Of a DNA stretch of 64,000 nt, positions 1 to 64,000 are shown one piece after another. The DNA is from Peptoniphilus catoniae. GTDB lineage: Bacteria > Bacillota > Clostridia > Tissierellales > Peptoniphilaceae. Position numbers and translations under genes: made by a program. The stretch lies in contig NZ_LR588416.1 of NCBI RefSeq assembly GCF_901447155.2, positions 62,001 through 126,000 of the forward strand. The letters are read 5' to 3'. The notes under the pieces were generated by a model. That model was not told the DNA's origin. It was given only the letters and a program-made list of their open reading frames with translations, and did no database searches. Numbering within the stretch: the first letter of the stretch is position 1; each line of letters starts with the position of its first letter.

Positions 1-44
1 AAAATATTTAAAAAATAAAAATGCACAGTAGATAAATCTACATC

Positions 45-345
45 ACCCGGTCATCTTGAGTGAACGAAGCATCCCACCCTCAGTCATTTCGACTGGAGCG
101 AATGCAATGAGCGAAACGGAGAAATCTCTCTTTTTATTGCAAGATCTCTCCATGCGTTCGCTGTCACTCCTTTATTCGAGATGACAGGATTTTTAATACC
201 CGGTCATCTTGAGTGAACGAAGCATCCCACCCTTAGTCATTTCGACTGGAGCGAATGCAATGAGCGAAACGGAGAAATCTCTCTTTTTATTGCAAGATCT
301 CTCCATGCTTTCGTTACACTCACTTAGTCGAGATGACAAATTTGG
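45..345. repeat. Two tandem copies of a ~153-bp dispersed-type repeat
   Basis: Two near-identical units start at about 45 and 198, a period of 153 bp. Each begins GGTCATCTTGAGTGAACG, has a core containing TCATTTCGACTGGAGCG and GGAGAAATCTCTC, and ends near TCGAGATGAC. The unit ends are imperfect inverted complements (GTCATCTTGAG against CTCGAGATGAC), as in palindromic or MITE-like intergenic repeats. The copies differ mainly in their last 40 bp. A further end fragment (GTCATTTAGTCGAGATGAC) lies at about 351-370. No ORF is evident, and this accounts for the gene-free stretch 1-463. Confidence 0.8.
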
Positions 346-423
346 AATAGTCATTTAGTCGAGATGACTAATTTAAAAACTGCTTCCTTTGTATGGATAA
401 CTAATATCACACAGTTAAAGGCA

Positions 424-457
424 TAAAAAAACCTATGTATTAAATAATACATAGGTT
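424..457 (-). terminator. Terminator of the VaFE surface protein gene
   Basis: An 11-bp perfect stem (AACCTATGTAT with ATACATAGGTT) around a 6-nt loop is followed on the minus strand by a run of Ts. It lies just past the stop codon of the surface protein gene. Confidence 0.85.
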
Positions 458-463
458 TTTATT

Positions 464-2806
464 TTATCTTCTCTTCTTTAAAAATCCTAGAGCCGCACCA
501 CTTAGTATTGCAGTTAAGATACTTAATCCCATACCAGGATCGTAAGTCTTAGGTGCCATATATACAGGTGTGGGTTCTGCAGGTTTTTCTGGAACAAACA
601 CTTCTTCTTTTGGTTCTTCCACTAGCGGTGGTGGTGTTTCTTCTTTTGGTGGTGGTGTCTCTTCCTTTGGTGGTGGTGTTTCTTCCTTTGGTGGTGGTGT
701 TTCTTCTTTTGGTGGTGGCGTTTCTCTATCTGGTGGCGGTGTTGTTGTTGAAACTATTTTAAAGCTTTGTGCCGGATTTTCTTTATTGTTTTCAAATCCT
801 GCTAACTTTCCATCTTCGTAAATGTCATATATTAGAACAAACTCGTCACCGTCTTTGTAGATACTTGAATCAAAGGTTATGGTTATAGTCGCTTCTCCAT
901 TTGGACTTGTGAGTTTTCCGGTTTCATAAACTATAGGACTTTCAGTCTTTACTTCTTCGCCGGTTCTCTTGTTAATAAGTTTACCAACAAATTTATATTC
1001 TTTGCCTTGGCTTAATTTGTCAAAGGTAATTTTATCTATAACCTGTGTTCTTCCGCCTTGTTCTACAGTTTTTCCTTCTCTATTTGTGCCGTCTGTTGCC
1101 AAGGTTTCAAACTTAAATGGTTCATTGGATATTTTAAATAAGACGAATCTAGGAGCGCCATAATAGCCTACTCCACCTCCACCGCCGCCGCCGGATGAAC
1201 CTCCGCCAACAGGAGTGGGTATCATAAACTCTGAAACTTCAAAGTCAGGCATTGACTGAACTGCAGGTAATCCAGAATTAGGTGCTTCCGGATTAGGTGC
1301 TTCCGGATTTACAGGACCCATCGGTTGTTGTTTTAGTTCTTCGCCCTTTATATTTGTTTCATTAGGGCTATATCCCATTGTTAGACCATTGTCTTTATGA
1401 TTTCTTACATAGAAGGTTTTTAGGTCGTAGTTAAGATTTGCCTCACTTCTTTGCTCTTCAACTTTATACAAGTCGGATTCGTTAGTATAGGTAATTACAT
1501 ATTGAAAAGCAGACAGGCTTTCGCCCTTGTTTACTTTTTGAGCCAATCTCTTTTTAGCAAATTCTTCTATGAGTTTCTTGTCAATTTTCTTTACTTGTTC
1601 CGGAGTAATATCTTCATAGGAATATTTTTCTTCTCCATCTTTTCCGTTGAAGTTAAAAGATTCCTTTATAATATTTCCATACCTTATGTGAATAGTTATA
1701 GTTCCCTTTTTAAAGTTTTTAGGACTGGTATTTCTCATAAAAGGTGCTATAATGTGAGGCTTAGGTATTCCTTCATGGCCTTGGTTCGGATTAGAACCTT
1801 CTCCCTGATCTACAGGAGGTTGAGGACTGGGTATAGGTACAGGATCAGGTGCCGGTCCAGGACCTACAGGAGGGTTAGGTACCGGTACAGGAACCAAGAT
1901 TTCATTGGAAGTTTCCTTCATGTTTTCAATATCAATACCTTTTTCCGGTTGACCTTCACTGTAAATGTTAAGCTTCAGTTCTTCAGATAAAAGACCTTCG
2001 TCTTTAAGTTCCTTAATTATCTTTTGTATTTCATCATTAGGCACTTCAATACCTGCACCCTCACTTTTTGCAAGCATATAGGTTAGTTGCGATAAAACTA
2101 TTGAATGTGTTTTACCGTCTTCCTTAGTAGTAACTACAAGGCTTTCACCGGTTCCAAGATTTGTTATCTTAAAGGTAACTCCCGGCATAGGCTTATCATT
2201 TTCATTAACTTTTTCTATTATAAACCCGCGATGCAGCGGTCCCTGGCCAGAAAATCCGCCGCCTCCACTGCTAAAGCATCCGGAACCTCCACCGGAGGAT
2301 CCACCTCCGCCACTTTTTACAGCTTCAGGTTCTTGGATATCTGATATTTCAAGTTCTTCTGCATCAGTTTCAGCATCTTGAGCAAGACCTTTGCTTTCAG
2401 CCTCTTCTATGACTTCACTTTCTTTGTCTTCTAAAGTTCTTTCTTCATGCTCTTCTGAACTTGCTTCCGCAGCTTCTATTTCAGATTTTTCTAAAGTTGG
2501 TTCTTTTGCTTCCTTTTCTGCTTCAGACTCTTCTAAAGTTGGTTCTGCAGATTCTGGTTCTTTTTCCAACTCTTCTGAAACTACTTCTGTTGCTTCTGTT
2601 GCTGCTTCAGATTCTTCTAAAGTCCTTTCTGTTGCTTCAGACTCTTTAGGTTCTTCTGCAGGTGCTTCTGTTGCTTCTACTTCAACTGAAACAACTTTAT
2701 CGGCAAGATTTGCAGTTTCTGCAGATGTTTCTTCTGCAAAAACTCCTACAGGCAGAAAGAGCAAAAGCATTGAAAGCAGCATTAGCACTTTGATTTTTCC
2801 TTTCAT
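464..2806 (-). CDS. VaFE-type surface protein with wall-anchor-like C-terminus
   Basis: Large secreted surface protein of 780 aa. Residues 1-24 form a signal peptide ending VGVFA. Residues 25-165 are very acidic, built on degenerate units such as TLEESEA. A Gly/Ser-rich linker follows. About 195-300 resembles a SpaA/Cna-B-like beta domain (FIIEKVNENDKPMPGVTFKI). Pro/Asn-rich linkers come next. About 590-690 resembles a VaFE repeat (TDGTNREGKT, LSQGKEYKFVGKL). Five PPPKEET-type units follow. The end (APKTYDPG, hydrophobic stretch, KKRR) looks like a sorting signal, but the motif is not LPXTG. It is monocistronic with its own terminator, and the start has SD GAAAGGAGAG. An adhesive or stalk role is inferred. 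Confidence 0.8.
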   Translation of the reverse strand: MKGKIKVLMLLSMLLLFLPVGVFAEETSAETANLADKVVSVEVEATEAPAEEPKESEATERTLEESEAATEATEVVSEELEKEPESAEPTLEESEAEKEAKEPTLEKSEIEAAEASSEEHEERTLEDKESEVIEEAESKGLAQDAETDAEELEISDIQEPEAVKSGGGGSSGGGSGCFSSGGGGFSGQGPLHRGFIIEKVNENDKPMPGVTFKITNLGTGESLVVTTKEDGKTHSIVLSQLTYMLAKSEGAGIEVPNDEIQKIIKELKDEGLLSEELKLNIYSEGQPEKGIDIENMKETSNEILVPVPVPNPPVGPGPAPDPVPIPSPQPPVDQGEGSNPNQGHEGIPKPHIIAPFMRNTSPKNFKKGTITIHIRYGNIIKESFNFNGKDGEEKYSYEDITPEQVKKIDKKLIEEFAKKRLAQKVNKGESLSAFQYVITYTNESDLYKVEEQRSEANLNYDLKTFYVRNHKDNGLTMGYSPNETNIKGEELKQQPMGPVNPEAPNPEAPNSGLPAVQSMPDFEVSEFMIPTPVGGGSSGGGGGGGVGYYGAPRFVLFKISNEPFKFETLATDGTNREGKTVEQGGRTQVIDKITFDKLSQGKEYKFVGKLINKRTGEEVKTESPIVYETGKLTSPNGEATITITFDSSIYKDGDEFVLIYDIYEDGKLAGFENNKENPAQSFKIVSTTTPPPDRETPPPKEETPPPKEETPPPKEETPPPKEETPPPLVEEPKEEVFVPEKPAEPTPVYMAPKTYDPGMGLSILTAILSGAALGFLKKRR
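627..731 (-). repeat. Five 21-bp tandem repeats encoding PPPKEET units
   Basis: Five consecutive 21-nt units (plus-strand form GGTGGTGGTGTTTCTTC plus four bases) encode the proline-rich stalk before the C-terminal anchor of the surface protein. The fifth unit is diverged. Such in-frame arrays can change copy number by slippage. Confidence 0.85.
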
Positions 2807-3013
2807 CCTTCTCTCCTTTCATAAAATAGAAATACCCCTCAAAATAATCTAAGGAGAGGTAAGTTTTCTCTTCTTTAAAATCGTTTTATTTTAAAGATGA
2901 TATATTATGTATACTAAAATTAAGTTATATAAATTATACCATAATTATGATATTTATCCAGCTACTAATAGCTAAATTCTACTTTTTAATGCCAATAAAA
3001 GTAAATTATATAT

Positions 3014-3041
3014 AAAAAAGATCCGGAATAATCCGGATCTG
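3014..3041 (-). terminator. Terminator of yfcC-iadA
   Basis: The stem AGATCCGGA / TCCGGATCT with a short loop is followed on the minus strand by TTTTTTAT, just past the iadA stop codon. Confidence 0.85.
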
Positions 3042-3068
3042 ATTTTTATTATTAATTTGAGGCTTTTT

Positions 3069-4256
3069 TTATCTTTCTTCAAAAGTGCCGAAAACTATAG
3101 GCTTTTTACTTTCCACCATAAGTTTACCTTTAGCAAATACAGAGTCTATGTCTAAGGTATTTTCGTCTAAGAGATTTATATCGGCATCCTTGCCTACTTT
3201 AATCTCGCCCTTGTCGGCAAATTTTAAAATTCTTGCAGGGTTTGTTGTAAGTCCTCTAAGTGCAATATTAAGAGGTATATTTTCTCTAAAAACACATTCT
3301 TTTATAGCTTCAAGGAGGCAACTTGATGTACCTATGCCTATGCCTATATACTCATTTTTATCATTAAACATAGGGAAGCTTCCTTGGCCGTCTGAGGTGA
3401 AGGTAAAGTTATCAAGGCTGATTTTTTCATCTATAATTCTTTTAAGTGCCTTGGATATTCTGACCTCCCCATATTCTCTTTCCCAAAGGTCAGGGTCCTC
3501 TGCTCCTGTAAAGTCAGCGTAACCTCCCCTTTTCATGTACTTAATTGTTTCTTCAAAAAGTTCGGGATTTCTGCCTGAGTGTGTAGGCAAAAACTGTGTA
3601 ATGGGAATTTCAGTTTCATCTACTGCACGGTTTAAATAATCCAGGTTGCTTTTTCCGTCACCCATGTGGATATTAATAATACCTGCCTTACCTGAAAGCA
3701 TTCCTGCTACTCTTACATTTGCAGCAAGGCGAAGAAATTCTTCAAAGGTTGGTTGAGATGATCTGTGATCAGACAGGGCAATTTCTCCTGTACCTATAAC
3801 TTTGTCAATAGCCATAATATCCTTCATTATGTCCCCTGTTAGGGTAGGTGTGGGGATTTGATAGGCTCCTGTATAAATATAGGTGCTTACTCCTTCCTCT
3901 TCCAAACCTCTGGCCTTGGCAAGAAGGGCATTAATATCTCTACATATACCATCTGTACCTAAGGTGCCCACTACTGTTGTAACTCCAGCCATTGTAAGGG
4001 TGGTAAGTTTTATTTCAGGAGTTCTGGTTTTAAAGCCGCCTTCTCCTCCTCCGCCTAAAATATGAACGTGGCAGTCAATAAATCCCGGGGTTAAAATTTT
4101 TCCTGTGCCGTCAATTTCTTCTACTTCAACGACTCCGCCTAAATCTATTTTTATTTCGTCTTCTATGGCGGCGATTTTATCTCCTAAAATCAATATATCT
4201 TTTATTCCCTTTTCTTCAGGGGAATAAACTTTTGCATTTCTAATAATTTTAATCAT
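3069..4256 (-). CDS. iadA: Isoaspartyl dipeptidase (beta-aspartyl peptidase)
   Basis: Cytoplasmic amidohydrolase-superfamily metallopeptidase of 395 aa, normal for IadA, which cleaves beta-aspartyl dipeptides from damaged proteins or peptides. Visible metal-site motifs are GFIDCHVH (His63, His65), NIHMGD (His197), LPTHSGRN (His226) and TSDGQGS (Asp289). The segment GEIALSDHRSS aligns with the region that in E. coli IadA carries the carboxylated bridging lysine, and a Glu sits there instead (alignment from memory). The gene starts 10 bp after the YfcC transporter, and IadA is often paired with such carriers. The pair probably imports and degrades peptides or acidic amino acids. Confidence 0.9.
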   Translation of the reverse strand: MIKIIRNAKVYSPEEKGIKDILILGDKIAAIEDEIKIDLGGVVEVEEIDGTGKILTPGFIDCHVHILGGGGEGGFKTRTPEIKLTTLTMAGVTTVVGTLGTDGICRDINALLAKARGLEEEGVSTYIYTGAYQIPTPTLTGDIMKDIMAIDKVIGTGEIALSDHRSSQPTFEEFLRLAANVRVAGMLSGKAGIINIHMGDGKSNLDYLNRAVDETEIPITQFLPTHSGRNPELFEETIKYMKRGGYADFTGAEDPDLWEREYGEVRISKALKRIIDEKISLDNFTFTSDGQGSFPMFNDKNEYIGIGIGTSSCLLEAIKECVFRENIPLNIALRGLTTNPARILKFADKGEIKVGKDADINLLDENTLDIDSVFAKGKLMVESKKPIVFGTFEER

Positions 4257-4266
4257 AATTCATCTC

Positions 4267-5970
4267 CTATTGGAAATTAATTGCAACTGCTATTACCAAT
4301 ATAATTGATCCCAGCAAGAAGAAAAATCCTTGCATTTTTATTTGGAATTTAGCCCATTTTGACCAGTCTATACCTGCTACTCCAAGTACACCTATAAGGC
4401 TGGCACTTACCGGAGTAAAGGCATCCATAAATCCTGCTCCCATTTGGTAGGCAAGTACGGATATTTGTCTTGAAAGTCCAACAAGGTCTGCAAGGGGTGC
4501 CATAATAGGCATAGTCAATGCTGCTTGACCTGAGTTTGATGTTACTACAAGGTTAAAGCAACTTTGGAAAAGATACATTCCTATTGCAGCTATAGTTCTC
4601 GGAACTCCTGCAAAGGCATTGCCTATTGAGTATAAAATAGTGTTTAAAGCTGAAAAGCTGTTTGCATCACTTCCGCCTAAAACTATAAGTATACCTTTAG
4701 CCATACCTACTACAACGGCGGTACCTGCAAGGTCTGCGGCTCCTGATTGGAATTTTGAAGCCATATCGTTAATTGTCATATTGTTTAACTTAAAGATTAC
4801 TGCAGTTATACCTGTAACAAATCCCATTACAAAGAATTGAGATGCTATTTCAGGAATATAGTAGCCTTTTTTCATAACTCCCCAAACTATCCAAATAAGA
4901 ACTAAAAGCATTTCAAAAAGTATAAGTTTGTGACCAAGTTTAAATTCTCTTGCTCCCTGGTCTTGTTCAAGCTTTGCTCTAAACTTGTTATCTGTTTCAT
5001 ATACAACAGACTTAGTAGGGTTCTTTCTGATCCTTTCGGCATATATCATAGTATAGGCTGCGCCCAGACCTGTAACTATTACCCAGCAGGTAAGTCTGAA
5101 TCCCGCTCCTGAAAGTACTGGGATACCTGCTATACCTTGGGCTATTGCAACGCTAAAGGGACTCATCCAGGAAACGGCATTTCCAAGTTGTGAAGCGACA
5201 AAGGTTACAGTAACTGCCACTATGGAGTCGTAACCCAGGGCTATTACAAAGGGAACCATTACCATGGAAAATGGTATAACCTCTTCACTCATTCCGAAGG
5301 TTGCTCCACCTAAAGAGAATAAATAGAACAATATAGGTATTGCAAGCTTTTCAAGACCTCTTGTTTTATTAATTACTGCATAAATTCCAGCATCAATAGC
5401 ACCTGTAGACATAACTATTCCAAAAGCTCCACCTACTACTAAAAGCAAAGCTACTATACCTACTGCAGAACCATACTTGTCTCCTGATACCAAGCCTTCA
5501 AATACATAGTTTAAAAATCCGAAACCGTTAAAGTCATCAGTTCCCCAAATGCCTGCGGTTTTATTTAATTTTTGTGACTTGTCATAAAAATCTTCACCAT
5601 AAATTTCATAAAGGGTGTCATCTGTAAGACCTGCGGCATCAAGGCTTGACTCATCAAAAGTCTTATTTGCAATAAGATCTCCAAAGGCTTCTTCATCAAT
5701 ATCAAATTTTTCTAAAGTTTCTTTGTCCTCGTATAGCTTAGGAAGATTTTGATCTAAAAAATCAGCGTCTCTGTTATACATATAGCGGAAGGTTTCAGAT
5801 CTTAAAACCGTTCTAGATGCAGTTTCTCCATTTGCATTTAAGTACTCCACATCATGAGTGGAAAATTTTCCGGCAGGAACTAAGAAGGTTAAAGCCCAAC
5901 AAATTAAGACTACAACAAATATAATTGCATAGGTATGCGGCGTTTTAAATTTCGTAACGTCCTTTTTCAT
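4267..5970 (-). CDS. YfcC family membrane transporter
   Basis: Polytopic permease of 567 aa of the YfcC family (C4-dicarboxylate/basic amino-acid carrier-like). The first membrane segment is near residues 13-30, and about ten more follow from residue 165. Between them is a hydrophilic stretch of about 115 residues (roughly 40-155), predicted outside the membrane and rich in Asp/Glu. Conserved family segments such as GMSEEVIPFSMV and SGQAALTMPIMAPL are present. It is the first gene of an operon with iadA, so a peptide or aspartate-type substrate is plausible but unproven. Confidence 0.85.
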   Translation of the reverse strand: MKKDVTKFKTPHTYAIIFVVVLICWALTFLVPAGKFSTHDVEYLNANGETASRTVLRSETFRYMYNRDADFLDQNLPKLYEDKETLEKFDIDEEAFGDLIANKTFDESSLDAAGLTDDTLYEIYGEDFYDKSQKLNKTAGIWGTDDFNGFGFLNYVFEGLVSGDKYGSAVGIVALLLVVGGAFGIVMSTGAIDAGIYAVINKTRGLEKLAIPILFYLFSLGGATFGMSEEVIPFSMVMVPFVIALGYDSIVAVTVTFVASQLGNAVSWMSPFSVAIAQGIAGIPVLSGAGFRLTCWVIVTGLGAAYTMIYAERIRKNPTKSVVYETDNKFRAKLEQDQGAREFKLGHKLILFEMLLVLIWIVWGVMKKGYYIPEIASQFFVMGFVTGITAVIFKLNNMTINDMASKFQSGAADLAGTAVVVGMAKGILIVLGGSDANSFSALNTILYSIGNAFAGVPRTIAAIGMYLFQSCFNLVVTSNSGQAALTMPIMAPLADLVGLSRQISVLAYQMGAGFMDAFTPVSASLIGVLGVAGIDWSKWAKFQIKMQGFFFLLGSIILVIAVAINFQ

Positions 5971-6081
5971 AAAATACTCCTTTCAGTTAATTAACTTTGG
6001 TTATTTTTACTTTCTGCTGTTTTAGAATAAATATATAATCTATATTTTAAATCCTAAAGGATTTATTTATTAATTAAGATT

Positions 6082-6921
6082 TTAAAAACCTATTACTATT
6101 CCTCCATTGTCTGCATATCCTGATGATAGGCCCTTAGTATGAACTATTATAATATCCTTGAAATTATAAAGGTTCTTTACTTTCTCTTTTAGCTCATTTG
6201 CCATATCAAGTCTATTTACATGGGATATAACTAAAATCCTCTCCTCAAAATTGTTACATACACTTCCAAGGGCATCTGCAAGCTTCATAATTGATCTCTT
6301 AAATCCCCTGTTCATTTCAAAGAGAGATATCTCTCCATTTTTTCCTTCCATAACCGGTCTTATGTTTAAAATATTTGCAATAAGTCCTGAGGTTCTTTTA
6401 ATTCTGCCGTTTTTAATAAGGTTATCCAGACTTTCCAAAACAAAAAATGTAAAGTTGCTTTTAATTTTTTCTTCTATAAGATTTACAGCTTCGTTAAAAT
6501 CCTCAGCCTTATCTAAAACTTCAATCATTTTTAAAAGTACTGAAGTTTGACCGGCACTTGCAGCTTGAGAGTCCACTATATAGACATTTTTGTCAGGATA
6601 CTCTTTTTTAAATTCATCTACAGCTACTGCTGCAGAATTGTAGGATCCTGAAAGCTTTTTAGAAATAGTAAGTATAAATATATTGTCCTCTTTTGTATTC
6701 TTTAGGTGGTTAAGATATTCATAGGGTCCGGGGCAAGCTGTTTTTATAGGATTTTTACTATTTAACATAGCCTTTAAATAACCTTCAATGTTTAAGGTAT
6801 CATCGTCTACGTATTCATAACCCTCCACTGTAATTTTAAAGGGCACGTAAGATATGTTAAATTCTTTTTCCATTTCTTTTGATAAGTCACAAGCCGTATC
6901 TGAAATTATTTTGTATTTCAT
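6082..6921 (-). CDS. DegV family fatty-acid-binding protein
   Basis: DegV-fold protein of 279 aa. Family members bind a fatty acid, and some (FakB) present it to the kinase FakA for phosphorylation and phospholipid synthesis. Visible signatures are ISDTACDLS at the N-terminus, the LTISKKLSGSYNSA loop and NILNIRPVM. It starts 6 bp after glmM in the cca-glmM-degV operon. A second DegV paralog lies at 61.5-62.4 kb, so this genome has at least two with probably different acyl preferences. Neither fakA nor plsX is in the window. Confidence 0.88.
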   Translation of the reverse strand: MKYKIISDTACDLSKEMEKEFNISYVPFKITVEGYEYVDDDTLNIEGYLKAMLNSKNPIKTACPGPYEYLNHLKNTKEDNIFILTISKKLSGSYNSAAVAVDEFKKEYPDKNVYIVDSQAASAGQTSVLLKMIEVLDKAEDFNEAVNLIEEKIKSNFTFFVLESLDNLIKNGRIKRTSGLIANILNIRPVMEGKNGEISLFEMNRGFKRSIMKLADALGSVCNNFEERILVISHVNRLDMANELKEKVKNLYNFKDIIIVHTKGLSSGYADNGGIVIGF

Positions 6922-6927
6922 AATTTA

Positions 6928-8271
6928 TTAATTTAACCTTTCTTCTATATATTCAGCAAGATCTTCTGCATATTTTTTCAAAACTTCTTCATCTTCCCCT
7001 TCAATCATTACCCTTATTTTACTTTCGGTGCCTGAAGGTCTTATAACTACTCTTCCCTTACCTGCAAATTCTTTTTCTATATGATCTATTTTTTCTCTTA
7101 TATCAGCAAAATCCATATATTTGTTTTTAAGATCTGATCTTACTTTTGCATTTACAAGGACCTGAGGGTAGGTAGTCATTAAGGAGTTAAGTTGAGATAG
7201 TTTCTTTTTTGTATTTGTCATTACTTCAAGTAGATGTAAACCGGTAGCAAGCCCGTCGCCTGTTGTGTTGTAGTCTAAAAATATAATGTGACCGGACTGC
7301 TCTCCTCCAAGTACATAACCCTTGTTTATCATTTCTTCAAGAACGTATCTGTCCCCGACTTTTGTATGAACTAAATCTACTCCTATAGTATCAAGGTATC
7401 TGCCAAGACCTATATTTGACATAATTGTACCTACTACAGTGTTTCCTTTAAGCTTGTTTCTATCTTTCAGGTAGCCTGCACAAATTGCTAAAATATGGTC
7501 TCCGTCAACTATCTTTCCTTCTTCATCTACAGCTATAATTCTGTCAGCATCTCCATCAAAACTCATTCCTATATCGGAGCCGGTTTCTTTTACCAATTTA
7601 CAAATTAAATCGGGATTTGTAGATCCGCACTTGTCATTTATATTTTTGCCGTTGGGCTTGTTATTTATAACTACAACCTCTGCGCCCATTGACTCAAGTA
7701 GGGGACCTGCTATTTCAGATAAGGCTCCGTTGCCGGTATCTAAGGCGATTTTCATTCCCTTAAGATCCATATCTGCAAGGCTTTTTAAATAATTTGCATA
7801 CTTGTCTTTAAGTGTGTCTTTTCTAGTTACACGACCTATATCTTCTCCCGTTACATTTTTATAGAGTTTAGTTTCTGAAAATATGTAATCTTCAATTTGA
7901 TCTTCTATTTTGTCAGGTAATTTGTAACCGTCCTTGGAGAAAAATTTTATTCCGTTATGCTCAAAGGGATTGTGGGATGCTGATATTACAATTCCCGCAA
8001 GATAATCTCCCTCTCTTGTCAAATAGGCAATGGCAGGTGTAGGTATTACTCCTGCAAGCTCCACATCAAGTCCTATTGACAAAAGCCCTGATACTAAGGC
8101 GGTTTCTAAAAGGTCTCCGGAAAGTCTTGTATCTCTTCCTATTAGAATCTTTCCTCTTTTTCCCTCGGCAAGAATATAGCCTGCAGCTCTTCCTAATTTA
8201 TAAGCAAGTTTAGGGCCAAGCTCCAGGTTTGCTATACCTCTTACTCCGTCAGTTCCAAATAATTTTCCCAT
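6928..8271 (-). CDS. glmM: Phosphoglucosamine mutase
   Basis: Interconverts glucosamine-6-P and glucosamine-1-P on the route to UDP-GlcNAc for peptidoglycan. Alpha-D-phosphohexomutase domains are clear: GKLFGTDGVRG at the N-terminus, the phosphoserine loop SASHNP near residue 100, the metal loop DGDADR and the C-terminal phosphate-binding RPSGTESKIRVM. An upstream ATG at 8283 would add four residues. The ATG at 8271 is preferred because it overlaps the cca stop as TAATG and is preceded by GGTGAT, which can pair with the extended anti-SD, pointing to translational coupling. Length is about 447 aa, as expected. Confidence 0.95.
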   Translation of the reverse strand: MGKLFGTDGVRGIANLELGPKLAYKLGRAAGYILAEGKRGKILIGRDTRLSGDLLETALVSGLLSIGLDVELAGVIPTPAIAYLTREGDYLAGIVISASHNPFEHNGIKFFSKDGYKLPDKIEDQIEDYIFSETKLYKNVTGEDIGRVTRKDTLKDKYANYLKSLADMDLKGMKIALDTGNGALSEIAGPLLESMGAEVVVINNKPNGKNINDKCGSTNPDLICKLVKETGSDIGMSFDGDADRIIAVDEEGKIVDGDHILAICAGYLKDRNKLKGNTVVGTIMSNIGLGRYLDTIGVDLVHTKVGDRYVLEEMINKGYVLGGEQSGHIIFLDYNTTGDGLATGLHLLEVMTNTKKKLSQLNSLMTTYPQVLVNAKVRSDLKNKYMDFADIREKIDHIEKEFAGKGRVVIRPSGTESKIRVMIEGEDEEVLKKYAEDLAEYIEERLN

Positions 8272-9596
8272 TACATCACCCATTTATCTTTAATTAATTT
8301 CAGTAAAGTCTCCCTTTGGTTTAAAGAAGGGTCATCAAGTACAAGTTCATTTGCAAATTCAAGTATCTCTCCTATTATTTTACCCTCTTTGAAGCCTAAA
8401 TTAATTATATCTTTACCATTTATCCTTAAATAATTTTTCTTTGAAATATTTTTATCTTCATTAAGAAGCTCTATTATTCTGTTTCTTCTATCTTTAAGAA
8501 AGCTTACGTCCCTGTCAATAGTGGTGCAGTAGCAATCTGAAATAAGGAGATTATATAAATCAAGTATGTTTTCTGGTCCAACTCTTCTTATTTGACGTCT
8601 TAATGCCTTGTCGGACATGATTTCATGGACCTTCATGTGGTCCTCTATTAAAATCTTAACCTTTTCTATAAGCTTATTGGGGTACCTATAGTATCTTAAA
8701 ATTTCCTCGGCACGGTTTGCTCCCAATATATCGTGATTAAAAAAGTGGCCTCTTCCATCTTCACCTATAGAAAGGGTGTCGGGCTTTGAAATATCGTGAA
8801 AAAGTGCCGCCAGCCTTATACTGAGGACTGGATCTGTATGATCCACAACACACTTAATATGGTCAAATAAGGTTCTAATATGATAGGGAGTCATTTGGTC
8901 GTAGCCCACTGTCCTTTGTAAATCTGGAAAGAGAACCCCAAGGACACCTGTATCTTCCATTAGGCTAAGTGCGTCTGAAGGCTTGTCGGAAACCATAATC
9001 TTATTAAATTCCATGGCTATTCTTTCTTTGGAAATAGACTTTAAAAGTTCTCTGTTCTCAAATATGCTTTCCCTTAAATCTTCATCTAAGGTAAATCCAG
9101 CTGTCGAGAATCTTATTGCCCTTAATATTCTTAAAGCGTCTTCCTTTAATCTCCTGTCCGGGTCGCCTACAGATCTTATAATTCTGTTTTTCAAGTCCTC
9201 TTTGCCGCAAAAGGGATCTATTATATTAAAAAACCTATCCATAACCATGGCATTAACAGTAAAATCCCTGCGCTTTAAATCTTCTTCAAGACTTTTAGTA
9301 TAGACTACGGACTTGGGCTTTCTATGATTAATATAATCGTTTTCCAATCTGAAGCTTGTTATCTCAACCTGGTATCCCTTGTGTAGAATGGTAACTGTTC
9401 CAAATTTTTTACCTACTGTATGAAGAATTTCATTTTTAAATAGGGCCTCAACCTCTTCAGGTCTTGCATCTGTAGTGAGGTCAAAGTCATGAGGGAGCTT
9501 GCCAAGTAAATAATCCCTTAAAGCACCCCCAACTATGTAAGCCTTGTAACTATTTTCATTTAAGATTTTAAGTATCTCTAAAATTTCATCAGGCAT
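8271..9596 (-). CDS. cca: CCA tRNA nucleotidyltransferase with HD domain
   Basis: Adds or repairs the 3' CCA of tRNAs. The N-terminal polymerase-beta-like domain has VGGALRDYLLG and the catalytic DFDLTT near residues 37-42, then RRDFTVNAM. Motifs for RNA and nucleotide binding follow (DALRILRAIRF). The C-terminal half has an HD phosphohydrolase motif (LAALFHDISK). Length 441 aa fits the Firmicute HD-containing family. It is the first gene of an operon whose next gene, glmM, overlaps its stop by one base. A poly(A) polymerase reading is less likely given the HD domain. Confidence 0.92.
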   Translation of the reverse strand: MPDEILEILKILNENSYKAYIVGGALRDYLLGKLPHDFDLTTDARPEEVEALFKNEILHTVGKKFGTVTILHKGYQVEITSFRLENDYINHRKPKSVVYTKSLEEDLKRRDFTVNAMVMDRFFNIIDPFCGKEDLKNRIIRSVGDPDRRLKEDALRILRAIRFSTAGFTLDEDLRESIFENRELLKSISKERIAMEFNKIMVSDKPSDALSLMEDTGVLGVLFPDLQRTVGYDQMTPYHIRTLFDHIKCVVDHTDPVLSIRLAALFHDISKPDTLSIGEDGRGHFFNHDILGANRAEEILRYYRYPNKLIEKVKILIEDHMKVHEIMSDKALRRQIRRVGPENILDLYNLLISDCYCTTIDRDVSFLKDRRNRIIELLNEDKNISKKNYLRINGKDIINLGFKEGKIIGEILEFANELVLDDPSLNQRETLLKLIKDKWVM

Positions 9597-9684
9597 AATA
9601 ACTCCTTAATAAATAAATTATATCACACCAAAAGACAAGTATGCCGATAAATCCTATTTATATACAAAAGCTTTTGTCTTGTGT

Positions 9685-9711
9685 TATAATTGACAGGAAT
9701 AGGAGGTAATT
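9685..9711 (+). promoter_or_regulatory. -10 box and strong RBS of the lipoprotein gene
   Basis: A consensus TATAAT lies at 9685-9690 and AGGAGGT at 9701-9707, five bases from the ATG. No good -35 was seen at 17 bp. The leader is only about 15 nt. Confidence 0.6.
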
Positions 9712-10356
9712 ATGAAAAAGAAATTATTACTTATATCACTACTCTCTCTTAGCCTTGCCTTAAATGGTTGCGGCAAAAAAGATGAGACGGCAAATGCTAA
9801 GACGGACAAAAGCAGCGAGCCTTCAGTAACTGTTTTAGACAACGAAGATAAGAATGCTTCTGAAGAAAATCCTTCTAACGAAGATAAAAATGCTTCTGAA
9901 GAAAATCCTTCTATGGATAACACCGTAGAAGAGCTTGCAGGCGACAAGACTGCTGAAGGAGAAAGTAAAGAGGAAATAAAAACCACTTCAATAAACAAGG
10001 AAACCATTAACAATTTAATTGAAAATTCAGATTATATATCAAGAGTAAGAATTCAAATGGATCCTGAAAACAATGCTACATCAACTTTTATAGAAGACTA
10101 TAGAGGAGACCTTTCAAGAATTGAAATGACTCTACCTAAAAATCTTCTTGCCAACAGGGAATATATAATCTTTTATGTAGACGGAGCCAAGGGTCAAATA
10201 GAACCTACAAGAGGAGACGAATCCTTTATAGAAATAGAAAGCACAAATGATGCTAACCTTGAATATATTGAAAAGGTTTTTGAAAGTTCAAAGGCACCTA
10301 CAGTAAAGGATAGTAGCGAAAAGCCTAAAACAGACCAAAAAGATAAGAAGGATTGA
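9712..10356 (+). CDS. Putative lipoprotein of unknown function
   Basis: Predicted membrane-anchored lipoprotein of 214 aa. Residues 1-20 are a lipoprotein signal with lipobox LNGC (Cys20 would be lipidated). Residues about 21-90 are an acidic, Ser/Asn-rich linker containing an exact 12-residue tandem repeat (NEDKNASEENPS). Residues about 100-195 form a globular domain I do not recognise. The tail is Lys/Asp-rich. It sits four bases upstream of a copper-amine-oxidase-like domain protein and is surely co-transcribed with it. The pair may act together at the cell surface, but no function is assigned. Confidence 0.75.
   Translation: MKKKLLLISLLSLSLALNGCGKKDETANAKTDKSSEPSVTVLDNEDKNASEENPSNEDKNASEENPSMDNTVEELAGDKTAEGESKEEIKTTSINKETINNLIENSDYISRVRIQMDPENNATSTFIEDYRGDLSRIEMTLPKNLLANREYIIFYVDGAKGQIEPTRGDESFIEIESTNDANLEYIEKVFESSKAPTVKDSSEKPKTDQKDKKD
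9841..9912 (+). repeat. 36-bp tandem duplication inside the lipoprotein gene
   Basis: Two adjacent 36-nt copies (9841-9876 and 9877-9912) differ at one base and encode the same 12 residues in the linker. In frame, probably a recent duplication. Confidence 0.9.
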
Positions 10357-10360
10357 TAAA

Positions 10361-11266
10361 ATGAAAAAATTTTTAATATTTACCCTTGCCCTTGTTATGG
10401 CACTTGAAGTTAGCGTATTTGCAGAAAGAAGCATAAGCATAAGCTTAAATGGCAAGGAAATTAAAACCGATGCTCCTGCCTATATTAAAGATGACAGGAC
10501 TCTTGTTCCCATAAGATTTATTTCAGAAGCTTTGGGTTACAAGGTGGATTGGAATGAAAAGGATAGACAGGTTACAATTTCCAAAGAAGGTATTGAAATG
10601 GTTCTTACCATTGGTAAAAAGGAAGTTTTAATTAACGGAGTAAGTAAAAGCAATGATGTTGCTCCTGAAATTACCAAGGACAGAACTTTTGTACCTATAA
10701 GGTTTATAGCTGAAAACTTCGGCATTAAAGTTGACTGGGATAAGGATAACTATGTAGTTATTTTAACCAGCAAGGAAGACAGTCTAAAGGACCCCTATGC
10801 AAAGGAACTTAAGAATATAGCGTCAGATTTTCAAAAATCCCTTGAAGATTTAAGAACCTACTACTTTGAAGATGTGTCCAAGTACAATAATGATCAAATT
10901 CTTTCAAAGCTTAATGAAATTAAGGACAAGGTTCGCTCCTTGGCAAAGAATTTAGACCAAATGGAAGCAAGGGATCAGTATAAGATTTCCTATAAGCTCC
11001 TAAAGGAAGCTATAGTATTAGGAGATAACATAATTGACAATTACAACCAGGCTCTTCTTGCAGGAGATAAGGATATTGCTAAAAGGGTAGTGGACTTGCA
11101 TACTCAGCTTGCTATTAAAATAAGTGAGTTTAAATCAGCTCTTGATGCTGAATCAAAAGGACTGCCCTACAGAGAAGATAAGGACATTAAAAGCTACAAT
11201 GATGCCGGTGAAAAGGGAAACCTTTTAAATGATCCAACACTTAAAAATTTATTTAACCAACTATAA
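10361..11266 (+). CDS. Secreted protein with copper amine oxidase N-terminal-like (stalk) domain
   Basis: Exported protein of 301 aa. A signal peptide occupies residues 1-21 (ends VFA). Residues about 24-135 contain two tandem copies of the stalk-domain motif, seen as RTLVPIRFISEALGYKVDW and RTFVPIRFIAENFGIKVDW. The remainder (about 145-301) is a charged helical region, probably a coiled coil, of unknown role. These stalk domains are common in surface proteins of Clostridia and do not imply oxidase activity, and no catalytic oxidase domain is present. Second gene of a two-gene operon with the lipoprotein, with a strong terminator after it. Confidence 0.85.
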   Translation: MKKFLIFTLALVMALEVSVFAERSISISLNGKEIKTDAPAYIKDDRTLVPIRFISEALGYKVDWNEKDRQVTISKEGIEMVLTIGKKEVLINGVSKSNDVAPEITKDRTFVPIRFIAENFGIKVDWDKDNYVVILTSKEDSLKDPYAKELKNIASDFQKSLEDLRTYYFEDVSKYNNDQILSKLNEIKDKVRSLAKNLDQMEARDQYKISYKLLKEAIVLGDNIIDNYNQALLAGDKDIAKRVVDLHTQLAIKISEFKSALDAESKGLPYREDKDIKSYNDAGEKGNLLNDPTLKNLFNQL

Positions 11267-11269
11267 AAC

Positions 11270-11306
11270 AAAAAGACTGTGATTTTCCTTCACAGTCTTT
11301 TCTTTT
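11270..11306. terminator. Bidirectional terminator between the stalk-domain gene and ilvA
   Basis: Stem AAAGACTGTG / CACAGTCTTT with a 9-nt loop. It has T-rich flanks on both strands, so it can end the rightward operon and the leftward ilvA transcript. Confidence 0.85.
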
Positions 11307-11365
11307 ATATATAAATTTCAAATACTACTTGTCTAAGCTTTACTTACTTTTAATTAAATAAAAGC

Positions 11366-12565
11366 TTAATCTAAATCGAAACCGCAGGATTTAAGTTTTT
11401 CTCTTATCTCTTCTGCGTGTTGGGAATTTCTTGTTTCACAGCTTATGTTTAGAAGGAAGCTGAACATTTCATTGGATTTTTTTGCCGGATTGTATTTAAC
11501 CTCAGTAATGTTTCCGCCAAGATCTGCAATAATCTTTGTAGCCTTTGAAAGCTCTCCCGGTTTATCTCTAAGCTCTATATTTAAAATCGCCTTTCTTCCG
11601 GTCTTTATTAATCCTCTTTCTATTATTTTTGAAAGGATGTTTACGTCTATATTTCCTCCTGAAAGTAGGGCTACGGCTTTTTTACCCTTTAAATCAATAT
11701 TTCCATATTTAATTGCTGCAAAGGCTACTGCTCCTGAACCTTCACAAACAAGCTTTTGTTTTTCCAAAAGCATTAAAAGTGCAGATGCAATTTCATCTTC
11801 TGTTACAGTTACTATATCATCAACATATTTTCTTACTATTTCATAGGTAATGCTTCCCGGGGTTTTAACGGCAATTCCGTCTGCAAAGGTATTTACCTTT
11901 GAAAGGTTAATAATTTCTCCGCCTTCTATGGAATTTTTCATTGATGCCGCATTGGCAGCTTCAACTCCAATTATTTTAGTGTCGGGTTTTAAGGCCTTAA
12001 TTATAAAGCTAACTCCACTAATAAGTCCTCCGCCTCCTATAGGCACAAAGACATAATCAGCATCTGGTAAATCTTCCAATATTTCAAGACCTATTGTTCC
12101 TTGACCTGCAATTACATCTACATCGTTAAAGGGATGGATAAAGGTTTTGTTATAAGTATTGTTGTATTCTTTAGATGCAATATAGGCATCGTCGTAGCTA
12201 TCACCTTTAAGTATTACCTCTGCTCCAAAAGCCCTTGTAGCTTCAACTTTTGATAAAGGAGCTTGTTCCGGCATAAATATAGTTGCCGGAATACCTAATT
12301 TCTTACATGACAAGGCTACCCCTTGAGCATGATTTCCTGCAGATGTTGCTACAACTCCTCTTTTTTGCTCTTCTTCAGTTAATTTTGATATTTTATTGTA
12401 AGCTCCTCTTATTTTAAAGGAACCTGTTACTTGAAGATTTTCAGTTTTGAGGTAGATATTCTCTCCAAGGTTTTGTGCTTCTATTAAATCTGTTTTTCTT
12501 GCAATGGATTTCAATCTAGAAGCCGCTTCATAAAAACTGTCAACTGTAAGCTTGCCATCTGTCAT
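11366..12565 (-). CDS. ilvA: Threonine ammonia-lyase (threonine dehydratase)
   Basis: PLP enzyme that deaminates threonine to 2-oxobutanoate and ammonia. The fold-type II catalytic domain spans about 1-320, with the PLP lysine in TGSFKIRGAYNK, the substrate loop TSAGNHAQG and the phosphate cup GGGGLISG. An ACT-like domain (about 325-399, ILNIELRDKPGELS) suggests allosteric control. The 399-aa length with a single ACT domain fits the short ilvA/tdcB-like form. No ilv biosynthetic genes are nearby, so a catabolic role is as likely as isoleucine synthesis. No T-box is visible upstream. Confidence 0.92.
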   Translation of the reverse strand: MTDGKLTVDSFYEAASRLKSIARKTDLIEAQNLGENIYLKTENLQVTGSFKIRGAYNKISKLTEEEQKRGVVATSAGNHAQGVALSCKKLGIPATIFMPEQAPLSKVEATRAFGAEVILKGDSYDDAYIASKEYNNTYNKTFIHPFNDVDVIAGQGTIGLEILEDLPDADYVFVPIGGGGLISGVSFIIKALKPDTKIIGVEAANAASMKNSIEGGEIINLSKVNTFADGIAVKTPGSITYEIVRKYVDDIVTVTEDEIASALLMLLEKQKLVCEGSGAVAFAAIKYGNIDLKGKKAVALLSGGNIDVNILSKIIERGLIKTGRKAILNIELRDKPGELSKATKIIADLGGNITEVKYNPAKKSNEMFSFLLNISCETRNSQHAEEIREKLKSCGFDLD

Positions 12566-12646
12566 TTTTTATTTCCCCCTTAACCTTTTCATTAAAAATT
12601 TTTTAACTTAAAGACGTTTTTTATTTATATGTTTTTATAAGCCGGA

Positions 12647-12692
12647 CCTTTTATTCTGACATAAATCCAAGGCTCTCTTTTTATTCTAACAT
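12647..12692 (-). promoter_or_regulatory. Direct repeat upstream of ilvA, possible regulator site
   Basis: Two similar segments (plus-strand TTTTATTCTGACAT and TTTTATTCTAACAT) are 30 bp apart, about three helical turns, some 85-125 bp upstream of ilvA. The repeat is seen directly; a binding role is a guess. Confidence 0.3.
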
Positions 12693-12769
12693 TTAATGAT
12701 TGGTAAAAAAAGTTTTATTTTATCTTTTAAGTGTTCTAAATGATAATGACTTTCTGAACATATTGGACA

Positions 12770-12805
12770 AATAAAAAAAGGTACACCATTAAAGGCATAC
12801 CTTTT
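12770..12805 (-). terminator. Terminator of the superoxide reductase gene
   Basis: The minus-strand stem GGTATGCC / GGTGTACC, with two G-U pairs, is followed by TTTTTTTATTT directly after the stop codon. Confidence 0.75.
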
Positions 12806-12817
12806 AAGAAAACTTTT

Positions 12818-13174
12818 TTAAATTTCTTGTGAATTTTCCCAAAGTCCGTGAATGTTGCAATAGCTCATTGCATATACAACACCTTTTTTATCGGTTTTAA
12901 TTTGAGCTTTTACATAAGGCTTAGAAAATACTTCTTCTTCTCCATGTGCGGAAAATTCATAGCTTCCTACTTCAATTGGGAACTTGAATCCTTCAGGTTG
13001 GAAAAATACTTTAATCCATGCTATATGATGTTCTAAAGTATTAGGATGTTCAATTTCTTCTCCTACTTGAGCTACAATTGATAATTCTCCATCTTTTTGC
13101 TCTACATGTAAAGCAGGCACGTGCTTTTCATTTTTCCAATCTCCTGATTGAACAAGTTCTGTTAATTTTTTCAA
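12818..13174 (-). CDS. Superoxide reductase (neelaredoxin/desulfoferrodoxin centre II type)
   Basis: Reduces superoxide to hydrogen peroxide in anaerobes, using electrons from rubredoxin or a similar donor. At 118 aa it is the one-domain form without the N-terminal desulforedoxin iron site. The Fe(His)4Cys ligands are visible as KHVP, the EHPNTLEHHI segment and CNIHG near the C-terminus, and the Glu before KHVP matches the flexible sixth-ligand loop. The start is TTG at 13174, preceded by AGGGGGTAAT. It is transcribed alone. Together with the ferredoxin and activase genes it supports an obligately anaerobic host. Confidence 0.93.
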   Translation of the reverse strand: MKKLTELVQSGDWKNEKHVPALHVEQKDGELSIVAQVGEEIEHPNTLEHHIAWIKVFFQPEGFKFPIEVGSYEFSAHGEEEVFSKPYVKAQIKTDKKGVVYAMSYCNIHGLWENSQEI

Positions 13175-13255
13175 ATTTATTACCCCCTAAAAAATTTTTT
13201 AAACTTACATATATGTTTTACCCAATTTTGTATATTTAATTCTTTGACTTTTAAT

Positions 13256-14833
13256 TTAATTTCCACTTACTTCAAGAATTTCATAGTAAGCCCAAAAATC
13301 TTTACTTAAATCCTTAAAAGGATTCTTGGAATACTTGTCCATAAATTCTTTATCAGGGACTCTATCAGTAAGCTTATTAAGTACTACTGCGACCTCCGCT
13401 CTTGTTATTGCCGCATCAGGTGCAAACTGATTTTCGCTTCTTCCTCTCATGTAGCCTCTTGAGGTTACATGGTCTATGGCTGTCTTTGCCCAATGGTCTT
13501 CATCTACATCTTTAAATTCCTTAGCGGGGACTTTTTCCATGGAGTCGGTTAATTTTGAAATTACTGCAGCAAATTCAGCTCTTGTTATGGATTTTTCCGG
13601 CTTAAAGGTGTTGTCTGAATAGCCTCCGAAAATTCCTTCTTTTTCCATGTAGCCTACTGCATCTGCATACCATTTATCCTGATCCACATCTTTAAAGCTT
13701 GAGAAATTTCCTCTAGGCTCCTCACCTGTCTTTATTCTTGCAAGTACACTTGCCACCTCTGCCCTTGTCATTTTTTTATTACAGCCGAAGTTTGCATCTG
13801 CATAGCCTTGCATTAAAGGCTTTCTAAGATAAGTCGTCGCTTCTTTTATTTTTTTTATGGCATCGGAGATCTCTTGACCTTTAACATCGGATTTTACTAA
13901 AACATATTGACCGTTTGCTACTGCCGCTCCAAGCCTTGCAGAGTCTTCTCTACCTGCTTTAAATACATTTATCTTCCTTGCCATGTCTACATGGTCTTGA
14001 AGAATAGTAATATTTGCTTCCTCTGAACTTATTAAAGATTTATCAGCTATGTTATCGGTAATATATTTATCTTCAGCAGGTTTTACCACAAGAGTATCTT
14101 CAGCTGAATATTTTTTATCCTTAACCATGTACTCGCTTTTAACTATAAGCTTAGTGCCTACTTCTTTTTTGCCTACCTCCACTGCAATTTTTCCATCTTT
14201 ATCGGCAACAGCATTTATATTGTCCTTGCCCTCTTCTATAATTGTAAGATTGGCTCCCGGTTGTGTACTTCCTCTTAATATTTTTTCATTGGAATAAAAG
14301 CTTTTTAGTGCCAGCTTTCCATCTTCCACCTTGGTATTGGAGGTAAGATTTTTTTGAATTGAGTTTTCTTTCCCCTCCCTGTCCACATAAGTAACTACAA
14401 AAGAGTTTTCAAAGGAGTCTCCTGATGAAGCTTCCTTAACCTGAGTTTTTATATCAACTCCGAAATTTGACACTCCTGCTAAAGCATCCGCATCATTAAC
14501 GGAGACTGTTACAAGATTTTGAGTTTCATCCTTTATGTTTGTTATGTTTAAAACAAGTTTAGCATCAACTGCCTTTACTCCTACAAAATCCGCTGAGGTT
14601 ACCTTTAAATTTTTATCCAAGAGTAAGGTAACTGCAAATGATCTATATCGGTTTTCGTAGTTTTCAGGAAGCTTAATATTTAATTTATAATCTAAATTAT
14701 CCCCTTTTTCCGCCTTGTATACTGCCGGTTGTTCCAATACCACAGATATATCTTCCATTCCATAGGAGGGTACTGAAACAATCATAATAAATACGAGAAT
14801 AAATGCGTATATAAAACCTAATTTCTTATTCAC
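13256..14833 (-). CDS. SLH-domain surface protein
   Basis: Secreted cell-wall-bound protein. A signal peptide (KKLGFIYAFILVF...) is followed by about 110 residues resembling a cohesin-like beta sandwich, an Ig-like segment around 170-250, and three C-terminal SLH repeats (about 340-525) with ITRAEFAAVI, FKDVDEDHWA and ITRAEVAVVL. SLH repeats normally bind pyruvylated secondary wall polymer. The GTG at 14842 overlaps the SD (AGAGGTGAT), so the GTG at 14833 is taken as the start, giving 525 aa. It is alone on its transcript. A smaller SLH protein is encoded at 47.2-47.9 kb. Confidence 0.88.
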   Translation of the reverse strand: MNKKLGFIYAFILVFIMIVSVPSYGMEDISVVLEQPAVYKAEKGDNLDYKLNIKLPENYENRYRSFAVTLLLDKNLKVTSADFVGVKAVDAKLVLNITNIKDETQNLVTVSVNDADALAGVSNFGVDIKTQVKEASSGDSFENSFVVTYVDREGKENSIQKNLTSNTKVEDGKLALKSFYSNEKILRGSTQPGANLTIIEEGKDNINAVADKDGKIAVEVGKKEVGTKLIVKSEYMVKDKKYSAEDTLVVKPAEDKYITDNIADKSLISSEEANITILQDHVDMARKINVFKAGREDSARLGAAVANGQYVLVKSDVKGQEISDAIKKIKEATTYLRKPLMQGYADANFGCNKKMTRAEVASVLARIKTGEEPRGNFSSFKDVDQDKWYADAVGYMEKEGIFGGYSDNTFKPEKSITRAEFAAVISKLTDSMEKVPAKEFKDVDEDHWAKTAIDHVTSRGYMRGRSENQFAPDAAITRAEVAVVLNKLTDRVPDKEFMDKYSKNPFKDLSKDFWAYYEILEVSGN

Positions 14834-14910
14834 ACAAATCACCTCTTTACCTTTATTATAATTGACTTGGTGAAAATTTGCATTAAATTACTGTTACAAA
14901 TTAACTAAAT

Positions 14911-14952
14911 AAAACCCCTTCTGAAATTTTAAAAAAAATCAGAAAGGGTTTT
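14911..14952 (-). terminator. Terminator of the folate operon
   Basis: The long stem AAACCCTTTCTGA / TCAGAAGGGGTTTT on the minus strand is followed by ATTTAG, immediately after the folBK stop codon. Confidence 0.8.
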
Positions 14953-14954
14953 GT

Positions 14955-15791
14955 TTACAAATATTTAATTTCAGAATTTTTATTTTTTACTTCTTCATAT
15001 AAAACACTTATGGATTTATTAAGTACCGGGTGAATAAAATGAGGAGCTATTTCATAAAGCTGCTGCAAAATAAAATCTCTATATTGAATGTAGGGGTGAG
15101 GAACTATAAGCTTGTCTGTGTAAATTATCTCATAGTCCACAAAAAGTATGTCCAGGTCTATAATTCTGGGACCCCATTTTTCAATTCTTTTTCTTCCCAT
15201 TTCTTCTTCTATGTCATTAAGTATTTTTAAAAGATCCTCAGGCTCCTCATAAGAGCTTGCTATAACTATTTGGTTTAAAAAGTCTGCCTGGTCGGTTTTT
15301 CCCCAAGCCTTGTTGCCTAATAGACCTGATGATTTTCTTATCTTAATGCCCTTTTCTTCCATTAGACTTATAGCCTCTTTAAGATTCTTTTCCTTGTCTC
15401 CCATATTAGTGCCAAGGCCTATATAAAAATCTCTCCTTCTTCTGGTCATTTTTACAGAGGCACTGTTAAGAGGCAGACCTATAGGTGCCCAGGGCTTTTT
15501 TACTTCAAGATCAACCCTCTTTACCTCTTGATAGCTATCAAAAATAAATTTTATAATATCAAGGCAGGAGGTCTCAATAAGGTCAAAGCTCCTTTCCTTA
15601 AATCTTTTTGTAATGTCCTTGCAAAGCTTGCCATAGTCAATGGAATATTCCAACCTATCTCCTAATGCCGCACTTGTAAAACTGTAAAATATATCGGCAC
15701 TAATAAGAAATTTTTGTCCCAAGGTCTTCTCTTCCTTAAAGACTCCATGATTAGCATAAATTTCCAAATCTTTTATTTTTAAACAATCCAT
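14955..15791 (-). CDS. folBK: Bifunctional dihydroneopterin aldolase / HPPK (FolB-FolK fusion)
   Basis: Carries out two consecutive folate steps: retro-aldol cleavage of dihydroneopterin, then pyrophosphorylation of 6-hydroxymethyl-dihydropterin. Residues 1-118 are FolB (ANHGVFKEEKTLGQKF, catalytic Lys region VDLEVKKPWAP). Residues about 120-278 are FolK (YIGLGTNMGDKEKNL, GPRIIDLDILF with the Mg-binding Asp pair, VPHPYIQYRDF). FolB-FolK fusions are known in Firmicutes. Third gene of the folE-HD-folBK operon. Dihydropteroate synthase (folP) is not in the window. Confidence 0.93.
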   Translation of the reverse strand: MDCLKIKDLEIYANHGVFKEEKTLGQKFLISADIFYSFTSAALGDRLEYSIDYGKLCKDITKRFKERSFDLIETSCLDIIKFIFDSYQEVKRVDLEVKKPWAPIGLPLNSASVKMTRRRRDFYIGLGTNMGDKEKNLKEAISLMEEKGIKIRKSSGLLGNKAWGKTDQADFLNQIVIASSYEEPEDLLKILNDIEEEMGRKRIEKWGPRIIDLDILFVDYEIIYTDKLIVPHPYIQYRDFILQQLYEIAPHFIHPVLNKSISVLYEEVKNKNSEIKYL

Positions 15792-15803
15792 ATTTCACTC
15801 TCT

Positions 15804-16277
15804 TTAGTAATTTATTTCCAAATTCTTTTTAGAATCAGGCCAGTTACACTTATCCCTTGCAGGGCAGGTAAAACAGTTTCTTGATAGTTTGTCAGCTCTG
15901 TAAAAAATTTCATCAAACTTTGACCCTTGCCCCTTTCTATGATTAAGTATGGCAGATAAAATAATCTCCCTCTCCTCTAAACTAAAATCCGTCTTATCTA
16001 AAAAGTCCTTGGCTATCTCATAGGAGGCCTCATTGTGGGGAGTACCATCTTCTATTTCCTTTACTCGTCCTATATCGTGCAGCAGAGCTGCTGAATAAAT
16101 CAAATCCCTTGATAGGTCAAGGCCCTCTTCATAGGCAAGTATAGTGGCTATCCTTCCCACTGCCATAAAATGGTCCAAATTGTGTTTGCAGAAGATCCTG
16201 TACCTTTCCAATAGGTTCAGTTTATCTAAAAATTTCTGATAAGCTTCATCAAAAAAAATAATATTTGTGTTTTTCAT
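15804..16277 (-). CDS. HD-domain phosphohydrolase in the folate operon
   Basis: HD-superfamily protein of 157 aa, with HNLDHFMAVGR near residue 34, the metal motif LLHDIGR and HNEASYEIA. The C-terminus adds a Cys cluster, CFTCPARDKC, that could bind Zn or an iron-sulfur cluster. It lies between folE and folBK, and its ATG overlaps the folE stop (TAATG). An obvious gap is dephosphorylation of dihydroneopterin triphosphate after GTP cyclohydrolase I, and a metal-dependent HD hydrolase placed here could fill it. That is inferred from position; the family itself is broad. Confidence 0.8.
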   Translation of the reverse strand: MKNTNIIFFDEAYQKFLDKLNLLERYRIFCKHNLDHFMAVGRIATILAYEEGLDLSRDLIYSAALLHDIGRVKEIEDGTPHNEASYEIAKDFLDKTDFSLEEREIILSAILNHRKGQGSKFDEIFYRADKLSRNCFTCPARDKCNWPDSKKNLEINY

Positions 16278-16831
16278 TATAGTCCCATCATTTTAAAGGC
16301 TTCATCTCTTAAATTCTTGTCAGTTTTAATAAGTCCCTCAGCTATATAAGTTCTTGTAGAGGTGCCGGGTTTCTTTACCCCTCTCATATTCATACACATA
16401 TGCTCAGCCTCCACTACAACTAAAACTCCCTTAGCATTTAAAAACTTCATAATTGCATCGGCTATTTCAAGATTAAGTCTTTCCTGAAGCTGAGGCTTTC
16501 TTGAATAAACATCTACAGTCCTTGCAAGCTTAGAAAGTCCTGCAACTCTTTGGTCAGGTATATAGGCTATATGCACCTTGCCCCAAAAGGGTAGAAAATG
16601 ATGCTCGCACATGGAATGAAAGCTTATATCCTTTTCAACTACCATGCCTCCTTCAACAAGCTCAAAGGTTTTAGATAACTCTTCACTTGCATCCTTGCCA
16701 AGACCTGAAAATATTTCTTCATACATTCTTGATATTCTTGCAGGTGTTTCAACAAGTCCTTCTCTGTTAGGGTCCTCTCCTATAGCTTCAATAATCATTG
16801 AAACAGCTTTCTCAATTTTTTCCTTGTCCAT
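16277..16831 (-). CDS. folE: GTP cyclohydrolase I
   Basis: First step of folate synthesis: GTP to 7,8-dihydroneopterin triphosphate and formate. The 184-aa length is typical of type I. Zn ligands are present in [10 protein letters not shown] (Cys, His) and HMCMNMRGV (Cys), and the active-site segment is [21 protein letters not shown]. First gene of the operon, directly downstream of a probable tetrahydrofolate riboswitch. The next gene starts within its stop codon (TAATG). Confidence 0.95.
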
Positions 16832-16910
16832 TAATTTATTACATTCCTTTGCTTTTTATTAATATAAGAATAACCATTATCAAAGAGATAATGGCCCCGC
16901 AAAAAAAATC

Positions 16911-16996
16911 ATATAAGCGGAAGCGATAAAGCATCAATTTCGTTAAAGGGCTACTTCCCATCCCTTTACACTTACGCACTTTACCTACTCTATATC
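16911..16996 (-). promoter_or_regulatory. Probable tetrahydrofolate (THF) riboswitch upstream of folE
   Basis: On the minus strand the leader contains, in order, AGAGTAGG, GCGTAAGTGT, GGGATGGGA, ACGAA and GCTTTATCGCTTCCGCT. This matches the order and spacing of conserved THF riboswitch elements (GAGUAG, GUUAAGUG, GGGAUG, ACGAA, AUCCGCU). Helices are possible: GTAAAG with CTTTAT, AAAGGG with CCCTTT, and closing AU pairs. A downstream hairpin (CCATTATC / GATAATGG, about 16873-16893) could act in expression control. THF binding would be expected to lower folE-HD-folBK expression. Class assigned by eye. Confidence 0.72.
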
Positions 16997-17003
16997 AAAC
17001 AAC

Positions 17004-17031
17004 ATTATACCATTAGAAGATAATTTGTAAA
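17004..17031 (-). promoter_or_regulatory. Promoter of the folate operon
   Basis: The minus strand has TTTACA (17031-17026) and TATAAT (17009-17004) separated by 16 bp, which places the start of transcription right at the riboswitch. Confidence 0.65.
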
Positions 17032-17046
17032 TATTTGTAGCCTAAT

Positions 17047-17076
17047 AAAAAAACCGGCTCCTATAAGAGCCGATTT
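17047..17076 (-). terminator. Terminator of the purine permease gene
   Basis: Stem CGGCTC / GAGCCG with a TTATAG loop, followed by GGTTTTTTTA on the minus strand. Confidence 0.8.
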
Positions 17077-17105
17077 AATGTCTTTAATCGATCTTTCAAT
17101 TAATT

Positions 17106-18425
17106 TTAAAATGGAAATAAAGGACTTAATATTCTAAGGAAGAATATTATGGCAAGCACTGCAATCATTGGAGTGATTTCCTTCTTCTTTCCTGTTAAAA
17201 GTTTAAGCAGTACATAGGACATAATACCAAAGCTGATACCTTCAGCTATTGAATATGCAAAGGGCATCATTGTTATAGTTAAAAATGCCGGTACTGATTC
17301 TGTAAAGTCATTAAAGTTAATTTCCTTAATAGGACTCATCATGAAAAGTCCAACTATTACAAGAGCTGCTGCCGTAGATTCCGGTGGCACTATTGAAAAT
17401 AGTGGAAAGAAAAATAAGGATATAAAGAAGAAAAATGCCGTTGACAAAGCCGTCAATCCTGTTCTTCCTCCATCAGCAACACCGCTGGCTGACTCTACAA
17501 AGGTGGTAACTGTACTTGTACCTAAAAGAGCACCTACTGTTGTTCCAATAGCATCAGCCATTAAAGCATGACTTGCATTAGGAAGTCTACCCTCTTCATC
17601 AAGCATTCCCGCCTTAGTTGCTACACCTGTTAGGGTACCTATAGTATCAAACATATCCACAAATAGGAATGTAAACATTATAGAAAACATTTCAAAGGTG
17701 AAGATATGATCGAATTTAAGCTTAAAGACAACAGGTCCTATATCAGGCGGTAAAGAAAATATAGATTGTGTAGGAAGTGATGAAACACCTAAAATCACAG
17801 CCACAACTGTAGAGCCCACTATACCTATAAGCAAAGCTCCCTTTACTCCCTTTGCAGTTAAAAATGCCATAAGGAACAAAGCAAAGAAAAATACGAAGGT
17901 GTTTTTAGTAAGAAGGTTGCCTAGAGTAAGAATTACTCCATCTCCCTGTCCAATTACGCCTGCATTTGAAAAGCCTATAAAGGCGATAAACAATCCTATA
18001 CCTACACTGACAGCGTTCTTTAGGACAATAGGTATTGATGTAAAAATTGCCTCTCTTACGCTGAATAAGCTCAATAAAATAAATATAATACCTTCAAGAA
18101 ATACAGCAGTAAGAGCAAATTCCCAAGTCTTACCAAATGATAAAACTACAGTGTAAGTAAAAAATGCGTTAAGTCCCATACCCGGAGCAAGTCCGAAAGG
18201 AAGATTAGCATACAGTGCCATTACCAACATGGCAATAACTGAAGAAACAATTGTAGCTGTAAATACCGCTCCCTTATCCATACCTGTTTCAGAAAGTATA
18301 GACGGATTTACTATAAGTATATAGGACATGGTCATAAACGTAGTAAGCCCCGCCATAAGTTCGGTTCTGGTATCAGTACCTGCTTTTTTTAAACGGAACT
18401 TCTTTTCTAAAAAATTATTTTCCAT
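17106..18425 (-). CDS. NCS2-family guanine/hypoxanthine (purine) permease
   Basis: Polytopic membrane protein of 439 aa in the AzgA/PbuG branch of the nucleobase transporters, probably importing hypoxanthine, guanine or adenine. Visible signatures are TELMAGLTTFMTMSYILIVNP, the substrate motif LPFGLAPGMGLNAFFTYTVV, LFVDMFDTIGTLTGVATKAG and GTSTVTTFVESASGVADGGRTGL. About 12-14 membrane segments. Monocistronic, divergent from the M16 peptidase. It gives a salvage route beside the de novo purine operon at 48-57 kb. No purine riboswitch is evident upstream. Confidence 0.9.
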   Translation of the reverse strand: MENNFLEKKFRLKKAGTDTRTELMAGLTTFMTMSYILIVNPSILSETGMDKGAVFTATIVSSVIAMLVMALYANLPFGLAPGMGLNAFFTYTVVLSFGKTWEFALTAVFLEGIIFILLSLFSVREAIFTSIPIVLKNAVSVGIGLFIAFIGFSNAGVIGQGDGVILTLGNLLTKNTFVFFFALFLMAFLTAKGVKGALLIGIVGSTVVAVILGVSSLPTQSIFSLPPDIGPVVFKLKFDHIFTFEMFSIMFTFLFVDMFDTIGTLTGVATKAGMLDEEGRLPNASHALMADAIGTTVGALLGTSTVTTFVESASGVADGGRTGLTALSTAFFFFISLFFFPLFSIVPPESTAAALVIVGLFMMSPIKEINFNDFTESVPAFLTITMMPFAYSIAEGISFGIMSYVLLKLLTGKKKEITPMIAVLAIIFFLRILSPLFPF

Positions 18426-18529
18426 TAGATCCCTCCCGGACTCTATTATACCAAATAGCTAAGTTTATAGTATCCCTCTATAAAAATTTTTCTTTAAATC
18501 GTGTATAATATGTATCTAAGGAGGTCTAA

Positions 18530-21415
18530 ATGAAAAATTATAAATTAATTAATGATGAATATATAAAAGACGTAGACTCAGAAGTTAAGGTCTATGAACA
18601 CATAAAAACTAAAGCTAAAGTCCTCACCCTTTCAAATAAGGATGAAAATAAGGCTTTTAGTATATCCTTCAGAACCATTCCCAAAGACTCAAAGGGAGCA
18701 GCTCATATAGTTGAGCACTGCGTTTTGTCAGGATCAAGAAAGTATAAAACTAAAGAACCATTTATGGATATGATAAGGGGAAGTATGCAAACCTTTTTAA
18801 ATGCAATGACCTATCCCGATAAAACTATGTATCCTGTAAGCTCAAGAAATAAAAAAGATTTATACAACCTTATGGATGTTTATCTTGATGCGGTTTTTTA
18901 TCCCCTTATGAGGGAAAAAGAAGAAATTTTTAAACAGGAAGGTTGGCACTATGAGCTTGAGGATAAAAGCTCTCCACTTATTTATAATGGTGTAGTCTAT
19001 AACGAAATGAAAGGTGTCTATTCAGATCCCCAAAACCTTATTTCAGATCTTATCTGCCTTAACCTTCATAAGGATTCTTCCTATGGAGTTGATTCAGGGG
19101 GAAATCCTAAAGATATACCTAGCTTAACCTATGAAGAATTTTTAAGCTTTCACAAAAAATTCTACCATCCATCAAACTCTTATATCTATCTCTATGGCGA
19201 TTTAGATATGGAAGAAGCTTTGAGCTTTATTGATGAAAACTACCTTAAGCACTTTGACTACAAGGATATAGATTCAAAGATCATTCTAAATGAAGCCTTT
19301 AAAGAGCCTAAGCACATTAAGGGAAGCTTTGATGCTGATGAAGATAAAAAAAACAGAGACTACCTTGCCTATAGCTGGTGTATGGGGACTGCGGACAACA
19401 AATTGGATTCCTTTATGCAAAACTTTTTAATCGAGCTTTTAGTTAATTCCGACTCAGCTCCCCTTAAGATGGCGCTTTTAAAAAAGAATTTGGCAGAAGA
19501 CATTTATGCCGAAGGATCATCTTCCCTTGCTCTGGACTTTTCAATTATTGCTAAAAACACCGACGCTTCAAGAGCAGAGGAATTTAAAAATACAATTTTT
19601 TCAAGCCTTAAGGATCTTGTGAAAAACGGTGTCAACAAGGATCTCTTAGAAGCGACTCTTAACAAATTTGAATTTGCCTTTAGAGAAGGTGGCGGTGCCT
19701 TAAAGGCAATTATCTATAATATCAGGGCCATGAACTCCTGGCTCTACGACAAATCTCCCCTTGACAGTTTAAAAACCGACGACTTAATTAAACAGCTGAG
19801 GGAAAGCATAAATACGGACTTTGTGGAAAGATATATAGAGAAGAAACTTTTAAACAACAGCTATGCTCTGCTTTTAGAAGCAAGACCTGAAGTAGGCAAG
19901 TCTAAAAAAGAAGCCCTGGAGCTTTCAAATAAACTTGAAGCCTATAAAAAATCCTTAAGCGATTCAGAAATTAACAACCTGATTAAAAAGACAAAGGAGC
20001 TTTTTGACTTTCAGCTTACAGAAGATAGCCCTGAGGATAAGGCGACTATACCCACTCTTGAAATATCAGACATAAAAAAAGAAATAACTCATATTCCAAG
20101 ACAGGTAATTGAAGAAGAAGATACCACTTACCTTTTTAACCCACAATTTACCAACGGTATATCCTATCTTACTATCTCCTTTGACACAAGCCACATTAAA
20201 ACAGAGGACCTTGAAAACTTAAGCCTGCTTTCAACTCTTCTCGGCAAACTGTCAACTAAAAACTATTCCTACTCAAAGCTGGATTCGGAAATCTATAAGG
20301 TTATAGGCAGCTACTCTATAAGTCCCACCTCCTATGAGGACTACTCAAATAATAAAGAGCTTAAGAGAAGACTTAACCTAAACTTTAGCAGCCTGGACAT
20401 TAATTTAAAAAAATCATTAGATATAATTTCAGAAATTCTTTTTAAATCAGAGCTTGAAGACAAGGATAGAATAAAGGAAGTCCTTCTTATGGAAAAATCT
20501 TCAAACGAATCAAGTATTTTGCAAAGCGGTCACATTCTAATGATGGAAACAGTAAGAAGTTATTCCTCCAAGCAATCTTCCTATAATGCAAAAACAGGAG
20601 GACTGCCCTACTACTTCTACACCTGCGATCTGTTAGATAGGTTTGAAGAAAAATGGGAGGATTTTTATAAATCTATAAAGAAACTTTTAGCCGAATCTAT
20701 AAACCGAAAAGGATTGGTAATAAACTTTACAGGTTCAGAAGAATCCTTTAAGGAAAATAAAAAATACCTAAAGGAATTTGTAAGCTCCCTTCCTAACAAA
20801 AGCTATAAAGCTTGGGACTATGAATTTAAAAAAGAAGCCAAGAACCAAGCCTTCTCCATGCCCTCAAATGTGCAGTATATATCCAAGGGCTATGATTTAG
20901 ATTCACTAAAGGCAAAGTATAACGGAACCTACTCAGTCCTTTCAAATATACTTTCATCAACCTACCTCCACGACAATATAAGAGCCAAGGGAGGAGCCTA
21001 CGGCGGCGGGATGAAAATTTCAAGAACAGACCTTGCAACCTACTCCTACAGAGACCCAAATCTTATTAAAACTGTAGAGGTCTATAACAATATCTATAAA
21101 TTTGTAGAAAATTTAGATATGAACAAAGAGGACATTAAAAACTTTATTATCGGAACTATGAATACCTTTGATCCCCATCTTCCACCATCAGGTAAAGGCA
21201 GCCTTAACTTTTCAAGATATATGACAGGCACAAGTGAAGAAGAGGTTTCAAAGTTTAAAGAAGAGGCGATTAATACAGAGCTTAAAGATTTAAAAGCCCT
21301 TGCTCCCCTTCTTAAAGAAGCCATGGAGAAAAATTATATTTGCGCCATAGGCGGAGAAGAAATCCTTAAGGAAAATAAAAATCTCTTTAAAGAAATAATA
21401 AAACTTAATAGATAA
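18530..21415 (+). CDS. M16C-family zinc metalloprotease (presequence-protease-like)
   Basis: Large insulinase-superfamily peptidase of 961 aa, the usual size for the PreP/M16C group, which degrades short unfolded peptides inside a closing chamber. The inverted zinc motif HIVEH is near residue 63, with the third ligand in YNEMKGVYS about 100 residues later. Four M16 half-domains fit the length, and the C-terminal half has the conserved Arg/Tyr-type region near GGAYGGG. No signal peptide, so cytoplasmic. Monocistronic, with TATAAT and AAGGAGGT upstream. Consistent with a peptide-fermenting lifestyle. Confidence 0.9.
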   Translation: MKNYKLINDEYIKDVDSEVKVYEHIKTKAKVLTLSNKDENKAFSISFRTIPKDSKGAAHIVEHCVLSGSRKYKTKEPFMDMIRGSMQTFLNAMTYPDKTMYPVSSRNKKDLYNLMDVYLDAVFYPLMREKEEIFKQEGWHYELEDKSSPLIYNGVVYNEMKGVYSDPQNLISDLICLNLHKDSSYGVDSGGNPKDIPSLTYEEFLSFHKKFYHPSNSYIYLYGDLDMEEALSFIDENYLKHFDYKDIDSKIILNEAFKEPKHIKGSFDADEDKKNRDYLAYSWCMGTADNKLDSFMQNFLIELLVNSDSAPLKMALLKKNLAEDIYAEGSSSLALDFSIIAKNTDASRAEEFKNTIFSSLKDLVKNGVNKDLLEATLNKFEFAFREGGGALKAIIYNIRAMNSWLYDKSPLDSLKTDDLIKQLRESINTDFVERYIEKKLLNNSYALLLEARPEVGKSKKEALELSNKLEAYKKSLSDSEINNLIKKTKELFDFQLTEDSPEDKATIPTLEISDIKKEITHIPRQVIEEEDTTYLFNPQFTNGISYLTISFDTSHIKTEDLENLSLLSTLLGKLSTKNYSYSKLDSEIYKVIGSYSISPTSYEDYSNNKELKRRLNLNFSSLDINLKKSLDIISEILFKSELEDKDRIKEVLLMEKSSNESSILQSGHILMMETVRSYSSKQSSYNAKTGGLPYYFYTCDLLDRFEEKWEDFYKSIKKLLAESINRKGLVINFTGSEESFKENKKYLKEFVSSLPNKSYKAWDYEFKKEAKNQAFSMPSNVQYISKGYDLDSLKAKYNGTYSVLSNILSSTYLHDNIRAKGGAYGGGMKISRTDLATYSYRDPNLIKTVEVYNNIYKFVENLDMNKEDIKNFIIGTMNTFDPHLPPSGKGSLNFSRYMTGTSEEEVSKFKEEAINTELKDLKALAPLLKEAMEKNYICAIGGEEILKENKNLFKEIIKLNR

Positions 21416-21466
21416 AAATAATTTCTTTTAGTAAATCTTAATTAGGTATTTATTACCTTAAAATTT

Positions 21467-21508
21467 AATCGGCATAAAGGTATTAACCTTTGTGCCGATT
21501 TTTATATT
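21467..21508 (+). terminator. Terminator of the M16C peptidase gene
   Basis: A 14-bp stem (AATCGGCATAAAGG with CCTTTGTGCCGATT) with a 6-nt loop, followed by TTTATATTT. Confidence 0.9.
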
Positions 21509-21609
21509 TCTACTTTCCTCTAAAGTCCGACAAAGGCAAAAGGTAAAAGTTATTTTGCTATTAGCGAATGACAAAATCAAGACCGACTCAATGAATTTGT
21601 ATATATTAA

Positions 21610-21723
21610 GCTTTAAAATAAGCTATAATATTATAAAAGAAATTAATAGATTAGAATGTGATTATGGAAATATTAAGTAGAATTTGTAAGTATTTTAAAT
21701 GTGATATCTCAGAAGTATTGTAA
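21610..21723 (+). pseudogene. Decayed XRE/Cro-type regulator fragment
   Basis: An in-frame segment from the ATG at 21664 to the TAA at 21723 encodes MEILSRICKYFKCDISEVL, which looks like the last helices of a small Cro/CI-family helix-turn-helix regulator (typical ending: LxxICxxLxCDIxDIL). The preceding part appears in another frame (NRLECDYGN before a stop at about 21677-21679), and in-frame stops lie just upstream, so no intact ORF exists. Such regulators often precede mod-res cassettes. The rest of the 328-bp gap between the peptidase and mod holds only the peptidase terminator. Confidence 0.55.
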
Positions 21724-21743
21724 TATAGAATGGAGAAAGAATA

Positions 21744-23690
21744 ATGAAAGAAAGTTTGTATGATAGACTAGGAGAACTTTTAAAAACAAAAGAAGAGTAC
21801 AGGTCGGAAGATGGAGAACTGTTAAAAGCCAAAGTGTATTCAGATATTATGACCATGGATAAAAATTTAATTTCATTATTACTATCTGATGAAGAAGTTA
21901 AAGAAGCCTTCTTCTTAAAAGTGGATGATACTCTCGTTTTTGACAAGCAAAAATTTGCCTGGATAATTGATTCAAAAGAATTCTTGCCGGACTCTTACAC
22001 GTCTTATACCAATAAAATTGGTTTAACAAGTGATGGAGATTTTATATCACAAAAAAGTGATGTGGTTTTGGATTTTCCCTATAAGGACTGTGTTCTTGAA
22101 GGAGGACAAACAAAGGACGACCAAAACAGAAAAGAAATTTTCTATAATGAAACATTAGCTCAAGATGAAATAAGACGCATGCTTGATCCAAAAGTATTTA
22201 CAAAGGCAAAAAGATATACAAAAGGCGGTGTAGAAGGAGGAATTACTTTTAATGAAGATGATAATTTAATCATCAAAGGCAATAACTTAATCGCACTTGA
22301 AAGCTTATTAAAAAGATACGAAGGACAGATTAAGTGTATCTATATAGATCCTCCTTATAATACTGGAAGTGATAGTTTTGGTTACAATGATAATTTTAAT
22401 CGATCAACATGGCTAGTATTTATGAAAAATAGACTGGAGGTAGCAAAAAAACTACTTTCACCAGAAGGTATAATCTTAATTCAAATAAGTTTCCATGAAT
22501 ACCCATATTTAAGAGTAATTGCTGATGAGGTTTTCGATAGTGGAAAACATTTATTAGATTTTAATACTCTTGTAAGACACCCTGAAAGAAGTTTGACTGG
22601 AGATAAAGAATTTAATGATGTAATAGAATATACATTATTATATTCTAGAGATAAGAATTATAAAATGCCAAAGCAAATTATAGAGAAGACTAACGATGAC
22701 TACCAATATGATTTTGAGTTTAAAAATAATCCAAATGAAGTGTTAAATTTAGGAGATAAATTAGTATCTGTATATTATCCGGAAAATGTTAACATAATTA
22801 GAAGAAAAGGCCATTCAGATGGATTAAAATCAATGTCGATAAGAGGCAGTATAAGAGAAAAGAATTCAAGCGGTAGATTTTATGTGGCTAATTTAGAACC
22901 TTTAATATCAAAATATCCAAAGGGGACTATATTTACAGTTCCTGATATGGGCGATGATGGAAGGCTATTTAGAATATTTGAACTCCCAAAAGGAAATAAT
23001 AAAAATGGTTTTTATTATCAGGGAAAGCCTATATCTTCAAATGTTACATTAAAACCATACCCTAATTTTTTAAATTTTGTCAAACAATATAATTTAGTAA
23101 GCGATGAAGGAAATGTATCTTTTAGAAATGGGAAAAAGCCAGAAGAATATATACAATTTTTTTTAGATATTTTAACAAAACAAAATGATATAGTTCTTGA
23201 CTTCCATCTTGGTTCAGGCACAACTGCAGCAGTTGCTATGAAAATGAATCGTAGGTTTATTGGTGTGGAGCAAATGGATTATATTGAAGACATAACGATA
23301 GAGCGTTTAAAAAAAGTAATAGACGGTGAGCAAGGCGGTATTTCAAAAGCTGTCAATTGGCAGGGAGGAGGTTCTTTTGTATACTGTGAGCTTATGGAAA
23401 ATGGAAATGACCTTATAAGAAAAATAGAAAACGCTGATGAGAATACTGTAAAAGATGTAAAAGCAAAAATCTACAAGGATGAAAGAATAGTTCCTTATAT
23501 CACCACAGAAGAACTGGAAAGTGTGGACACTGAGTTTGAAGAATTAACTCTTGAAGATAAGAAAAAAGCTCTTATAAAACTAGTCGATAAAAATAAGCTC
23601 TATGTAAATTATTCTGATATAGATAATGCTGACTTTAATATTTCAGAAGCAGATAAAAGGTTTACTAAATCTTTTTATGAGGTGGACTAA
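21744..23690 (+). CDS. mod: Type III restriction-modification methyltransferase (Mod)
   Basis: DNA N6-adenine methyltransferase and recognition subunit of a type III system, 648 aa. Motif order is beta-class: catalytic motif IV DPPYNTG near residue 204, then a long variable target-recognition region (about 270-465), then the AdoMet motif DFHLGSGTTA near 490 and RRFIGVEQMDY. N-terminal (1-100) and C-terminal (550-648) helical parts probably mediate dimerisation and Res contact. The res start codon overlaps its stop (TAATG), so the subunits are translationally coupled. No homopolymer or short tandem tract suggesting phase variation was seen. Confidence 0.93.
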   Translation: MKESLYDRLGELLKTKEEYRSEDGELLKAKVYSDIMTMDKNLISLLLSDEEVKEAFFLKVDDTLVFDKQKFAWIIDSKEFLPDSYTSYTNKIGLTSDGDFISQKSDVVLDFPYKDCVLEGGQTKDDQNRKEIFYNETLAQDEIRRMLDPKVFTKAKRYTKGGVEGGITFNEDDNLIIKGNNLIALESLLKRYEGQIKCIYIDPPYNTGSDSFGYNDNFNRSTWLVFMKNRLEVAKKLLSPEGIILIQISFHEYPYLRVIADEVFDSGKHLLDFNTLVRHPERSLTGDKEFNDVIEYTLLYSRDKNYKMPKQIIEKTNDDYQYDFEFKNNPNEVLNLGDKLVSVYYPENVNIIRRKGHSDGLKSMSIRGSIREKNSSGRFYVANLEPLISKYPKGTIFTVPDMGDDGRLFRIFELPKGNNKNGFYYQGKPISSNVTLKPYPNFLNFVKQYNLVSDEGNVSFRNGKKPEEYIQFFLDILTKQNDIVLDFHLGSGTTAAVAMKMNRRFIGVEQMDYIEDITIERLKKVIDGEQGGISKAVNWQGGGSFVYCELMENGNDLIRKIENADENTVKDVKAKIYKDERIVPYITTEELESVDTEFEELTLEDKKKALIKLVDKNKLYVNYSDIDNADFNISEADKRFTKSFYEVD

Positions 23691-26308
23691 TGGATGATAA
23701 ATTTTTATATGAAGAATTAGATTCAGTAAAAAAATTTGGTTTTCTAAAAGAACTACCTAACACCCTTGAAAGTGGACTTTCAGAAAAAATCCTTTTAAGA
23801 GATTATCAGAAAGAGGCCTTTCAGTATTTTATAACATATGTAGAAAACAAAGAGCTATCTAAGAATAAACAGATTCATACATTATTTCACATGGCAACAG
23901 GGTCCGGAAAGACCGTTATTATGGCGGGGCTTATCCTGTACCTATACACCAAAGGATATAGAAACTTCCTTTTCTTTGTTAACCAGACCAATATACTGGA
24001 AAAAACCAAAGAGAACTTTTTAAATGCTCTTTCAAATAAGTATCTATTTAGCAAAGAAATCGAATATTTGGGAGACAAGGTCAAGATTAAAGAAGTAGAC
24101 AATTTTATGGGACTGAATAGTCTTTCAAAGGATATTAATATATGCTTTACAACTACACAAAAACTACACTTTGATCTATTAGCTCCAAAGGAAAACTCCT
24201 TGACCTATAAAGATTTTGAAAACACAAAAATCGTCTTTATATCGGATGAATCTCACCATGTAAATACCATAACTAAAAGACTGACAAAAGATGAAGAGGC
24301 TGACAAAAACTCTTGGGAATACTCAGTGATGAATGCATTTCACAGAAATAAAGATCATGTACTCCTAGAGTTTACGGCAACGGCAGATATTAAGGATAAG
24401 AATGTAAGAGCAAAATACTTGGATAAGATGATTTATAATTATCCACTCTTAAACTTTAGACAGTCAGGCTATACTAAAGACTTTCAAAATTTTGCTACTA
24501 ATTCGACCCTTTGGGAAAGATCATTGATGGCTATTGTAATGAGTGAGTATAGAAAATATCTCTTCTCTGATTCCGGTGTAAACATTAAGCCTGTTGTTCT
24601 TTTTAAGTCCCAAAGGATTAATGACTCGGAAGAATTTTATGATGAATTTTTTGAAAAATTGAAAAGTCTATCGACAAGTGATTTAGAAAGCTTATACAAT
24701 ACGGAGATAAAAGAGCTAAGTTCTGCTCTTGAATATTTTAAAAAGAAAGATAATTCTCTAATGCTTCTAGTTAATTCATTAAAAGACGGTTTCACAAAAG
24801 ATAAGTCCATTATCATGAATGGAGCGGCTGACAATACGACAGACCAGCAACTACAGGTAAATTCACTGGAAGATAAGGATAATCCAATTCGTTTTATTTT
24901 TGCCGTGGATATGCTTAATGAAGGATGGGACGTTTTAAATCTATTTGATATCGTAAGGCTTTATGATACCCGTCAAGGTGGAAAAGGAATATCTAACTAT
25001 ACTATTAAAGAAGCTCAGCTTATTGGACGTGGAGCCAGGTATTGTCCATTTAAGGTGGATGAAAGCCAAGAGAGATTTAAAAGAAAGTATGATTACGATT
25101 TAGACAATCCCAATAGAGTGCTTGAAACTATGTATTTTCACTCGAGAGACGACTCTAAATATATTTCTGAGCTAAGACAAGCACTTATTGCAACAGGAAT
25201 GGAAGACCAAGACCCGATAAAGATCACCTATGAAGTAAAAGATTCTTTCAAAGAGTCTGAAATTTATAGAAAGGGCTTTGTATTTTCAAATACACGTGTA
25301 CAAAAGGATAGGTCTAATGTTAAAGGGCTTGAAGAAAGTAAAAAAAATACTATTCATCCTTATACGGTAAGGGATTCAAGTGGAATGATTCATACTCTTT
25401 TTGGACAAGATAAAGTGCTTGAAGAACCGGCAAAATATATGCTTAATACCTCTTATAAGTTTAAAGATATACCCTATAATATTTTATCTGGTGCTGCAGA
25501 AAGTTTTAGAGAACTTAGATTTTCTGTTTTAAAAGAGAAGTATCCAAGATTAGAATCAGTCAGAGAATTTTTAACTGATGACAATTATTTAGGGAATAAT
25601 GTTTTAGAGATTGTCCATAGTAATAAGATGGTCGCGGGAAGAGATATATTTAATGGGCTTATAAGAGCCTTTAACAGCATTTCTTCTTTTATATTAAGTC
25701 TAAAACCTGAGTATGAGGGATCGAGAGTATTTTCTCCAAGCAAATTGTCCGATGTTATAAGGAATAAGTCTATCTATCTATCAAGTATCGATACTAGTGG
25801 AGGTATGGGCGAATCCCAAAACACCAACCCAAATAAGAATTACCAACTAAGCCTTTTTGACCAGGACTGGTATGTTTACAATGACAACTTCGGAACAAGC
25901 GAAGAAAAACTCTTTATTAAATATTTTAATAGGGAGATTAAGCCTAAATTAGAAGAAAAAGGGGTTAAATTCTTCCTGGTAAGAAATGAAAGAATTCCAG
26001 AGCTTGCGATTTACTCTTTTTCTGATGGAGAAAGATTTGAGCCTGACTTCTTGCTTTTTGTTGAAAAAGATAAGTCTAGTACTAGATCAAACTACCAAGT
26101 TTATATAGAACCTAAGGGAAGTCATCTTTTAGATAAAGATGAGTGGAAAGAGAAATTTTTACTCGAAATAAAAGATGAACACGAAGTGGAAAACACCCTA
26201 GTTACTGCTAACAAAGATTATATGATTTTAGGACTACCTTTCTTTAATGCAGAAGAGAGAATGGAAGATTTTGAAAAGAAAGTTAGAGAGTGGTTGGAAC
26301 AAGTGTAG
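23690..26308 (+). CDS. res: Type III restriction enzyme (Res) helicase-endonuclease subunit
   Basis: SF2 helicase plus nuclease that cuts unmethylated sites as a complex with Mod. Of 872 aa, the RecA-like domains carry Walker A ATGSGKT near residue 72, DEAH-like box DESHHV near 186, TATAD (motif III) and QLIGRGAR (motif VI) near 443. The C-terminus has a PD-(D/E)XK-type nuclease signature: EPDFLLF near 780 and YIEPKG about 20 residues later. All motifs appear intact, so the system is probably active. Followed by a good terminator. Confidence 0.92.
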   Translation: MDDKFLYEELDSVKKFGFLKELPNTLESGLSEKILLRDYQKEAFQYFITYVENKELSKNKQIHTLFHMATGSGKTVIMAGLILYLYTKGYRNFLFFVNQTNILEKTKENFLNALSNKYLFSKEIEYLGDKVKIKEVDNFMGLNSLSKDINICFTTTQKLHFDLLAPKENSLTYKDFENTKIVFISDESHHVNTITKRLTKDEEADKNSWEYSVMNAFHRNKDHVLLEFTATADIKDKNVRAKYLDKMIYNYPLLNFRQSGYTKDFQNFATNSTLWERSLMAIVMSEYRKYLFSDSGVNIKPVVLFKSQRINDSEEFYDEFFEKLKSLSTSDLESLYNTEIKELSSALEYFKKKDNSLMLLVNSLKDGFTKDKSIIMNGAADNTTDQQLQVNSLEDKDNPIRFIFAVDMLNEGWDVLNLFDIVRLYDTRQGGKGISNYTIKEAQLIGRGARYCPFKVDESQERFKRKYDYDLDNPNRVLETMYFHSRDDSKYISELRQALIATGMEDQDPIKITYEVKDSFKESEIYRKGFVFSNTRVQKDRSNVKGLEESKKNTIHPYTVRDSSGMIHTLFGQDKVLEEPAKYMLNTSYKFKDIPYNILSGAAESFRELRFSVLKEKYPRLESVREFLTDDNYLGNNVLEIVHSNKMVAGRDIFNGLIRAFNSISSFILSLKPEYEGSRVFSPSKLSDVIRNKSIYLSSIDTSGGMGESQNTNPNKNYQLSLFDQDWYVYNDNFGTSEEKLFIKYFNREIKPKLEEKGVKFFLVRNERIPELAIYSFSDGERFEPDFLLFVEKDKSSTRSNYQVYIEPKGSHLLDKDEWKEKFLLEIKDEHEVENTLVTANKDYMILGLPFFNAEERMEDFEKKVREWLEQV

Positions 26309-26370
26309 AAGATATAACTAGTGATGAGTAGAAAGGACTGGAATATATATTTTAATAGCATGAAGAAAGA

Positions 26371-26404
26371 GACTAGGTAGGCTTTAATGCTGCCTAGTTT
26401 TTTC
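26371..26404 (+). terminator. Terminator of mod-res
   Basis: Stem ACTAGGTAG / CTGCCTAGT, with one G-U pair, followed by TTTTTTC. Confidence 0.85.
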
Positions 26405-26444
26405 TTACTTTCTTTACTTAATTATATACTTTTTGAGCTTAAAG

Positions 26445-26478
26445 CAAAAATAAACCCGGTGTACTGCCGGGTTTATTA
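26445..26478 (-). terminator. Terminator of the symporter-aminotransferase operon
   Basis: Stem AAACCCGG / CCGGGTTT with a 7-nt loop, then ATTTTTG on the minus strand. Confidence 0.8.
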
Positions 26479-26496
26479 AGTGTATTTATTTAGATT

Positions 26497-27702
26497 TTAT
26501 TTTTTATATCTTTCTGCCAAGGCTATAATTCTATCTACTGCATCTATTGCCTTTTTCTTGTCTTGTGAGAAGTTAAGTCTAATGTGTCTTGTAAATTCTT
26601 CTCCAAATTCTGTGCCGGGTGTTACAATTACATTTGCTTGAATTCTAAGAGCATTTACAAAATCATTAAGGCTTATTTTAAGTTCAGGAAGCATTGGGAA
26701 CACATAGGATCCTCCCTGAGTCTTTCTTGTTTTAAATCCAGCCTTGTTAAACTTTTCAACTAAAGCGTCTCTAATTTCTTCGTGATCTTTTATTCTATCC
26801 TTTAACCAATTTTCAGGTTCACTGAACCAGTCTTTTAAAACTGCTTGTGAGTATCCTGCAGCTCTTAGAGATACAATAGCCTGTAATTTTTCCATTCTTG
26901 CAATTATGGTCTTTGAGCCGTATCCTACTCCAAGTCTGTATCCACTCATGGATTCTGTTTTTGAAGGTCCTAAAATTGTTATAAGTTTATCCTTGTTTTT
27001 CATTTTTGAAATCATGTGAGTAAACTTTTCGCCTGAAAAAATTTGTCTTGAATAAAGTTCATCAGCTATTACTGTAACATCGTACTTATCTGCCAGGTCT
27101 GCAATTTTTTCTATTTCCTCTTCGCTATAAATTACACCTGTGGGGTTATTGGGATTTGAGAAAAGTAAAAGTTTTGAACCTTCCTTAAAGGTCTTTTCCA
27201 ATTCTTCAAAATCTATTCCGGCCTTATCGCTTTTATCTTCATATTTTATTCTTACATATTTTGGTTCACCATCGAAAAATTCCACAAGTTTTCTGTTGGC
27301 AAAGTAGTCAGGGGCAATTATAGTAGCCTTATCTCCTACAACAAGGTTTGCTCCTATAGCAAGAAAAAGTGCTCCTTGGGTTCCGGGAGTAATAATAATT
27401 GAATCCTTATCTAATTTTTCACCTGCAAATTCGCTGATTTTTTCGGCTAAATATTCTCTAATGGATTCTTTACCTCTGTACTCTGTATAGGCTTGAGCTC
27501 CTCCGATTTTAAAACCTTCGTTAAATCTCTCTATTGATCCCGGAATAGGTGTATGGGCATCAACATCTCCGTGAGAAAAGTCAACAGGCTCTCCCTGAAT
27601 ATTTTCACCTAGATAGTTAAAGCTGTCTTCTTTTTTTCTGACTTCCTGTCCTGGAGCATTGTCCACTCCTAAAACCTTAAACTTCTCAAAAATATCTCTC
27701 AT
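26497..27702 (-). CDS. PLP-dependent class I/II aminotransferase
   Basis: Fold-type I aminotransferase related to aspartate aminotransferase-like enzymes, 401 aa. Visible features are SNPNNPTGVIYS (PLP ring/aspartate loop region), IADELYSRQIFSG and the PLP lysine in GPSKTESMSGYRLG; the C-terminal RHIRLNFSQ resembles the substrate-carboxylate Arg. An upstream in-frame ATG at 27714 overlaps the SD (ATGGAGGT), so the ATG at 27702 is taken as the start. The gene immediately follows a DAACS symporter, suggesting import then transamination of the same amino acid. Substrate not identified. Confidence 0.88.
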   Translation of the reverse strand: MRDIFEKFKVLGVDNAPGQEVRKKEDSFNYLGENIQGEPVDFSHGDVDAHTPIPGSIERFNEGFKIGGAQAYTEYRGKESIREYLAEKISEFAGEKLDKDSIIITPGTQGALFLAIGANLVVGDKATIIAPDYFANRKLVEFFDGEPKYVRIKYEDKSDKAGIDFEELEKTFKEGSKLLLFSNPNNPTGVIYSEEEIEKIADLADKYDVTVIADELYSRQIFSGEKFTHMISKMKNKDKLITILGPSKTESMSGYRLGVGYGSKTIIARMEKLQAIVSLRAAGYSQAVLKDWFSEPENWLKDRIKDHEEIRDALVEKFNKAGFKTRKTQGGSYVFPMLPELKISLNDFVNALRIQANVIVTPGTEFGEEFTRHIRLNFSQDKKKAIDAVDRIIALAERYKK

Positions 27703-27717
27703 TTTTACCTCCATTTA

Positions 27718-28929
27718 TTAATTATTATATAAAACTTTCTCATCAATTTCATTTACTGACTTTGCCACTATCAAGGTACCTGCCAAATCTCCTGTAATAT
27801 TTGCAGTTGTGTGAGGTATATCTATAACAGGCCAAATTGCGGCTAAAATCGGCACCAAGGTCAATGGCATACCCAAAGTTTGTAAGAGAACTGTAGACAT
27901 TACAATGCCCGCTCCCTTTACTCCGGCAGCTCCTATGGAAAGAACAAGTCCCATAAAGACAAACTGAACCAGGGATGCAAGTGTTATTTCAAAACCATAA
28001 AGATTTGAAGCAAATACTGATATTACTCCAATTGCTACAGCCATTCCATTCATGTTGCAAGTATTTCCCAAGGGTAGAGTAAAGCCGTAAACCTTCTCGG
28101 AAACTCCAAGTTGCTTTTTGGCAAGGTCAATTGATACAGGAAGAGTTGCAGCAGATGATGTGGTTGAAGCTGCAACAATCATTGATGGCGCTATCTTCTT
28201 AAAAAATAGCATAGGGCTTACTTTGGCAAGTACTTTAACTAACAATGCCTGCATAATAAATATTACAACTATACAAGCTACATAGTCTGTTATTATCATA
28301 TTAAGCACCTGCATTAACATTGAACTTGAAAGAGTAGTCATCATTTCAGCTATAAGGGCGAAAATACCTATTGGAGAAAACTTCATAATAACTTCTGTCA
28401 TTTTAAGCATCATATCTGCGCCTTGTTCTATAAGTTTTACCAAGTCCTTTGTGTGCTCTCCCAACATAAGAAGTATTACCCCTGCCATTATGGCAAAGAC
28501 AATTATTTGTAAGGTGTTTCCTGTTGAAAGGGATTCAAAAATATTTGTAGGTATCCAACTTATAAAGTTGTCGAGAAAACTGTATTCCGCAGCCTCAACA
28601 GTTTGCTCTGTAAGAAGGTCTGTAACTCCCTTACCCGGTTGACTTACAAGGGCAAAAGCCATTCCTATAGCTGCAGATATGGCAGATGTAGCCACATAAA
28701 AAGCAACTATTCTTATTCCAACTGTTTTCAGCTGGTTAACATCACCCATTTTACAAACTCCACTTATTAAAGTAGTAAGTACCAAAGGTGCAATTAACAT
28801 TTTTAACAGCCTTAGAAAAATTTGTCCTAAAAAGCTTATGTATGGCACGTATCCCGGCAAAAATATTCCCAAAAGGGCGCCGAGAATTATAGCTATTACT
28901 ATTTGCTGCCAAAGTTGTAACTTTTTCAT
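27718..28929 (-). CDS. Dicarboxylate/amino acid:cation symporter (DAACS family)
   Basis: GltP/GltPh-fold transporter of 403 aa, eight membrane helices plus two hairpins. Hairpin 1 shows ASTTSSAATLPVS. The TM7 motif reads NMNGMA instead of the usual NMDGT, and TM8 reads DIPHTTANITGD where acidic-amino-acid carriers have an Arg in place of the His. Loss of that Arg argues against glutamate/aspartate and for a neutral or polar amino acid, by analogy with SstT/ASCT-type members. The downstream aminotransferase begins close to its stop. Confidence 0.88.
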   Translation of the reverse strand: MKKLQLWQQIVIAIILGALLGIFLPGYVPYISFLGQIFLRLLKMLIAPLVLTTLISGVCKMGDVNQLKTVGIRIVAFYVATSAISAAIGMAFALVSQPGKGVTDLLTEQTVEAAEYSFLDNFISWIPTNIFESLSTGNTLQIIVFAIMAGVILLMLGEHTKDLVKLIEQGADMMLKMTEVIMKFSPIGIFALIAEMMTTLSSSMLMQVLNMIITDYVACIVVIFIMQALLVKVLAKVSPMLFFKKIAPSMIVAASTTSSAATLPVSIDLAKKQLGVSEKVYGFTLPLGNTCNMNGMAVAIGVISVFASNLYGFEITLASLVQFVFMGLVLSIGAAGVKGAGIVMSTVLLQTLGMPLTLVPILAAIWPVIDIPHTTANITGDLAGTLIVAKSVNEIDEKVLYNN

Positions 28930-29103
28930 AAGAAAACCTCCTTATTTCTTCAGTCTTTTATGTTATAATTATATCATCAAATTATAACTTTATGGTGATA
29001 AAATTTGTTTTTAATCTTTAAACCCTTTACTTATCTATAATTATATAATTAAATTTTACTCACCTATATGAAAAAAGTTTAAAATTTATAAAAGGAGGAG
29101 TTT

Positions 29104-30381
29104 ATGTATAAGCCGGTTTTTAGTGAAAGTTTATTAAATGAAATAAGAAGTAAATTCGCCTATCTCAATTATGACCCGACTTATGGAAAAAGAATTTTTC
29201 TTGACAACGCAGGAGGGTCTTTAAGACTTACCGAGTCAATTACCGACAAGGTCTATTGGGACCTATTTCCTGATTGCCCTTTAAGGTATCACAAGAGAGC
29301 ACTTGATATAAACAAAATTGTTACAGACTCCGAGAAGGAGCTTTTAACCACAGTTTTTGGGGCCTCAAAGGGCAGTATTATGACTGAAATCTCCGCTTCC
29401 TCCTGCTTTTTTAAAGCAACAAGAACTATAGTTGATGGTGTTAAGGGAAAAAATGTTGTTACTTCCAATGTGGAACATCCTTCAGCCTATGACTCCTTAA
29501 AAATAGCTGCAGAGAGAAATAATTTGGAATTTCGTGTAGTTGAAGTTGATAAGGAAACTGGATTTATAAATCCTCAAGACGTGGCGGATCTTGTTGATGA
29601 AGATACAGTTGTAGTAAGTATAATTGCAGCTTCAAATATCAGCGGCAACATTATGGATCTTAAAAAAATTAATGAACTTATTAGAAAAAAGAAAAAGGAT
29701 GTTTATTTTATATCCGATGCGGTACAACATATGCCTCATGGCCTTGTTGATGTAGTTGAAGAAGGTCTTGATTTTGTGAACTTCGCCTTGTATAAGTTTT
29801 TCGGCAACAGAGGTTTAGGAATAGGCTACTGTTCTGAAAGGATGTCAAAGCTTAATCACGATAAACTTATTGCCAAGGATGATTCTGAATGGATGGTAGG
29901 TACTCCGGCACCGACTCTTTATCTGTCAACTTTAAAGGTTATAGATTATGTTTGCTGGATCGGCAGTCACTTTACTGAATCCAAGGATAGAAGGACTCTT
30001 TACTCTCAAGGTATTAACAAAATAGCCGAGCAGGAAAGAGCACTTCTTTACTACGCCCTTGAGGGAGATAAAACAGTGCCAGGTTTAAGACACATTGACA
30101 ATGTAACTGTTCATATAGATACAGAGGATCTAACAAATAGAGATTTAATTATGGCAATAGAAATAGGAGGTATATCCTTTGAAGATGTTGTCGAAGAATA
30201 CTCTAAAAGAGGAGTCACTCTCTTTAACAGAGTCAACACTTCAATATACTCAAAGAGAATTGTTGAGGCTTTAGGTTTAACAGGTGCCATAAGGGTTTCT
30301 CCTCTTCACTGTCAAAACTTTGACGAAATAAGAGAGTTTTTAATTATAACTAAAGAGATAGCGGAAAAATTTAAAAAGTAA
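29104..30381 (+). CDS. Class V aminotransferase-fold PLP enzyme (cysteine desulfurase-like)
   Basis: Fold-type I PLP enzyme of 425 aa. Recognisable parts are FLDNAGGS near the N-terminus, TSNVEHPSAYDSL (His stacking on PLP), FISDAVQHMPHG (Asp binding the pyridine N) and the probable PLP lysine in NFALYKFFGNRGLG. It resembles NifS/IscS-like selenocysteine lyase/cysteine desulfurase relatives, but I see no clear catalytic Cys loop and no neighbouring isc/suf genes, so desulfurase activity is not claimed. Monocistronic, divergent from the symporter operon, SD AAAGGAGGAG. Confidence 0.8.
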   Translation: MYKPVFSESLLNEIRSKFAYLNYDPTYGKRIFLDNAGGSLRLTESITDKVYWDLFPDCPLRYHKRALDINKIVTDSEKELLTTVFGASKGSIMTEISASSCFFKATRTIVDGVKGKNVVTSNVEHPSAYDSLKIAAERNNLEFRVVEVDKETGFINPQDVADLVDEDTVVVSIIAASNISGNIMDLKKINELIRKKKKDVYFISDAVQHMPHGLVDVVEEGLDFVNFALYKFFGNRGLGIGYCSERMSKLNHDKLIAKDDSEWMVGTPAPTLYLSTLKVIDYVCWIGSHFTESKDRRTLYSQGINKIAEQERALLYYALEGDKTVPGLRHIDNVTVHIDTEDLTNRDLIMAIEIGGISFEDVVEEYSKRGVTLFNRVNTSIYSKRIVEALGLTGAIRVSPLHCQNFDEIREFLIITKEIAEKFKK

Positions 30382-30410
30382 TTTAAGCTTTATTTGAAAA
30401 TTTTCCAAAA

Positions 30411-30443
30411 ATAACTCCCGGCTTTTCAGTCGGGAGTTTTTAT
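30411..30443. terminator. Bidirectional terminator
   Basis: Stem AACTCCCG / CGGGAGTT with T-rich tracts on both sides. It can serve the rightward PLP enzyme and the leftward MacAB-like operon. Confidence 0.85.
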
Positions 30444-30459
30444 TAAAGGTTTATAATTT

Positions 30460-31716
30460 TTATTCATATCTAAGTGCATCTATAGGGTTTAACTTTGCAG
30501 CCTTGTTGGCAGGGTAGTAACCGAAAAATATGCCTATAGTCATGGAGAATCCTACTGCAAGGATTACTGAACCGATTGATGGAAGTGTCGGCTCTTTCAT
30601 CATACTTGATCCTGCATAGCCTATAATAGCTCCGAGAATTATGCCGAGAATCCCTCCTATTACACAAATAATTATACTTTCTATAATAAATTGCAGCCTT
30701 ATATCCTTGTTGGTAGCTCCAAGGGCCTTTCTTATTCCGATTTCTCTGGTCCTTTCAGTAACTGAAACAAGAAGTATATTCATTACTCCTATACCTCCTA
30801 CTAAAAGGGATATAGCTGCAATGGCACCTATAGCAAGTTGAACATTTGCCATGGCGGAGTTTGTCTCATTCATATTCTCCTGTAAAGAGTAGGTATCTAT
30901 TTCCGATGACTTTTCCAAGTATTTGCCTTCATTGAAATATTTTTTAATTTTTTCTGAAAGCTCATCTACATTTTTGCTGTCCTTACCTAGGACTAAAATA
31001 TATTGGTAATTCTCCTCATCTCCTGAGGAATTAAATTGGGAATTTGCAACAGTTGTAGCTATGTAGAGACTGGTTGGAGAATCTTCATTTTCTCCACCGA
31101 AAATCCCGGCATTAAAAGGTACATACTTATATATGCCCACTACTCTATAGCTTCTAAGAGAATTATTAACTGATACTTCTATTTCTGATCCTAAGGCTTT
31201 TTCCGTACTTCCTCCGTAGATTTTATCTACAACCTTGTCTGAAATTATCCCCACTTCTCTTCTTCTTTCAATGTCTTCATCGTTAAGAAATCTGCCTGCA
31301 AGAATTTCAAGCTTATCCATGTCTTTAGTGCCCGGTGATGTTCCTAAAATTGAAACATTTGCAGTTTCTCTATCCTTTGTTACAGTTCCTGAATAAGGAC
31401 CTTCTGAAAGAACTATGGATTTAATATCTTCTTTAAAGGTTTCCTCCATCAAGTCTATATCTTCTTTTGTCATAAGGTCGGAGGAGGAAATATCATCGTA
31501 ATTATAACCTTCCTTTGGACCAACCATAACCTGTATAGCTGCGGCATCCATTTGAGAAAAAGCTGATGATATGGTATTTGATAGGGATCTTCCTATTGTA
31601 AGGATACCTATTACTGAAGCTATACCTATTATTATCCCAAGCATAGTTAAAAAGCTTCTCATTTTATTGGCAAGTAGACCTGACAAGGATGTTTTAATAT
31701 TTTCAAGTATTTCCAT
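30460..31716 (-). CDS. MacB-like ABC transporter permease (FtsX/MacB domain)
   Basis: Membrane subunit of an efflux/lipoprotein-type ABC system, about 418 aa. One N-terminal membrane helix (after LANKMRSFLTMLGIIIG) is followed by a large extracytoplasmic MacB_PCD domain (about 45-290) and three C-terminal helices (FtsX domain, with SVTERTREIGIRKALGA). The ATG at 31716 is preferred over one at 31737 because GAGGTGG lies directly before it. It overlaps the ATPase gene by 14 bp. Works with the ATPase and the HlyD-like adaptor upstream. Confidence 0.9.
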   Translation of the reverse strand: MEILENIKTSLSGLLANKMRSFLTMLGIIIGIASVIGILTIGRSLSNTISSAFSQMDAAAIQVMVGPKEGYNYDDISSSDLMTKEDIDLMEETFKEDIKSIVLSEGPYSGTVTKDRETANVSILGTSPGTKDMDKLEILAGRFLNDEDIERRREVGIISDKVVDKIYGGSTEKALGSEIEVSVNNSLRSYRVVGIYKYVPFNAGIFGGENEDSPTSLYIATTVANSQFNSSGDEENYQYILVLGKDSKNVDELSEKIKKYFNEGKYLEKSSEIDTYSLQENMNETNSAMANVQLAIGAIAAISLLVGGIGVMNILLVSVTERTREIGIRKALGATNKDIRLQFIIESIIICVIGGILGIILGAIIGYAGSSMMKEPTLPSIGSVILAVGFSMTIGIFFGYYPANKAAKLNPIDALRYE

Positions 31717-32404
31717 TTGCCACCTCAATTCTGCCATCTGTCATAGTTAAAATTCGTCCCGTTTCTTCTGCAAGCTCGGTATTGTGTGTAATAAGGACTA
31801 TGGTTTTGCCCCTTTCTTCATTAAGCCTGTGGAAAATATCCATAACATTTCTGCCGGTTTTTGTATCAAGGGCTCCGGTAGGTTCGTCTGCAAGGATAAT
31901 ATCAGGGTCATTTGCCATGGCTCTTGCTATGGCGACTCTTTGCTTTTGTCCTCCTGAAAGCTCGTTAGGGTTATGACTTGCCCTGTCCTCCATATCTACT
32001 ACTTTAAGAAGGTTCATGGCTCTTTCATTTCTCTCCTTGGAAGAAACCTTGCCATACATCATAGGCAGGGCAACATTACCTAAGGCGGATATTCTTGGAA
32101 TAAGGTTAAAGTTTTGAAAGACAAAGCCTATTTTTTTATTTCTTATTTTAGACAGGTCCTTGTCCTTAGTTTCCATTGTGTCTTGACCGTTTAAGTAATA
32201 GCTTCCTTCAGTGGGTCTGTCTAAAAGTCCTATAATATTCATTAAAGTTGATTTACCTGAACCGCTGGCTCCTACTATGGAAACAAATTCTCCCTCAAAA
32301 ATTTCCAAGGATATACCATGTAAAATTTCAAGCTCATTAGGCTGACCTATATAGTATCTCTTTACTATATTGGCCATGTCTATAATTTTTACTTCCCTAT
32401 TCAT
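31703..32404 (-). CDS. MacB/LolD-type ABC transporter ATP-binding protein
   Basis: Nucleotide-binding subunit of 233 aa driving the adjacent permease. Walker A GASGSGKST near residue 42, Q-loop FVFQNFNLIP, signature LSGGQKQR, Walker B IILADEPTGALD, and H-loop ITHNTELA are all intact. The family exports antimicrobial peptides, macrolides or other envelope-active molecules through mechanotransmission. Overlaps both neighbours, indicating tight translational coupling. Confidence 0.95.
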   Translation of the reverse strand: MNREVKIIDMANIVKRYYIGQPNELEILHGISLEIFEGEFVSIVGASGSGKSTLMNIIGLLDRPTEGSYYLNGQDTMETKDKDLSKIRNKKIGFVFQNFNLIPRISALGNVALPMMYGKVSSKERNERAMNLLKVVDMEDRASHNPNELSGGQKQRVAIARAMANDPDIILADEPTGALDTKTGRNVMDIFHRLNEERGKTIVLITHNTELAEETGRILTMTDGRIEVANGNT

Positions 32405-34442
32405 TTTTTGCCTCGTCAGATTCTTCTATAGGACCCACTTCCATGCCTGCACTGTATTTATCAGGCATATTAATTACATTTAGACCTTGAAGCTTTGTAT
32501 CAGATGTTATTACGGCTTCATAGTCGTTCTTTTCTTTAACTATTACAGGAAATTCCTCAAGGGTATACTTATTAACCTTTTCTCCTATATGGGCAAGGAT
32601 AAAGCTTTTTCCATTCTTTTCATAAATTGCATTTACAGGTACTGTAAATACATCCTTTTTACTTTCAAAAATATATTTAACTCTAAGGGTCATTCCCGGT
32701 TTTATTTCATTGTTCACGTCTTCAATGGTAAGTTTTGTTTCATAATAAACCTCCCCTGATCCTTGAGTGTTAATGGCTTTATTTTGAATAGGTGTAGGAT
32801 TTATAGATTCAACCTTTGCCTTAAATACCTTTGATGAACCGAGAGCGGAGCTTGTAACCTCGGCATCCATACCGATTTTAATATTATTTATATCAAATTC
32901 CTTAACCTTGGACTTTACTATAATTCTATCTACCGTATCAACCTGTGCAAGGTAGTCTGCCGGTACCTGTCCTTTTATCATGTTAATCTCTGTAACTGTA
33001 CCTGATATAGGTGCCTTTATTACAGTTTTTTCAAGATCTTCATAAAGATGCTTTAAATCAACGCTGTTTACACTGTTGTCTCCTGATGCTCCTGCTATAT
33101 CAAGGTTGCTTTTTAAAGAGCTTATTTCATTTTTTGCAGCAGCTTGTGCCACATCGAGATTTCTAAGGGCACTTTCATAAGCGGTTTTTAAGTCATTGGC
33201 GTTTTTTCTATAGACCTCAAGCTGATCCTGCCTTGACATTTCAGTTTTGCCCTTTTGGTCCTCTCCTAAGCTTAAATCGCTTTTAGCCTTGTTAAGGACA
33301 AGGCCCTGTTGATCTATTTCCATATTGGAAGCCTCTATTTGCTTTTGTGAGCTTTCTATTTCAGCTTCATACTTTGCCTTGTCAGTTTGAGCTAAGGTTA
33401 AATCTTCAGTTAAGCTTTTTAGCTCAGCCTTTAAGGCTTCAAGCTCTCTTTTATCTGCTTCAAGCTTTCCAAGATTTGAATTATCTTGAGGCAAAGAATT
33501 AATTCTGTCTATCTCTTTTCTTATTTGAGTCTCTCTTTCTCTTAGTGAATTTAAAAGTGAATCTGAACCGGGTACACTTGTGTCTACAGAATTTATTTTA
33601 AGACCTATGTCTATAAGCTCCTCATTAAGTCTATCTAAATCTACTGAAGAATTTGTCTGACTACTTGAGGCTGACTCTATAAGTCCTGTAAGATCATTAA
33701 TTCTTTTATTTAAGTAGGACTCTCTTTCCTTTAAATTATGTATTTTTGAGTTTACAGAATTTAGCCTAGAGGAGTTTTCCCCTATAGTTCCTTGAAGACT
33801 TAAAAGCTTTTCCCTTGACTGGTTATAATTTAGCTGTGCCGCATCTACAGAATCCTTTGCTGTCTTATCTGTTGTATTTTCCTGAAGAATTTGAGAATTA
33901 TATCCTAAGCTGATGGATCTTTCATAGTCATCATAAGTCCTTTCAGCACTTTGCCATTGGTCATAGGCTGCAAGAACTGCATTATTGGCAGCTATTAAGT
34001 TTGCATTGGTACCTTCATCTAAGCTTTTTTTAGCATCATTAAGTCTATCCTGAGCATTTTTAACCTGTGTTGATGTAGACTTGTTGTTGGCTGCAATTAT
34101 AGCCTGCTTAGTTTCTATCTGTTGCCTTATAGTGGCATCATCAAGTCTTGCTATAACTTGGTCCTTTTCAATTTTATCTCCAACCTCAACATTTATTTCC
34201 TTAACGGGAAGAGCCTTTTCGCAATAGATTTTCAAACTGTCTTCACTTACTGCCTCACCTTGTTCGGTAACTGCAGTTTCAAAATCTTTTTTTTCTAAAG
34301 TGGTAACTTCACTTCTAGCTATTGGAGGAATTTCCTCTCCCTTAAAGAATATTTTCTTAGCAGCTATAAGTAGGAGTAAAATTATAGGCAATATAATTAA
34401 TAATTTTTTGTGTTTTGATATAAAATTTTTTAGCTTTGACAT
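32397..34442 (-). CDS. HlyD/MacA-like efflux adaptor with long coiled coil
   Basis: Membrane-fusion-type adaptor of about 681 aa, unusually long for a Gram-positive. One N-terminal membrane anchor (KKLLIILPIILLLLIA), then a lipoyl half-motif (LPVKEINVEVGDKIEKDQVIARLDD), a charged coiled-coil hairpin spanning roughly 115-460, the second half (VIKAPISGTVTEI) and beta-barrel parts ending in FTVPVNAIYEKNGKSF. The GTG at 34460 lies within the SD (AAGGAGG), so the ATG at 34442 is preferred. First gene of the exporter operon. The hairpin could span the thick wall; that is inference. Confidence 0.9.
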   Translation of the reverse strand: MSKLKNFISKHKKLLIILPIILLLLIAAKKIFFKGEEIPPIARSEVTTLEKKDFETAVTEQGEAVSEDSLKIYCEKALPVKEINVEVGDKIEKDQVIARLDDATIRQQIETKQAIIAANNKSTSTQVKNAQDRLNDAKKSLDEGTNANLIAANNAVLAAYDQWQSAERTYDDYERSISLGYNSQILQENTTDKTAKDSVDAAQLNYNQSREKLLSLQGTIGENSSRLNSVNSKIHNLKERESYLNKRINDLTGLIESASSSQTNSSVDLDRLNEELIDIGLKINSVDTSVPGSDSLLNSLRERETQIRKEIDRINSLPQDNSNLGKLEADKRELEALKAELKSLTEDLTLAQTDKAKYEAEIESSQKQIEASNMEIDQQGLVLNKAKSDLSLGEDQKGKTEMSRQDQLEVYRKNANDLKTAYESALRNLDVAQAAAKNEISSLKSNLDIAGASGDNSVNSVDLKHLYEDLEKTVIKAPISGTVTEINMIKGQVPADYLAQVDTVDRIIVKSKVKEFDINNIKIGMDAEVTSSALGSSKVFKAKVESINPTPIQNKAINTQGSGEVYYETKLTIEDVNNEIKPGMTLRVKYIFESKKDVFTVPVNAIYEKNGKSFILAHIGEKVNKYTLEEFPVIVKEKNDYEAVITSDTKLQGLNVINMPDKYSAGMEVGPIEESDEAKNE

Positions 34443-34534
34443 CTCTGCCTCCTTCCTCACAATTATACTATAAGTAATGAATCTGTTTATTAATAAATCA
34501 TTAAGACTTTCTAAATTATTTCTAAATTTACAAA

Positions 34535-34558
34535 AAATTACCGTCTGAGACGGTAATA
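34535..34558 (-). terminator. Terminator of sdpR-sdpI
   Basis: Near-perfect palindrome TTACCGTCT / AGACGGTAA followed on the minus strand by TTTTTTG, two bases past the sdpI stop codon. Confidence 0.8.
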
Positions 34559-34559
34559 A

Positions 34560-35201
34560 TCAGTTAACCTCTTCTTTCTTGTAAAGTAAATAGGAGTAGG
34601 CTACGGGGATCGCCACCATTAGTGCAATAAGAGTAATTTCTATATAAGCGAGAATATTATAGAAAAATATAGAGGCAAGAAGCATTAGTATCCCACATAC
34701 AACCCAAAGATATCCCGCCAATCTGTGAGTCTTTTCCCAAACATAATCACTGTTTAGAGTCCAGGGAACTCTTATGCCTATAGAGTAATTTCTCTTAGTC
34801 TTAGGCAGATAGTTTCCTATAGCTATAAACAAAAGGCTTAAAAATATAGTTAAATAAAATCCTACTTTTATATCTTTTCCCAAAGCATAAGCTATAGTTA
34901 TATAAGTAGTTACAAGACACAAAATAGGCACTCCTATAAGAACTACATTAAGGGCATAGTCCCCTTGGTTTTTCCTTTTAGGATCAGCTGATGTAACAAA
35001 ATATGAAATAATATATATGCCCAGCATAATAAGAGGCAGACCGAAAAGGGCAAAGGACTTACTTGCAAAACTATCAGGTATATCATTTGAATTAAAATGA
35101 ATAGCTACAGTATCCGGCAGCCTATTATAATAAACAAATCTTATAATAAAGGGAATTATAAAAATTAATAAACCTATTTTAAATGTCGTCTTTCTTTTCA
35201 T
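34560..35201 (-). CDS. sdpI: SdpI family membrane protein (DUF1648/SdpI)
   Basis: Integral membrane protein of about 213 aa with six predicted helices. The N-terminal DUF1648 pattern (YNRLPDTVAIHFNSNDIPD) and the SdpI pattern (NYSIGIRVPWTLNSDYVWEKTHRLAGYLW) are clear. In Bacillus subtilis SdpI gives immunity to the SdpC toxin and sequesters the repressor SdpR. No toxin gene is present here. The start is set at the third in-frame start (ATG at 35201), with GAAGGTG upstream; earlier starts (GTG 35210, ATG 35207) are too close to the SD. Overlaps sdpR by 23 bp. Confidence 0.85.
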   Translation of the reverse strand: MKRKTTFKIGLLIFIIPFIIRFVYYNRLPDTVAIHFNSNDIPDSFASKSFALFGLPLIMLGIYIISYFVTSADPKRKNQGDYALNVVLIGVPILCLVTTYITIAYALGKDIKVGFYLTIFLSLLFIAIGNYLPKTKRNYSIGIRVPWTLNSDYVWEKTHRLAGYLWVVCGILMLLASIFFYNILAYIEITLIALMVAIPVAYSYLLYKKEEVN

Positions 35202-35469
35202 TTCCATCACCTTCTATAAAATTTAAAATATTTCCAACAAGCTCTTCAAAAACTGAAGCATTTAAACTGTAGTAGATAAAATTTTTCTCCCTTGTATCAA
35301 TTACAAGACCCGCATCCTTTAACAATGAAAGATGATAGGAAAGAGTTGCCTTAGTCATATTAAAGTTTTCTGCAATTTCTCCGGCACTCATTCTTCCACC
35401 CTTAAGCATTAAAAGAATTTCTCTTCTGTTTTTATCTCCCAGGGCCTTAAAAGTTTTTTCAAAATTCAT
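35179..35469 (-). CDS. sdpR: ArsR/SdpR-type winged-helix repressor
   Basis: Small DNA-binding regulator of 96 aa. The helix-turn-helix is visible in SAGEIAENFNMTKATLSYHLSLLKDAGLV, preceded by LGDKNRREILLML. No metal-binding Cys box of ArsR sensors (ELCVCDL-type) is present, fitting the SdpR branch. It is expected to repress its own operon, relieved when SdpI recruits it to the membrane, by analogy with B. subtilis. A perfect 22-bp palindrome just upstream of its promoter is a candidate operator. Confidence 0.88.
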   Translation of the reverse strand: MNFEKTFKALGDKNRREILLMLKGGRMSAGEIAENFNMTKATLSYHLSLLKDAGLVIDTREKNFIYYSLNASVFEELVGNILNFIEGDGNEKKDDI

Positions 35470-35501
35470 ATACTCACCTGTTTCGAATTTTTTCTAATTA
35501 G

Positions 35502-35530
35502 ATTTTAACAAGGTCCTAATAAAAATGCAA
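35502..35530 (-). promoter_or_regulatory. Promoter of sdpR-sdpI
   Basis: Minus-strand TTGCAT (35530-35525) and TAAAAT (35507-35502) with a 17-bp spacer. Confidence 0.7.
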
Positions 35531-35534
35531 GAAC

Positions 35535-35556
35535 TATTTAGAAAATTTTCTAAATA
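35535..35556. promoter_or_regulatory. Perfect 22-bp palindrome, candidate SdpR operator
   Basis: TATTTAGAAAA directly followed by TTTTCTAAATA is a perfect palindrome ending five bases from the -35 box. A diverged copy (plus strand TTTCGAATTTTTTCTAAT, about 35481-35498) overlaps the transcription start region, so two sites flank the promoter. Confidence 0.6.
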
Positions 35557-35629
35557 TTTTTAATGCTTTAGACAACTGTTAAGGTCTATTGCTTTTCTTA
35601 AAGCAAGATATAAAAACTTTTCCTTTAAA

Positions 35630-35682
35630 TTAAAAAGACCTTCATAAGCTCCTTAATGTAAGGTTACTATGAAAGGTCTTTT
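35630..35682 (-). terminator. Terminator of the dehydratase activase gene
   Basis: Minus-strand stem AGACCTTTCATA / TATGAAGGTCT, one bulge, with a roughly 21-nt loop, then TTTTTAATTT. Confidence 0.7.
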
Positions 35683-35684
35683 CT

Positions 35685-38600
35685 TTATCTTCTCGCCGAT
35701 CTTTTATATCTGTCTGGAATTTTATAGTAGACTGCCGTTCTGCCTTCTTTTTCTTTCTTTTCAAGATTCTTCTTTGCTTGTGAAAGCATTAATTTAATTC
35801 TGTTAAATTGATTTACCTCACTGGCAGAGGCATCAAAGTCTATTGGTACTATATTTGATTCAGGGTAATGCTCCCTTATGGCCTTTATTACTCCCTTGCC
35901 TGTTATGTGATTAGGCAGGCAACCGAAAGGTTGTACACAAACTATATTGGGAACTCCCATTTCTATAAGCTCAACCATTTCAGCTGTTAAGAGCCAGCCC
36001 TCTCCATATTGATTGGCAAGGTCCACATAAGGCTTTGCAAGATTCATTAGCTCTTTGACTTTTTTTGGAGAATCATATCTTGATTTGTTAAGCCTTGCCC
36101 TTATATGCTTCCTATACATTTCAATATAGGCTATACCCATGTTGCAAAGTATTGCGGGAAGCTTATCCTTGGACAACTTTTCATTTTTTATTTGTGCATT
36201 TTTAAATGAATACATTAAAAAGTCCGTTAAGTCCGGAACGACAACCTCCGCTCCTTCCTCCTCAAGCTTTTCAACTATGTGATTGTTGGCTGCAGGCAAA
36301 TATTTTACCAAAATTTCTCCAACTATACCTACCTTAGGCTTGCTTTTATTTTCTATTTCAAGATTTTCAAACTCAAATATCATCTTTGAAATATTTTTTC
36401 TAAAGCCTGCTATGGAAAAGTCTTTAGTCTTTGAACACTTTTCTATCCATCTTCTCTTTAGGATTTTACTTGAGCCCTTTATCTTTTCGTAAGGTTTAGT
36501 AGCATTGTAAAGCCTCATTATTAAATCCCCATACATCATGGAAACAATAAGCTTGTTTAGAATTCTGATTCCCTGTACAGGTCCTATTTTTAAACCGGGA
36601 TGACTTTCTATACCCTGGAAGGATAGGGCAAGCACCGGCACATGACCGAAGCCTGCATCTTTTATGGCCTTTCTTATAAAGCCTACATAATTTGATGCAC
36701 GACAAGCCCCGCCTGTTTGAGTAATAACTAAGGTAAGATTGTCAGTATCATACTTGCCGCTTTTTAATGCATCTATAAACTGTCCTACTACAAAAATTGA
36801 CGGGTAGCAGGCATCATTGTTTACATAATTAAGACCTTCATTTACCACTGACCTTGAAAGATCGTGAAGAACCTCAACATTAAAACCTTCATCATTTAAA
36901 ATATTTTGAAAAATTTCAAAGTGTAAGGGCGACATTTGAGGTAAGAGCAGGGTATGCTTACCCCTCATTTCTTCAGTATATTCAAGGGGCTTTTCATTAA
37001 TAACTGAATATGTCTTATCTCTTTTTCTTTTTTCTGAGGCTTCTATTAAGGACCTTATCCTTATTTTAATAGCTCCCAGGTTATTTACCTCATCTATTTT
37101 AATTACTGTATATATTTTGTTATAGGCCTTTAAAATTTCATTTACCTGATCTGTGGTAACTGCATCTATTCCGCAACCGAAAGAATTTAGTTGAATCATT
37201 TCAAGGTTATCCTGTGTTCCTACAAACTTAGCTGCTCTATATAGCCTTGAATGATAGTTCCACTGATCAAGAACTCTAAGTCTTCCTTCAATTTCTGTTA
37301 AATGGGCAATACTGTCTTCTGAAATCACTCCCAAGCCTAAAGAGTTAATAAGCTCTGAAACTCCATGGTTAATTTCAGGGTCTATATGGTAAGGTCTACC
37401 GGCAAGAACTATTGCCTTTAGGTTCTTTTCTTTTATTTCCCTAAGGGCTTCTTCACCCTTAGCCCTTACATCCATTCTGTACCTGTCCATTTCCCTATAT
37501 CCGCTTTTTACAGCCTTCTTTAATTCCCAAAGAGAAATGTTATTAAAGACCTGGCTTAATCTTTCAGCAAGTTTTTTTCTGTCGTCAAAGGATATAAAAG
37601 GATTTAAGAATTTTACCTTATTCTTTGACAGGTTTTCAAGGTTATTTTTAATTACTTCACTGTAGCCCGCAACAACAGGACAGTTTAAAGTATTGTCGGA
37701 ATTTTTATAATACTTTTCTTCATAGAAAACTGAAGGATAAAAAATAAATTTTACTCCCTTTTCTATTAGGTCTTCAACGTGGCCGTGAGTTAATTTTGCA
37801 GGATAACATGCGGTTTCTGATGTAATGGACTCTATACCCTTTTCATAAAGCTTTCTGTCGGACTTGTCTGAGAGTACAACTCTGTAGCCAAGCTGAGTAA
37901 AGAAAGTATGCCAGAAGGGATAATTTTCGTAAATGTTAAGAACCCTCGGTATACCTACAGTTCCTCTTCTTGCATCCTTTTCATCAAGAGAATCGTAATC
38001 AAAGAGCCTTTTGTACTTATAGGTATAAAGGTTAGGTAGGGCATCTTTTTCACTTCTTACTATACCTGCTCCCCTTTCACACCTGTTTCCTGTAATATAT
38101 CTCTTGCCGTTGGAGAAAATATTAACGCTTAAACTGCAATTATTAGTACATTGTCTGCAGTTTGTAGATATGCTTTTATATTTAAAGCTTGTAAGCTCAT
38201 CCTTCTTTATAATATTTGATAATCCTGTTGACCTCTCCTTGGAAATAAGTGCCATGCCCAAGGCTCCCATTAAACCTGCAACATTAGGTCTTGTGGCTTT
38301 TACTCCCGTAACCTCTTCAAAGGATCTAAGAACAGCATCACTTAAAAAGGTTCCTCCCTGGACAACTATGTTTTTGCCCAGCTGTTTAGGATCTCTGATT
38401 TTAATTACCTTTTGAATAGCATTTTTAATAACAGAATAGGAAAGACCTGCCGCAATATCAGCTACACTGGCACCTTCCTTTTGTGCCTGCTTTACGTTAG
38501 AATTCATAAAAACAGTACATCTGCTGCCCAGGTCTACAGGCTTTCTTGATTTTAAAGCTTCCCTTGAAAATTCCTCCGGTGTCATTCCTATTGATGAGGC

Positions 38601-39962
38601 GAAGGTTTCAAGAAAAGATCCGCAACCTGAAGAGCAAGCTTCATTAAGAAGTATTGACTCAATAACTCCATCGGAAATCTTCATGCTTTTCATGTCTTGA
38701 CCGCCAATATCAAGAATAAAGTCAACATCAGGATCAAAATATTGAGCAGCCCTAAAGTGGGCGATGGTTTCTACTTCACCGAAATCCAGGTTAAGTGCGG
38801 CCTTTAAAAAATCTTCGCCATAACCTGTAACTCCTGACGCTGCTATATAGGATTTCTCATTTTTTCTTTCATATATCTCTTTTAAATTTTTTATTGCTAT
38901 ATCTAAAGGCTTACCCTGATTAGATCCGTAATAGGAAAATAGAATTTCATTGTTTTCAGATAAAAGCACAAGCTTTGAGGTTGTAGAGCCTGAATCCATA
39001 CCAAGATACATGGGGCCCTTATATGTTTCTAAATCTCTTCTGGGCATTTCCTTAGTTCTGTGCTCTTGTCTAAATACCTCAACCTCATCTTCGCTTTCAA
39101 AAAGTGGTTTCAATATAGATTTTTCTTCAAAAGGAGCTTCTTCAATATGGTTAACTCTATCGTATAAATCTATAAGAGAAATATAGTCATAATCAAAGCT
39201 TGCCAAGGCTGCTCCCATAGCAACAAATATTTGTGAATTGTCAGGAGCAATTATTTCATCTCCCGTTAAGGCAAGAGTTTCTATAAATCTCTCTTTAAGC
39301 ATAGGCAGAAAGTGCAAAGGTCCTCCTAAAAAAGCAACCCTGCCTCTTATAGGTCTGCCACAAGCAAGATTTGATATTGTCTGATTTACAACTGACTGAA
39401 ATACGGAAATGGCAATGTCCGACTTGTCGGCTCCTTGATTAATTAAGGCCTGAATATCAGTTTTTGCAAAAACTCCGCAACGTGATGCTATAGGATATAT
39501 TTTTTTATAGTCCTTAGCCAATTCATTAAGGCCTGAAGCATCTGTTTGTAAAAGAGTTGCCATTTGATCTATAAAGGCTCCGGTTCCTCCTGCACAAATG
39601 GAATTCATTCTTTGTTCAACAGTTCCCCTAAGGTAGGTGATTTTTGAATCCTCACCACCAAGCTCTATAGCGACATCAGTTTGTCCTATAAACTTTTGTA
39701 TAGCTTCTGTTGCAGCAATAACCTCCTGTACAAAGTTTATGCCCAGCATCTTATGAATGGAAAGCCCTCCAGATCCTGTTACGGCAATTGTAACGCTGTC
39801 GTATTTGAATTCATTATAAAAGCCGTTTATTATATCTCTTATAGTTTTCTTTACATCTGAGTTGTGCCTTTTATATGTTGAATATAAAATATTGCAATCA
39901 TTGTCCATGGCCACAAGCTTAACTGTAGTTGACCCGACATCAAGACCTATATGAACTCTCAT
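35685..39962 (-). CDS. Giant 2-hydroxyacyl-CoA dehydratase activase-related protein
   Basis: A 1425-aa cytoplasmic fusion. Two ASKHA ATPase (BcrA/BadF/HgdC-like) domains come first: about 1-290 (MRVHIGLDVGSTTVKL, GGEDSKITYLRG) and about 315-580 (LGMDSGSTTSKLV, DIGGQDMKSM), each with CxG-type cysteines that may hold a bridging [4Fe-4S] (CAGGTGAF, CSSGCGSF). Then come a Cys-rich linker (NCRQCTNNCSL) and a dehydratase-like DUF2229 region with further conserved Cys. HgdC-type activases inject an electron into 2-hydroxyglutaryl-CoA dehydratase using ATP. This fused form is widespread in anaerobes but its substrate is unclear. Monocistronic. Confidence 0.85.
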   Translation of the reverse strand: MRVHIGLDVGSTTVKLVAMDNDCNILYSTYKRHNSDVKKTIRDIINGFYNEFKYDSVTIAVTGSGGLSIHKMLGINFVQEVIAATEAIQKFIGQTDVAIELGGEDSKITYLRGTVEQRMNSICAGGTGAFIDQMATLLQTDASGLNELAKDYKKIYPIASRCGVFAKTDIQALINQGADKSDIAISVFQSVVNQTISNLACGRPIRGRVAFLGGPLHFLPMLKERFIETLALTGDEIIAPDNSQIFVAMGAALASFDYDYISLIDLYDRVNHIEEAPFEEKSILKPLFESEDEVEVFRQEHRTKEMPRRDLETYKGPMYLGMDSGSTTSKLVLLSENNEILFSYYGSNQGKPLDIAIKNLKEIYERKNEKSYIAASGVTGYGEDFLKAALNLDFGEVETIAHFRAAQYFDPDVDFILDIGGQDMKSMKISDGVIESILLNEACSSGCGSFLETFASSIGMTPEEFSREALKSRKPVDLGSRCTVFMNSNVKQAQKEGASVADIAAGLSYSVIKNAIQKVIKIRDPKQLGKNIVVQGGTFLSDAVLRSFEEVTGVKATRPNVAGLMGALGMALISKERSTGLSNIIKKDELTSFKYKSISTNCRQCTNNCSLSVNIFSNGKRYITGNRCERGAGIVRSEKDALPNLYTYKYKRLFDYDSLDEKDARRGTVGIPRVLNIYENYPFWHTFFTQLGYRVVLSDKSDRKLYEKGIESITSETACYPAKLTHGHVEDLIEKGVKFIFYPSVFYEEKYYKNSDNTLNCPVVAGYSEVIKNNLENLSKNKVKFLNPFISFDDRKKLAERLSQVFNNISLWELKKAVKSGYREMDRYRMDVRAKGEEALREIKEKNLKAIVLAGRPYHIDPEINHGVSELINSLGLGVISEDSIAHLTEIEGRLRVLDQWNYHSRLYRAAKFVGTQDNLEMIQLNSFGCGIDAVTTDQVNEILKAYNKIYTVIKIDEVNNLGAIKIRIRSLIEASEKRKRDKTYSVINEKPLEYTEEMRGKHTLLLPQMSPLHFEIFQNILNDEGFNVEVLHDLSRSVVNEGLNYVNNDACYPSIFVVGQFIDALKSGKYDTDNLTLVITQTGGACRASNYVGFIRKAIKDAGFGHVPVLALSFQGIESHPGLKIGPVQGIRILNKLIVSMMYGDLIMRLYNATKPYEKIKGSSKILKRRWIEKCSKTKDFSIAGFRKNISKMIFEFENLEIENKSKPKVGIVGEILVKYLPAANNHIVEKLEEEGAEVVVPDLTDFLMYSFKNAQIKNEKLSKDKLPAILCNMGIAYIEMYRKHIRARLNKSRYDSPKKVKELMNLAKPYVDLANQYGEGWLLTAEMVELIEMGVPNIVCVQPFGCLPNHITGKGVIKAIREHYPESNIVPIDFDASASEVNQFNRIKLMLSQAKKNLEKKEKEGRTAVYYKIPDRYKRSARR

Positions 39963-40081
39963 TCAAATACTACCCCCCTTCATCTTTCTCCCCCTATATT
40001 CGTATAGATATTATACTACAATTAGGTTTAAATATGTACGATATATGAATGAATGTACATACTTCACAAAATTTTTACAAC

Positions 40082-40112
40082 TAAAAAAGAGACGGCCTAA
40101 GCCATCTCTCTT
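40082..40112 (-). terminator. Terminator of the ferredoxin gene
   Basis: Minus-strand stem GAGATGGC / GCCGTCTC with a TTAG-type loop, then TTTTTTAG, just after the stop codon. Confidence 0.8.
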
Positions 40113-40129
40113 CTCTTATTATTCAGCTA

Positions 40130-40297
40130 TTATTCAGCGTGTGCAGCTCCAGTTGGACAAACACCTTCGCAAGATCCGCAATCAATACAAGAATCTTGAT
40201 CTATTACATAAATGTCTCCTTCTGAAATACATCCTACTGGACACTCAGCTTGACAAGCACCACAAGCGATGCAATTTTCGTCGATTACATATGCCAT
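40130..40297 (-). CDS. 2[4Fe-4S] clostridial-type ferredoxin
   Basis: Small electron carrier of 55 aa. Two cluster motifs are visible, CIACGACQAECP and CIDCGSCEGVCP, each CX2CX2CX3CP, as in clostridial ferredoxins. The ATG at 40297 is used because GGAGGTG lies between it and an upstream in-frame ATG at 40312. It has its own terminator. A likely partner for the dehydratase activase or for flavin-based electron-transfer enzymes elsewhere. Confidence 0.95.
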   Translation of the reverse strand: MAYVIDENCIACGACQAECPVGCISEGDIYVIDQDSCIDCGSCEGVCPTGAAHAE

Positions 40298-40362
40298 TAA
40301 AAGCACCTCCATGAAATTTTATTTAATATTAAATGTTCTAAGTAATTTTATCACAAAATCTA

Positions 40363-40587
40363 TTAATCTGCACTATATGGTAAAAGTGAAATTTGTCTTG
40401 CTCTTTTAATTGCTATAGTCATTTGTCTTTGATGCTTTGCATTAAGGCCGGTAATTCTTCTTGGAAGAATCTTGCCCTTGTCGCTTACATAATTCTTTAA
40501 TAGAGCCACATCTTTATAGTCGATTTTTTTGTTTTTATCTTTTTCAAAAGGATCGACTTTTTTTCTGGGTCTAAATCTCCTTTGCAT
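40363..40587 (-). CDS. rpsR: Ribosomal protein bS18
   Basis: Small-subunit protein of 74 aa that sits with bS6 on the 16S platform. Family pattern: [19 protein letters not shown] and [14 protein letters not shown]. The ATG at 40587 follows AAGGAGG; an in-frame ATG at 40593 is too close to that SD. Last gene of rpsF-ssb-rpsR. Confidence 0.97.
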
Positions 40588-40598
40588 GTTCATCCTCC

Positions 40599-41090
40599 TT
40601 AAAAGGGTATATCGTCATTATCTACAGGGAAAAATCCTTCATCGCCTACTTTATCATCTTGGCTATTAAAGTCATTTGAATAGGCACTGTTTACCGGTTG
40701 ATTGTTGAAGTTTTGATTTATAGGAGGTCTTCTCATTGCATTGTCAGTTTGACCTGAAAGACTCTCTATAAAATCTACACTTTCAGCTATTACATCTGTT
40801 GTATATACGGTTTGACCATCTCTTTCATAGCTGCCTGTTTGAATTCTACCTGTAATTCCTATTCTATTTCCCTTTTTAAAATAATTTGCAATAAGTTCTG
40901 CCGTTTGTCTCCAAGCAGTACAGCTTATAAAATCAGCTGTTTGTTGATTGGAGGCCTCAGCCTCTCTTTTTCTTTCCTTGGACATTCTTCTGTCTACTGC
41001 AATTGTAAATCTTACTACTGCAGCTCCGTTTTGAGTATATCTTAGTTCCGGATCTCTTGTAAGTCTGCCTATTAATGCTACATTATTCAT
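40599..41090 (-). CDS. ssb: Single-stranded DNA-binding protein
   Basis: OB-fold protein of 163 aa that coats single-stranded DNA in replication and repair. The N-terminal OB domain (about 1-110) shows [18 protein letters not shown] and [15 protein letters not shown] low-complexity Asn/Gln/Ser linker leads to the acidic tip DNDDIPF, which docks partner proteins. Gene order rpsF-ssb-rpsR is the classic Firmicute arrangement. Confidence 0.97.
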
Positions 41091-41098
41091 ATTTACAC

Positions 41099-41383
41099 CT
41101 ACTTATCAAGTCTTACAACCATGTGTCTCATAACCGGATCAAGGATTTTTGAGACTCTGGAAAATTCGTTAACAGTATCAGGTTCTGCTTCAAATTCTAC
41201 TAAATAGTAGAAAGCTTCCTTAAAGTAATCGATTTCGTATGCCAATTTTCTCATACCCCATTCGTCTACCTTGTTTACAGTACCATTATCTTCAATAATC
41301 TTTTTCAGTCTTTCAAAAGCTTGAACTCTTTTTTCCTCTTCAATGTTTGGATAGAACATAATTACTACTTCATATTTGTTCAC
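41099..41383 (-). CDS. rpsF: Ribosomal protein bS6
   Basis: Small-subunit protein of 94 aa that pairs with bS18. Pattern: NKYEVVIMFYPN at the start, VDEWGMRKLAYEI in the middle. The GTG at 41383 is chosen because GGAGGTG lies six bases upstream; the in-frame GTG at 41392 is part of that SD. A strong promoter and a short hairpin leader precede it. Confidence 0.95.
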   Translation of the reverse strand: MNKYEVVIMFYPNIEEEKRVQAFERLKKIIEDNGTVNKVDEWGMRKLAYEIDYFKEAFYYLVEFEAEPDTVNEFSRVSKILDPVMRHMVVRLDK

Positions 41384-41397
41384 TCTATTCACCTCCC

Positions 41398-41441
41398 TAT
41401 GGACTTGCGGCCTATATATCTATAAGCAGAGTCGGTTTAAC
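41398..41441 (-). promoter_or_regulatory. Hairpin leader of rpsF, possible S6:S18 autoregulatory site
   Basis: The transcript start region contains CCGACTCTGC ... GCCGCAAGTCC, which can fold GACT/AGTC and TGC/GCA with a single-base bulge. bS6:bS18 complexes bind bulged-hairpin leaders of this operon in many bacteria. The exact class match was not confirmed. Confidence 0.35.
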
Positions 41442-41447
41442 TCATAC

Positions 41448-41476
41448 ATTATATATGAGTCTATATTTTTAGTCAA
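41448..41476 (-). promoter_or_regulatory. Promoter of rpsF-ssb-rpsR
   Basis: Near-consensus TTGACT (41476-41471) and TATAAT (41453-41448) with a 17-bp spacer on the minus strand. Confidence 0.85.
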
Positions 41477-41494
41477 TAAGTCATGCTTTTTATT

Positions 41495-41725
41495 TCAAGA
41501 ATTTTCTTCACCCTTCTTGTGATGAACTATACTGACAAACTTGTCTCCTTCTTTTATTTTGCGAACTCTTTTTTCAAATTCCATTCTGCTTAACCAAATT
41601 TGTCTGTCGCAGCCTAGGCATCTAAGCTTTATATCGACACCTGTTCTTGTTATTTCCCACTTGTTCTCTCCGCAGGGGTGTCCTTTTTTTAAAGTAATTA
41701 TATCTCCAAGCTCATATACCAGCAT
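41495..41725 (-). CDS. DUF951 domain protein
   Basis: Conserved 76-aa Firmicute protein of unknown function. The family pattern is clear: an N-terminal SH3-like strand set (YELGDIITLKKGHPCG), then NKWEITRTGVDIKLRCLGCDRQIWLSR, where three Cys (HPCG, RCLGC) could bind zinc. It overlaps the end of mscS by 14 bp. The mscS-DUF951-rpsF-ssb-rpsR neighbourhood resembles the near-origin region of Bacillus, though ychF is absent between them. A nucleic-acid role is conceivable but not shown. Confidence 0.9.
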   Translation of the reverse strand: MLVYELGDIITLKKGHPCGENKWEITRTGVDIKLRCLGCDRQIWLSRMEFEKRVRKIKEGDKFVSIVHHKKGEENS

Positions 41726-42560
41726 TTTTCACCTCTGTTCTGAATTTAGGCGGAGCAATATTATTTTCTATAAACATTTCCACCACCCTTTGTCTAATTT
41801 CGTACTCAACATCAAATTGCAGGCCCGGACCTGCATTTGCAGCTACAGTTATATCGTAACCGTCTTTACCGTTTCCTGTAACTCCCCAAATATTAGGTCC
41901 TGCTAATATTCTTTTATCCTTTTTCAAATAATCAAGCTTTTCTCCAAGAAGCTTAATAACCTTTTGAGGTTCTTCCTTTAAATCTACAGAGAAAACTACC
42001 TTGGCTCTCATATCTCCCCTTTGTTTATTTGTAACAATTGAGATTTTACCGTTGGGAATAATATGTATATCTCCTGAATAATCTTTAATTGTTGTAGTCC
42101 TTATGCCAAGTTCTTCAACTACTCCCGACTTACCCTCTATTTGAACCCAATCCCCTACACTGTATTGATCTTCAAGTATTATAAAAAATCCGTTTATTAC
42201 ATCCTTAACAAGGCTCTGAGCTCCAAAGGATAAAGCCAGGGAACCGATTCCCAGGGTTGCAATTAAAGATGAAGTATTAACTCCAACCATATCTAAGGCT
42301 ATTGTAGTTGCAAGAAAATAAATTAGAAATTTTATAACCTTATTAAGAAGCTTTACCAAGGTAACGATTCTCATAAAGGACTTGGAATTTTCTTTTTTAG
42401 ACAGAATACTTCTGTTTATAACCTTTGAGGTTAAGGAAATAGTTATATAGGCGACTAAAAAAATCGCAAAAATAGTAAGAATCTTTCCAAAAATATTAAG
42501 ATCTCCATTTTCTCTTTTTATTAAATCATTGAAAAAATACTTAATAGAATTAAAGTCCAT
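41712..42560 (-). CDS. mscS: Small-conductance mechanosensitive channel (MscS family)
   Basis: Tension-gated channel of 282 aa that releases solutes on hypo-osmotic shock. Three membrane segments lie in the first 110 residues; the pore-lining TM3 and beta domain read LGIGSLALSFGAQSLVKDVINGFFIILEDQYSVGDWV. The cytoplasmic vestibule follows (TTTIKDYSGDIHIIPNG). Upstream lies a membrane-anchored protein six bases away, downstream DUF951, so the three are one operon. Confidence 0.93.
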   Translation of the reverse strand: MDFNSIKYFFNDLIKRENGDLNIFGKILTIFAIFLVAYITISLTSKVINRSILSKKENSKSFMRIVTLVKLLNKVIKFLIYFLATTIALDMVGVNTSSLIATLGIGSLALSFGAQSLVKDVINGFFIILEDQYSVGDWVQIEGKSGVVEELGIRTTTIKDYSGDIHIIPNGKISIVTNKQRGDMRAKVVFSVDLKEEPQKVIKLLGEKLDYLKKDKRILAGPNIWGVTGNGKDGYDITVAANAGPGLQFDVEYEIRQRVVEMFIENNIAPPKFRTEVKNAGI

Positions 42561-42566
42561 TATCCT

Positions 42567-43595
42567 TTAGTTCCTTCCATTAGATATTTTGTATAAATTA
42601 ATCTTGCCTTCTTTAAGAGATCCCAGGGTAACTCCTGAAATTTCTATTTTATCAACCTTGGTTCCAAGTCTTGTATAAAATTGAGACTTTTTCCCAAGCT
42701 CTCCTCCTATGTCGCTTTCACCATAAGCATAAAGGGAGTTTGAAACCTGAGTAAGCTTGTTTACATTGGCTGATAAAATTATTTTGTTAACCTCTTCAGG
42801 CTTAAAATTGTATTTTGAAATAATATTTGAATGAAGCAAATATATATTTCTATCAATAACCATAATATCACTAATGTTAGGTATCTCTTTTCTGGCTTCC
42901 TTGTCCCCTTCATAAACATAGAGGTTTTTGTCAGTTGCCATAATTGTTCTTTTCTTTGACCTGTTAATATATAAACTTACCTCAGATGAAAATTCCTTAA
43001 TTTTTTTGTCATTTCCTGTTTTCATTACAAGGATGGTCTTGTAGCCTGTAGCATCTTTTAAAATCTCCGCCACACTGAATTTATCCGACTCATATAAATC
43101 ATAGGTTAGAATAGTATTAACTGTGGAATACAAATCACTTAGACTGCCGTCCTGATTTAGAAGCTTAAGATCTTCACCATCTTCTCTCTTTAAATGAAGA
43201 ACAATCTCTCTGTTATTGTAGCTGATATTATACAAATCACTTGGCAGCTTAAAAACTCCTAAAGAATCTCCCGTATCATTATACTGATAGAGTTTTTTTA
43301 AGTCCTTGTCATATAAAAATACAAAGTTGTTGGCAAAATAAACCTCTATGCTCCTGTCTGTGAACTTTACGGTTTTCATAAGATTTCCGTCCTTGTCGCA
43401 AAAATACAAGGCATCATTATCATAGAGCATAATACCGTTAATACCTATTTTAAAATCCTTTACATATTCTATTTCACCAATAGTTCTATCAAAAACTATA
43501 TCTCTTTTCCCGTAAATACCGGATCTTTTAATAAAAACCACTGCAATAATTACAAGCAGTAGGGATAAAAGTCCGATTTTAATATATCTTTTCAA
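42567..43595 (-). CDS. Membrane-anchored protein of unknown function, propeller-like
   Basis: About 342 aa. One N-terminal membrane helix (IKIGLLSLLLVIIAVVFI) anchors an extracytoplasmic domain made of repeating short beta strands (patterns such as IMLYDNDALYFCDKDGN, FVFLYDKDLKKLYQY, NLYVYEGDKEA), suggesting a beta-propeller of about six blades. I do not recognise a family. The TTG at 43595 is used since GGAGG lies seven bases upstream; a TTG at 43601 is too close. First gene of an operon with mscS and DUF951. Confidence 0.7.
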   Translation of the reverse strand: MKRYIKIGLLSLLLVIIAVVFIKRSGIYGKRDIVFDRTIGEIEYVKDFKIGINGIMLYDNDALYFCDKDGNLMKTVKFTDRSIEVYFANNFVFLYDKDLKKLYQYNDTGDSLGVFKLPSDLYNISYNNREIVLHLKREDGEDLKLLNQDGSLSDLYSTVNTILTYDLYESDKFSVAEILKDATGYKTILVMKTGNDKKIKEFSSEVSLYINRSKKRTIMATDKNLYVYEGDKEARKEIPNISDIMVIDRNIYLLHSNIISKYNFKPEEVNKIILSANVNKLTQVSNSLYAYGESDIGGELGKKSQFYTRLGTKVDKIEISGVTLGSLKEGKINLYKISNGRN

Positions 43596-43740
43596 AGCCA
43601 ACCTCCAAGGAAATTATAACACAGTTATCCTTTCTTATTAAGATGAACCTATTAGAGGACTTTAAATTTTAATTAAATCTTCTTATGATTTGTTATAATG
43701 AATCTGTAGATTAGTGTAAATTTTATAAATAAGGTGAGAC

Positions 43741-44415
43741 ATGAAAATATTAATTGTAGAAGATGAAAAAGAACTTAACGACACCTTGGCAAAAAGCTTA
43801 AGGCTTTCAGGTTATTCCGTAACATCGGCCTATAGGGGAGATGAAGCTGAAGAGCTTAGTTATGTTAATAGTTATAATTTAATAATTTTAGATCTTAATC
43901 TGCCGGGCATGTCCGGTTTTGATCTTTTAAAGAAAATAAGGCAAAGAGACAAAATAGTAAATATTATTATCCTAACTGCCCGCTCTCAAGTCGATGACAG
44001 AGTAAAGGGTCTGGACCTCGGTGCCAATGACTATATGGTAAAGCCCTTTTACACAGAGGAGCTTGAAGCCAGAATAAGAAATCTTTTAAGAAGATCAGGA
44101 GAAATATCATCCTATCTTATAAAAATAGGCGAATTTACCTTTGATACAAAAAATAGAACTGCCTATGCTGATAGTAAAGAAATAAAACTCACACCTAAGG
44201 AGCTGGGTATTTTGGAATATCTTTTACTGTCTATGAACAGGTATGTAACTATTGAAGAACTTATGGAGCATATTTGGGAGGATGACCTGGACTTTTTCTC
44301 CAATACGGCAAGGGTCCATATGGTTTCTCTTAGAAAAAAATTAAGGGCTGCTCTTGGCAAGGACCTTATTGAAAATAAAATCGGAAGAGGTTACATAATT
44401 AATGAAAAGAAATAG
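43741..44415 (+). CDS. OmpR/PhoB-family response regulator
   Basis: Transcription factor of 224 aa. The receiver domain (1-115) has the acidic pocket VEDEKE, phospho-acceptor Asp in LIILDLNLPGMSG and the lysine of VKPFYTEEL. The C-terminal winged helix (about 125-224) has KLTPKELGILEYLLL and TARVHMVSLRKKL. The kinase gene overlaps it by 14 bp. A TATAAT lies at 43694-43699. It sits directly upstream of the CXXC/ferredoxin/TlpA cassette in the same direction and probably controls it. Confidence 0.93.
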   Translation: MKILIVEDEKELNDTLAKSLRLSGYSVTSAYRGDEAEELSYVNSYNLIILDLNLPGMSGFDLLKKIRQRDKIVNIIILTARSQVDDRVKGLDLGANDYMVKPFYTEELEARIRNLLRRSGEISSYLIKIGEFTFDTKNRTAYADSKEIKLTPKELGILEYLLLSMNRYVTIEELMEHIWEDDLDFFSNTARVHMVSLRKKLRAALGKDLIENKIGRGYIINEKK

Positions 44416-45481
44416 TATAGTTTTTAAAACCGTCAGCGTTGTTATACTTATATTTTTTCTCATGCTTCTTATTACAAATATAGCGATTAATAAGAAAAAT
44501 GAAAGTCTAACTGAAGACATAATTAACAATCTTGAAATAAGTAGTGAAAGCTCCAATATAGACAAGGAGAACACGATAGTTGTCATTAATAAAACCTATG
44601 ACAATACCATTTTCGACTTCAGAACCTACTCCTTAATAGTAATGGGTTTTGTGTCAGTTCTTGGAGGAGGTATCTTTTACCTTTGTATTAAAAAAATGCT
44701 TAACCCTGTATCAAAGCTTGCAGAGGAAATTAAAGCAGTTGATATAAATAACATATCTGAAGATCTGGAAATTATTAAACCTATAAAAGGCTCAAGTGAG
44801 GTGGAGGAGCTAAGAGTCTCCTTTAACAGCGCTTTTAGAAAAATCTATCAAGACTATAAAAGCAAAAGAGACTTCAGCGAAAGTGTAGCCCACGAGCTTA
44901 AAACTCCTCTGGCTATAATAAAGGCAAGACTTGACCTTTTTAAAAAGGATCCGCAAGATATAGAAGACTTCACCCAGTCCATGGACAAAAATCTCTCTCG
45001 CCTTGATGAAATGATTGAAAGTATTTTAATCTTAAGAGAAAACAAAACACCTAATTTAACAGAGACGGATTTTAGAAGTCTTATTGAAGAGCTTGAGCCT
45101 GACTTTATAAATATTTACGGTTCAGATATTAAAATAGATATTTTAGGAGACCTTAATATAAAAACAGACCCTCTTTTAATACAAAGAGTCATTTATAATC
45201 TTTTAGACAATGCCTTTAAGTATAGCAAAGGCAAACCCGTAAGGGTAATCTTAAGCAATGAAGAAAAAACCTTTGAGCTAATTGATCAGGGTCCCGGAGT
45301 TTCTAATAGCGATCTTGAAAATATTTTTGAAATTTTTTACCGAGCCGACAAGTCAAGGAGTAGAGACACAGGAGGTTATGGCATAGGCCTTGCCATAGTA
45401 AAAAGCATAGTTGCTAAACTCAAGGGAAGAATTGTAGCTAGAAACTTAGATAAGGGCATGTCCTTTAAAATTTATTTTTAA
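44402..45481 (+). CDS. Sensor histidine kinase
   Basis: Membrane HisKA-type kinase of 359 aa. Two membrane helices (about 8-28 and 78-98) enclose a small extracytoplasmic region of about 50 residues, so little ligand-binding domain exists. A HAMP-like region follows, then the H-box SVAHELKTPLAII, N-box NLLDNAFKYSKG, G1 DQGPGVS and G2 GGYGIGLAIVKSI. The short sensor suggests it reads membrane or redox state, or a partner protein. The downstream CXXC protein starts about 75 bp later. Confidence 0.92.
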   Translation: MKRNSIVFKTVSVVILIFFLMLLITNIAINKKNESLTEDIINNLEISSESSNIDKENTIVVINKTYDNTIFDFRTYSLIVMGFVSVLGGGIFYLCIKKMLNPVSKLAEEIKAVDINNISEDLEIIKPIKGSSEVEELRVSFNSAFRKIYQDYKSKRDFSESVAHELKTPLAIIKARLDLFKKDPQDIEDFTQSMDKNLSRLDEMIESILILRENKTPNLTETDFRSLIEELEPDFINIYGSDIKIDILGDLNIKTDPLLIQRVIYNLLDNAFKYSKGKPVRVILSNEEKTFELIDQGPGVSNSDLENIFEIFYRADKSRSRDTGGYGIGLAIVKSIVAKLKGRIVARNLDKGMSFKIYF

Positions 45482-45555
45482 ATTTATTTTAATTTATATA
45501 AATCTTTATCTAATCTTTATATCCTAAATGTTAAAATACCTAGCGAGGTGAAAAA

Positions 45556-45699
45556 ATGATGATTAAATCAAAATACATAAGGGCAAGCTTGTTTTGTCTA
45601 TCTATTTTCTTTATAGCCTATGGAGCCTACAGAGGAGAGGCCGACTCCGTTTTATCAAAGGCTATTAGAATTTGTTTGGAGTGTATAGGAATTGGATGA
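45556..45699 (+). CDS. CD1871A-family small CXXC membrane protein
   Basis: A 47-aa protein. SD GAGGTG is five bases from the ATG. One membrane helix (SLFCLSIFFIAYGAYRG) is followed by VLSKAIRICLECIGIG, whose CLEC motif near the C-terminus is the hallmark of the CD1871A family of clostridial CXXC proteins. It ends inside the start of the next gene (TTGGATGA overlap), so it is translated with the membrane ferredoxin protein. The paired Cys could be a thiol relay or a metal/cluster site; function unknown. Confidence 0.82.
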   Translation: MMIKSKYIRASLFCLSIFFIAYGAYRGEADSVLSKAIRICLECIGIG

Positions 45700-46633
45700 G
45701 AAAAAAATAAGCTTTTTTAAAAACAGAAGACTTATTCAAGGTTTTTCCACTTTGGTATCCAACATACACCTCCCAAATTTTGTAAAGGGTACCATTTATA
45801 CAGGAAAACTTAAAAAAGTTTGCTTACCCGGCCTTAACTGCTACTCCTGCCCCGGAGCGACAGGCGCTTGTCCTATAGGTGCCTTTCAAGCAGTAGTAGG
45901 TGGTAAAAATTTCAGTTTTTCTTACTACATAAGTGGAATTTTAATATTTTTAAGTCTTTTGGTGGCAAGATTGATCTGCGGATTTATTTGCCCCTTCGGG
46001 TTTTTTCAGGACCTTGTTTATAAAATCCCCTTTAAGAAATATTCCACTAAGAAACTTAAACCCTTAAGGTATATTAAATATTTAATAATGATTTTTTTAG
46101 TCTGGGGTCTTGTGGCAATTACAGCAAACAAGTCAGGTATATCCATCCCTTACTTCTGTAAGTATGTATGCCCTCAAGGTATCCTTGAAGGTGCTCTGCC
46201 TCTTTCCCTGGCAAACCCCTCAATAAAATCTGCCCTTGGTAAACTTTTCTACTTTAAGTTTAGCATTTTGGCATTAACGATTTTTTTGTCCATTATTTTT
46301 TATAGGCCCTTTTGTAAATGGATCTGCCCCCTTGGAGCTTTTTACTCCTTGTTCAATAAAATATCTCTGTATCAAATACACTTTGACAAGGAAAAGTGCA
46401 TAGCCTGTGGCAAATGCCTAAGGGCTTGTAAAATGGACGTAAATGTAATTAAAGATCAAGCTCATCCTGAATGTATAAGATGTAATGACTGTGTAAGAGC
46501 TTGCCCAACAGGAGCCCTCTTTACTTCAGTAGATAAATTAAAAAACAAATCAGAAAGGAAAATTATTAATGAAAATGAAAAAACTTCTAGCCCTTGTGCT
46601 TCTTGTAAGTCTAAGTCTACTTGCAGCATGTAA
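45692..46633 (+). CDS. NapH/CcoG-like membrane 4Fe-4S protein
   Basis: Polytopic iron-sulfur protein of 313 aa. Five or so membrane helices carry CP motifs at their ends (FICPFGFF, YVCPQGIL, WICPLGAF), and an N-terminal CYSCPGATGACP motif is present. A cytoplasmic double ferredoxin domain follows (CIACGKCLRACK, CIRCNDCVRACP), then a Cys-rich tail (CASCKSKSTC). Start TTG at 45692. The related NapH/NosR group moves electrons across the membrane. Its last 65 bp overlap the TlpA gene in another frame. Together with the CXXC protein and TlpA lipoprotein it looks like an electron path to surface thiols. Confidence 0.85.
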   Translation: MDEKKISFFKNRRLIQGFSTLVSNIHLPNFVKGTIYTGKLKKVCLPGLNCYSCPGATGACPIGAFQAVVGGKNFSFSYYISGILIFLSLLVARLICGFICPFGFFQDLVYKIPFKKYSTKKLKPLRYIKYLIMIFLVWGLVAITANKSGISIPYFCKYVCPQGILEGALPLSLANPSIKSALGKLFYFKFSILALTIFLSIIFYRPFCKWICPLGAFYSLFNKISLYQIHFDKEKCIACGKCLRACKMDVNVIKDQAHPECIRCNDCVRACPTGALFTSVDKLKNKSERKIINENEKTSSPCASCKSKSTCSM

Positions 46634-47171
46634 TAGCAACAAGGAAAATAATCAAGTAAATACTTCCGAAAACACTTCTCAAAACGCTTCTTCAACTCAA
46701 GAAGACAAGAGTCAAACTCCAAAGACCTTTCCGGCTTTTACAGCTAAGGACTTTAAAGATAATGATGTTGATGAAAGTGTTTTTAAAGACAAAAAACTCA
46801 CCCTTGTTAACTTTTGGTTTACAGGTTGCAAGCCTTGCATAGATGAAATGCCCTACCTTGGAGAATTATCCAAGAAGTTGGAAGAAAATGGTATGCAGTT
46901 AATAGGTGTTTGTGCAGATGCCGATAAGGAACCCTATCTAACAGATGCAAAAAAAATAGTTGAAGATTCAGGAACAGACTTTAGACAAATGGTCTTTAAC
47001 GGTGGAGATATTATGAATGGATTTTTAGGAAACATAATGGCATTTCCTACAACCTATATAGTAGACGGTGAAGGTAACATAATTTCAGAACCTTTAATCG
47101 GAACTCTTGATCAAGCTAACAATGCCGAAAAAATAAATTATTTTATAGAACAATATAAAAATGCAAATTAA
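46569..47171 (+). CDS. TlpA/ResA-like thioredoxin-fold lipoprotein
   Basis: Extracytoplasmic thiol-disulfide protein of 200 aa. Lipobox LLAAC (Cys at about 21) anchors it; a Ser/Asn/Thr-rich linker reaches residue 50; the redoxin domain has the active site FTGCKPCIDEMP (CXXC) and the cis-Pro segment MAFPTTYIVD. SD GAAAGGA precedes the ATG at 46569, which lies inside the preceding gene. Probably reduces disulfides or surface targets with electrons from the membrane ferredoxin protein. Confidence 0.9.
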   Translation: MKMKKLLALVLLVSLSLLAACNSNKENNQVNTSENTSQNASSTQEDKSQTPKTFPAFTAKDFKDNDVDESVFKDKKLTLVNFWFTGCKPCIDEMPYLGELSKKLEENGMQLIGVCADADKEPYLTDAKKIVEDSGTDFRQMVFNGGDIMNGFLGNIMAFPTTYIVDGEGNIISEPLIGTLDQANNAEKINYFIEQYKNAN

Positions 47172-47196
47172 AAAAGAGTCTTACGACTCTTTTTTA
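47169..47196. terminator. Bidirectional terminator between tlpA-like and SLH genes
   Basis: AAAAAAGAGTC / GACTCTTTTTT with a four-base loop. It has T-tracts on both strands between convergent genes. Confidence 0.9.
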
Positions 47197-47859
47197 ATTA
47201 TAGAGATTTTTATCTCCAAACTTGATTTTACTGTCAACTACAACTCTCTCTCCGGGAAGTCCGTATTCATCCATTAACAAAAATAAAATCTTACAAATCT
47301 CAGCTCTTGAAATTCCTTCATTTGGCCTTAAAAGAGAATCCTCCGCCCCGTTAATAACTCCAAGACTTACAAGTCCGCCTGCATAACCTCTGTTATCTTC
47401 TGTAAATAAAGACCCATCCTTAAATTTGCTGAGAACCTGAGGATTTTGCTTTAGCTTATACATATATCCAACTATTCCCATAACATCCTGTCTGGAAATA
47501 GCTGCATGAGGATTAAGCTTTCCTGTAGTCGGGGTCAGGTAACCTGCCTTTATAGCCTTTGACACATCTTCATAAAACCAATCCGTAGTCTTTACATCTG
47601 AAAAGGTAACTGCATAAGTTTTTTTCAAATTGGCCATTGAATTTATTATAGAAAAAAATTCAACTTTTGAAATATTGTTATCAGGCTTAAATTTGTTTCC
47701 ATCATATCCGGTTACAAATCCGATACTGCTCATTTGATCTATATAATCCTGTGCCCAATGTCCCACAGTGTCGGAATATTTAACTGCAAAAACCGGATTA
47801 GAGCTAAATACAAGCAGAAGAGTAAGTAGAATTAACAGCAGCTTTCTACCTTTTTTCAT
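47194..47859 (-). CDS. SLH-domain secreted protein
   Basis: A 221-aa protein with a signal peptide (1-25, ending VFA) followed almost entirely by three SLH repeats: YSDTVGHWAQDYIDQM with ISKVEFFSII, FSDVKTTDWFYEDV with ISRQDVMGIV, and GISRAEICKILF. No further functional domain, so it may act simply as a wall-bound layer component. Monocistronic, next to the end of the purine operon. Confidence 0.85.
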   Translation of the reverse strand: MKKGRKLLLILLTLLLVFSSNPVFAVKYSDTVGHWAQDYIDQMSSIGFVTGYDGNKFKPDNNISKVEFFSIINSMANLKKTYAVTFSDVKTTDWFYEDVSKAIKAGYLTPTTGKLNPHAAISRQDVMGIVGYMYKLKQNPQVLSKFKDGSLFTEDNRGYAGGLVSLGVINGAEDSLLRPNEGISRAEICKILFLLMDEYGLPGERVVVDSKIKFGDKNLYN

Positions 47860-47984
47860 TAACCCTTCACCCTTTTTCCTATGTTAAACCATTATTTAAC
47901 TGTCTATATTGTATCATGCTCCTATATGTTTATATTTTAAGTTTGTATTACATAAAAAATCCCTTTTGTAACACAAATGAAACA

Positions 47985-50900
47985 TTACTTCCTAAAGTAG
48001 TTTACGGCACCCTTAAATATATTTTGCAATTCTACATCATAGATATTTTTATAAAGGTCCTTTGCAACTCTCTCAGAGTGTCCCATTTTACCAAGAATCT
48101 TTCCGTCCTCTGATATAATGCCTTCAATATTATATTCTGATCCGTTTGGTGAAACCTTATAAACTGCCGCAACCTGTTCCTTATCTAAAAGATCCTTTAG
48201 GACTTTTTCATCTACAACAAATCTTCCTTCCCCATGAGATATTGGCAACCTATAAATTTTTTCCTCTGACAATTCACTTAACCAAGGTGAGTTTACAGTA
48301 AGAACTCTTGTATCAACAAACCTTGCTATATGTCTTTTTGCTCCATTAAGAATAAGAGTCGGTGAGTTTTCACTTAGCTCCTTAATTTCACCATAGGGTA
48401 GAAGTCCTGACTTAACTAAAGCTTGGAAGCCGTTACATATACCTATAATTAAACCGTCATTTTCATTTAAAAGTTTATTAATGGCAGCTGCTACCTTCTC
48501 TGATCTTAATACATTGGCTATAAACTTACCTGAACCGTCAGGTTCATCTCCTAAAGAGAAACCTCCCGGCAATGCCAATATTTGAGATTTTTCTATAAGA
48601 GCCGCCAATTCATCAAGGGACTTAACTATATCCTCATGGCTTTGATTTTTAAATACATAAATTTCAGCCTCTGCCCCTTGTTCCTCAAAGGCCTTCGCAG
48701 TATCCCATTCGCAGTTGGTTCCCGGAAATACAGGTATTACAACCTTAGGTCTATCTACAGGCTTGTAGGATTTCATTCTTCTCTTTTTATTCTTTTTGTT
48801 TTCTATGCCCGGATCTTTTTCTTCCTTATAAGGTTTAAACACGTCATCAAGGCTATGAAGATAATTTTCCTTTAATTCCCTTTCGTCAAGCTCAATGCCA
48901 TTTACTCTTATGCCTTCCTTAAAGCTTCCGATTTCTTTTATAAAGTCCCTGTCCTCTTTATATTCAACTACAAAGCTTCCGTATTTAGGACTGTAAAGAT
49001 CTTCAAGCTCAATATCAAAGCCTGTATTTCCAAGTGCTTGTTCATAAATTTGAACAAGAGTTGATTTGGTAACAGCAAAGGCGGAGATTACATTTTTATC
49101 TTTAATCTCTTTATTTAACCTTTCCATCTTTTCCTTCAGGTCTTTTAAATCAAGCATACCCTTGGAATTAATTTTACTTTCAATTAATCCAAGTTTGCCT
49201 TTTCCCTTAAGATCTTGTGAAACTATATTTTCAATGTCAGCTGTTGTTACTGCAAAAGAAACAAGAGTCGGTGGAACGTGAATGTCTTCAAAGCTTCCAC
49301 TCATAGAGTCCTTTCCTCCTATTGGAGGTGCTTCAAAGAACTTCGATGCTTCAAAGGCACCTAAAAGTGATTTAAGAGGTTTTGACCAAACTTCCTGAGA
49401 ATCCATTTTTTGATAAAATTCCTGGAAGGACAAACGTATTTTATCAAGAGATGCTCCTGTTGCAACAAGCTTTGCAATAGACTCTATAACTGCATAATAG
49501 CCTCCAAGATATTGAGATTCTTCACTTAAGTATGGATTAAATCCATAGGACATTAAAGAAACTGTTTTAGTATCTCCCTTTAAGCTTGGAATTTTTGCAA
49601 CCATTGCTTGAGTAGGATTGTATTGTTGATTTCCTCCAAGAGGATTTAATACTGTTGCTCTACCTACAGTTGTATCAAAAATTTCGTAAAGATTCCTTTT
49701 GGAAGTGTTATTTAAATCCTTAAGGTATTTTGCTAAATTTTTAGGATCCTTATCTGAATTATTAAGAACCTTGGCTACATCTTCAGATGTAACCTTTACC
49801 TTTTCTTTTCTATCTGCTCCGTTGGTGTTAATAAAATCGTAGGACAAGTCGCAAATTAGTTGATCTTCATAGTACATAAGCATTTTGTTATTATCTGTAA
49901 CATTTGCAACTATTCTAAGCTCAAGATTCTCTTCAAGAGCATATTTTTCAAATTCCTTATAGTCGTTCTTATCTATTACTATTGCCATTCTTTCTTGAGA
50001 TTCTGAAATTGCAATTTCCCTCGGCTTAAGTCCTGCATACTTTAAAAGCACCTTGTCAAGATAAATTTCAACTCCATCGTGCAATTCTCCTATGGCAACT
50101 GAAACTCCACCTGCTCCAAAGTCATTACACTTTTTAATCATTTTGGCAACCTTTGGATTTCTGAAAAGTCTTTGAATTTTTCTTTCTTCAGGGGCATTTC
50201 CCTTTTGTACCTGTGCAGACTCAGTAACTATTGAACTTACAGTATGGGTCTTTGAAGATCCTGTAGCTCCGCCTATTCCGTCTCTACCTGTTCTGCCTCC
50301 TAGAAGCACAACTATATCTCCGGGAGTCGGTTCAATTCTTCTTACGTTTTCTTCAGGTGCCGCTGCTATTACAGCTCCTGCTTCCATTCTTTTTGCCACA
50401 TAACCCGGGTGATAAATTTCATCTACATAACCTGTTGTAAGTCCTATTTGATTACCGTAGGATGAGTATCCCTTAGCTGCTTCCGTTGTTATTTTTCTTT
50501 GAGGAAGCTTGCCCTTTAATGTGTCCTTTATAGGTGTTTTAGGATCTGCCGATCCAGTTATTCTCATTGCCTGATATACATAGGATCTGCCGCTTAGAGG
50601 GTCTCTTATTGCTCCTCCAAGACAAGTGCTGGCTCCTCCTAGTGGTTCTATTTCAGTTGGATGGTTGTGAGTTTCGTTTTTAAACATTAATAGGTAGTCT
50701 TCAAGTTCTTCTTTGCCGTCTTTGTCAACTCTTACTTTTATCCTTACTGAGCAGGCATTGATTTCAGAGCTTATTTCTAAATCTTCAAGTTTGCCTTTTT
50801 CCCTTAGATACTTTGCTAAAATAGTGCCGAAGCTCATTAGAGATATAGGCTTTTTAATATTAAGCTCTTTTCTCATTTCAAGATAATTGTCGAAGCTTTC

Positions 50901-52886
50901 CTTAATCATTTTGTCAAGCTCAGTCAAAGGGTTAAAGTCTATGTTAAGCTCCGTATTAAAGGTTGTATGCCTACAGTGATCTGACCAGTAGGTATCAAGT
51001 ATAGCAATTTCAGTTTCGTTAGGATCTCTATTTTCGGATTTAAAATAATCTCTTACCATTAAGGCGTCTTCAAAACTCATTGCTAAAGATTGTTTATCAA
51101 TAAAATCTCTTAATTCTTTGTCATTGTAGTCGATAAAACCTTCATATACCAGATTCTCCCTGTTAACACTTTTTGTTGATGAAAGTGTTGTAGGTACATT
51201 AAGAATTGGAACTCTGTGGGAGTCTACGGGGTTTATAATGTAATTTTCTATTTTCTCAAGGTCTTCTTCCTTTACTCCCTTAAAATCATAAACTGTACTG
51301 TAAGAAACCTTTATATCCTCGTCTACAACTAAGGAGATAGTATCAAGTAAGCCTTGCTCTCTTTGGCTGAATTGACCCGGTAAATAAGCTGATGCTATAG
51401 GATTTTCAAGCTCCTTTTGAAGCTTAAGAGCATCTTCTCCTATATAAATATCATCTACCGGCCTTTCTGAAAGAATGGTGTATTTTATCTTGTCTATTAC
51501 CTCTTCGCTTGTTTCTATGTCGTATCTCTTGTATAGCTTTACAGAATCTAAATCTATACCTAGAGATGATTTTATTTCTTCAGTTAAGCCCTTAGATTCA
51601 AAATCAAATTCATCCTTCTTACATACATAGACTCTTTTTACTCCGGGGCCTATGTCCTTTCTATAATACATTCCGTCAAAATGTACTTTTTTAGCATCTT
51701 CATAAACCTGTTTAATCGCTTCATCAAAGGTATCGGCACTATAAACAAGATTAAGGACTCTACCTCCATCAGTAACAAGCTTTCCGTCTTTTAAGGCTGT
51801 CCCTGCATGATATATTTTTGATTTAATACCATCATCAAAGCTTATTTTCTTGCCCTTTTCATAGGATCCCGGATATCCTCCGGAAGCAAGTACAAGACAA
51901 AGAGTTTTCTTCTTGTTTAGCTTTAATTCTACTTCTGATAGTCTTGCTTCAGAGGTTGCTTGTAAAAGCTCCAACAAATCATTTTCTATATTTTCAAGGA
52001 TAACTTGAGTTTCAGGGTCTCCGAATCTTACATTAAATTCAAGAACGTCTATGTCCTTATCCCCTATCATCAATCCTATAAAAAGAGTACCTCTATAGTC
52101 TATTCCTTCACTTTTTAAGCCCTGAAGAACGGGATCTAAAATTTCTTTTCTTATTCTTTCAAGGAAGGGTTCAGCTTCTATATTAGGTGAGAAGGTTCCC
52201 ATACCACCGGTGTTTGGACCAAGTTCACCTGTAAAAATTTTCTTGTGGTCTCTTGAGGTAGGTAGGGCCAAAATTGTTTTTGAATCAGTAAGACTTATTA
52301 AGGACATTTCAAATCCACTTAAAAATTCCTCTATAACAACCTTGTCACAGTTAAATTTATTTTTATTTAATACTTCATCTAAAAAGTCCCTTGCTTCTTC
52401 AAAATCAGATGTAATAAATACACCCTTTCCTGCAGCAAGTCCGTCAGCTTTTATAACAGTTCTTCCCTTTTCATTAAGAAGTTTTTCAGCAAAATCAACC
52501 GCTTCCTTAAAATCTTTTGTCTCAATATAATCAGCTGTAGGAATCTTATATTTTTTAAGAAATCTTTTAGTAAAAGCCTTACTATTTTCAAATTCCGCAG
52601 CTTCTTTATTAGGTCCATAAATCTTTAGACCTTCATTTTGAAATTTATCAACTATACCACTGCAAAGAGCCGCTTCAGGTCCTACAACTGTATAGTCAAT
52701 TTTTTCTTCCTTTGCAAACTTGAGCAAGGAGTCTATGTTCTCGGCAGATATTCCTGTATCCTTGCCAAGCTTACCTGTTCCTCCATTACCTGGAGCAAAA
52801 TATAGTTGTCTTGTTGAGTCTTTTTCAAGAAGTTTAGTTCCTAAAGCGTACTCTCTACCTCCCGAACCTACTATTAATATTTTCAT
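47985..52886 (-). CDS. purDL: PurD-PurL fusion: GAR synthetase + FGAM synthase
   Basis: A single 1633-aa ORF. Residues 1 to about 414 are PurD (MKILIVGSGGREYAL, ATP-grasp ADGLAAGKGVF, EFNVRFGDPETQ, ending YYRKDIGPG). Residues about 416-1633 are a clostridial-type long PurL, with YWSDHCRHTTF, NETHNHPTEIEP, GGKDSMSG and a class I glutaminase domain from about 1378 (GICNGFQAL nucleophile, SHGEGRF). The junction (about 51644) has no stop and no usable start codon. Steps 2 and 4 of purine synthesis are thus physically joined. Last gene of purF-M-N-H-DL. Confidence 0.93.
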   Translation of the reverse strand: MKILIVGSGGREYALGTKLLEKDSTRQLYFAPGNGGTGKLGKDTGISAENIDSLLKFAKEEKIDYTVVGPEAALCSGIVDKFQNEGLKIYGPNKEAAEFENSKAFTKRFLKKYKIPTADYIETKDFKEAVDFAEKLLNEKGRTVIKADGLAAGKGVFITSDFEEARDFLDEVLNKNKFNCDKVVIEEFLSGFEMSLISLTDSKTILALPTSRDHKKIFTGELGPNTGGMGTFSPNIEAEPFLERIRKEILDPVLQGLKSEGIDYRGTLFIGLMIGDKDIDVLEFNVRFGDPETQVILENIENDLLELLQATSEARLSEVELKLNKKKTLCLVLASGGYPGSYEKGKKISFDDGIKSKIYHAGTALKDGKLVTDGGRVLNLVYSADTFDEAIKQVYEDAKKVHFDGMYYRKDIGPGVKRVYVCKKDEFDFESKGLTEEIKSSLGIDLDSVKLYKRYDIETSEEVIDKIKYTILSERPVDDIYIGEDALKLQKELENPIASAYLPGQFSQREQGLLDTISLVVDEDIKVSYSTVYDFKGVKEEDLEKIENYIINPVDSHRVPILNVPTTLSSTKSVNRENLVYEGFIDYNDKELRDFIDKQSLAMSFEDALMVRDYFKSENRDPNETEIAILDTYWSDHCRHTTFNTELNIDFNPLTELDKMIKESFDNYLEMRKELNIKKPISLMSFGTILAKYLREKGKLEDLEISSEINACSVRIKVRVDKDGKEELEDYLLMFKNETHNHPTEIEPLGGASTCLGGAIRDPLSGRSYVYQAMRITGSADPKTPIKDTLKGKLPQRKITTEAAKGYSSYGNQIGLTTGYVDEIYHPGYVAKRMEAGAVIAAAPEENVRRIEPTPGDIVVLLGGRTGRDGIGGATGSSKTHTVSSIVTESAQVQKGNAPEERKIQRLFRNPKVAKMIKKCNDFGAGGVSVAIGELHDGVEIYLDKVLLKYAGLKPREIAISESQERMAIVIDKNDYKEFEKYALEENLELRIVANVTDNNKMLMYYEDQLICDLSYDFINTNGADRKEKVKVTSEDVAKVLNNSDKDPKNLAKYLKDLNNTSKRNLYEIFDTTVGRATVLNPLGGNQQYNPTQAMVAKIPSLKGDTKTVSLMSYGFNPYLSEESQYLGGYYAVIESIAKLVATGASLDKIRLSFQEFYQKMDSQEVWSKPLKSLLGAFEASKFFEAPPIGGKDSMSGSFEDIHVPPTLVSFAVTTADIENIVSQDLKGKGKLGLIESKINSKGMLDLKDLKEKMERLNKEIKDKNVISAFAVTKSTLVQIYEQALGNTGFDIELEDLYSPKYGSFVVEYKEDRDFIKEIGSFKEGIRVNGIELDERELKENYLHSLDDVFKPYKEEKDPGIENKKNKKRRMKSYKPVDRPKVVIPVFPGTNCEWDTAKAFEEQGAEAEIYVFKNQSHEDIVKSLDELAALIEKSQILALPGGFSLGDEPDGSGKFIANVLRSEKVAAAINKLLNENDGLIIGICNGFQALVKSGLLPYGEIKELSENSPTLILNGAKRHIARFVDTRVLTVNSPWLSELSEEKIYRLPISHGEGRFVVDEKVLKDLLDKEQVAAVYKVSPNGSEYNIEGIISEDGKILGKMGHSERVAKDLYKNIYDVELQNIFKGAVNYFRK

Positions 52887-52894
52887 GGCTCCTC

Positions 52895-54397
52895 CTAATG
52901 TTTAAAATGCCTATTTTTACTAAATACCATTGAAATGCCAAGCTCATTGCATTTCTTAATGGAATCTTCGTCTCTTAATGAACCTCCCGGTTGAATTATG
53001 GAAGTAAGTCCCATTTGTCCTGCAAGCTTTACACAATCGTCAAAGGGGAAGAAAGCATCTGATGCCAAAACTCCTCCGTCAAAGCTCTTGTCGTAGTGAT
53101 TTTTAATATTTTCAAGAGCCCAAATCCTTGAGGTTTCTCCTCCTCCTATTCCTATAGTTGTCTTATCCTTAACTACAACTACAGCATTGGACTTAACGTG
53201 TTTTACTACCTTCATTGCAAATTTTAAATCCTCAGTTTCCTTTTCTGTAGGAAGCTTATTAGTTACGGGACTAAATTCATCTTCAGCCTGATCTTTTTCT
53301 TGACAGAGAACAGCTCCGTTTAAGTATTTAATATCCATGTCAGCTTTTTTAAGGTCAAAATCTACCTTAACAAGTCTGATGTTTTTCTTCTTTGTTAAAA
53401 TTTCAAGAGCTCCCTTTGTAAAATCTTTTGCAGCTATAATTTCAAGAAAAATCTTTGAGCACTCTTCTGCAAGTTTCTCGTCAACTTCTCCATTTAAAGC
53501 AAGGATTCCTCCAAAAATTGAAAGGCTGTCAGCCTCATAGGCTTTAAGATAGGAATCTAAAAGATTATCCTGTTTTGATACTGCACAGGGTGTGGCATGT
53601 TTTAAGGCTACCGCCGTATTTTTTCCAAGCTCTGCTGCAAGTTCCACAGCTACATTAAGGTCGTTGTAATTATTAAAGGACATTTTTTTGCCATGGATAA
53701 TCTCAGGATTTGACAAGTAGGAATTAATAAATTTGTCCTTATATAATGCTGCCTTTTGTGTTGGGTTTTCTCCATATCTTAAGTCTTCAGCTTTTTCAAA
53801 GCCTAAATTCAAGTAGCCTGTTTCTTTACCGGTTTCTTCTTTAAAGTACCTGGCTATAAGTGAATCATAATATGAAGTAAGGCTGAAAGCTTTTGTAGCA
53901 AGCTCTGCTCTGAAGCTTTCATCTACACTATCAGTTTTTAATTTTTCTATAAGTCTTTCATAATCGCAAACATCGGTTACTACTAAAACATCCTTGTAAT
54001 TTTTAGCCGCAGCTCTTATAAGGGTGGGGCCTCCTATATCTATGTTTTCTATTATTTTAGCCTTGTCTTTAGTTTCCAATGCTCCAGAAAAATCGTAAAG
54101 ATTTACTACAACTATGTCTATAGGAGAAATTTTTTCGTTTTTTATGGTTTCCACATCTTGAGGATTGTCCCTTCTGTATAAAATTCCTCCATGGATATAG
54201 GGGGATAAGGTTTTTACCCTACCTCCTAAGATTTCTTTAAAGTTTGTAACGTTCTCTACAGATACAGCTTCAACTCCGGCCTCTTTAATGGCTTTTAGGG
54301 TGCCTCCTGTAGATATTATTTCGCAACCTAAATCAGATAGGCCTTTAACTAAGAATTTTAAATTAGATTTGTCTGTTACAGAAATTAAGGCTCTCAA
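52895..54397 (-). CDS. purH: Bifunctional AICAR transformylase / IMP cyclohydrolase
   Basis: Last two steps of IMP synthesis, 500 aa. The N-terminal MGS-like cyclohydrolase domain (about 1-190) shows ALISVTDKSNL, STGGT and GGRVKTLSPYIHGGIL. The transformylase domain has LRYGENPTQKA and ALKHATPCAV; it uses 10-formyl-tetrahydrofolate. The ATG overlaps the purN stop by four bases (ATGA), and purDL starts eight bases after its stop. Confidence 0.96.
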   Translation of the reverse strand: MRALISVTDKSNLKFLVKGLSDLGCEIISTGGTLKAIKEAGVEAVSVENVTNFKEILGGRVKTLSPYIHGGILYRRDNPQDVETIKNEKISPIDIVVVNLYDFSGALETKDKAKIIENIDIGGPTLIRAAAKNYKDVLVVTDVCDYERLIEKLKTDSVDESFRAELATKAFSLTSYYDSLIARYFKEETGKETGYLNLGFEKAEDLRYGENPTQKAALYKDKFINSYLSNPEIIHGKKMSFNNYNDLNVAVELAAELGKNTAVALKHATPCAVSKQDNLLDSYLKAYEADSLSIFGGILALNGEVDEKLAEECSKIFLEIIAAKDFTKGALEILTKKKNIRLVKVDFDLKKADMDIKYLNGAVLCQEKDQAEDEFSPVTNKLPTEKETEDLKFAMKVVKHVKSNAVVVVKDKTTIGIGGGETSRIWALENIKNHYDKSFDGGVLASDAFFPFDDCVKLAGQMGLTSIIQPGGSLRDEDSIKKCNELGISMVFSKNRHFKH

Positions 54398-54948
54398 AGA
54401 TTTTCCTCCTCTATTTTTTTAATAGCATCCTTTAAGATTTTATGTTCGATTTCAAGGACCATATCCCTTATTTCATAGGGACTTTTAGCCTTACTTATAT
54501 CCACTTTCCTTTGAAGGACTATATCTCCGTCATCAAGCTTGTTATTAACGTAATGAACTGTTGCACCGGAGAGCTTTTCCTTATTTTTAAATACGGCTTC
54601 GTGAACTGCCATTCCATAAAAGCCCTTTCCACCATACTTAGGCAATAGGGAAGGATGAATATTTATAATTCTGTTTTCATAGTTATTTACTATTTCTTCC
54701 GGAACCTTCTTTAAATATCCGGCCAAAACTATAAAATCTATGCTATAATCTCTAAGTTTATCAAGAAGCTTATCGTCATCTTTTATTACAAAAGAGTCTA
54801 TATTTGCATTGTAACCATGTATTAAGCCCTTGGCGTCTCTGTCAGCTATTATAAGAGATATCTTGCTTTTAAATTCTCCTCTGTTTTCAGCATCTATAAG
54901 TGCCTTAAGATTGGTTCCCGTTCCTGAAATTAAAACAGCTATATTCAT
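54394..54948 (-). CDS. purN: Phosphoribosylglycinamide formyltransferase
   Basis: Formyl-THF-dependent GAR transformylase of 184 aa. Visible: AVLISGTGTNLKALI, catalytic IINIHPSLLP (Asn, His) and GATVHYVNNKLDDGDIVLQ (catalytic Asp). Overlaps purM and purH by four bases each. It links the operon to the folate pool made by the folE operon. Confidence 0.96.
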   Translation of the reverse strand: MNIAVLISGTGTNLKALIDAENRGEFKSKISLIIADRDAKGLIHGYNANIDSFVIKDDDKLLDKLRDYSIDFIVLAGYLKKVPEEIVNNYENRIINIHPSLLPKYGGKGFYGMAVHEAVFKNKEKLSGATVHYVNNKLDDGDIVLQRKVDISKAKSPYEIRDMVLEIEHKILKDAIKKIEEENL

Positions 54949-55985
54949 TTTATCTCCACGCTTTTATTTAGATTCTTAGAGTTTTTTACTTCACCTATTA
55001 GGTAGGCTTCATCATCAGTTGATTCCTTTATAAATTCTATAACCTTTGAGGCGTCATCCTTATCTACTATTACAATCATACCTATTCCCATGTTAAAAGC
55101 TCTATAAAGCTCTTCCTCTTCAATTTTTCCGCTTTGCTTTATAGCTGAGAAAACTTCTCCTATATCCCAGGAGTTTTTGTCTATACTTACAGCTAAACCT
55201 TGAGGAATAATTCTCGGGACATTTTCTAAAAGTCCTCCGCCTGTTATATTGGCTACTCCTTTTATATTAAACCTATCTATTAGGGCAAGGATAGTATTTA
55301 CATATAGCTTTGTAGGCTCTAATAAAACCTCTCCTAAGGTTTTTTCGCTGCCGAAAAAGCTTTCTGTAAGCTCCATTTTAAGCTCTTCAAGGAAAAGCTT
55401 TCTTGCAAGGGAATAACCGTTGGAATGCAAACCGCTTGAAGCAAGTCCTATAATAAGATCTCCCTCTTTAATTTTGCTGCCGTCTATTATTTTATCCTTG
55501 TCTACTATTCCTACGCTAAAGCCTGCCAGGTCATATTCGTCCTTTTGATACATTCCGGGAAGCTCTGCGGTTTCTCCTCCTATAATTGCAGTTCCTGTTT
55601 CCTTACAGGCCTTGGATACACCCTTTACTATTTCAGCTATTTTTTCCGGAATGATTTTATCTATTCCTATATAGTCGAGGAAAAATAAGGGTTTTGCACC
55701 TTGACAAATAAGGTCATTTACACACATTGCAACTAAATCTATGCCTACAGTATCGTGAATGTCCATTTTTTGGGCTATTAGAAGCTTTGTTCCTACACCG
55801 TCTGTAGATGCAAGTAGCACAGGCTCTTTCATATTTTTAAATTCAGAAAGCTCAAAGCCTCCGCTAAAAAGTCCTATATCTCCTAAAACGCCACTTGTTA
55901 CCGTATCCTTAACATGCTTTTTTATAAGTTCAACAGCTTTATTGCCGGAGTCTATATCTACTCCGCTATCTTTATAATTAATCAT
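54945..55985 (-). CDS. purM: Phosphoribosylformylglycinamidine cyclo-ligase (AIR synthetase)
   Basis: ATP-dependent ring closure forming AIR, 346 aa. Pattern: INYKDSGVDIDSGNKAV, STDGVGTKLLIA, GGETAELPGMY, ITGGGLLENVPRI. Located between purF and purN with tight spacing. Confidence 0.96.
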   Translation of the reverse strand: MINYKDSGVDIDSGNKAVELIKKHVKDTVTSGVLGDIGLFSGGFELSEFKNMKEPVLLASTDGVGTKLLIAQKMDIHDTVGIDLVAMCVNDLICQGAKPLFFLDYIGIDKIIPEKIAEIVKGVSKACKETGTAIIGGETAELPGMYQKDEYDLAGFSVGIVDKDKIIDGSKIKEGDLIIGLASSGLHSNGYSLARKLFLEELKMELTESFFGSEKTLGEVLLEPTKLYVNTILALIDRFNIKGVANITGGGLLENVPRIIPQGLAVSIDKNSWDIGEVFSAIKQSGKIEEEELYRAFNMGIGMIVIVDKDDASKVIEFIKESTDDEAYLIGEVKNSKNLNKSVEIK

Positions 55986-55994
55986 ATCTACTCC

Positions 55995-57341
55995 TTATAT
56001 AACAATGGGATCTACAGGATAATCTCCGTTAAAGCAAGCTTTACAAAATCTATCTTCTCTTATTAGGGTTGCCCTTTGAGCGGCTTCAGGTGAAATAAAT
56101 GCCAAAGTATCCGCATCTATCCTTTCCCTTATTTCTTCAACTGACATATTTGCAGCAATTAAGTTCTTTCTACTTGGTGTGTCAATTCCATAATAGCAGG
56201 GGTAGCATACTGGTGGTGAAGTTATCCTCATATGCACTTCCTTGGCTCCGGCTTCTCTCATTCTTTTTATAAGATTTTGTGAAGTGGTTCCTCTGACTAT
56301 GGAGTCATCTATTAATACTATCCTTTTGCCTTCTATTACGTGACGTAGAGGATTTAATTTTAATTTAACAGCCATTTCTCTCTCTTCCTGGGTTGGCTTT
56401 ATGAAGGTTCTACCCATATATCTATTTTTTACCAGTCCCGTAGCGAAAGGAATTCCGGCTTCTTGTGCATAACCTATTGCTGATGGTATTCCGCTATCAG
56501 GTACAGGTACTACTAAATCCACATCACAGGGTGCTTCAATTGAAAGGTACTCTCCGCATCTTCTTCTGTAGTTATAAGCATTTACTTTATCTAAGGTTGC
56601 ATCCTCTCTTGCAAAATAAACATATTCAAAAATGCAGTGTCTTGGCCTTTTAGCCTCGTCTGAAAAATAACTTTTTATTCCGGCTTCATCTATTTCTATA
56701 ATTTCTCCAGGAAGAACGTTTCTGATTTTTTCTATACCTATAATTTCACTTGGTGCATTTTCTGAGCATACTATTATACTGTCTTCACTTTCACCTATTG
56801 TTAAGGGTCTTATGGCTGATGGTCCTCTAAAGGCGATAAGCTTATTTTTCATAAGCAGCACTGCTGAATAAGATCCCCTAATAACCTTCATAGTTTGTTT
56901 AACGGCATCTACTATATTTCCTTTGTAGTATCTTGCTATTAAATATAGTATTACTTCAGTATCAATGGAGGTTTGAAACATAACTCCTTCTTCTTCAAGC
57001 CTTGTTCTTAAAATTTGATGATTTACAAGAGCCCCGTCATAAGCAAGAGCAAATTCATTGCCCTTGGCAAATCCCATTAAAGGCTCAGTATTATAATCGT
57101 GAGATCCTGCAGCACCTGAATATCTTACATGGCCTATTCCTATATTGCCGCTTAATTTCTTAATCATGTTCTCATTAAACACATCTATTACAAGACCTTC
57201 TCCTCTTTCACGATTAAGGTTTTCTCCATCTGATACAACCATACCGCAAGCTTCCTGACCTCTGTGTTGTAAAGAGTTAAGTCCGAAGAATAACTTTGTA
57301 CTTACAGAAGAGTTGGAATAAATACCTATAACTCCGCTCAT
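55995..57341 (-). CDS. purF: PurF-like amidophosphoribosyltransferase with altered glutaminase site
   Basis: First committed purine step: PRPP to phosphoribosylamine. With the ATG at 57341 (AAGGGA upstream; another ATG at 57347), the protein begins MSGVIGIYS, so after Met removal the first residue is Ser where PurF has the catalytic Cys1. Other pocket motifs differ: AYDGALVN replaces AHNGNLVN (oxyanion-hole Asn to Asp) and HVRYSGAAG replaces RYxTxG. The PRTase domain is intact (VLIDDSIVRGTTS), and the Fe-S-type cysteines are kept (RHCIF, VCYPC, FCKACF). It may depend on free ammonia, or use Ser as nucleophile. First gene of the operon. Confidence 0.9.
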   Translation of the reverse strand: MSGVIGIYSNSSVSTKLFFGLNSLQHRGQEACGMVVSDGENLNRERGEGLVIDVFNENMIKKLSGNIGIGHVRYSGAAGSHDYNTEPLMGFAKGNEFALAYDGALVNHQILRTRLEEEGVMFQTSIDTEVILYLIARYYKGNIVDAVKQTMKVIRGSYSAVLLMKNKLIAFRGPSAIRPLTIGESEDSIIVCSENAPSEIIGIEKIRNVLPGEIIEIDEAGIKSYFSDEAKRPRHCIFEYVYFAREDATLDKVNAYNYRRRCGEYLSIEAPCDVDLVVPVPDSGIPSAIGYAQEAGIPFATGLVKNRYMGRTFIKPTQEEREMAVKLKLNPLRHVIEGKRIVLIDDSIVRGTTSQNLIKRMREAGAKEVHMRITSPPVCYPCYYGIDTPSRKNLIAANMSVEEIRERIDADTLAFISPEAAQRATLIREDRFCKACFNGDYPVDPIVI

Positions 57342-57379
57342 TAGCATCCCTTCCCGTTCAATTAAATTAAATAGTCTTC

Positions 57380-57412
57380 CAATAAAAAATAGAGAACCCT
57401 TATTGGTCCCCC
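57380..57412 (-). terminator. Possible attenuator hairpin in the purF leader
   Basis: On the minus strand GGGGACC / GGTTCTC (two G-U pairs) around a 6-nt loop is followed by TATTTTTTATT, about 40-70 nt before purF. It follows the structured region, as expected for leader-controlled attenuation. Confidence 0.5.
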
Positions 57413-57460
57413 TAACACTTAGTTTTAGCTACAAAACTACCTTTTCTCAATGAATAAAAT

Positions 57461-57600
57461 CCACAATCAAGTAAGCTGATTGTCTCTGACCTTAGTGTAG
57501 TGGATACACTTACACCATAAAACCCCATATTTAAATCAATATTAAGTTTTTTTGATTTAATATGAGTAGGCAACATCCTAACCCCCTAACTTGATTATGG
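57461..57600 (-). promoter_or_regulatory. Structured RNA leader upstream of purF, class not recognised
   Basis: A 12-bp closing helix pairs CCATAATCAAGT (57600-57589) with ACTTGATTGTGG (57472-57461), one G-U. Inside are a long AT hairpin (CATATTAAATCAA / TTGATTTAAATATG), a GTGTAAGTG / CACTACAC hairpin and a small TAGG / CCTA stem, forming a multiway junction. It is not a guanine/adenine, PRPP/ykkC or ZTP riboswitch by motif. An attenuator-like hairpin lies between it and purF. Confidence 0.5.
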
Positions 57601-57674
57601 CTATATTATACCATATATGAAGGAATATTAAAGTATTTTATGAAATTTTTAAAGTCTATGTAAAATTATTTATA

Positions 57675-57705
57675 TAAAAAAAGTAGACCAATATCGGTCT
57701 ACTTA
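57675..57705 (-). terminator. Terminator after the OadG-like gene
   Basis: Stem AGTAGACC / GGTCTACT with loop GATATT, followed by TTTTTTTATA on the minus strand. The stem begins within the stop codon of the small gene. Confidence 0.85.
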
Positions 57706-57821
57706 TCTTTAAAAACTTTAAGCATAATCTTAACTGATATATAAAATAAAATCAGTACTGCAAAAACTCCTCCAAGTCCTAATACAGCAACTTCAAATCC
57801 TGATGCTAAAATAGAATTCAT
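57699..57821 (-). CDS. Small OadG/GcdD-like decarboxylase membrane subunit
   Basis: A 40-aa ORF starting at the ATG at 57821 with AGGAGGT four bases upstream; the SD overlaps the stop of the beta-subunit gene. It reads MNSILASGFEVAVLGLGG, then VFAVLILFYISVKIM and a basic tail. This matches the start and single membrane helix of the oxaloacetate-decarboxylase gamma/glutaconyl-CoA-decarboxylase delta family, which stabilises the complex. Translationally coupled to the beta subunit. Confidence 0.75.
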   Translation of the reverse strand: MNSILASGFEVAVLGLGGVFAVLILFYISVKIMLKVFKDK

Positions 57822-57830
57822 ACCTACCTC

Positions 57831-58955
57831 CTAGATAAATAATGGCACCAAGGCCAATATCATACTTCCTGCAACTACTGACCCAAGTTGTCCCGCAACA
57901 TTTGCACTCATTGCCTGCATAAGTATAAAATTCGTTGGATCTTCTTCTTTTGCAAGTTTTTGCACAACTCTTCCGGACATGGGAAAGGCTGATATACCTG
58001 CAGCTCCTATCATAGGATTTACCTTTTCTTTTAAGAAAAGATTTAAAATCTTTGCAAATATAACTCCTCCTGCAGTATCAAAGATAAAGGCAACAAGACC
58101 CATAGCCATAATCATAAGTGTCCTTACATCTAAAAAGGCATCTGCTGTCATAGTTGAACCTATGGTTATTCCTAGAAGTATAGTTACAAGATTTGCCAGC
58201 TCATTTTGTGCAGATATTGATAATCTGTCAAGAACACCGCAAACTCTAATAAGATTTCCGAACATTAAGGCACCTATTAAAGCAACGCTCATAGGAGCAA
58301 TAATTCCGGAAATAATTGTAATTACTATAGGAAATAGTATTTCCACTACCCTAGGTACCTTTACACCGGTATACTTCATTCTTATCTTTCTTTCCTTTTT
58401 AGTTGTTAAAAGCTTTATAACCGGAGGTTGAATAATGGGCACAAGGCTCATATAAGAATATGCTGCTACAGATATAGGTCCAAGATAATTCCTTGCAAAC
58501 TCCTTTGCCACATAAATAGATGTAGGTCCGTCTGCCGCACCTATAATACCTATTGAAGCAGCTTCAGGCAAGGTGAATTGTCCTGTTGCAAGGGCAAACA
58601 TCATAGTGGCAAAAATCCCAAACTGTGCTGCAGCTCCAAAAAACAACATAAAGGGACTGGCTATTAGGGGTTTAAAATCTATCATGGCTCCAACTGCTAT
58701 AAAAATAAGAACAGGGAACAATTCCGTTGCTATACCCGCCTCATACAAAATTGTTAAAAATCCATCTTCTCCCACTGCCGAAGACAGAGGTATATTACAT
58801 AAAATCGCACCGAAGCCTATAGGCAAAAGCAAAGTAGGTTCATATTCCTTCTTTATTGCAAGATATATTAAAATTCCGCCTATAATAAACATAATTATAT
58901 GTCCTAAATTTAGGTTAACTATACCTACCAACAAACCTTCTCTTAATCCTTCCAT
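57831..58955 (-). CDS. Na+-translocating decarboxylase beta subunit (OadB/GcdB family)
   Basis: Polytopic Na+ pump subunit of 374 aa that decarboxylates carboxybiotin and exports Na+. Hallmark regions are intact: GIIGAADGPTSIYVA (region IIIa), AAGISAFPMSGRVVQK and MQAMSANVAGQLGSVVAGS (region VIII). The substrate-specific carboxyltransferase (alpha) and biotin carrier are not in the window. With glutamate dehydrogenase next door, glutaconyl-CoA decarboxylase (GcdB) is the likeliest identity; oxaloacetate or methylmalonyl-CoA decarboxylase cannot be excluded. It lies behind a Mn2+ riboswitch. Confidence 0.9.
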   Translation of the reverse strand: MEGLREGLLVGIVNLNLGHIIMFIIGGILIYLAIKKEYEPTLLLPIGFGAILCNIPLSSAVGEDGFLTILYEAGIATELFPVLIFIAVGAMIDFKPLIASPFMLFFGAAAQFGIFATMMFALATGQFTLPEAASIGIIGAADGPTSIYVAKEFARNYLGPISVAAYSYMSLVPIIQPPVIKLLTTKKERKIRMKYTGVKVPRVVEILFPIVITIISGIIAPMSVALIGALMFGNLIRVCGVLDRLSISAQNELANLVTILLGITIGSTMTADAFLDVRTLMIMAMGLVAFIFDTAGGVIFAKILNLFLKEKVNPMIGAAGISAFPMSGRVVQKLAKEEDPTNFILMQAMSANVAGQLGSVVAGSMILALVPLFI

Positions 58956-58984
58956 AAATTTCCTCTTTTACTTAAATTTTAAAA

Positions 58985-59019
58985 ATAAAAAAAGACCACT
59001 GTAATAAAAACAGTGGTCT
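58985..59019 (-). terminator. Riboswitch-linked terminator
   Basis: Stem AGACCACTGT / ACAGTGGTCT, then a seven-T run, directly before the decarboxylase gene. The 5' stem shares the GAGACC bases of the riboswitch, so the two folds exclude each other. Confidence 0.85.
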
Positions 59020-59095
59020 CGTTTCCAATTTCTTGGTCTTAGCCGGGACTATGCCGTAATGACGACTAAGGTTTATAAACTACTCCCCAATGAAT
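59013..59095 (-). promoter_or_regulatory. Mn2+ riboswitch (yybP-ykoY type)
   Basis: The minus strand carries the conserved elements in order: TTGGGGAGTAG (59090-59080), CGTCATTACGGC, CCGGCTAAGACC and CGAGACC. These match the yybP-ykoY consensus, which binds Mn2+ at the junction of the two loops. The 3' part overlaps a strong terminator, predicting that Mn2+ binding allows read-through into the OadB/OadG genes. It begins about 50 nt after the gdh stop codon, so it also sees transcripts running on from gdh. Confidence 0.88.
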
Positions 59096-59146
59096 TATCT
59101 TCATATAGGATATATTTTTCTAAGTTTATACTTGTAATGCTTGCTA

Positions 59147-60412
59147 TTAATACCAACCTCTAAGTTTCATAGCTTGGTCTATAGATCTTATTGCATACAT
59201 ATAAACAGCTTCTCTTAAGGTTACCTTGTATTCATCAGCTACTCCGAATACTCCTTCAATAGCCTTCATCATGTCTGCTTCTTGTTTTTCTTCTACTTCA
59301 GATTCAGTCCAGTAGTATCCATATTGGTTTTGAACCCATTCGTAATAAGATACAAGAACTCCACCTGAGTTAGTTAAAATATCAGGAGTTAAATTAATAC
59401 CCTTCTTTGCAAGAGCTTCGTCGCCTTGAGGAGTTGTAGGTCCGTTTGCAGCTTCACATACAAGCTTAACATTAAGCTTTTCTGCTTTTTCTGCTGTAAT
59501 AACATTTTCAAGTGCTGCGGGTACTAAAATATCATATTCTTTAGTCCAGAATTCTTCATCTGTAATCTTTTCTGCTCCTGGGAATCCTAGAAGAGTTTTG
59601 TGTTCTTGCTTGTAAGCTAGAAGTTCTTTAAAGTCTATTCCATTTTCATTGTATAGAGCATAGTTTCCTTCTTTTTTATCCCATTCAGCTATAGCACAAA
59701 CTTTTCCACCTTGTCTGCAAATGTTCTTAACCGTAAATGATCCTACGTTACCGAACCCTTGTACAGCTATTTTTGCAGTTTTAATGTCAAGACCGAATCT
59801 CTTTGCTGCTTCTCTTACTACTATAGAAACTCCGAATCCTGTAGCTTCGTTTCTTCCTTCAGATCCGCCGAATGCTACCGGTTTTCCTGTGAAAGTACCT
59901 ATATCCATTCTGTCGCCGTTTAGTTTGGTATATTCGTCAACGAACCAGCTCATTATTTGGCCGTTAGTTCCAACATCTGGTGCAGGAATATCAATTCTTT
60001 CACCAAGATATTTATAAAGACCTCTTACATAACCTCTGCAAAGTTGCTCAAGCTCTCTATCAGAAAGTTCTGAAGGATCTACAGCGATACCGCCCTTACC
60101 TCCACCATAAGGAAGGCCAAGTGCTCCGCCTTTAAAAGTCATCCAAAGTGAAAGTGCTTTTACTTCATCCATGTTTACTGCAGGGTGAAAACGAACGCCG
60201 CCCTTTGCAGGACCAACTGCATCAGAGTGAGCTGATCTCCAACCTTTAAAAGTCTTTAAAGTTCCATCATCCATTTTTACAGGGATAGTAATTTCTATAA
60301 CCCTTTTAGGTTCTTTTAAAAGTTCGTAAACTGCAGGATCTGCTCCTAATTTTTCACAAGCACTTTTTACCTTTTCTTGTGCCGCTACTAGTGGATTTAA
60401 AGTATCTGTCAT
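59147..60412 (-). CDS. gdhA: Glutamate dehydrogenase
   Basis: Oxidises glutamate to 2-oxoglutarate and ammonia (or the reverse), 421 aa, hexameric S_50II-type length. Visible: GPAKGGVRFHP, catalytic lysine region GLPYGGGKGGIAVDP, IPAPDVGTN and the Rossmann motif VQGFGNVGS. No strong indicator of NADP preference was judged by eye. SD AAGGAG. In 2-hydroxyglutarate-pathway fermenters it supplies 2-oxoglutarate. The Mn2+ riboswitch and decarboxylase genes lie immediately downstream. Confidence 0.95.
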   Translation of the reverse strand: MTDTLNPLVAAQEKVKSACEKLGADPAVYELLKEPKRVIEITIPVKMDDGTLKTFKGWRSAHSDAVGPAKGGVRFHPAVNMDEVKALSLWMTFKGGALGLPYGGGKGGIAVDPSELSDRELEQLCRGYVRGLYKYLGERIDIPAPDVGTNGQIMSWFVDEYTKLNGDRMDIGTFTGKPVAFGGSEGRNEATGFGVSIVVREAAKRFGLDIKTAKIAVQGFGNVGSFTVKNICRQGGKVCAIAEWDKKEGNYALYNENGIDFKELLAYKQEHKTLLGFPGAEKITDEEFWTKEYDILVPAALENVITAEKAEKLNVKLVCEAANGPTTPQGDEALAKKGINLTPDILTNSGGVLVSYYEWVQNQYGYYWTESEVEEKQEADMMKAIEGVFGVADEYKVTLREAVYMYAIRSIDQAMKLRGWY

Positions 60413-60628
60413 TATTTAACACTCCTTTTCTCCATATACATATGGACTAATAAATTTTATAAAATTCATGCGTACTAATTATAACAAATGAGATATCTTA
60501 ATTCAATATAACATATTTTTATACAACACAAAACACTGTATAAAACAAATATTATATAATATACATAAATTAAAATAACCTGTTTAAATTTTTGTACCAA
60601 CTTTACAGATAAGGTTAGTTCTAATATC

Positions 60629-61390
60629 TCACTTATCTTCTTTTCCAACAAGGTAATAGGAAATACTTACTAAAAGTCCTCCAACTATATTTCCTATAGT
60701 TGCAGGGACCAAATTGTGTAGTGCCATAGCAAGGGTAACCTCATTTGATAAAAGTCCTCCCAAAATATATACAGTCATGTTTGCAATACTGTGTTCAAAG
60801 CCTAAGGCTACAAATGGAAGAATACACCAAAATATCATAATGAGCTTTCCCGACTCGCTTTTCATCTTTAAGCAAGCAAGAACTCCAAGGCACACAAATA
60901 TATTACACATAATACCTTTAAAAAATATAGCCATTACATCTGCTTTACTTTTTGAAATTGCAAGACCTACAACTGCATCTCCAACAGGAGTGCCTTTAGC
61001 TGCGGTTCCTAAGAATAAAACAGATACTATAAGTGCACCTACAAAATTTCCCACATAGGAAAAGGCACAAACCTTAACTGCATCTGATCCTCTAAGGGCC
61101 CCTCCGAAAGCTCCTCCCGACATAGTCATAACATTTCCCGTGAAAAGATCCGCACCAAGCATCATAACCAAGGACAATGCCATGCTGAATACAAAACCGT
61201 TTATAAGTTTTACAAAGGGTCTATCCACACCTGCGAAAATAGATTGACTAAGTGACATAATAAGAATTCCAAGACCTATGTAGAAGCCTGCAATAATTGC
61301 CGACACAAAATATCTGGACTTGGACTTATCGTATAGGGCAAATTTTTTCAAAGCCGCCGATTTAATAGCTTCCAATGCTTCGTTATACAT
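60629..61390 (-). CDS. Formate/nitrite transporter (FNT) family channel
   Basis: Pentameric aquaporin-fold channel of 253 aa for small monovalent anions such as formate, nitrite or hydrosulfide. Six helices are visible; the family patterns GADLFTGNVM (TM3 broken helix) and ALGFEHSIANM (TM5 broken helix with pore His) are present. Which anion it carries is not readable here. Separated from gdh by an AT-rich 216-bp spacer without an obvious gene; a TATAAT-like box lies in it. Confidence 0.9.
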   Translation of the reverse strand: MYNEALEAIKSAALKKFALYDKSKSRYFVSAIIAGFYIGLGILIMSLSQSIFAGVDRPFVKLINGFVFSMALSLVMMLGADLFTGNVMTMSGGAFGGALRGSDAVKVCAFSYVGNFVGALIVSVLFLGTAAKGTPVGDAVVGLAISKSKADVMAIFFKGIMCNIFVCLGVLACLKMKSESGKLIMIFWCILPFVALGFEHSIANMTVYILGGLLSNEVTLAMALHNLVPATIGNIVGGLLVSISYYLVGKEDK

Positions 61391-61482
61391 TTCTCATCCC
61401 CTTATTCCTGCTATAGCATAATCTCCTTTTGTCTAATTATAGTCGAAATTTAAAAGTTTATATCAATCTTGAAAAAACCTTT

Positions 61483-62370
61483 TTAAACTAAATCAAAACC
61501 TTCATTAAATATTTCATCAACATAAAATAGACCTATAAATCCCGGACCTGTATGGGCGCCTATTACAACACCTACCTGTCCTAAGATAATAGTCTTCGGA
61601 TCTGCAGAAGATTTTTCTACGATAGTATCTTTAATTTTTCTTGCAAAACTGTCATCATCTCCATAGGCTATAAAGACTGATTGGTCGCCAGCTGTTTTTT
61701 CATAAGTCTCAAGATATTTGTCAGTAATCTTTTTAAGAAGATTTTTATCTCCCCTTACCTTTTCTCTAGGAACTAGTTTCCCATTAGGATCAATTTCCAT
61801 AAGAGGCCTTATGTTTAAAAGAGATCCTATAGCCGCAGCACCCTTTGATACTCTACCGCCTCTTACCAAATAGCTTAGGTCATTAACTGAGAAAATATGC
61901 TTTACTCCCGTCTTTATCTTTTCAACATTATCTAATATATAGGCGGCATCTTTTCCATCTTTAGCCATTTTAGCAGCTTTCACAACTACAAGACCCTGTC
62001 CATAGGTGGCGGACCTTGAGTCTACAGTGTGAATCTTTGCATCGGGATATTTTTGTAAAACTTCTTCCTTTATTTTTACCGATTGTTCATAGGAGCCGCT
62101 TAATCCGGAGCTTAGAGAAATACTTATAAGCTCTCTTTTTTCCTTGGCATATTTTTCAAAACAGTTTCTATAGTCAAAGGAACTTACCTGACTGGTTCTA
62201 TAAACCTTGCCGGCTTTCATATCCTCAAAAAGTTTATCAGAATTAATTTCTCCCTTACTGTACTCCTCTTCTCCATCGTTTATAAGAATATTAAGAACCT
62301 CTATATCGTATTTTTCTATTAGCTCACTTGTTAAGTCCATTCCTGTATCTGTAACAATTTTTATACTCAT
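61483..62370 (-). CDS. DegV family fatty-acid-binding protein
   Basis: A 295-aa DegV/FakB-like protein: IVTDTGMDL, the SISLSSGLSGSY lipid-phosphate loop, SLLNIRPLM and the GAHTGPGFIGLF C-terminal signature. More canonical at the C-terminus than the DegV paralog at 6-7 kb. It is preceded by an unrecognised gene 15 bp upstream and a radical SAM gene, in one operon. Confidence 0.9.
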   Translation of the reverse strand: MSIKIVTDTGMDLTSELIEKYDIEVLNILINDGEEEYSKGEINSDKLFEDMKAGKVYRTSQVSSFDYRNCFEKYAKEKRELISISLSSGLSGSYEQSVKIKEEVLQKYPDAKIHTVDSRSATYGQGLVVVKAAKMAKDGKDAAYILDNVEKIKTGVKHIFSVNDLSYLVRGGRVSKGAAAIGSLLNIRPLMEIDPNGKLVPREKVRGDKNLLKKITDKYLETYEKTAGDQSVFIAYGDDDSFARKIKDTIVEKSSADPKTIILGQVGVVIGAHTGPGFIGLFYVDEIFNEGFDLV

Positions 62371-62385
62371 TCTTTCTCTCCAAAC

Positions 62386-63066
62386 TTACTTATTTTTCTT
62401 CCCGAAAAATCTATTGTTAAAAATCTCCTGGGTTTTAATTAATTGACTCGTTGTCAGCTTCTGAAGCTCAAGGCAAAAATCTATCTGACTCCTTAAAAGT
62501 TCAAAATAAAGATCATCCTGATTATTAGCTTTCTCTTCGTATGGCATAGGTAAGTTACTATAATCTTCATTTGACTTAGGTGCTTCAAGCTCTATTATAA
62601 GCTCTCCGCCAAGACCTCTTTGAACATTTTTTAGAATATTTTTATTAAGATCTTGAACTTTTTTTATATCTACCAAGTCCACACTCTTTTTAACAAAATC
62701 TTCCTTGTCAAAATCCACAGTCATACTTTTTTCATATATATAGGGAGCATTTTCTATAAGTTCTCCGTCTCTTACGTCTTCAAAAATCTTACTGTCAAAA
62801 GCTTCCTTAATAGCTTCTTGAGGGCTTGTTTGCCTATAACCCTTAACCTCTGCATAAATTTTATTTTCTTTAAGGTTGGCTTTTCTTAAAACCTTGGCAA
62901 GAGCATAGCTTTTAATACATTTAATCCATATATAGTCGCCCTTATTAATAGAAGCAGCCAACTCCTTTGTTTTAAGATCCATACCATTTAAATCTATTAC
63001 AAGAAGATCTTCCTCTAATATGGTATCAAAATCCTCTGAATTTTTTAAATTAAGTCTATATAACAT
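62386..63066 (-). CDS. Protein of unknown function
   Basis: A 226-aa soluble protein with no signal peptide or membrane helix. The first 80 residues look like mixed strands and helices (LLVIDLNGMDL, YIWIKCIKSYALAKVL). The middle and end are strongly charged and helical, ending in a FFGKKNK tail; the last 50 residues (LLRSQIDFCLELQKL) may form a coiled coil. I recognise no family. The gene lies 14 bp after the radical SAM gene and 15 bp before degV in the same operon. Confidence 0.7.
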   Translation of the reverse strand: MLYRLNLKNSEDFDTILEEDLLVIDLNGMDLKTKELAASINKGDYIWIKCIKSYALAKVLRKANLKENKIYAEVKGYRQTSPQEAIKEAFDSKIFEDVRDGELIENAPYIYEKSMTVDFDKEDFVKKSVDLVDIKKVQDLNKNILKNVQRGLGGELIIELEAPKSNEDYSNLPMPYEEKANNQDDLYFELLRSQIDFCLELQKLTTSQLIKTQEIFNNRFFGKKNK

Positions 63067-63080
63067 AAAGCTACCTTCCT

Positions 63081-63947
63081 CTATAACCCTCTTAAAAAAT
63101 CCGGTCTGAAATTTTTGTTTTCAAGACTCGTGTCTATTAAATCAATCATAGCCTGTCTGTCTTCGTTAAGAGTTCCCTTTAAGGGCACATAGTTTGAAGC
63201 GTGATTGGATCTGAAGACAGTTCCTTGTGAGTCTACATTTTCTAAAAATAATTTCATCTCATAAAGAATTCCTTCGGCAGAAGGCATTTTAAATTTTCCA
63301 CTTACATAGTCCTTATAAATAGGTGCATTTTCGTATATTCTCATAGTTAAATAAGATACATAATCAGGCTTGGTTTCACTAATAAGCTTGGCTGTATTTA
63401 TGGCATTTTGTTCCATTTTATCAACTCCGCCAAGACCTGCAATTATAGTAATTGATGTAGAAAAACCTACCTCCTTGCACTTTTTCATAGAATCCACATA
63501 ATCTTTAACTGTAAGGCCTTTTTTAATGTCTTTTAAAATCTCATCATCGCCACTTTCAAAGCCTATATAAAGCATGTGAAGTCCTCTCTTATAAAGCTCC
63601 TTTAATTCCTCCGTGCTTTTTCTGTTTATATCCCCTGCAGTTGCATAGGATGAAATCCTCTCAACATTAGGAAAATTTTCGTTTATATAATCAAGTAGTT
63701 TAATAAGATGTTCAGTTTTAAGAACAAGAGCATCGCCATCAGCAATAAATATTCTTCTTATTCTTGGAAAATACTCTCTAATATCCTCAAGATCAGCTAT
63801 TATATCTTCAATATCTCTAACTATAAAAGGTTCCCCTTTATACATATAGCAAAATGTACAGCTGTTATGTGAACAACCTATAGTCGCTTGAATTATAAGT
63901 GAAGAAGCCTCACTTGGAGGTCTGTAAACATTTCCGTAATATTTCAA
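63081..63947 (-). CDS. Radical SAM protein with CX4CX2C motif
   Basis: A 288-aa radical SAM enzyme. The cluster motif is CSHNSCTFC, with four residues between the first two cysteines rather than three. Later SAM-binding features are present: FIADGDALV (GGE-like region), YIGFESGDDEIL and SITIIAGLGG. No B12 domain or SPASM extension. The start is TTG at 63947 with AGGAGAG upstream. I recognise the subfamily as common in anaerobic Firmicutes (COG1032-like) but without an assigned reaction. Confidence 0.85.
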   Translation of the reverse strand: MKYYGNVYRPPSEASSLIIQATIGCSHNSCTFCYMYKGEPFIVRDIEDIIADLEDIREYFPRIRRIFIADGDALVLKTEHLIKLLDYINENFPNVERISSYATAGDINRKSTEELKELYKRGLHMLYIGFESGDDEILKDIKKGLTVKDYVDSMKKCKEVGFSTSITIIAGLGGVDKMEQNAINTAKLISETKPDYVSYLTMRIYENAPIYKDYVSGKFKMPSAEGILYEMKLFLENVDSQGTVFRSNHASNYVPLKGTLNEDRQAMIDLIDTSLENKNFRPDFLRGL

Positions 63948-63948
63948 A

Positions 63949-64000
63949 TTATTCTCTCCTTAAATTTTTTCCATATTTATCAAGTAATTTTTCTTTTGTT
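63949..64000 (-). CDS. C-terminal tail of an upstream gene (partial)
   Basis: One minus-strand frame is open from the window edge to a TAA at 63951-63949, encoding a tail ending LLDKYGKNLRRE. It stops two bases before the radical SAM TTG and contains that gene's SD. Too short to identify; another frame also stops here, so this is tentative. Confidence 0.4.
   Translation of the reverse strand, partial: TKEKLLDKYGKNLRRE

Follow-up and report, generated by a model that had tools for sequence, protein, structure and literature searches.

The purF gene in the window, by which we mean the whole 64,000-nucleotide stretch of Peptoniphilus catoniae contig NZ_LR588416.1 analysed here, encodes an amidophosphoribosyltransferase that lacks the N-terminal nucleophile Cys1. 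PurF is a classic example of a glutamine amidotransferase with an ammonia channel. Judged from its sequence and those of its relatives, the present protein is very probably a functional PurF that no longer hydrolyses glutamine and would form phosphoribosylamine (PRA) from PRPP and free ammonia, with its N-terminal domain kept in a non-catalytic state. The gene and the residues on which this reading turns are located as follows.

55995..57341, minus strand: purF, Cys1-less amidophosphoribosyltransferase, 448 aa from ATG-AGC (TIGR01134 473.5 bits, cut-off 350; 1ao0 E 1.8e-124)
57336..57338, minus strand: Ser codon AGC in the place of nucleophile Cys1 (sequence and alignment)
57105..57125, minus strand: RYSGAAG, glutamine loop altered by Gly in the place of Thr76 (alignment)
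57036..57038, minus strand: GAC, Asp in the place of oxyanion Asn101, within YDGA (alignment)
56400..56429, minus strand: KNRYMGRTFI, flexible and ammonia-channel loop of the PRTase domain, kept (alignment)
56283..56318, minus strand: VLIDDSIVRGTT, PRPP-binding motif, kept (alignment)

The frame at complement(55995..57341) opens with ATG AGC GGA (Met-Ser-Gly). Its product was aligned with that of E. coli K-12 purF, and residue numbers given here are those of the mature E. coli enzyme. In this alignment Cys1 is replaced by Ser, Thr76 by Gly, Asn101 by Asp and Asn103 by Ala. The first-pass annotation had read Ser in the place of Cys1, YDGA for HNGN and RYSGAAG for RYxTxG, and had called for an E. 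coli alignment; all three readings were confirmed by translation and by that alignment. A second in-frame ATG is located at 57347, two codons upstream of 57341, and would give MLMSG. An AAGGG, read by eye, lies 6 nt 5′ of the ATG in ATG-AGC, which makes 57341 the likelier start. The open frame upstream of purF (LKLSVRGTNKGSLFFIGRLFNLIEREGMLM) contains no Cys, so that an earlier in-frame start cannot yield a processed N-terminal Cys, and a wrongly chosen start hiding such a residue, which had been named as a possible objection, was ruled out. A sequencing error at Ser1 was likewise rejected, since the remaining three genomes of the same GTDB genus share the Cys1-less state, as do many other genomes.

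Arg26, Arg73, Gly102 and Asp127 were retained in the same alignment, and because they remain, the protein may still bind glutamine to some residual extent. The PRPP motif VLIDDSIVRGTTS is present together with the flexible loop and the catalytic PRTase residues, and the Fe-S-type cysteines are C238, C384, C435 and C438, counted from the upstream Met, a set that we take to be of the B. subtilis PurF type. The earlier statement that the PRPP motif and four such cysteines remain therefore held. Domain matches were PF13537/PF13522 and PF00156, the match to the equivalog model TIGR01134 was full length and above its cut-off, and the best solved relative was the amidotransferase of entry 1ao0, presumably B. 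subtilis PurF. The window protein thus resembles the PurF of TIGR01134 (E. coli, B. subtilis) in its full-length homology, PRTase site, channel loop, Fe-S cysteines and purine operon, but differs from it by the absence of Cys1, Thr76 and Asn101, from which glutamine hydrolysis would not be expected. The intact oxyanion Asn and glutamine-binding loop of a Ser-nucleophile Ntn glutaminase are absent as well. We class the window protein as a PurF homologue of a new kind rather than a glutamine-dependent amidotransferase. Because it scores above the TIGR01134 cut-off, automated pipelines would label it a glutamine-dependent amidophosphoribosyltransferase, and the nitrogen donor for purines is probably wrong in metabolic models of these anaerobes.

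The first-pass annotation had treated this PurF as a single odd protein, which proved too narrow. Our survey covered 80 loci of the species-level genome collection, together with 130 genomes from the GTDB family and 249 from the order. Rows dropped before counting were L172 and L192 (contig ends), L187 (a stop interrupts purF), L191 and L193-L201 (PurF of a distant type), 11 near-duplicate outgroup loci, and the species-level loci L003-L022, L024, L028, L029 and L031-L034 (presumed duplicates of G genomes). L187 and L190, from genomes G118 and G120, carry a Cys1-start purF whose frame is broken or contains internal stops. In the aligned set of 189 PurFs, 91 have Cys1 and 98 lack it, the latter recurring across the order, and residue 1 of the 98 is Ser in 84 and Gly, Ala or absent in 14. 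The survey of residue 1 in related genomes that had been proposed gave a similar picture for the family: 10 of its 130 genomes are without PurF, 10 have only the distant type, 3 have a cut or split gene, and Cys1 is absent from 66 of the 107 canonical PurFs. Among the 32 GTDB genera with a canonical PurF, 20 are entirely Cys1-less, 9 entirely of the Cys1 type and 3 mixed. Among the species-level loci, Peptacetobacter hominis (L063) and a Filifactor MAG (L030) supplied two further Cys1-less PurFs. In all 98 Cys1-less cases, purF is accompanied by 3–5 other pur genes.

A second purF, for which a search had been suggested earlier, was not found in the window's genome, and this candidate was rejected. 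At E ≤ 1e-40, a single PurF was present in 66/66 Cys1-less genomes of the family and, among the matches listed, in 29 of the 30 Cys1-less order genomes fetched from outside it. The exception, genome G221 (L221, L239), carries both a Cys1 PurF and a Ser1/Asp101 PurF. For wider samples, a PurF match that starts after HMM position 1 was used as a proxy for the Cys1-less state. This proxy is valid, because in the order outside the family 30/30 fetched late-starting matches lacked Cys1 (30 of 32 among the matches listed, with G195 and G197 left out) and 10/10 fetched matches starting at position 1 had it. By this proxy, and by hand counts that exclude partial matches and were checked against tallies, 98 of 103 near-full, over-cut-off matches start at the Cys position in a class sample outside the order (138 genomes), where G316 is the only genome whose sole PurF copy is without a Cys start. 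The corresponding figure in a phylum sample outside the class (139 genomes) is 131/135, the exceptions by HMM start alone being G415, G492, G456 and G507.

The PurF glutamine site has been lost repeatedly and independently among these relatives. On trees of the 189-row set, unrooted parsimony gave 13 changes in Cys1 state for the concatenated operon, 11 for the PurF PRTase domain and 14 for the operon without PurF (180 rows). When regain was forbidden, on trees rooted on two Desulfoluna loci (an earlier six-locus outgroup was not one clade), the operon, PRTase-domain and PurF-free-operon trees required 20, 21 and 21 losses, and 18, 13 and 18 after branches with support below 0.9 were collapsed. 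A smaller purF-free operon tree of 36 of the 180 rows, in which six rows have only 24% of columns and the outgroup is not one clade, gave 9 changes, of which at least 8 are forced by the starred branches. Of the four genomes in the window's genus, three were included in this 36-row tree, where they group as a supported Cys1-less clade within relatives that have Cys1. Horizontal replacement of the operon could lie behind some of the changes, for example in two Cys1-less members of genus g37 that have a different operon layout. The repeated loss of the site looks like a recurring shift in the nitrogen source for purines.

Leu415 and Tyr329 of PurF line its ammonia channel. Across the 98 Cys1-less PurFs, Tyr258, Arg261, Asp263, Asn327, Tyr329, Arg332, Phe334, Arg342, Lys349, Asp366, Asp367, Ser368, Arg371 and Thr374 are invariant, and we found Ile335 in 97, Gly372 in 97, Leu415 in 95, Thr333 in 91 (7 Ser), Thr373 in 86 and Lys326 in 81 (17 Arg). 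According to PMC7953260, the contacts of a PRPP analogue include Arg342, Lys349, Arg371, Thr333 and Phe334, and one wall of the ammonia channel is made of Tyr74 and Ile335. The glutaminase-side Tyr74 is retained in only 66/98. The glutamine site itself is decaying: at least one further loss among Arg73, Thr76, Asn101 and Asp127 was detected in 97/98 Cys1-less proteins versus 14/91 with Cys1, and the variety of letters in the Cys1-less proteins reaches 16 at position 76, seven at 73 and eight at 127. All four Fe-S cysteines are present in 65/98 Cys1-less versus 85/91 Cys1 PurFs, at least one being missing in 33/98 versus 6/91.

These counts bear on the two options that the first-pass annotation had offered, namely use of free ammonia and a Ser-nucleophile variant. 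In the latter, Ser1 would serve as the nucleophile of an Ntn domain that still hydrolyses glutamine, and Asp101 would have acquired an oxyanion or base function. Ser is indeed by far the commonest replacement (84/98), accompanied by Asp101 in 82 of the 84, and Arg73 and Asp127 are retained in the window protein. The E. coli C1S enzyme, however, is described in PMC3261824 as having no activity with glutamine, Asn101 and Thr76 are gone from the window PurF, and 14/98 proteins, in sister lineages, have Gly1, Ala1 or no residue 1; the glutaminase domain is moreover shortened in 24/98, and all four of Arg73, Thr76, Asn101 and Asp127 are lost in 24/98. We therefore regard a Ser nucleophile as very unlikely. 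The free-ammonia option is well supported by the loss of the glutaminase residues, the retention of the PRTase site and channel loop, and the behaviour of the E. coli mutants. As reported in PMC3261824, which cites Mei and Zalkin (1989), E. coli PurF with C1A or C1S has no glutamine activity and still uses ammonia. These mutants resemble a first step toward the window PurF in that the glutamine site is disabled and the NH3 activity kept; they differ from it in being single, non-natural changes without Asp101.

Although catalytically dead by its residues, the glutaminase domain is under strong purifying selection. Its median dN/dS was 0.073 over 25 disjoint Cys1-less pairs (maximum 0.211) versus 0.053 over 22 intact pairs (Mann–Whitney p 0.08, which neither establishes nor refutes relaxed selection on the dead domain), and dN/dS indicated strong purifying selection on both domains of the Cys1-less PurF. 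Ordinary neutral decay was rejected by these low values and by QHRG and Gly102, which are invariant in 98/98. The dead domain is also predicted to fold: a model of the window PurF had a mean pLDDT of 86.8 and that of the intact relative L005 88.3, with an identical order of structural elements, an agreement that is partly built in because both models were made from the same 48 sequences. The same data speak to whether PurF might be a decaying or regulatory relic, with PRA supplied by another enzyme. Such a relic would accord with the broken purF of two relatives having a Cys1-type gene, and with exceptions hinted under some conditions to the purine requirement of Salmonella without PurF (PMC3485032). 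It is hardly credible, given that the listed PRPP-site residues are invariant in 98/98, that selection acts on both domains, and that the operon is present with no second PurF in 95 of 96 Cys1-less genomes, among the matches listed.

For a working enzyme that uses free ammonia, the following route can be proposed. Ammonia, which should be plentiful in an amino-acid fermenter, would enter via the dead glutaminase pocket and then reach the intact PRTase site through the channel between the domains. The former glutaminase domain would be retained as a structural cap and ammonia entrance that serves folding, loop closure and channel formation. Since the E. coli C1A and C1S enzymes keep their NH3 activity, hydrolysis would be dispensable where ammonia is plentiful, but the channel-shaping domain would not. 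We infer that ammonia is the nitrogen donor of the window PurF in vivo; its entry through the dead pocket, and any role of Asp101, are likewise put forward as proposals.

Residue 101 in the 98 Cys1-less PurFs is Asp in 86, Asn in 9, Ser in 2 and Glu in 1. Asp101 occurs in 86 of the 90 that possess a residue 1 and in 0/8 of those whose frame starts past it, these 8 being one clade. It also stands alongside Cys1 in twelve PurFs, so that it may precede the loss of Cys1; L063, L124 and L215 have lost Cys1 and keep Asn101, and Asp101 is thus not needed everywhere. Asp is the commonest ordinary partner of Asn, accounting for 28% of 2574 sister-pair differences, which makes the convergence on Asp101 suggestive but not proof. 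A tentative and rather doubtful extension of the ammonia route is that the pocket was rebuilt as an ammonium port, in which Ser1 (or Gly1 or Ala1) and Asp101 would attract and deprotonate NH4+ at the channel mouth. A role of this kind would account for the repeated origin of Asp101, in some lineages apparently before Cys1 loss, and for its persistence once the other glutamine-site residues had disappeared. Alternatively, Asp101 may merely pair with the freed N-terminal amine.

The window purine operon lies on the minus strand, where purF is followed by purM, purN, purH and a fused purD-purL; the names purM, purN and purH are putative, given by resemblance to the known genes. These genes and a nearby dehydrogenase are listed below.

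54945..55985, minus strand: purM, next in the purine operon (translation, and gene order conserved in relatives)
54394..54948, minus strand: purN (translation, and gene order conserved in relatives)
52895..54397, minus strand: purH (translation, and gene order conserved in relatives)
47985..52886, minus strand: purD-purL fusion with intact class I glutaminase motif GICNG (translation and domain search)
59147..60412, minus strand: glutamate dehydrogenase, possible ammonia source (PF00208 E 1.3e-69)

The purD-purL fusion is in frame and encodes one 1633-aa protein, and the same fusion is suggested in many relatives by adjoining PurD and PurL matches. The glutamate dehydrogenase invoked in the first-pass annotation corresponds to the gene at 59147..60412, which belongs to the glutamate/leucine dehydrogenase family and is read as glutamate dehydrogenase; its position near the purine operon is in line with a presumed amino-acid fermenter. 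With the PF13522 model, the only other class II amidotransferase domain in the window's genome was that of GlmS, which has an intact MCGIVGY start. The class I Cys is kept in PurL (GICNG) and in the GuaA-like (GLCYG) and PyrG-like (GICYG) proteins, the latter two, so assigned by length and motif, being the only PF00117 matches. Within this genome, nucleophile loss is therefore specific to PurF as judged by sequence motifs, since GlmS, PurL and the GuaA-like and PyrG-like proteins keep their Cys. A glutamine synthetase-like frame of 718 aa is present too, and together with the intact glutamine-dependent enzymes it means that glutamine shortage is not an obvious driver. The same inventory makes it improbable that PurF receives its ammonia from a separate glutaminase protein, in the way that PurQ serves PurL. 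A conserved dead domain could dock such a partner, but with the two models used, PF13522 and PF00117, the class II domains found were only those of PurF and GlmS and the PF00117 proteins were only GuaA- and PyrG-like, and purM, purN, purH and purDL directly follow purF with no extra subunit in the operon.

GlmS served as a control. Its HMM position 1 is Cys in the window's genome, and by the HMM-start proxy 87/87 full-length, over-cut-off GlmS proteins of the family start at position 1, versus 66/107 PurFs without Cys1. This search used the glmS model, a strict DNA pattern having matched 41 of the 130 genomes; 39/130 gave no match and 4 only partial or split ones. Full-length GlmS was detected in 33/66 family genomes with a Cys1-less PurF versus 38/41 with Cys1. 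GlmS, where present, thus keeps its nucleophile, and it is more often missing where PurF is dead. This deficit may reflect a wider retreat from glutamine use rather than a change in PurF only, or could be due to shared ancestry alone. In the mixed genus g4, GlmS-like frames of 380 and 387 aa in G040 (C8:46867-47976) and G042 (C23:32023-33114) match positions 236-605 and 238-605 of 607 and are without the glutaminase domain.

By analogy, the Cys1-less PurF is best read as a purine counterpart of human CPS1. The class I amidotransferase fold of CPS1 is unrelated to that of PurF. In human and tetrapod CPS1, Ser294 replaces the catalytic Cys within a retained glutaminase-like domain and glutamine is unusable, according to PMC4655335, and PMC7657897 presents frog and one fish CPS as intermediate stages. 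Replacement of the catalytic Cys with retention of the domain was also found for the window PurF by alignment, dN/dS and modelling, and CPS1, as these two sources describe it, is an ammonia-only enzyme. The two differ in that CPS1 is a class I amidotransferase of another pathway, the window protein having PF13537/PF13522 and PF00156 in place of class I amidotransferase and CPS domains, and in that the old tunnel of CPS1 is reported as blocked, unlike the PurF channel, which is conserved on its PRTase side. In the open literature we found no report of a Cys1-less PurF as the only copy, and the sole earlier notice found was Mlab_0150 of Methanocorpusculum labreanum, a PurF-like protein in which Ser takes the place of the active-site Cys and which its authors suspected not to be a PurF (PMC3261824). 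Mlab_0150 is described there as having arisen by recent duplication next to an intact PurF, whereas the Ser form of the window is the only copy. The 98 natural nucleophile-less PurFs, mixed with close relatives that keep Cys1, offer a test of roles of the glutaminase domain besides hydrolysis, of the entry of external ammonia into the channel, and of whether an ammonia-rich niche relaxes the dependence on glutamine.

The distant PurF type (L191, L193-L201; e.g., L198:6242-7663) has a start like MG[GA]YFG or FFG, the motif SHLGT and no Cys1, and the L198 protein scored 156.9 bits, under the TIGR01134 cut-off. It sits in the pur operons of four genera, where no other PurF-like match was found at E ≤ 1e-40 in the genomes concerned, and matches about as strong occur as a second or only copy in the class sample. 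It may be another ammonia-using PurF. Elsewhere in the window, a THF riboswitch (RF01831, 48.4 bits) is located at 16912-16994 on the minus strand; no other Rfam hit in the window reaches the gathering threshold.
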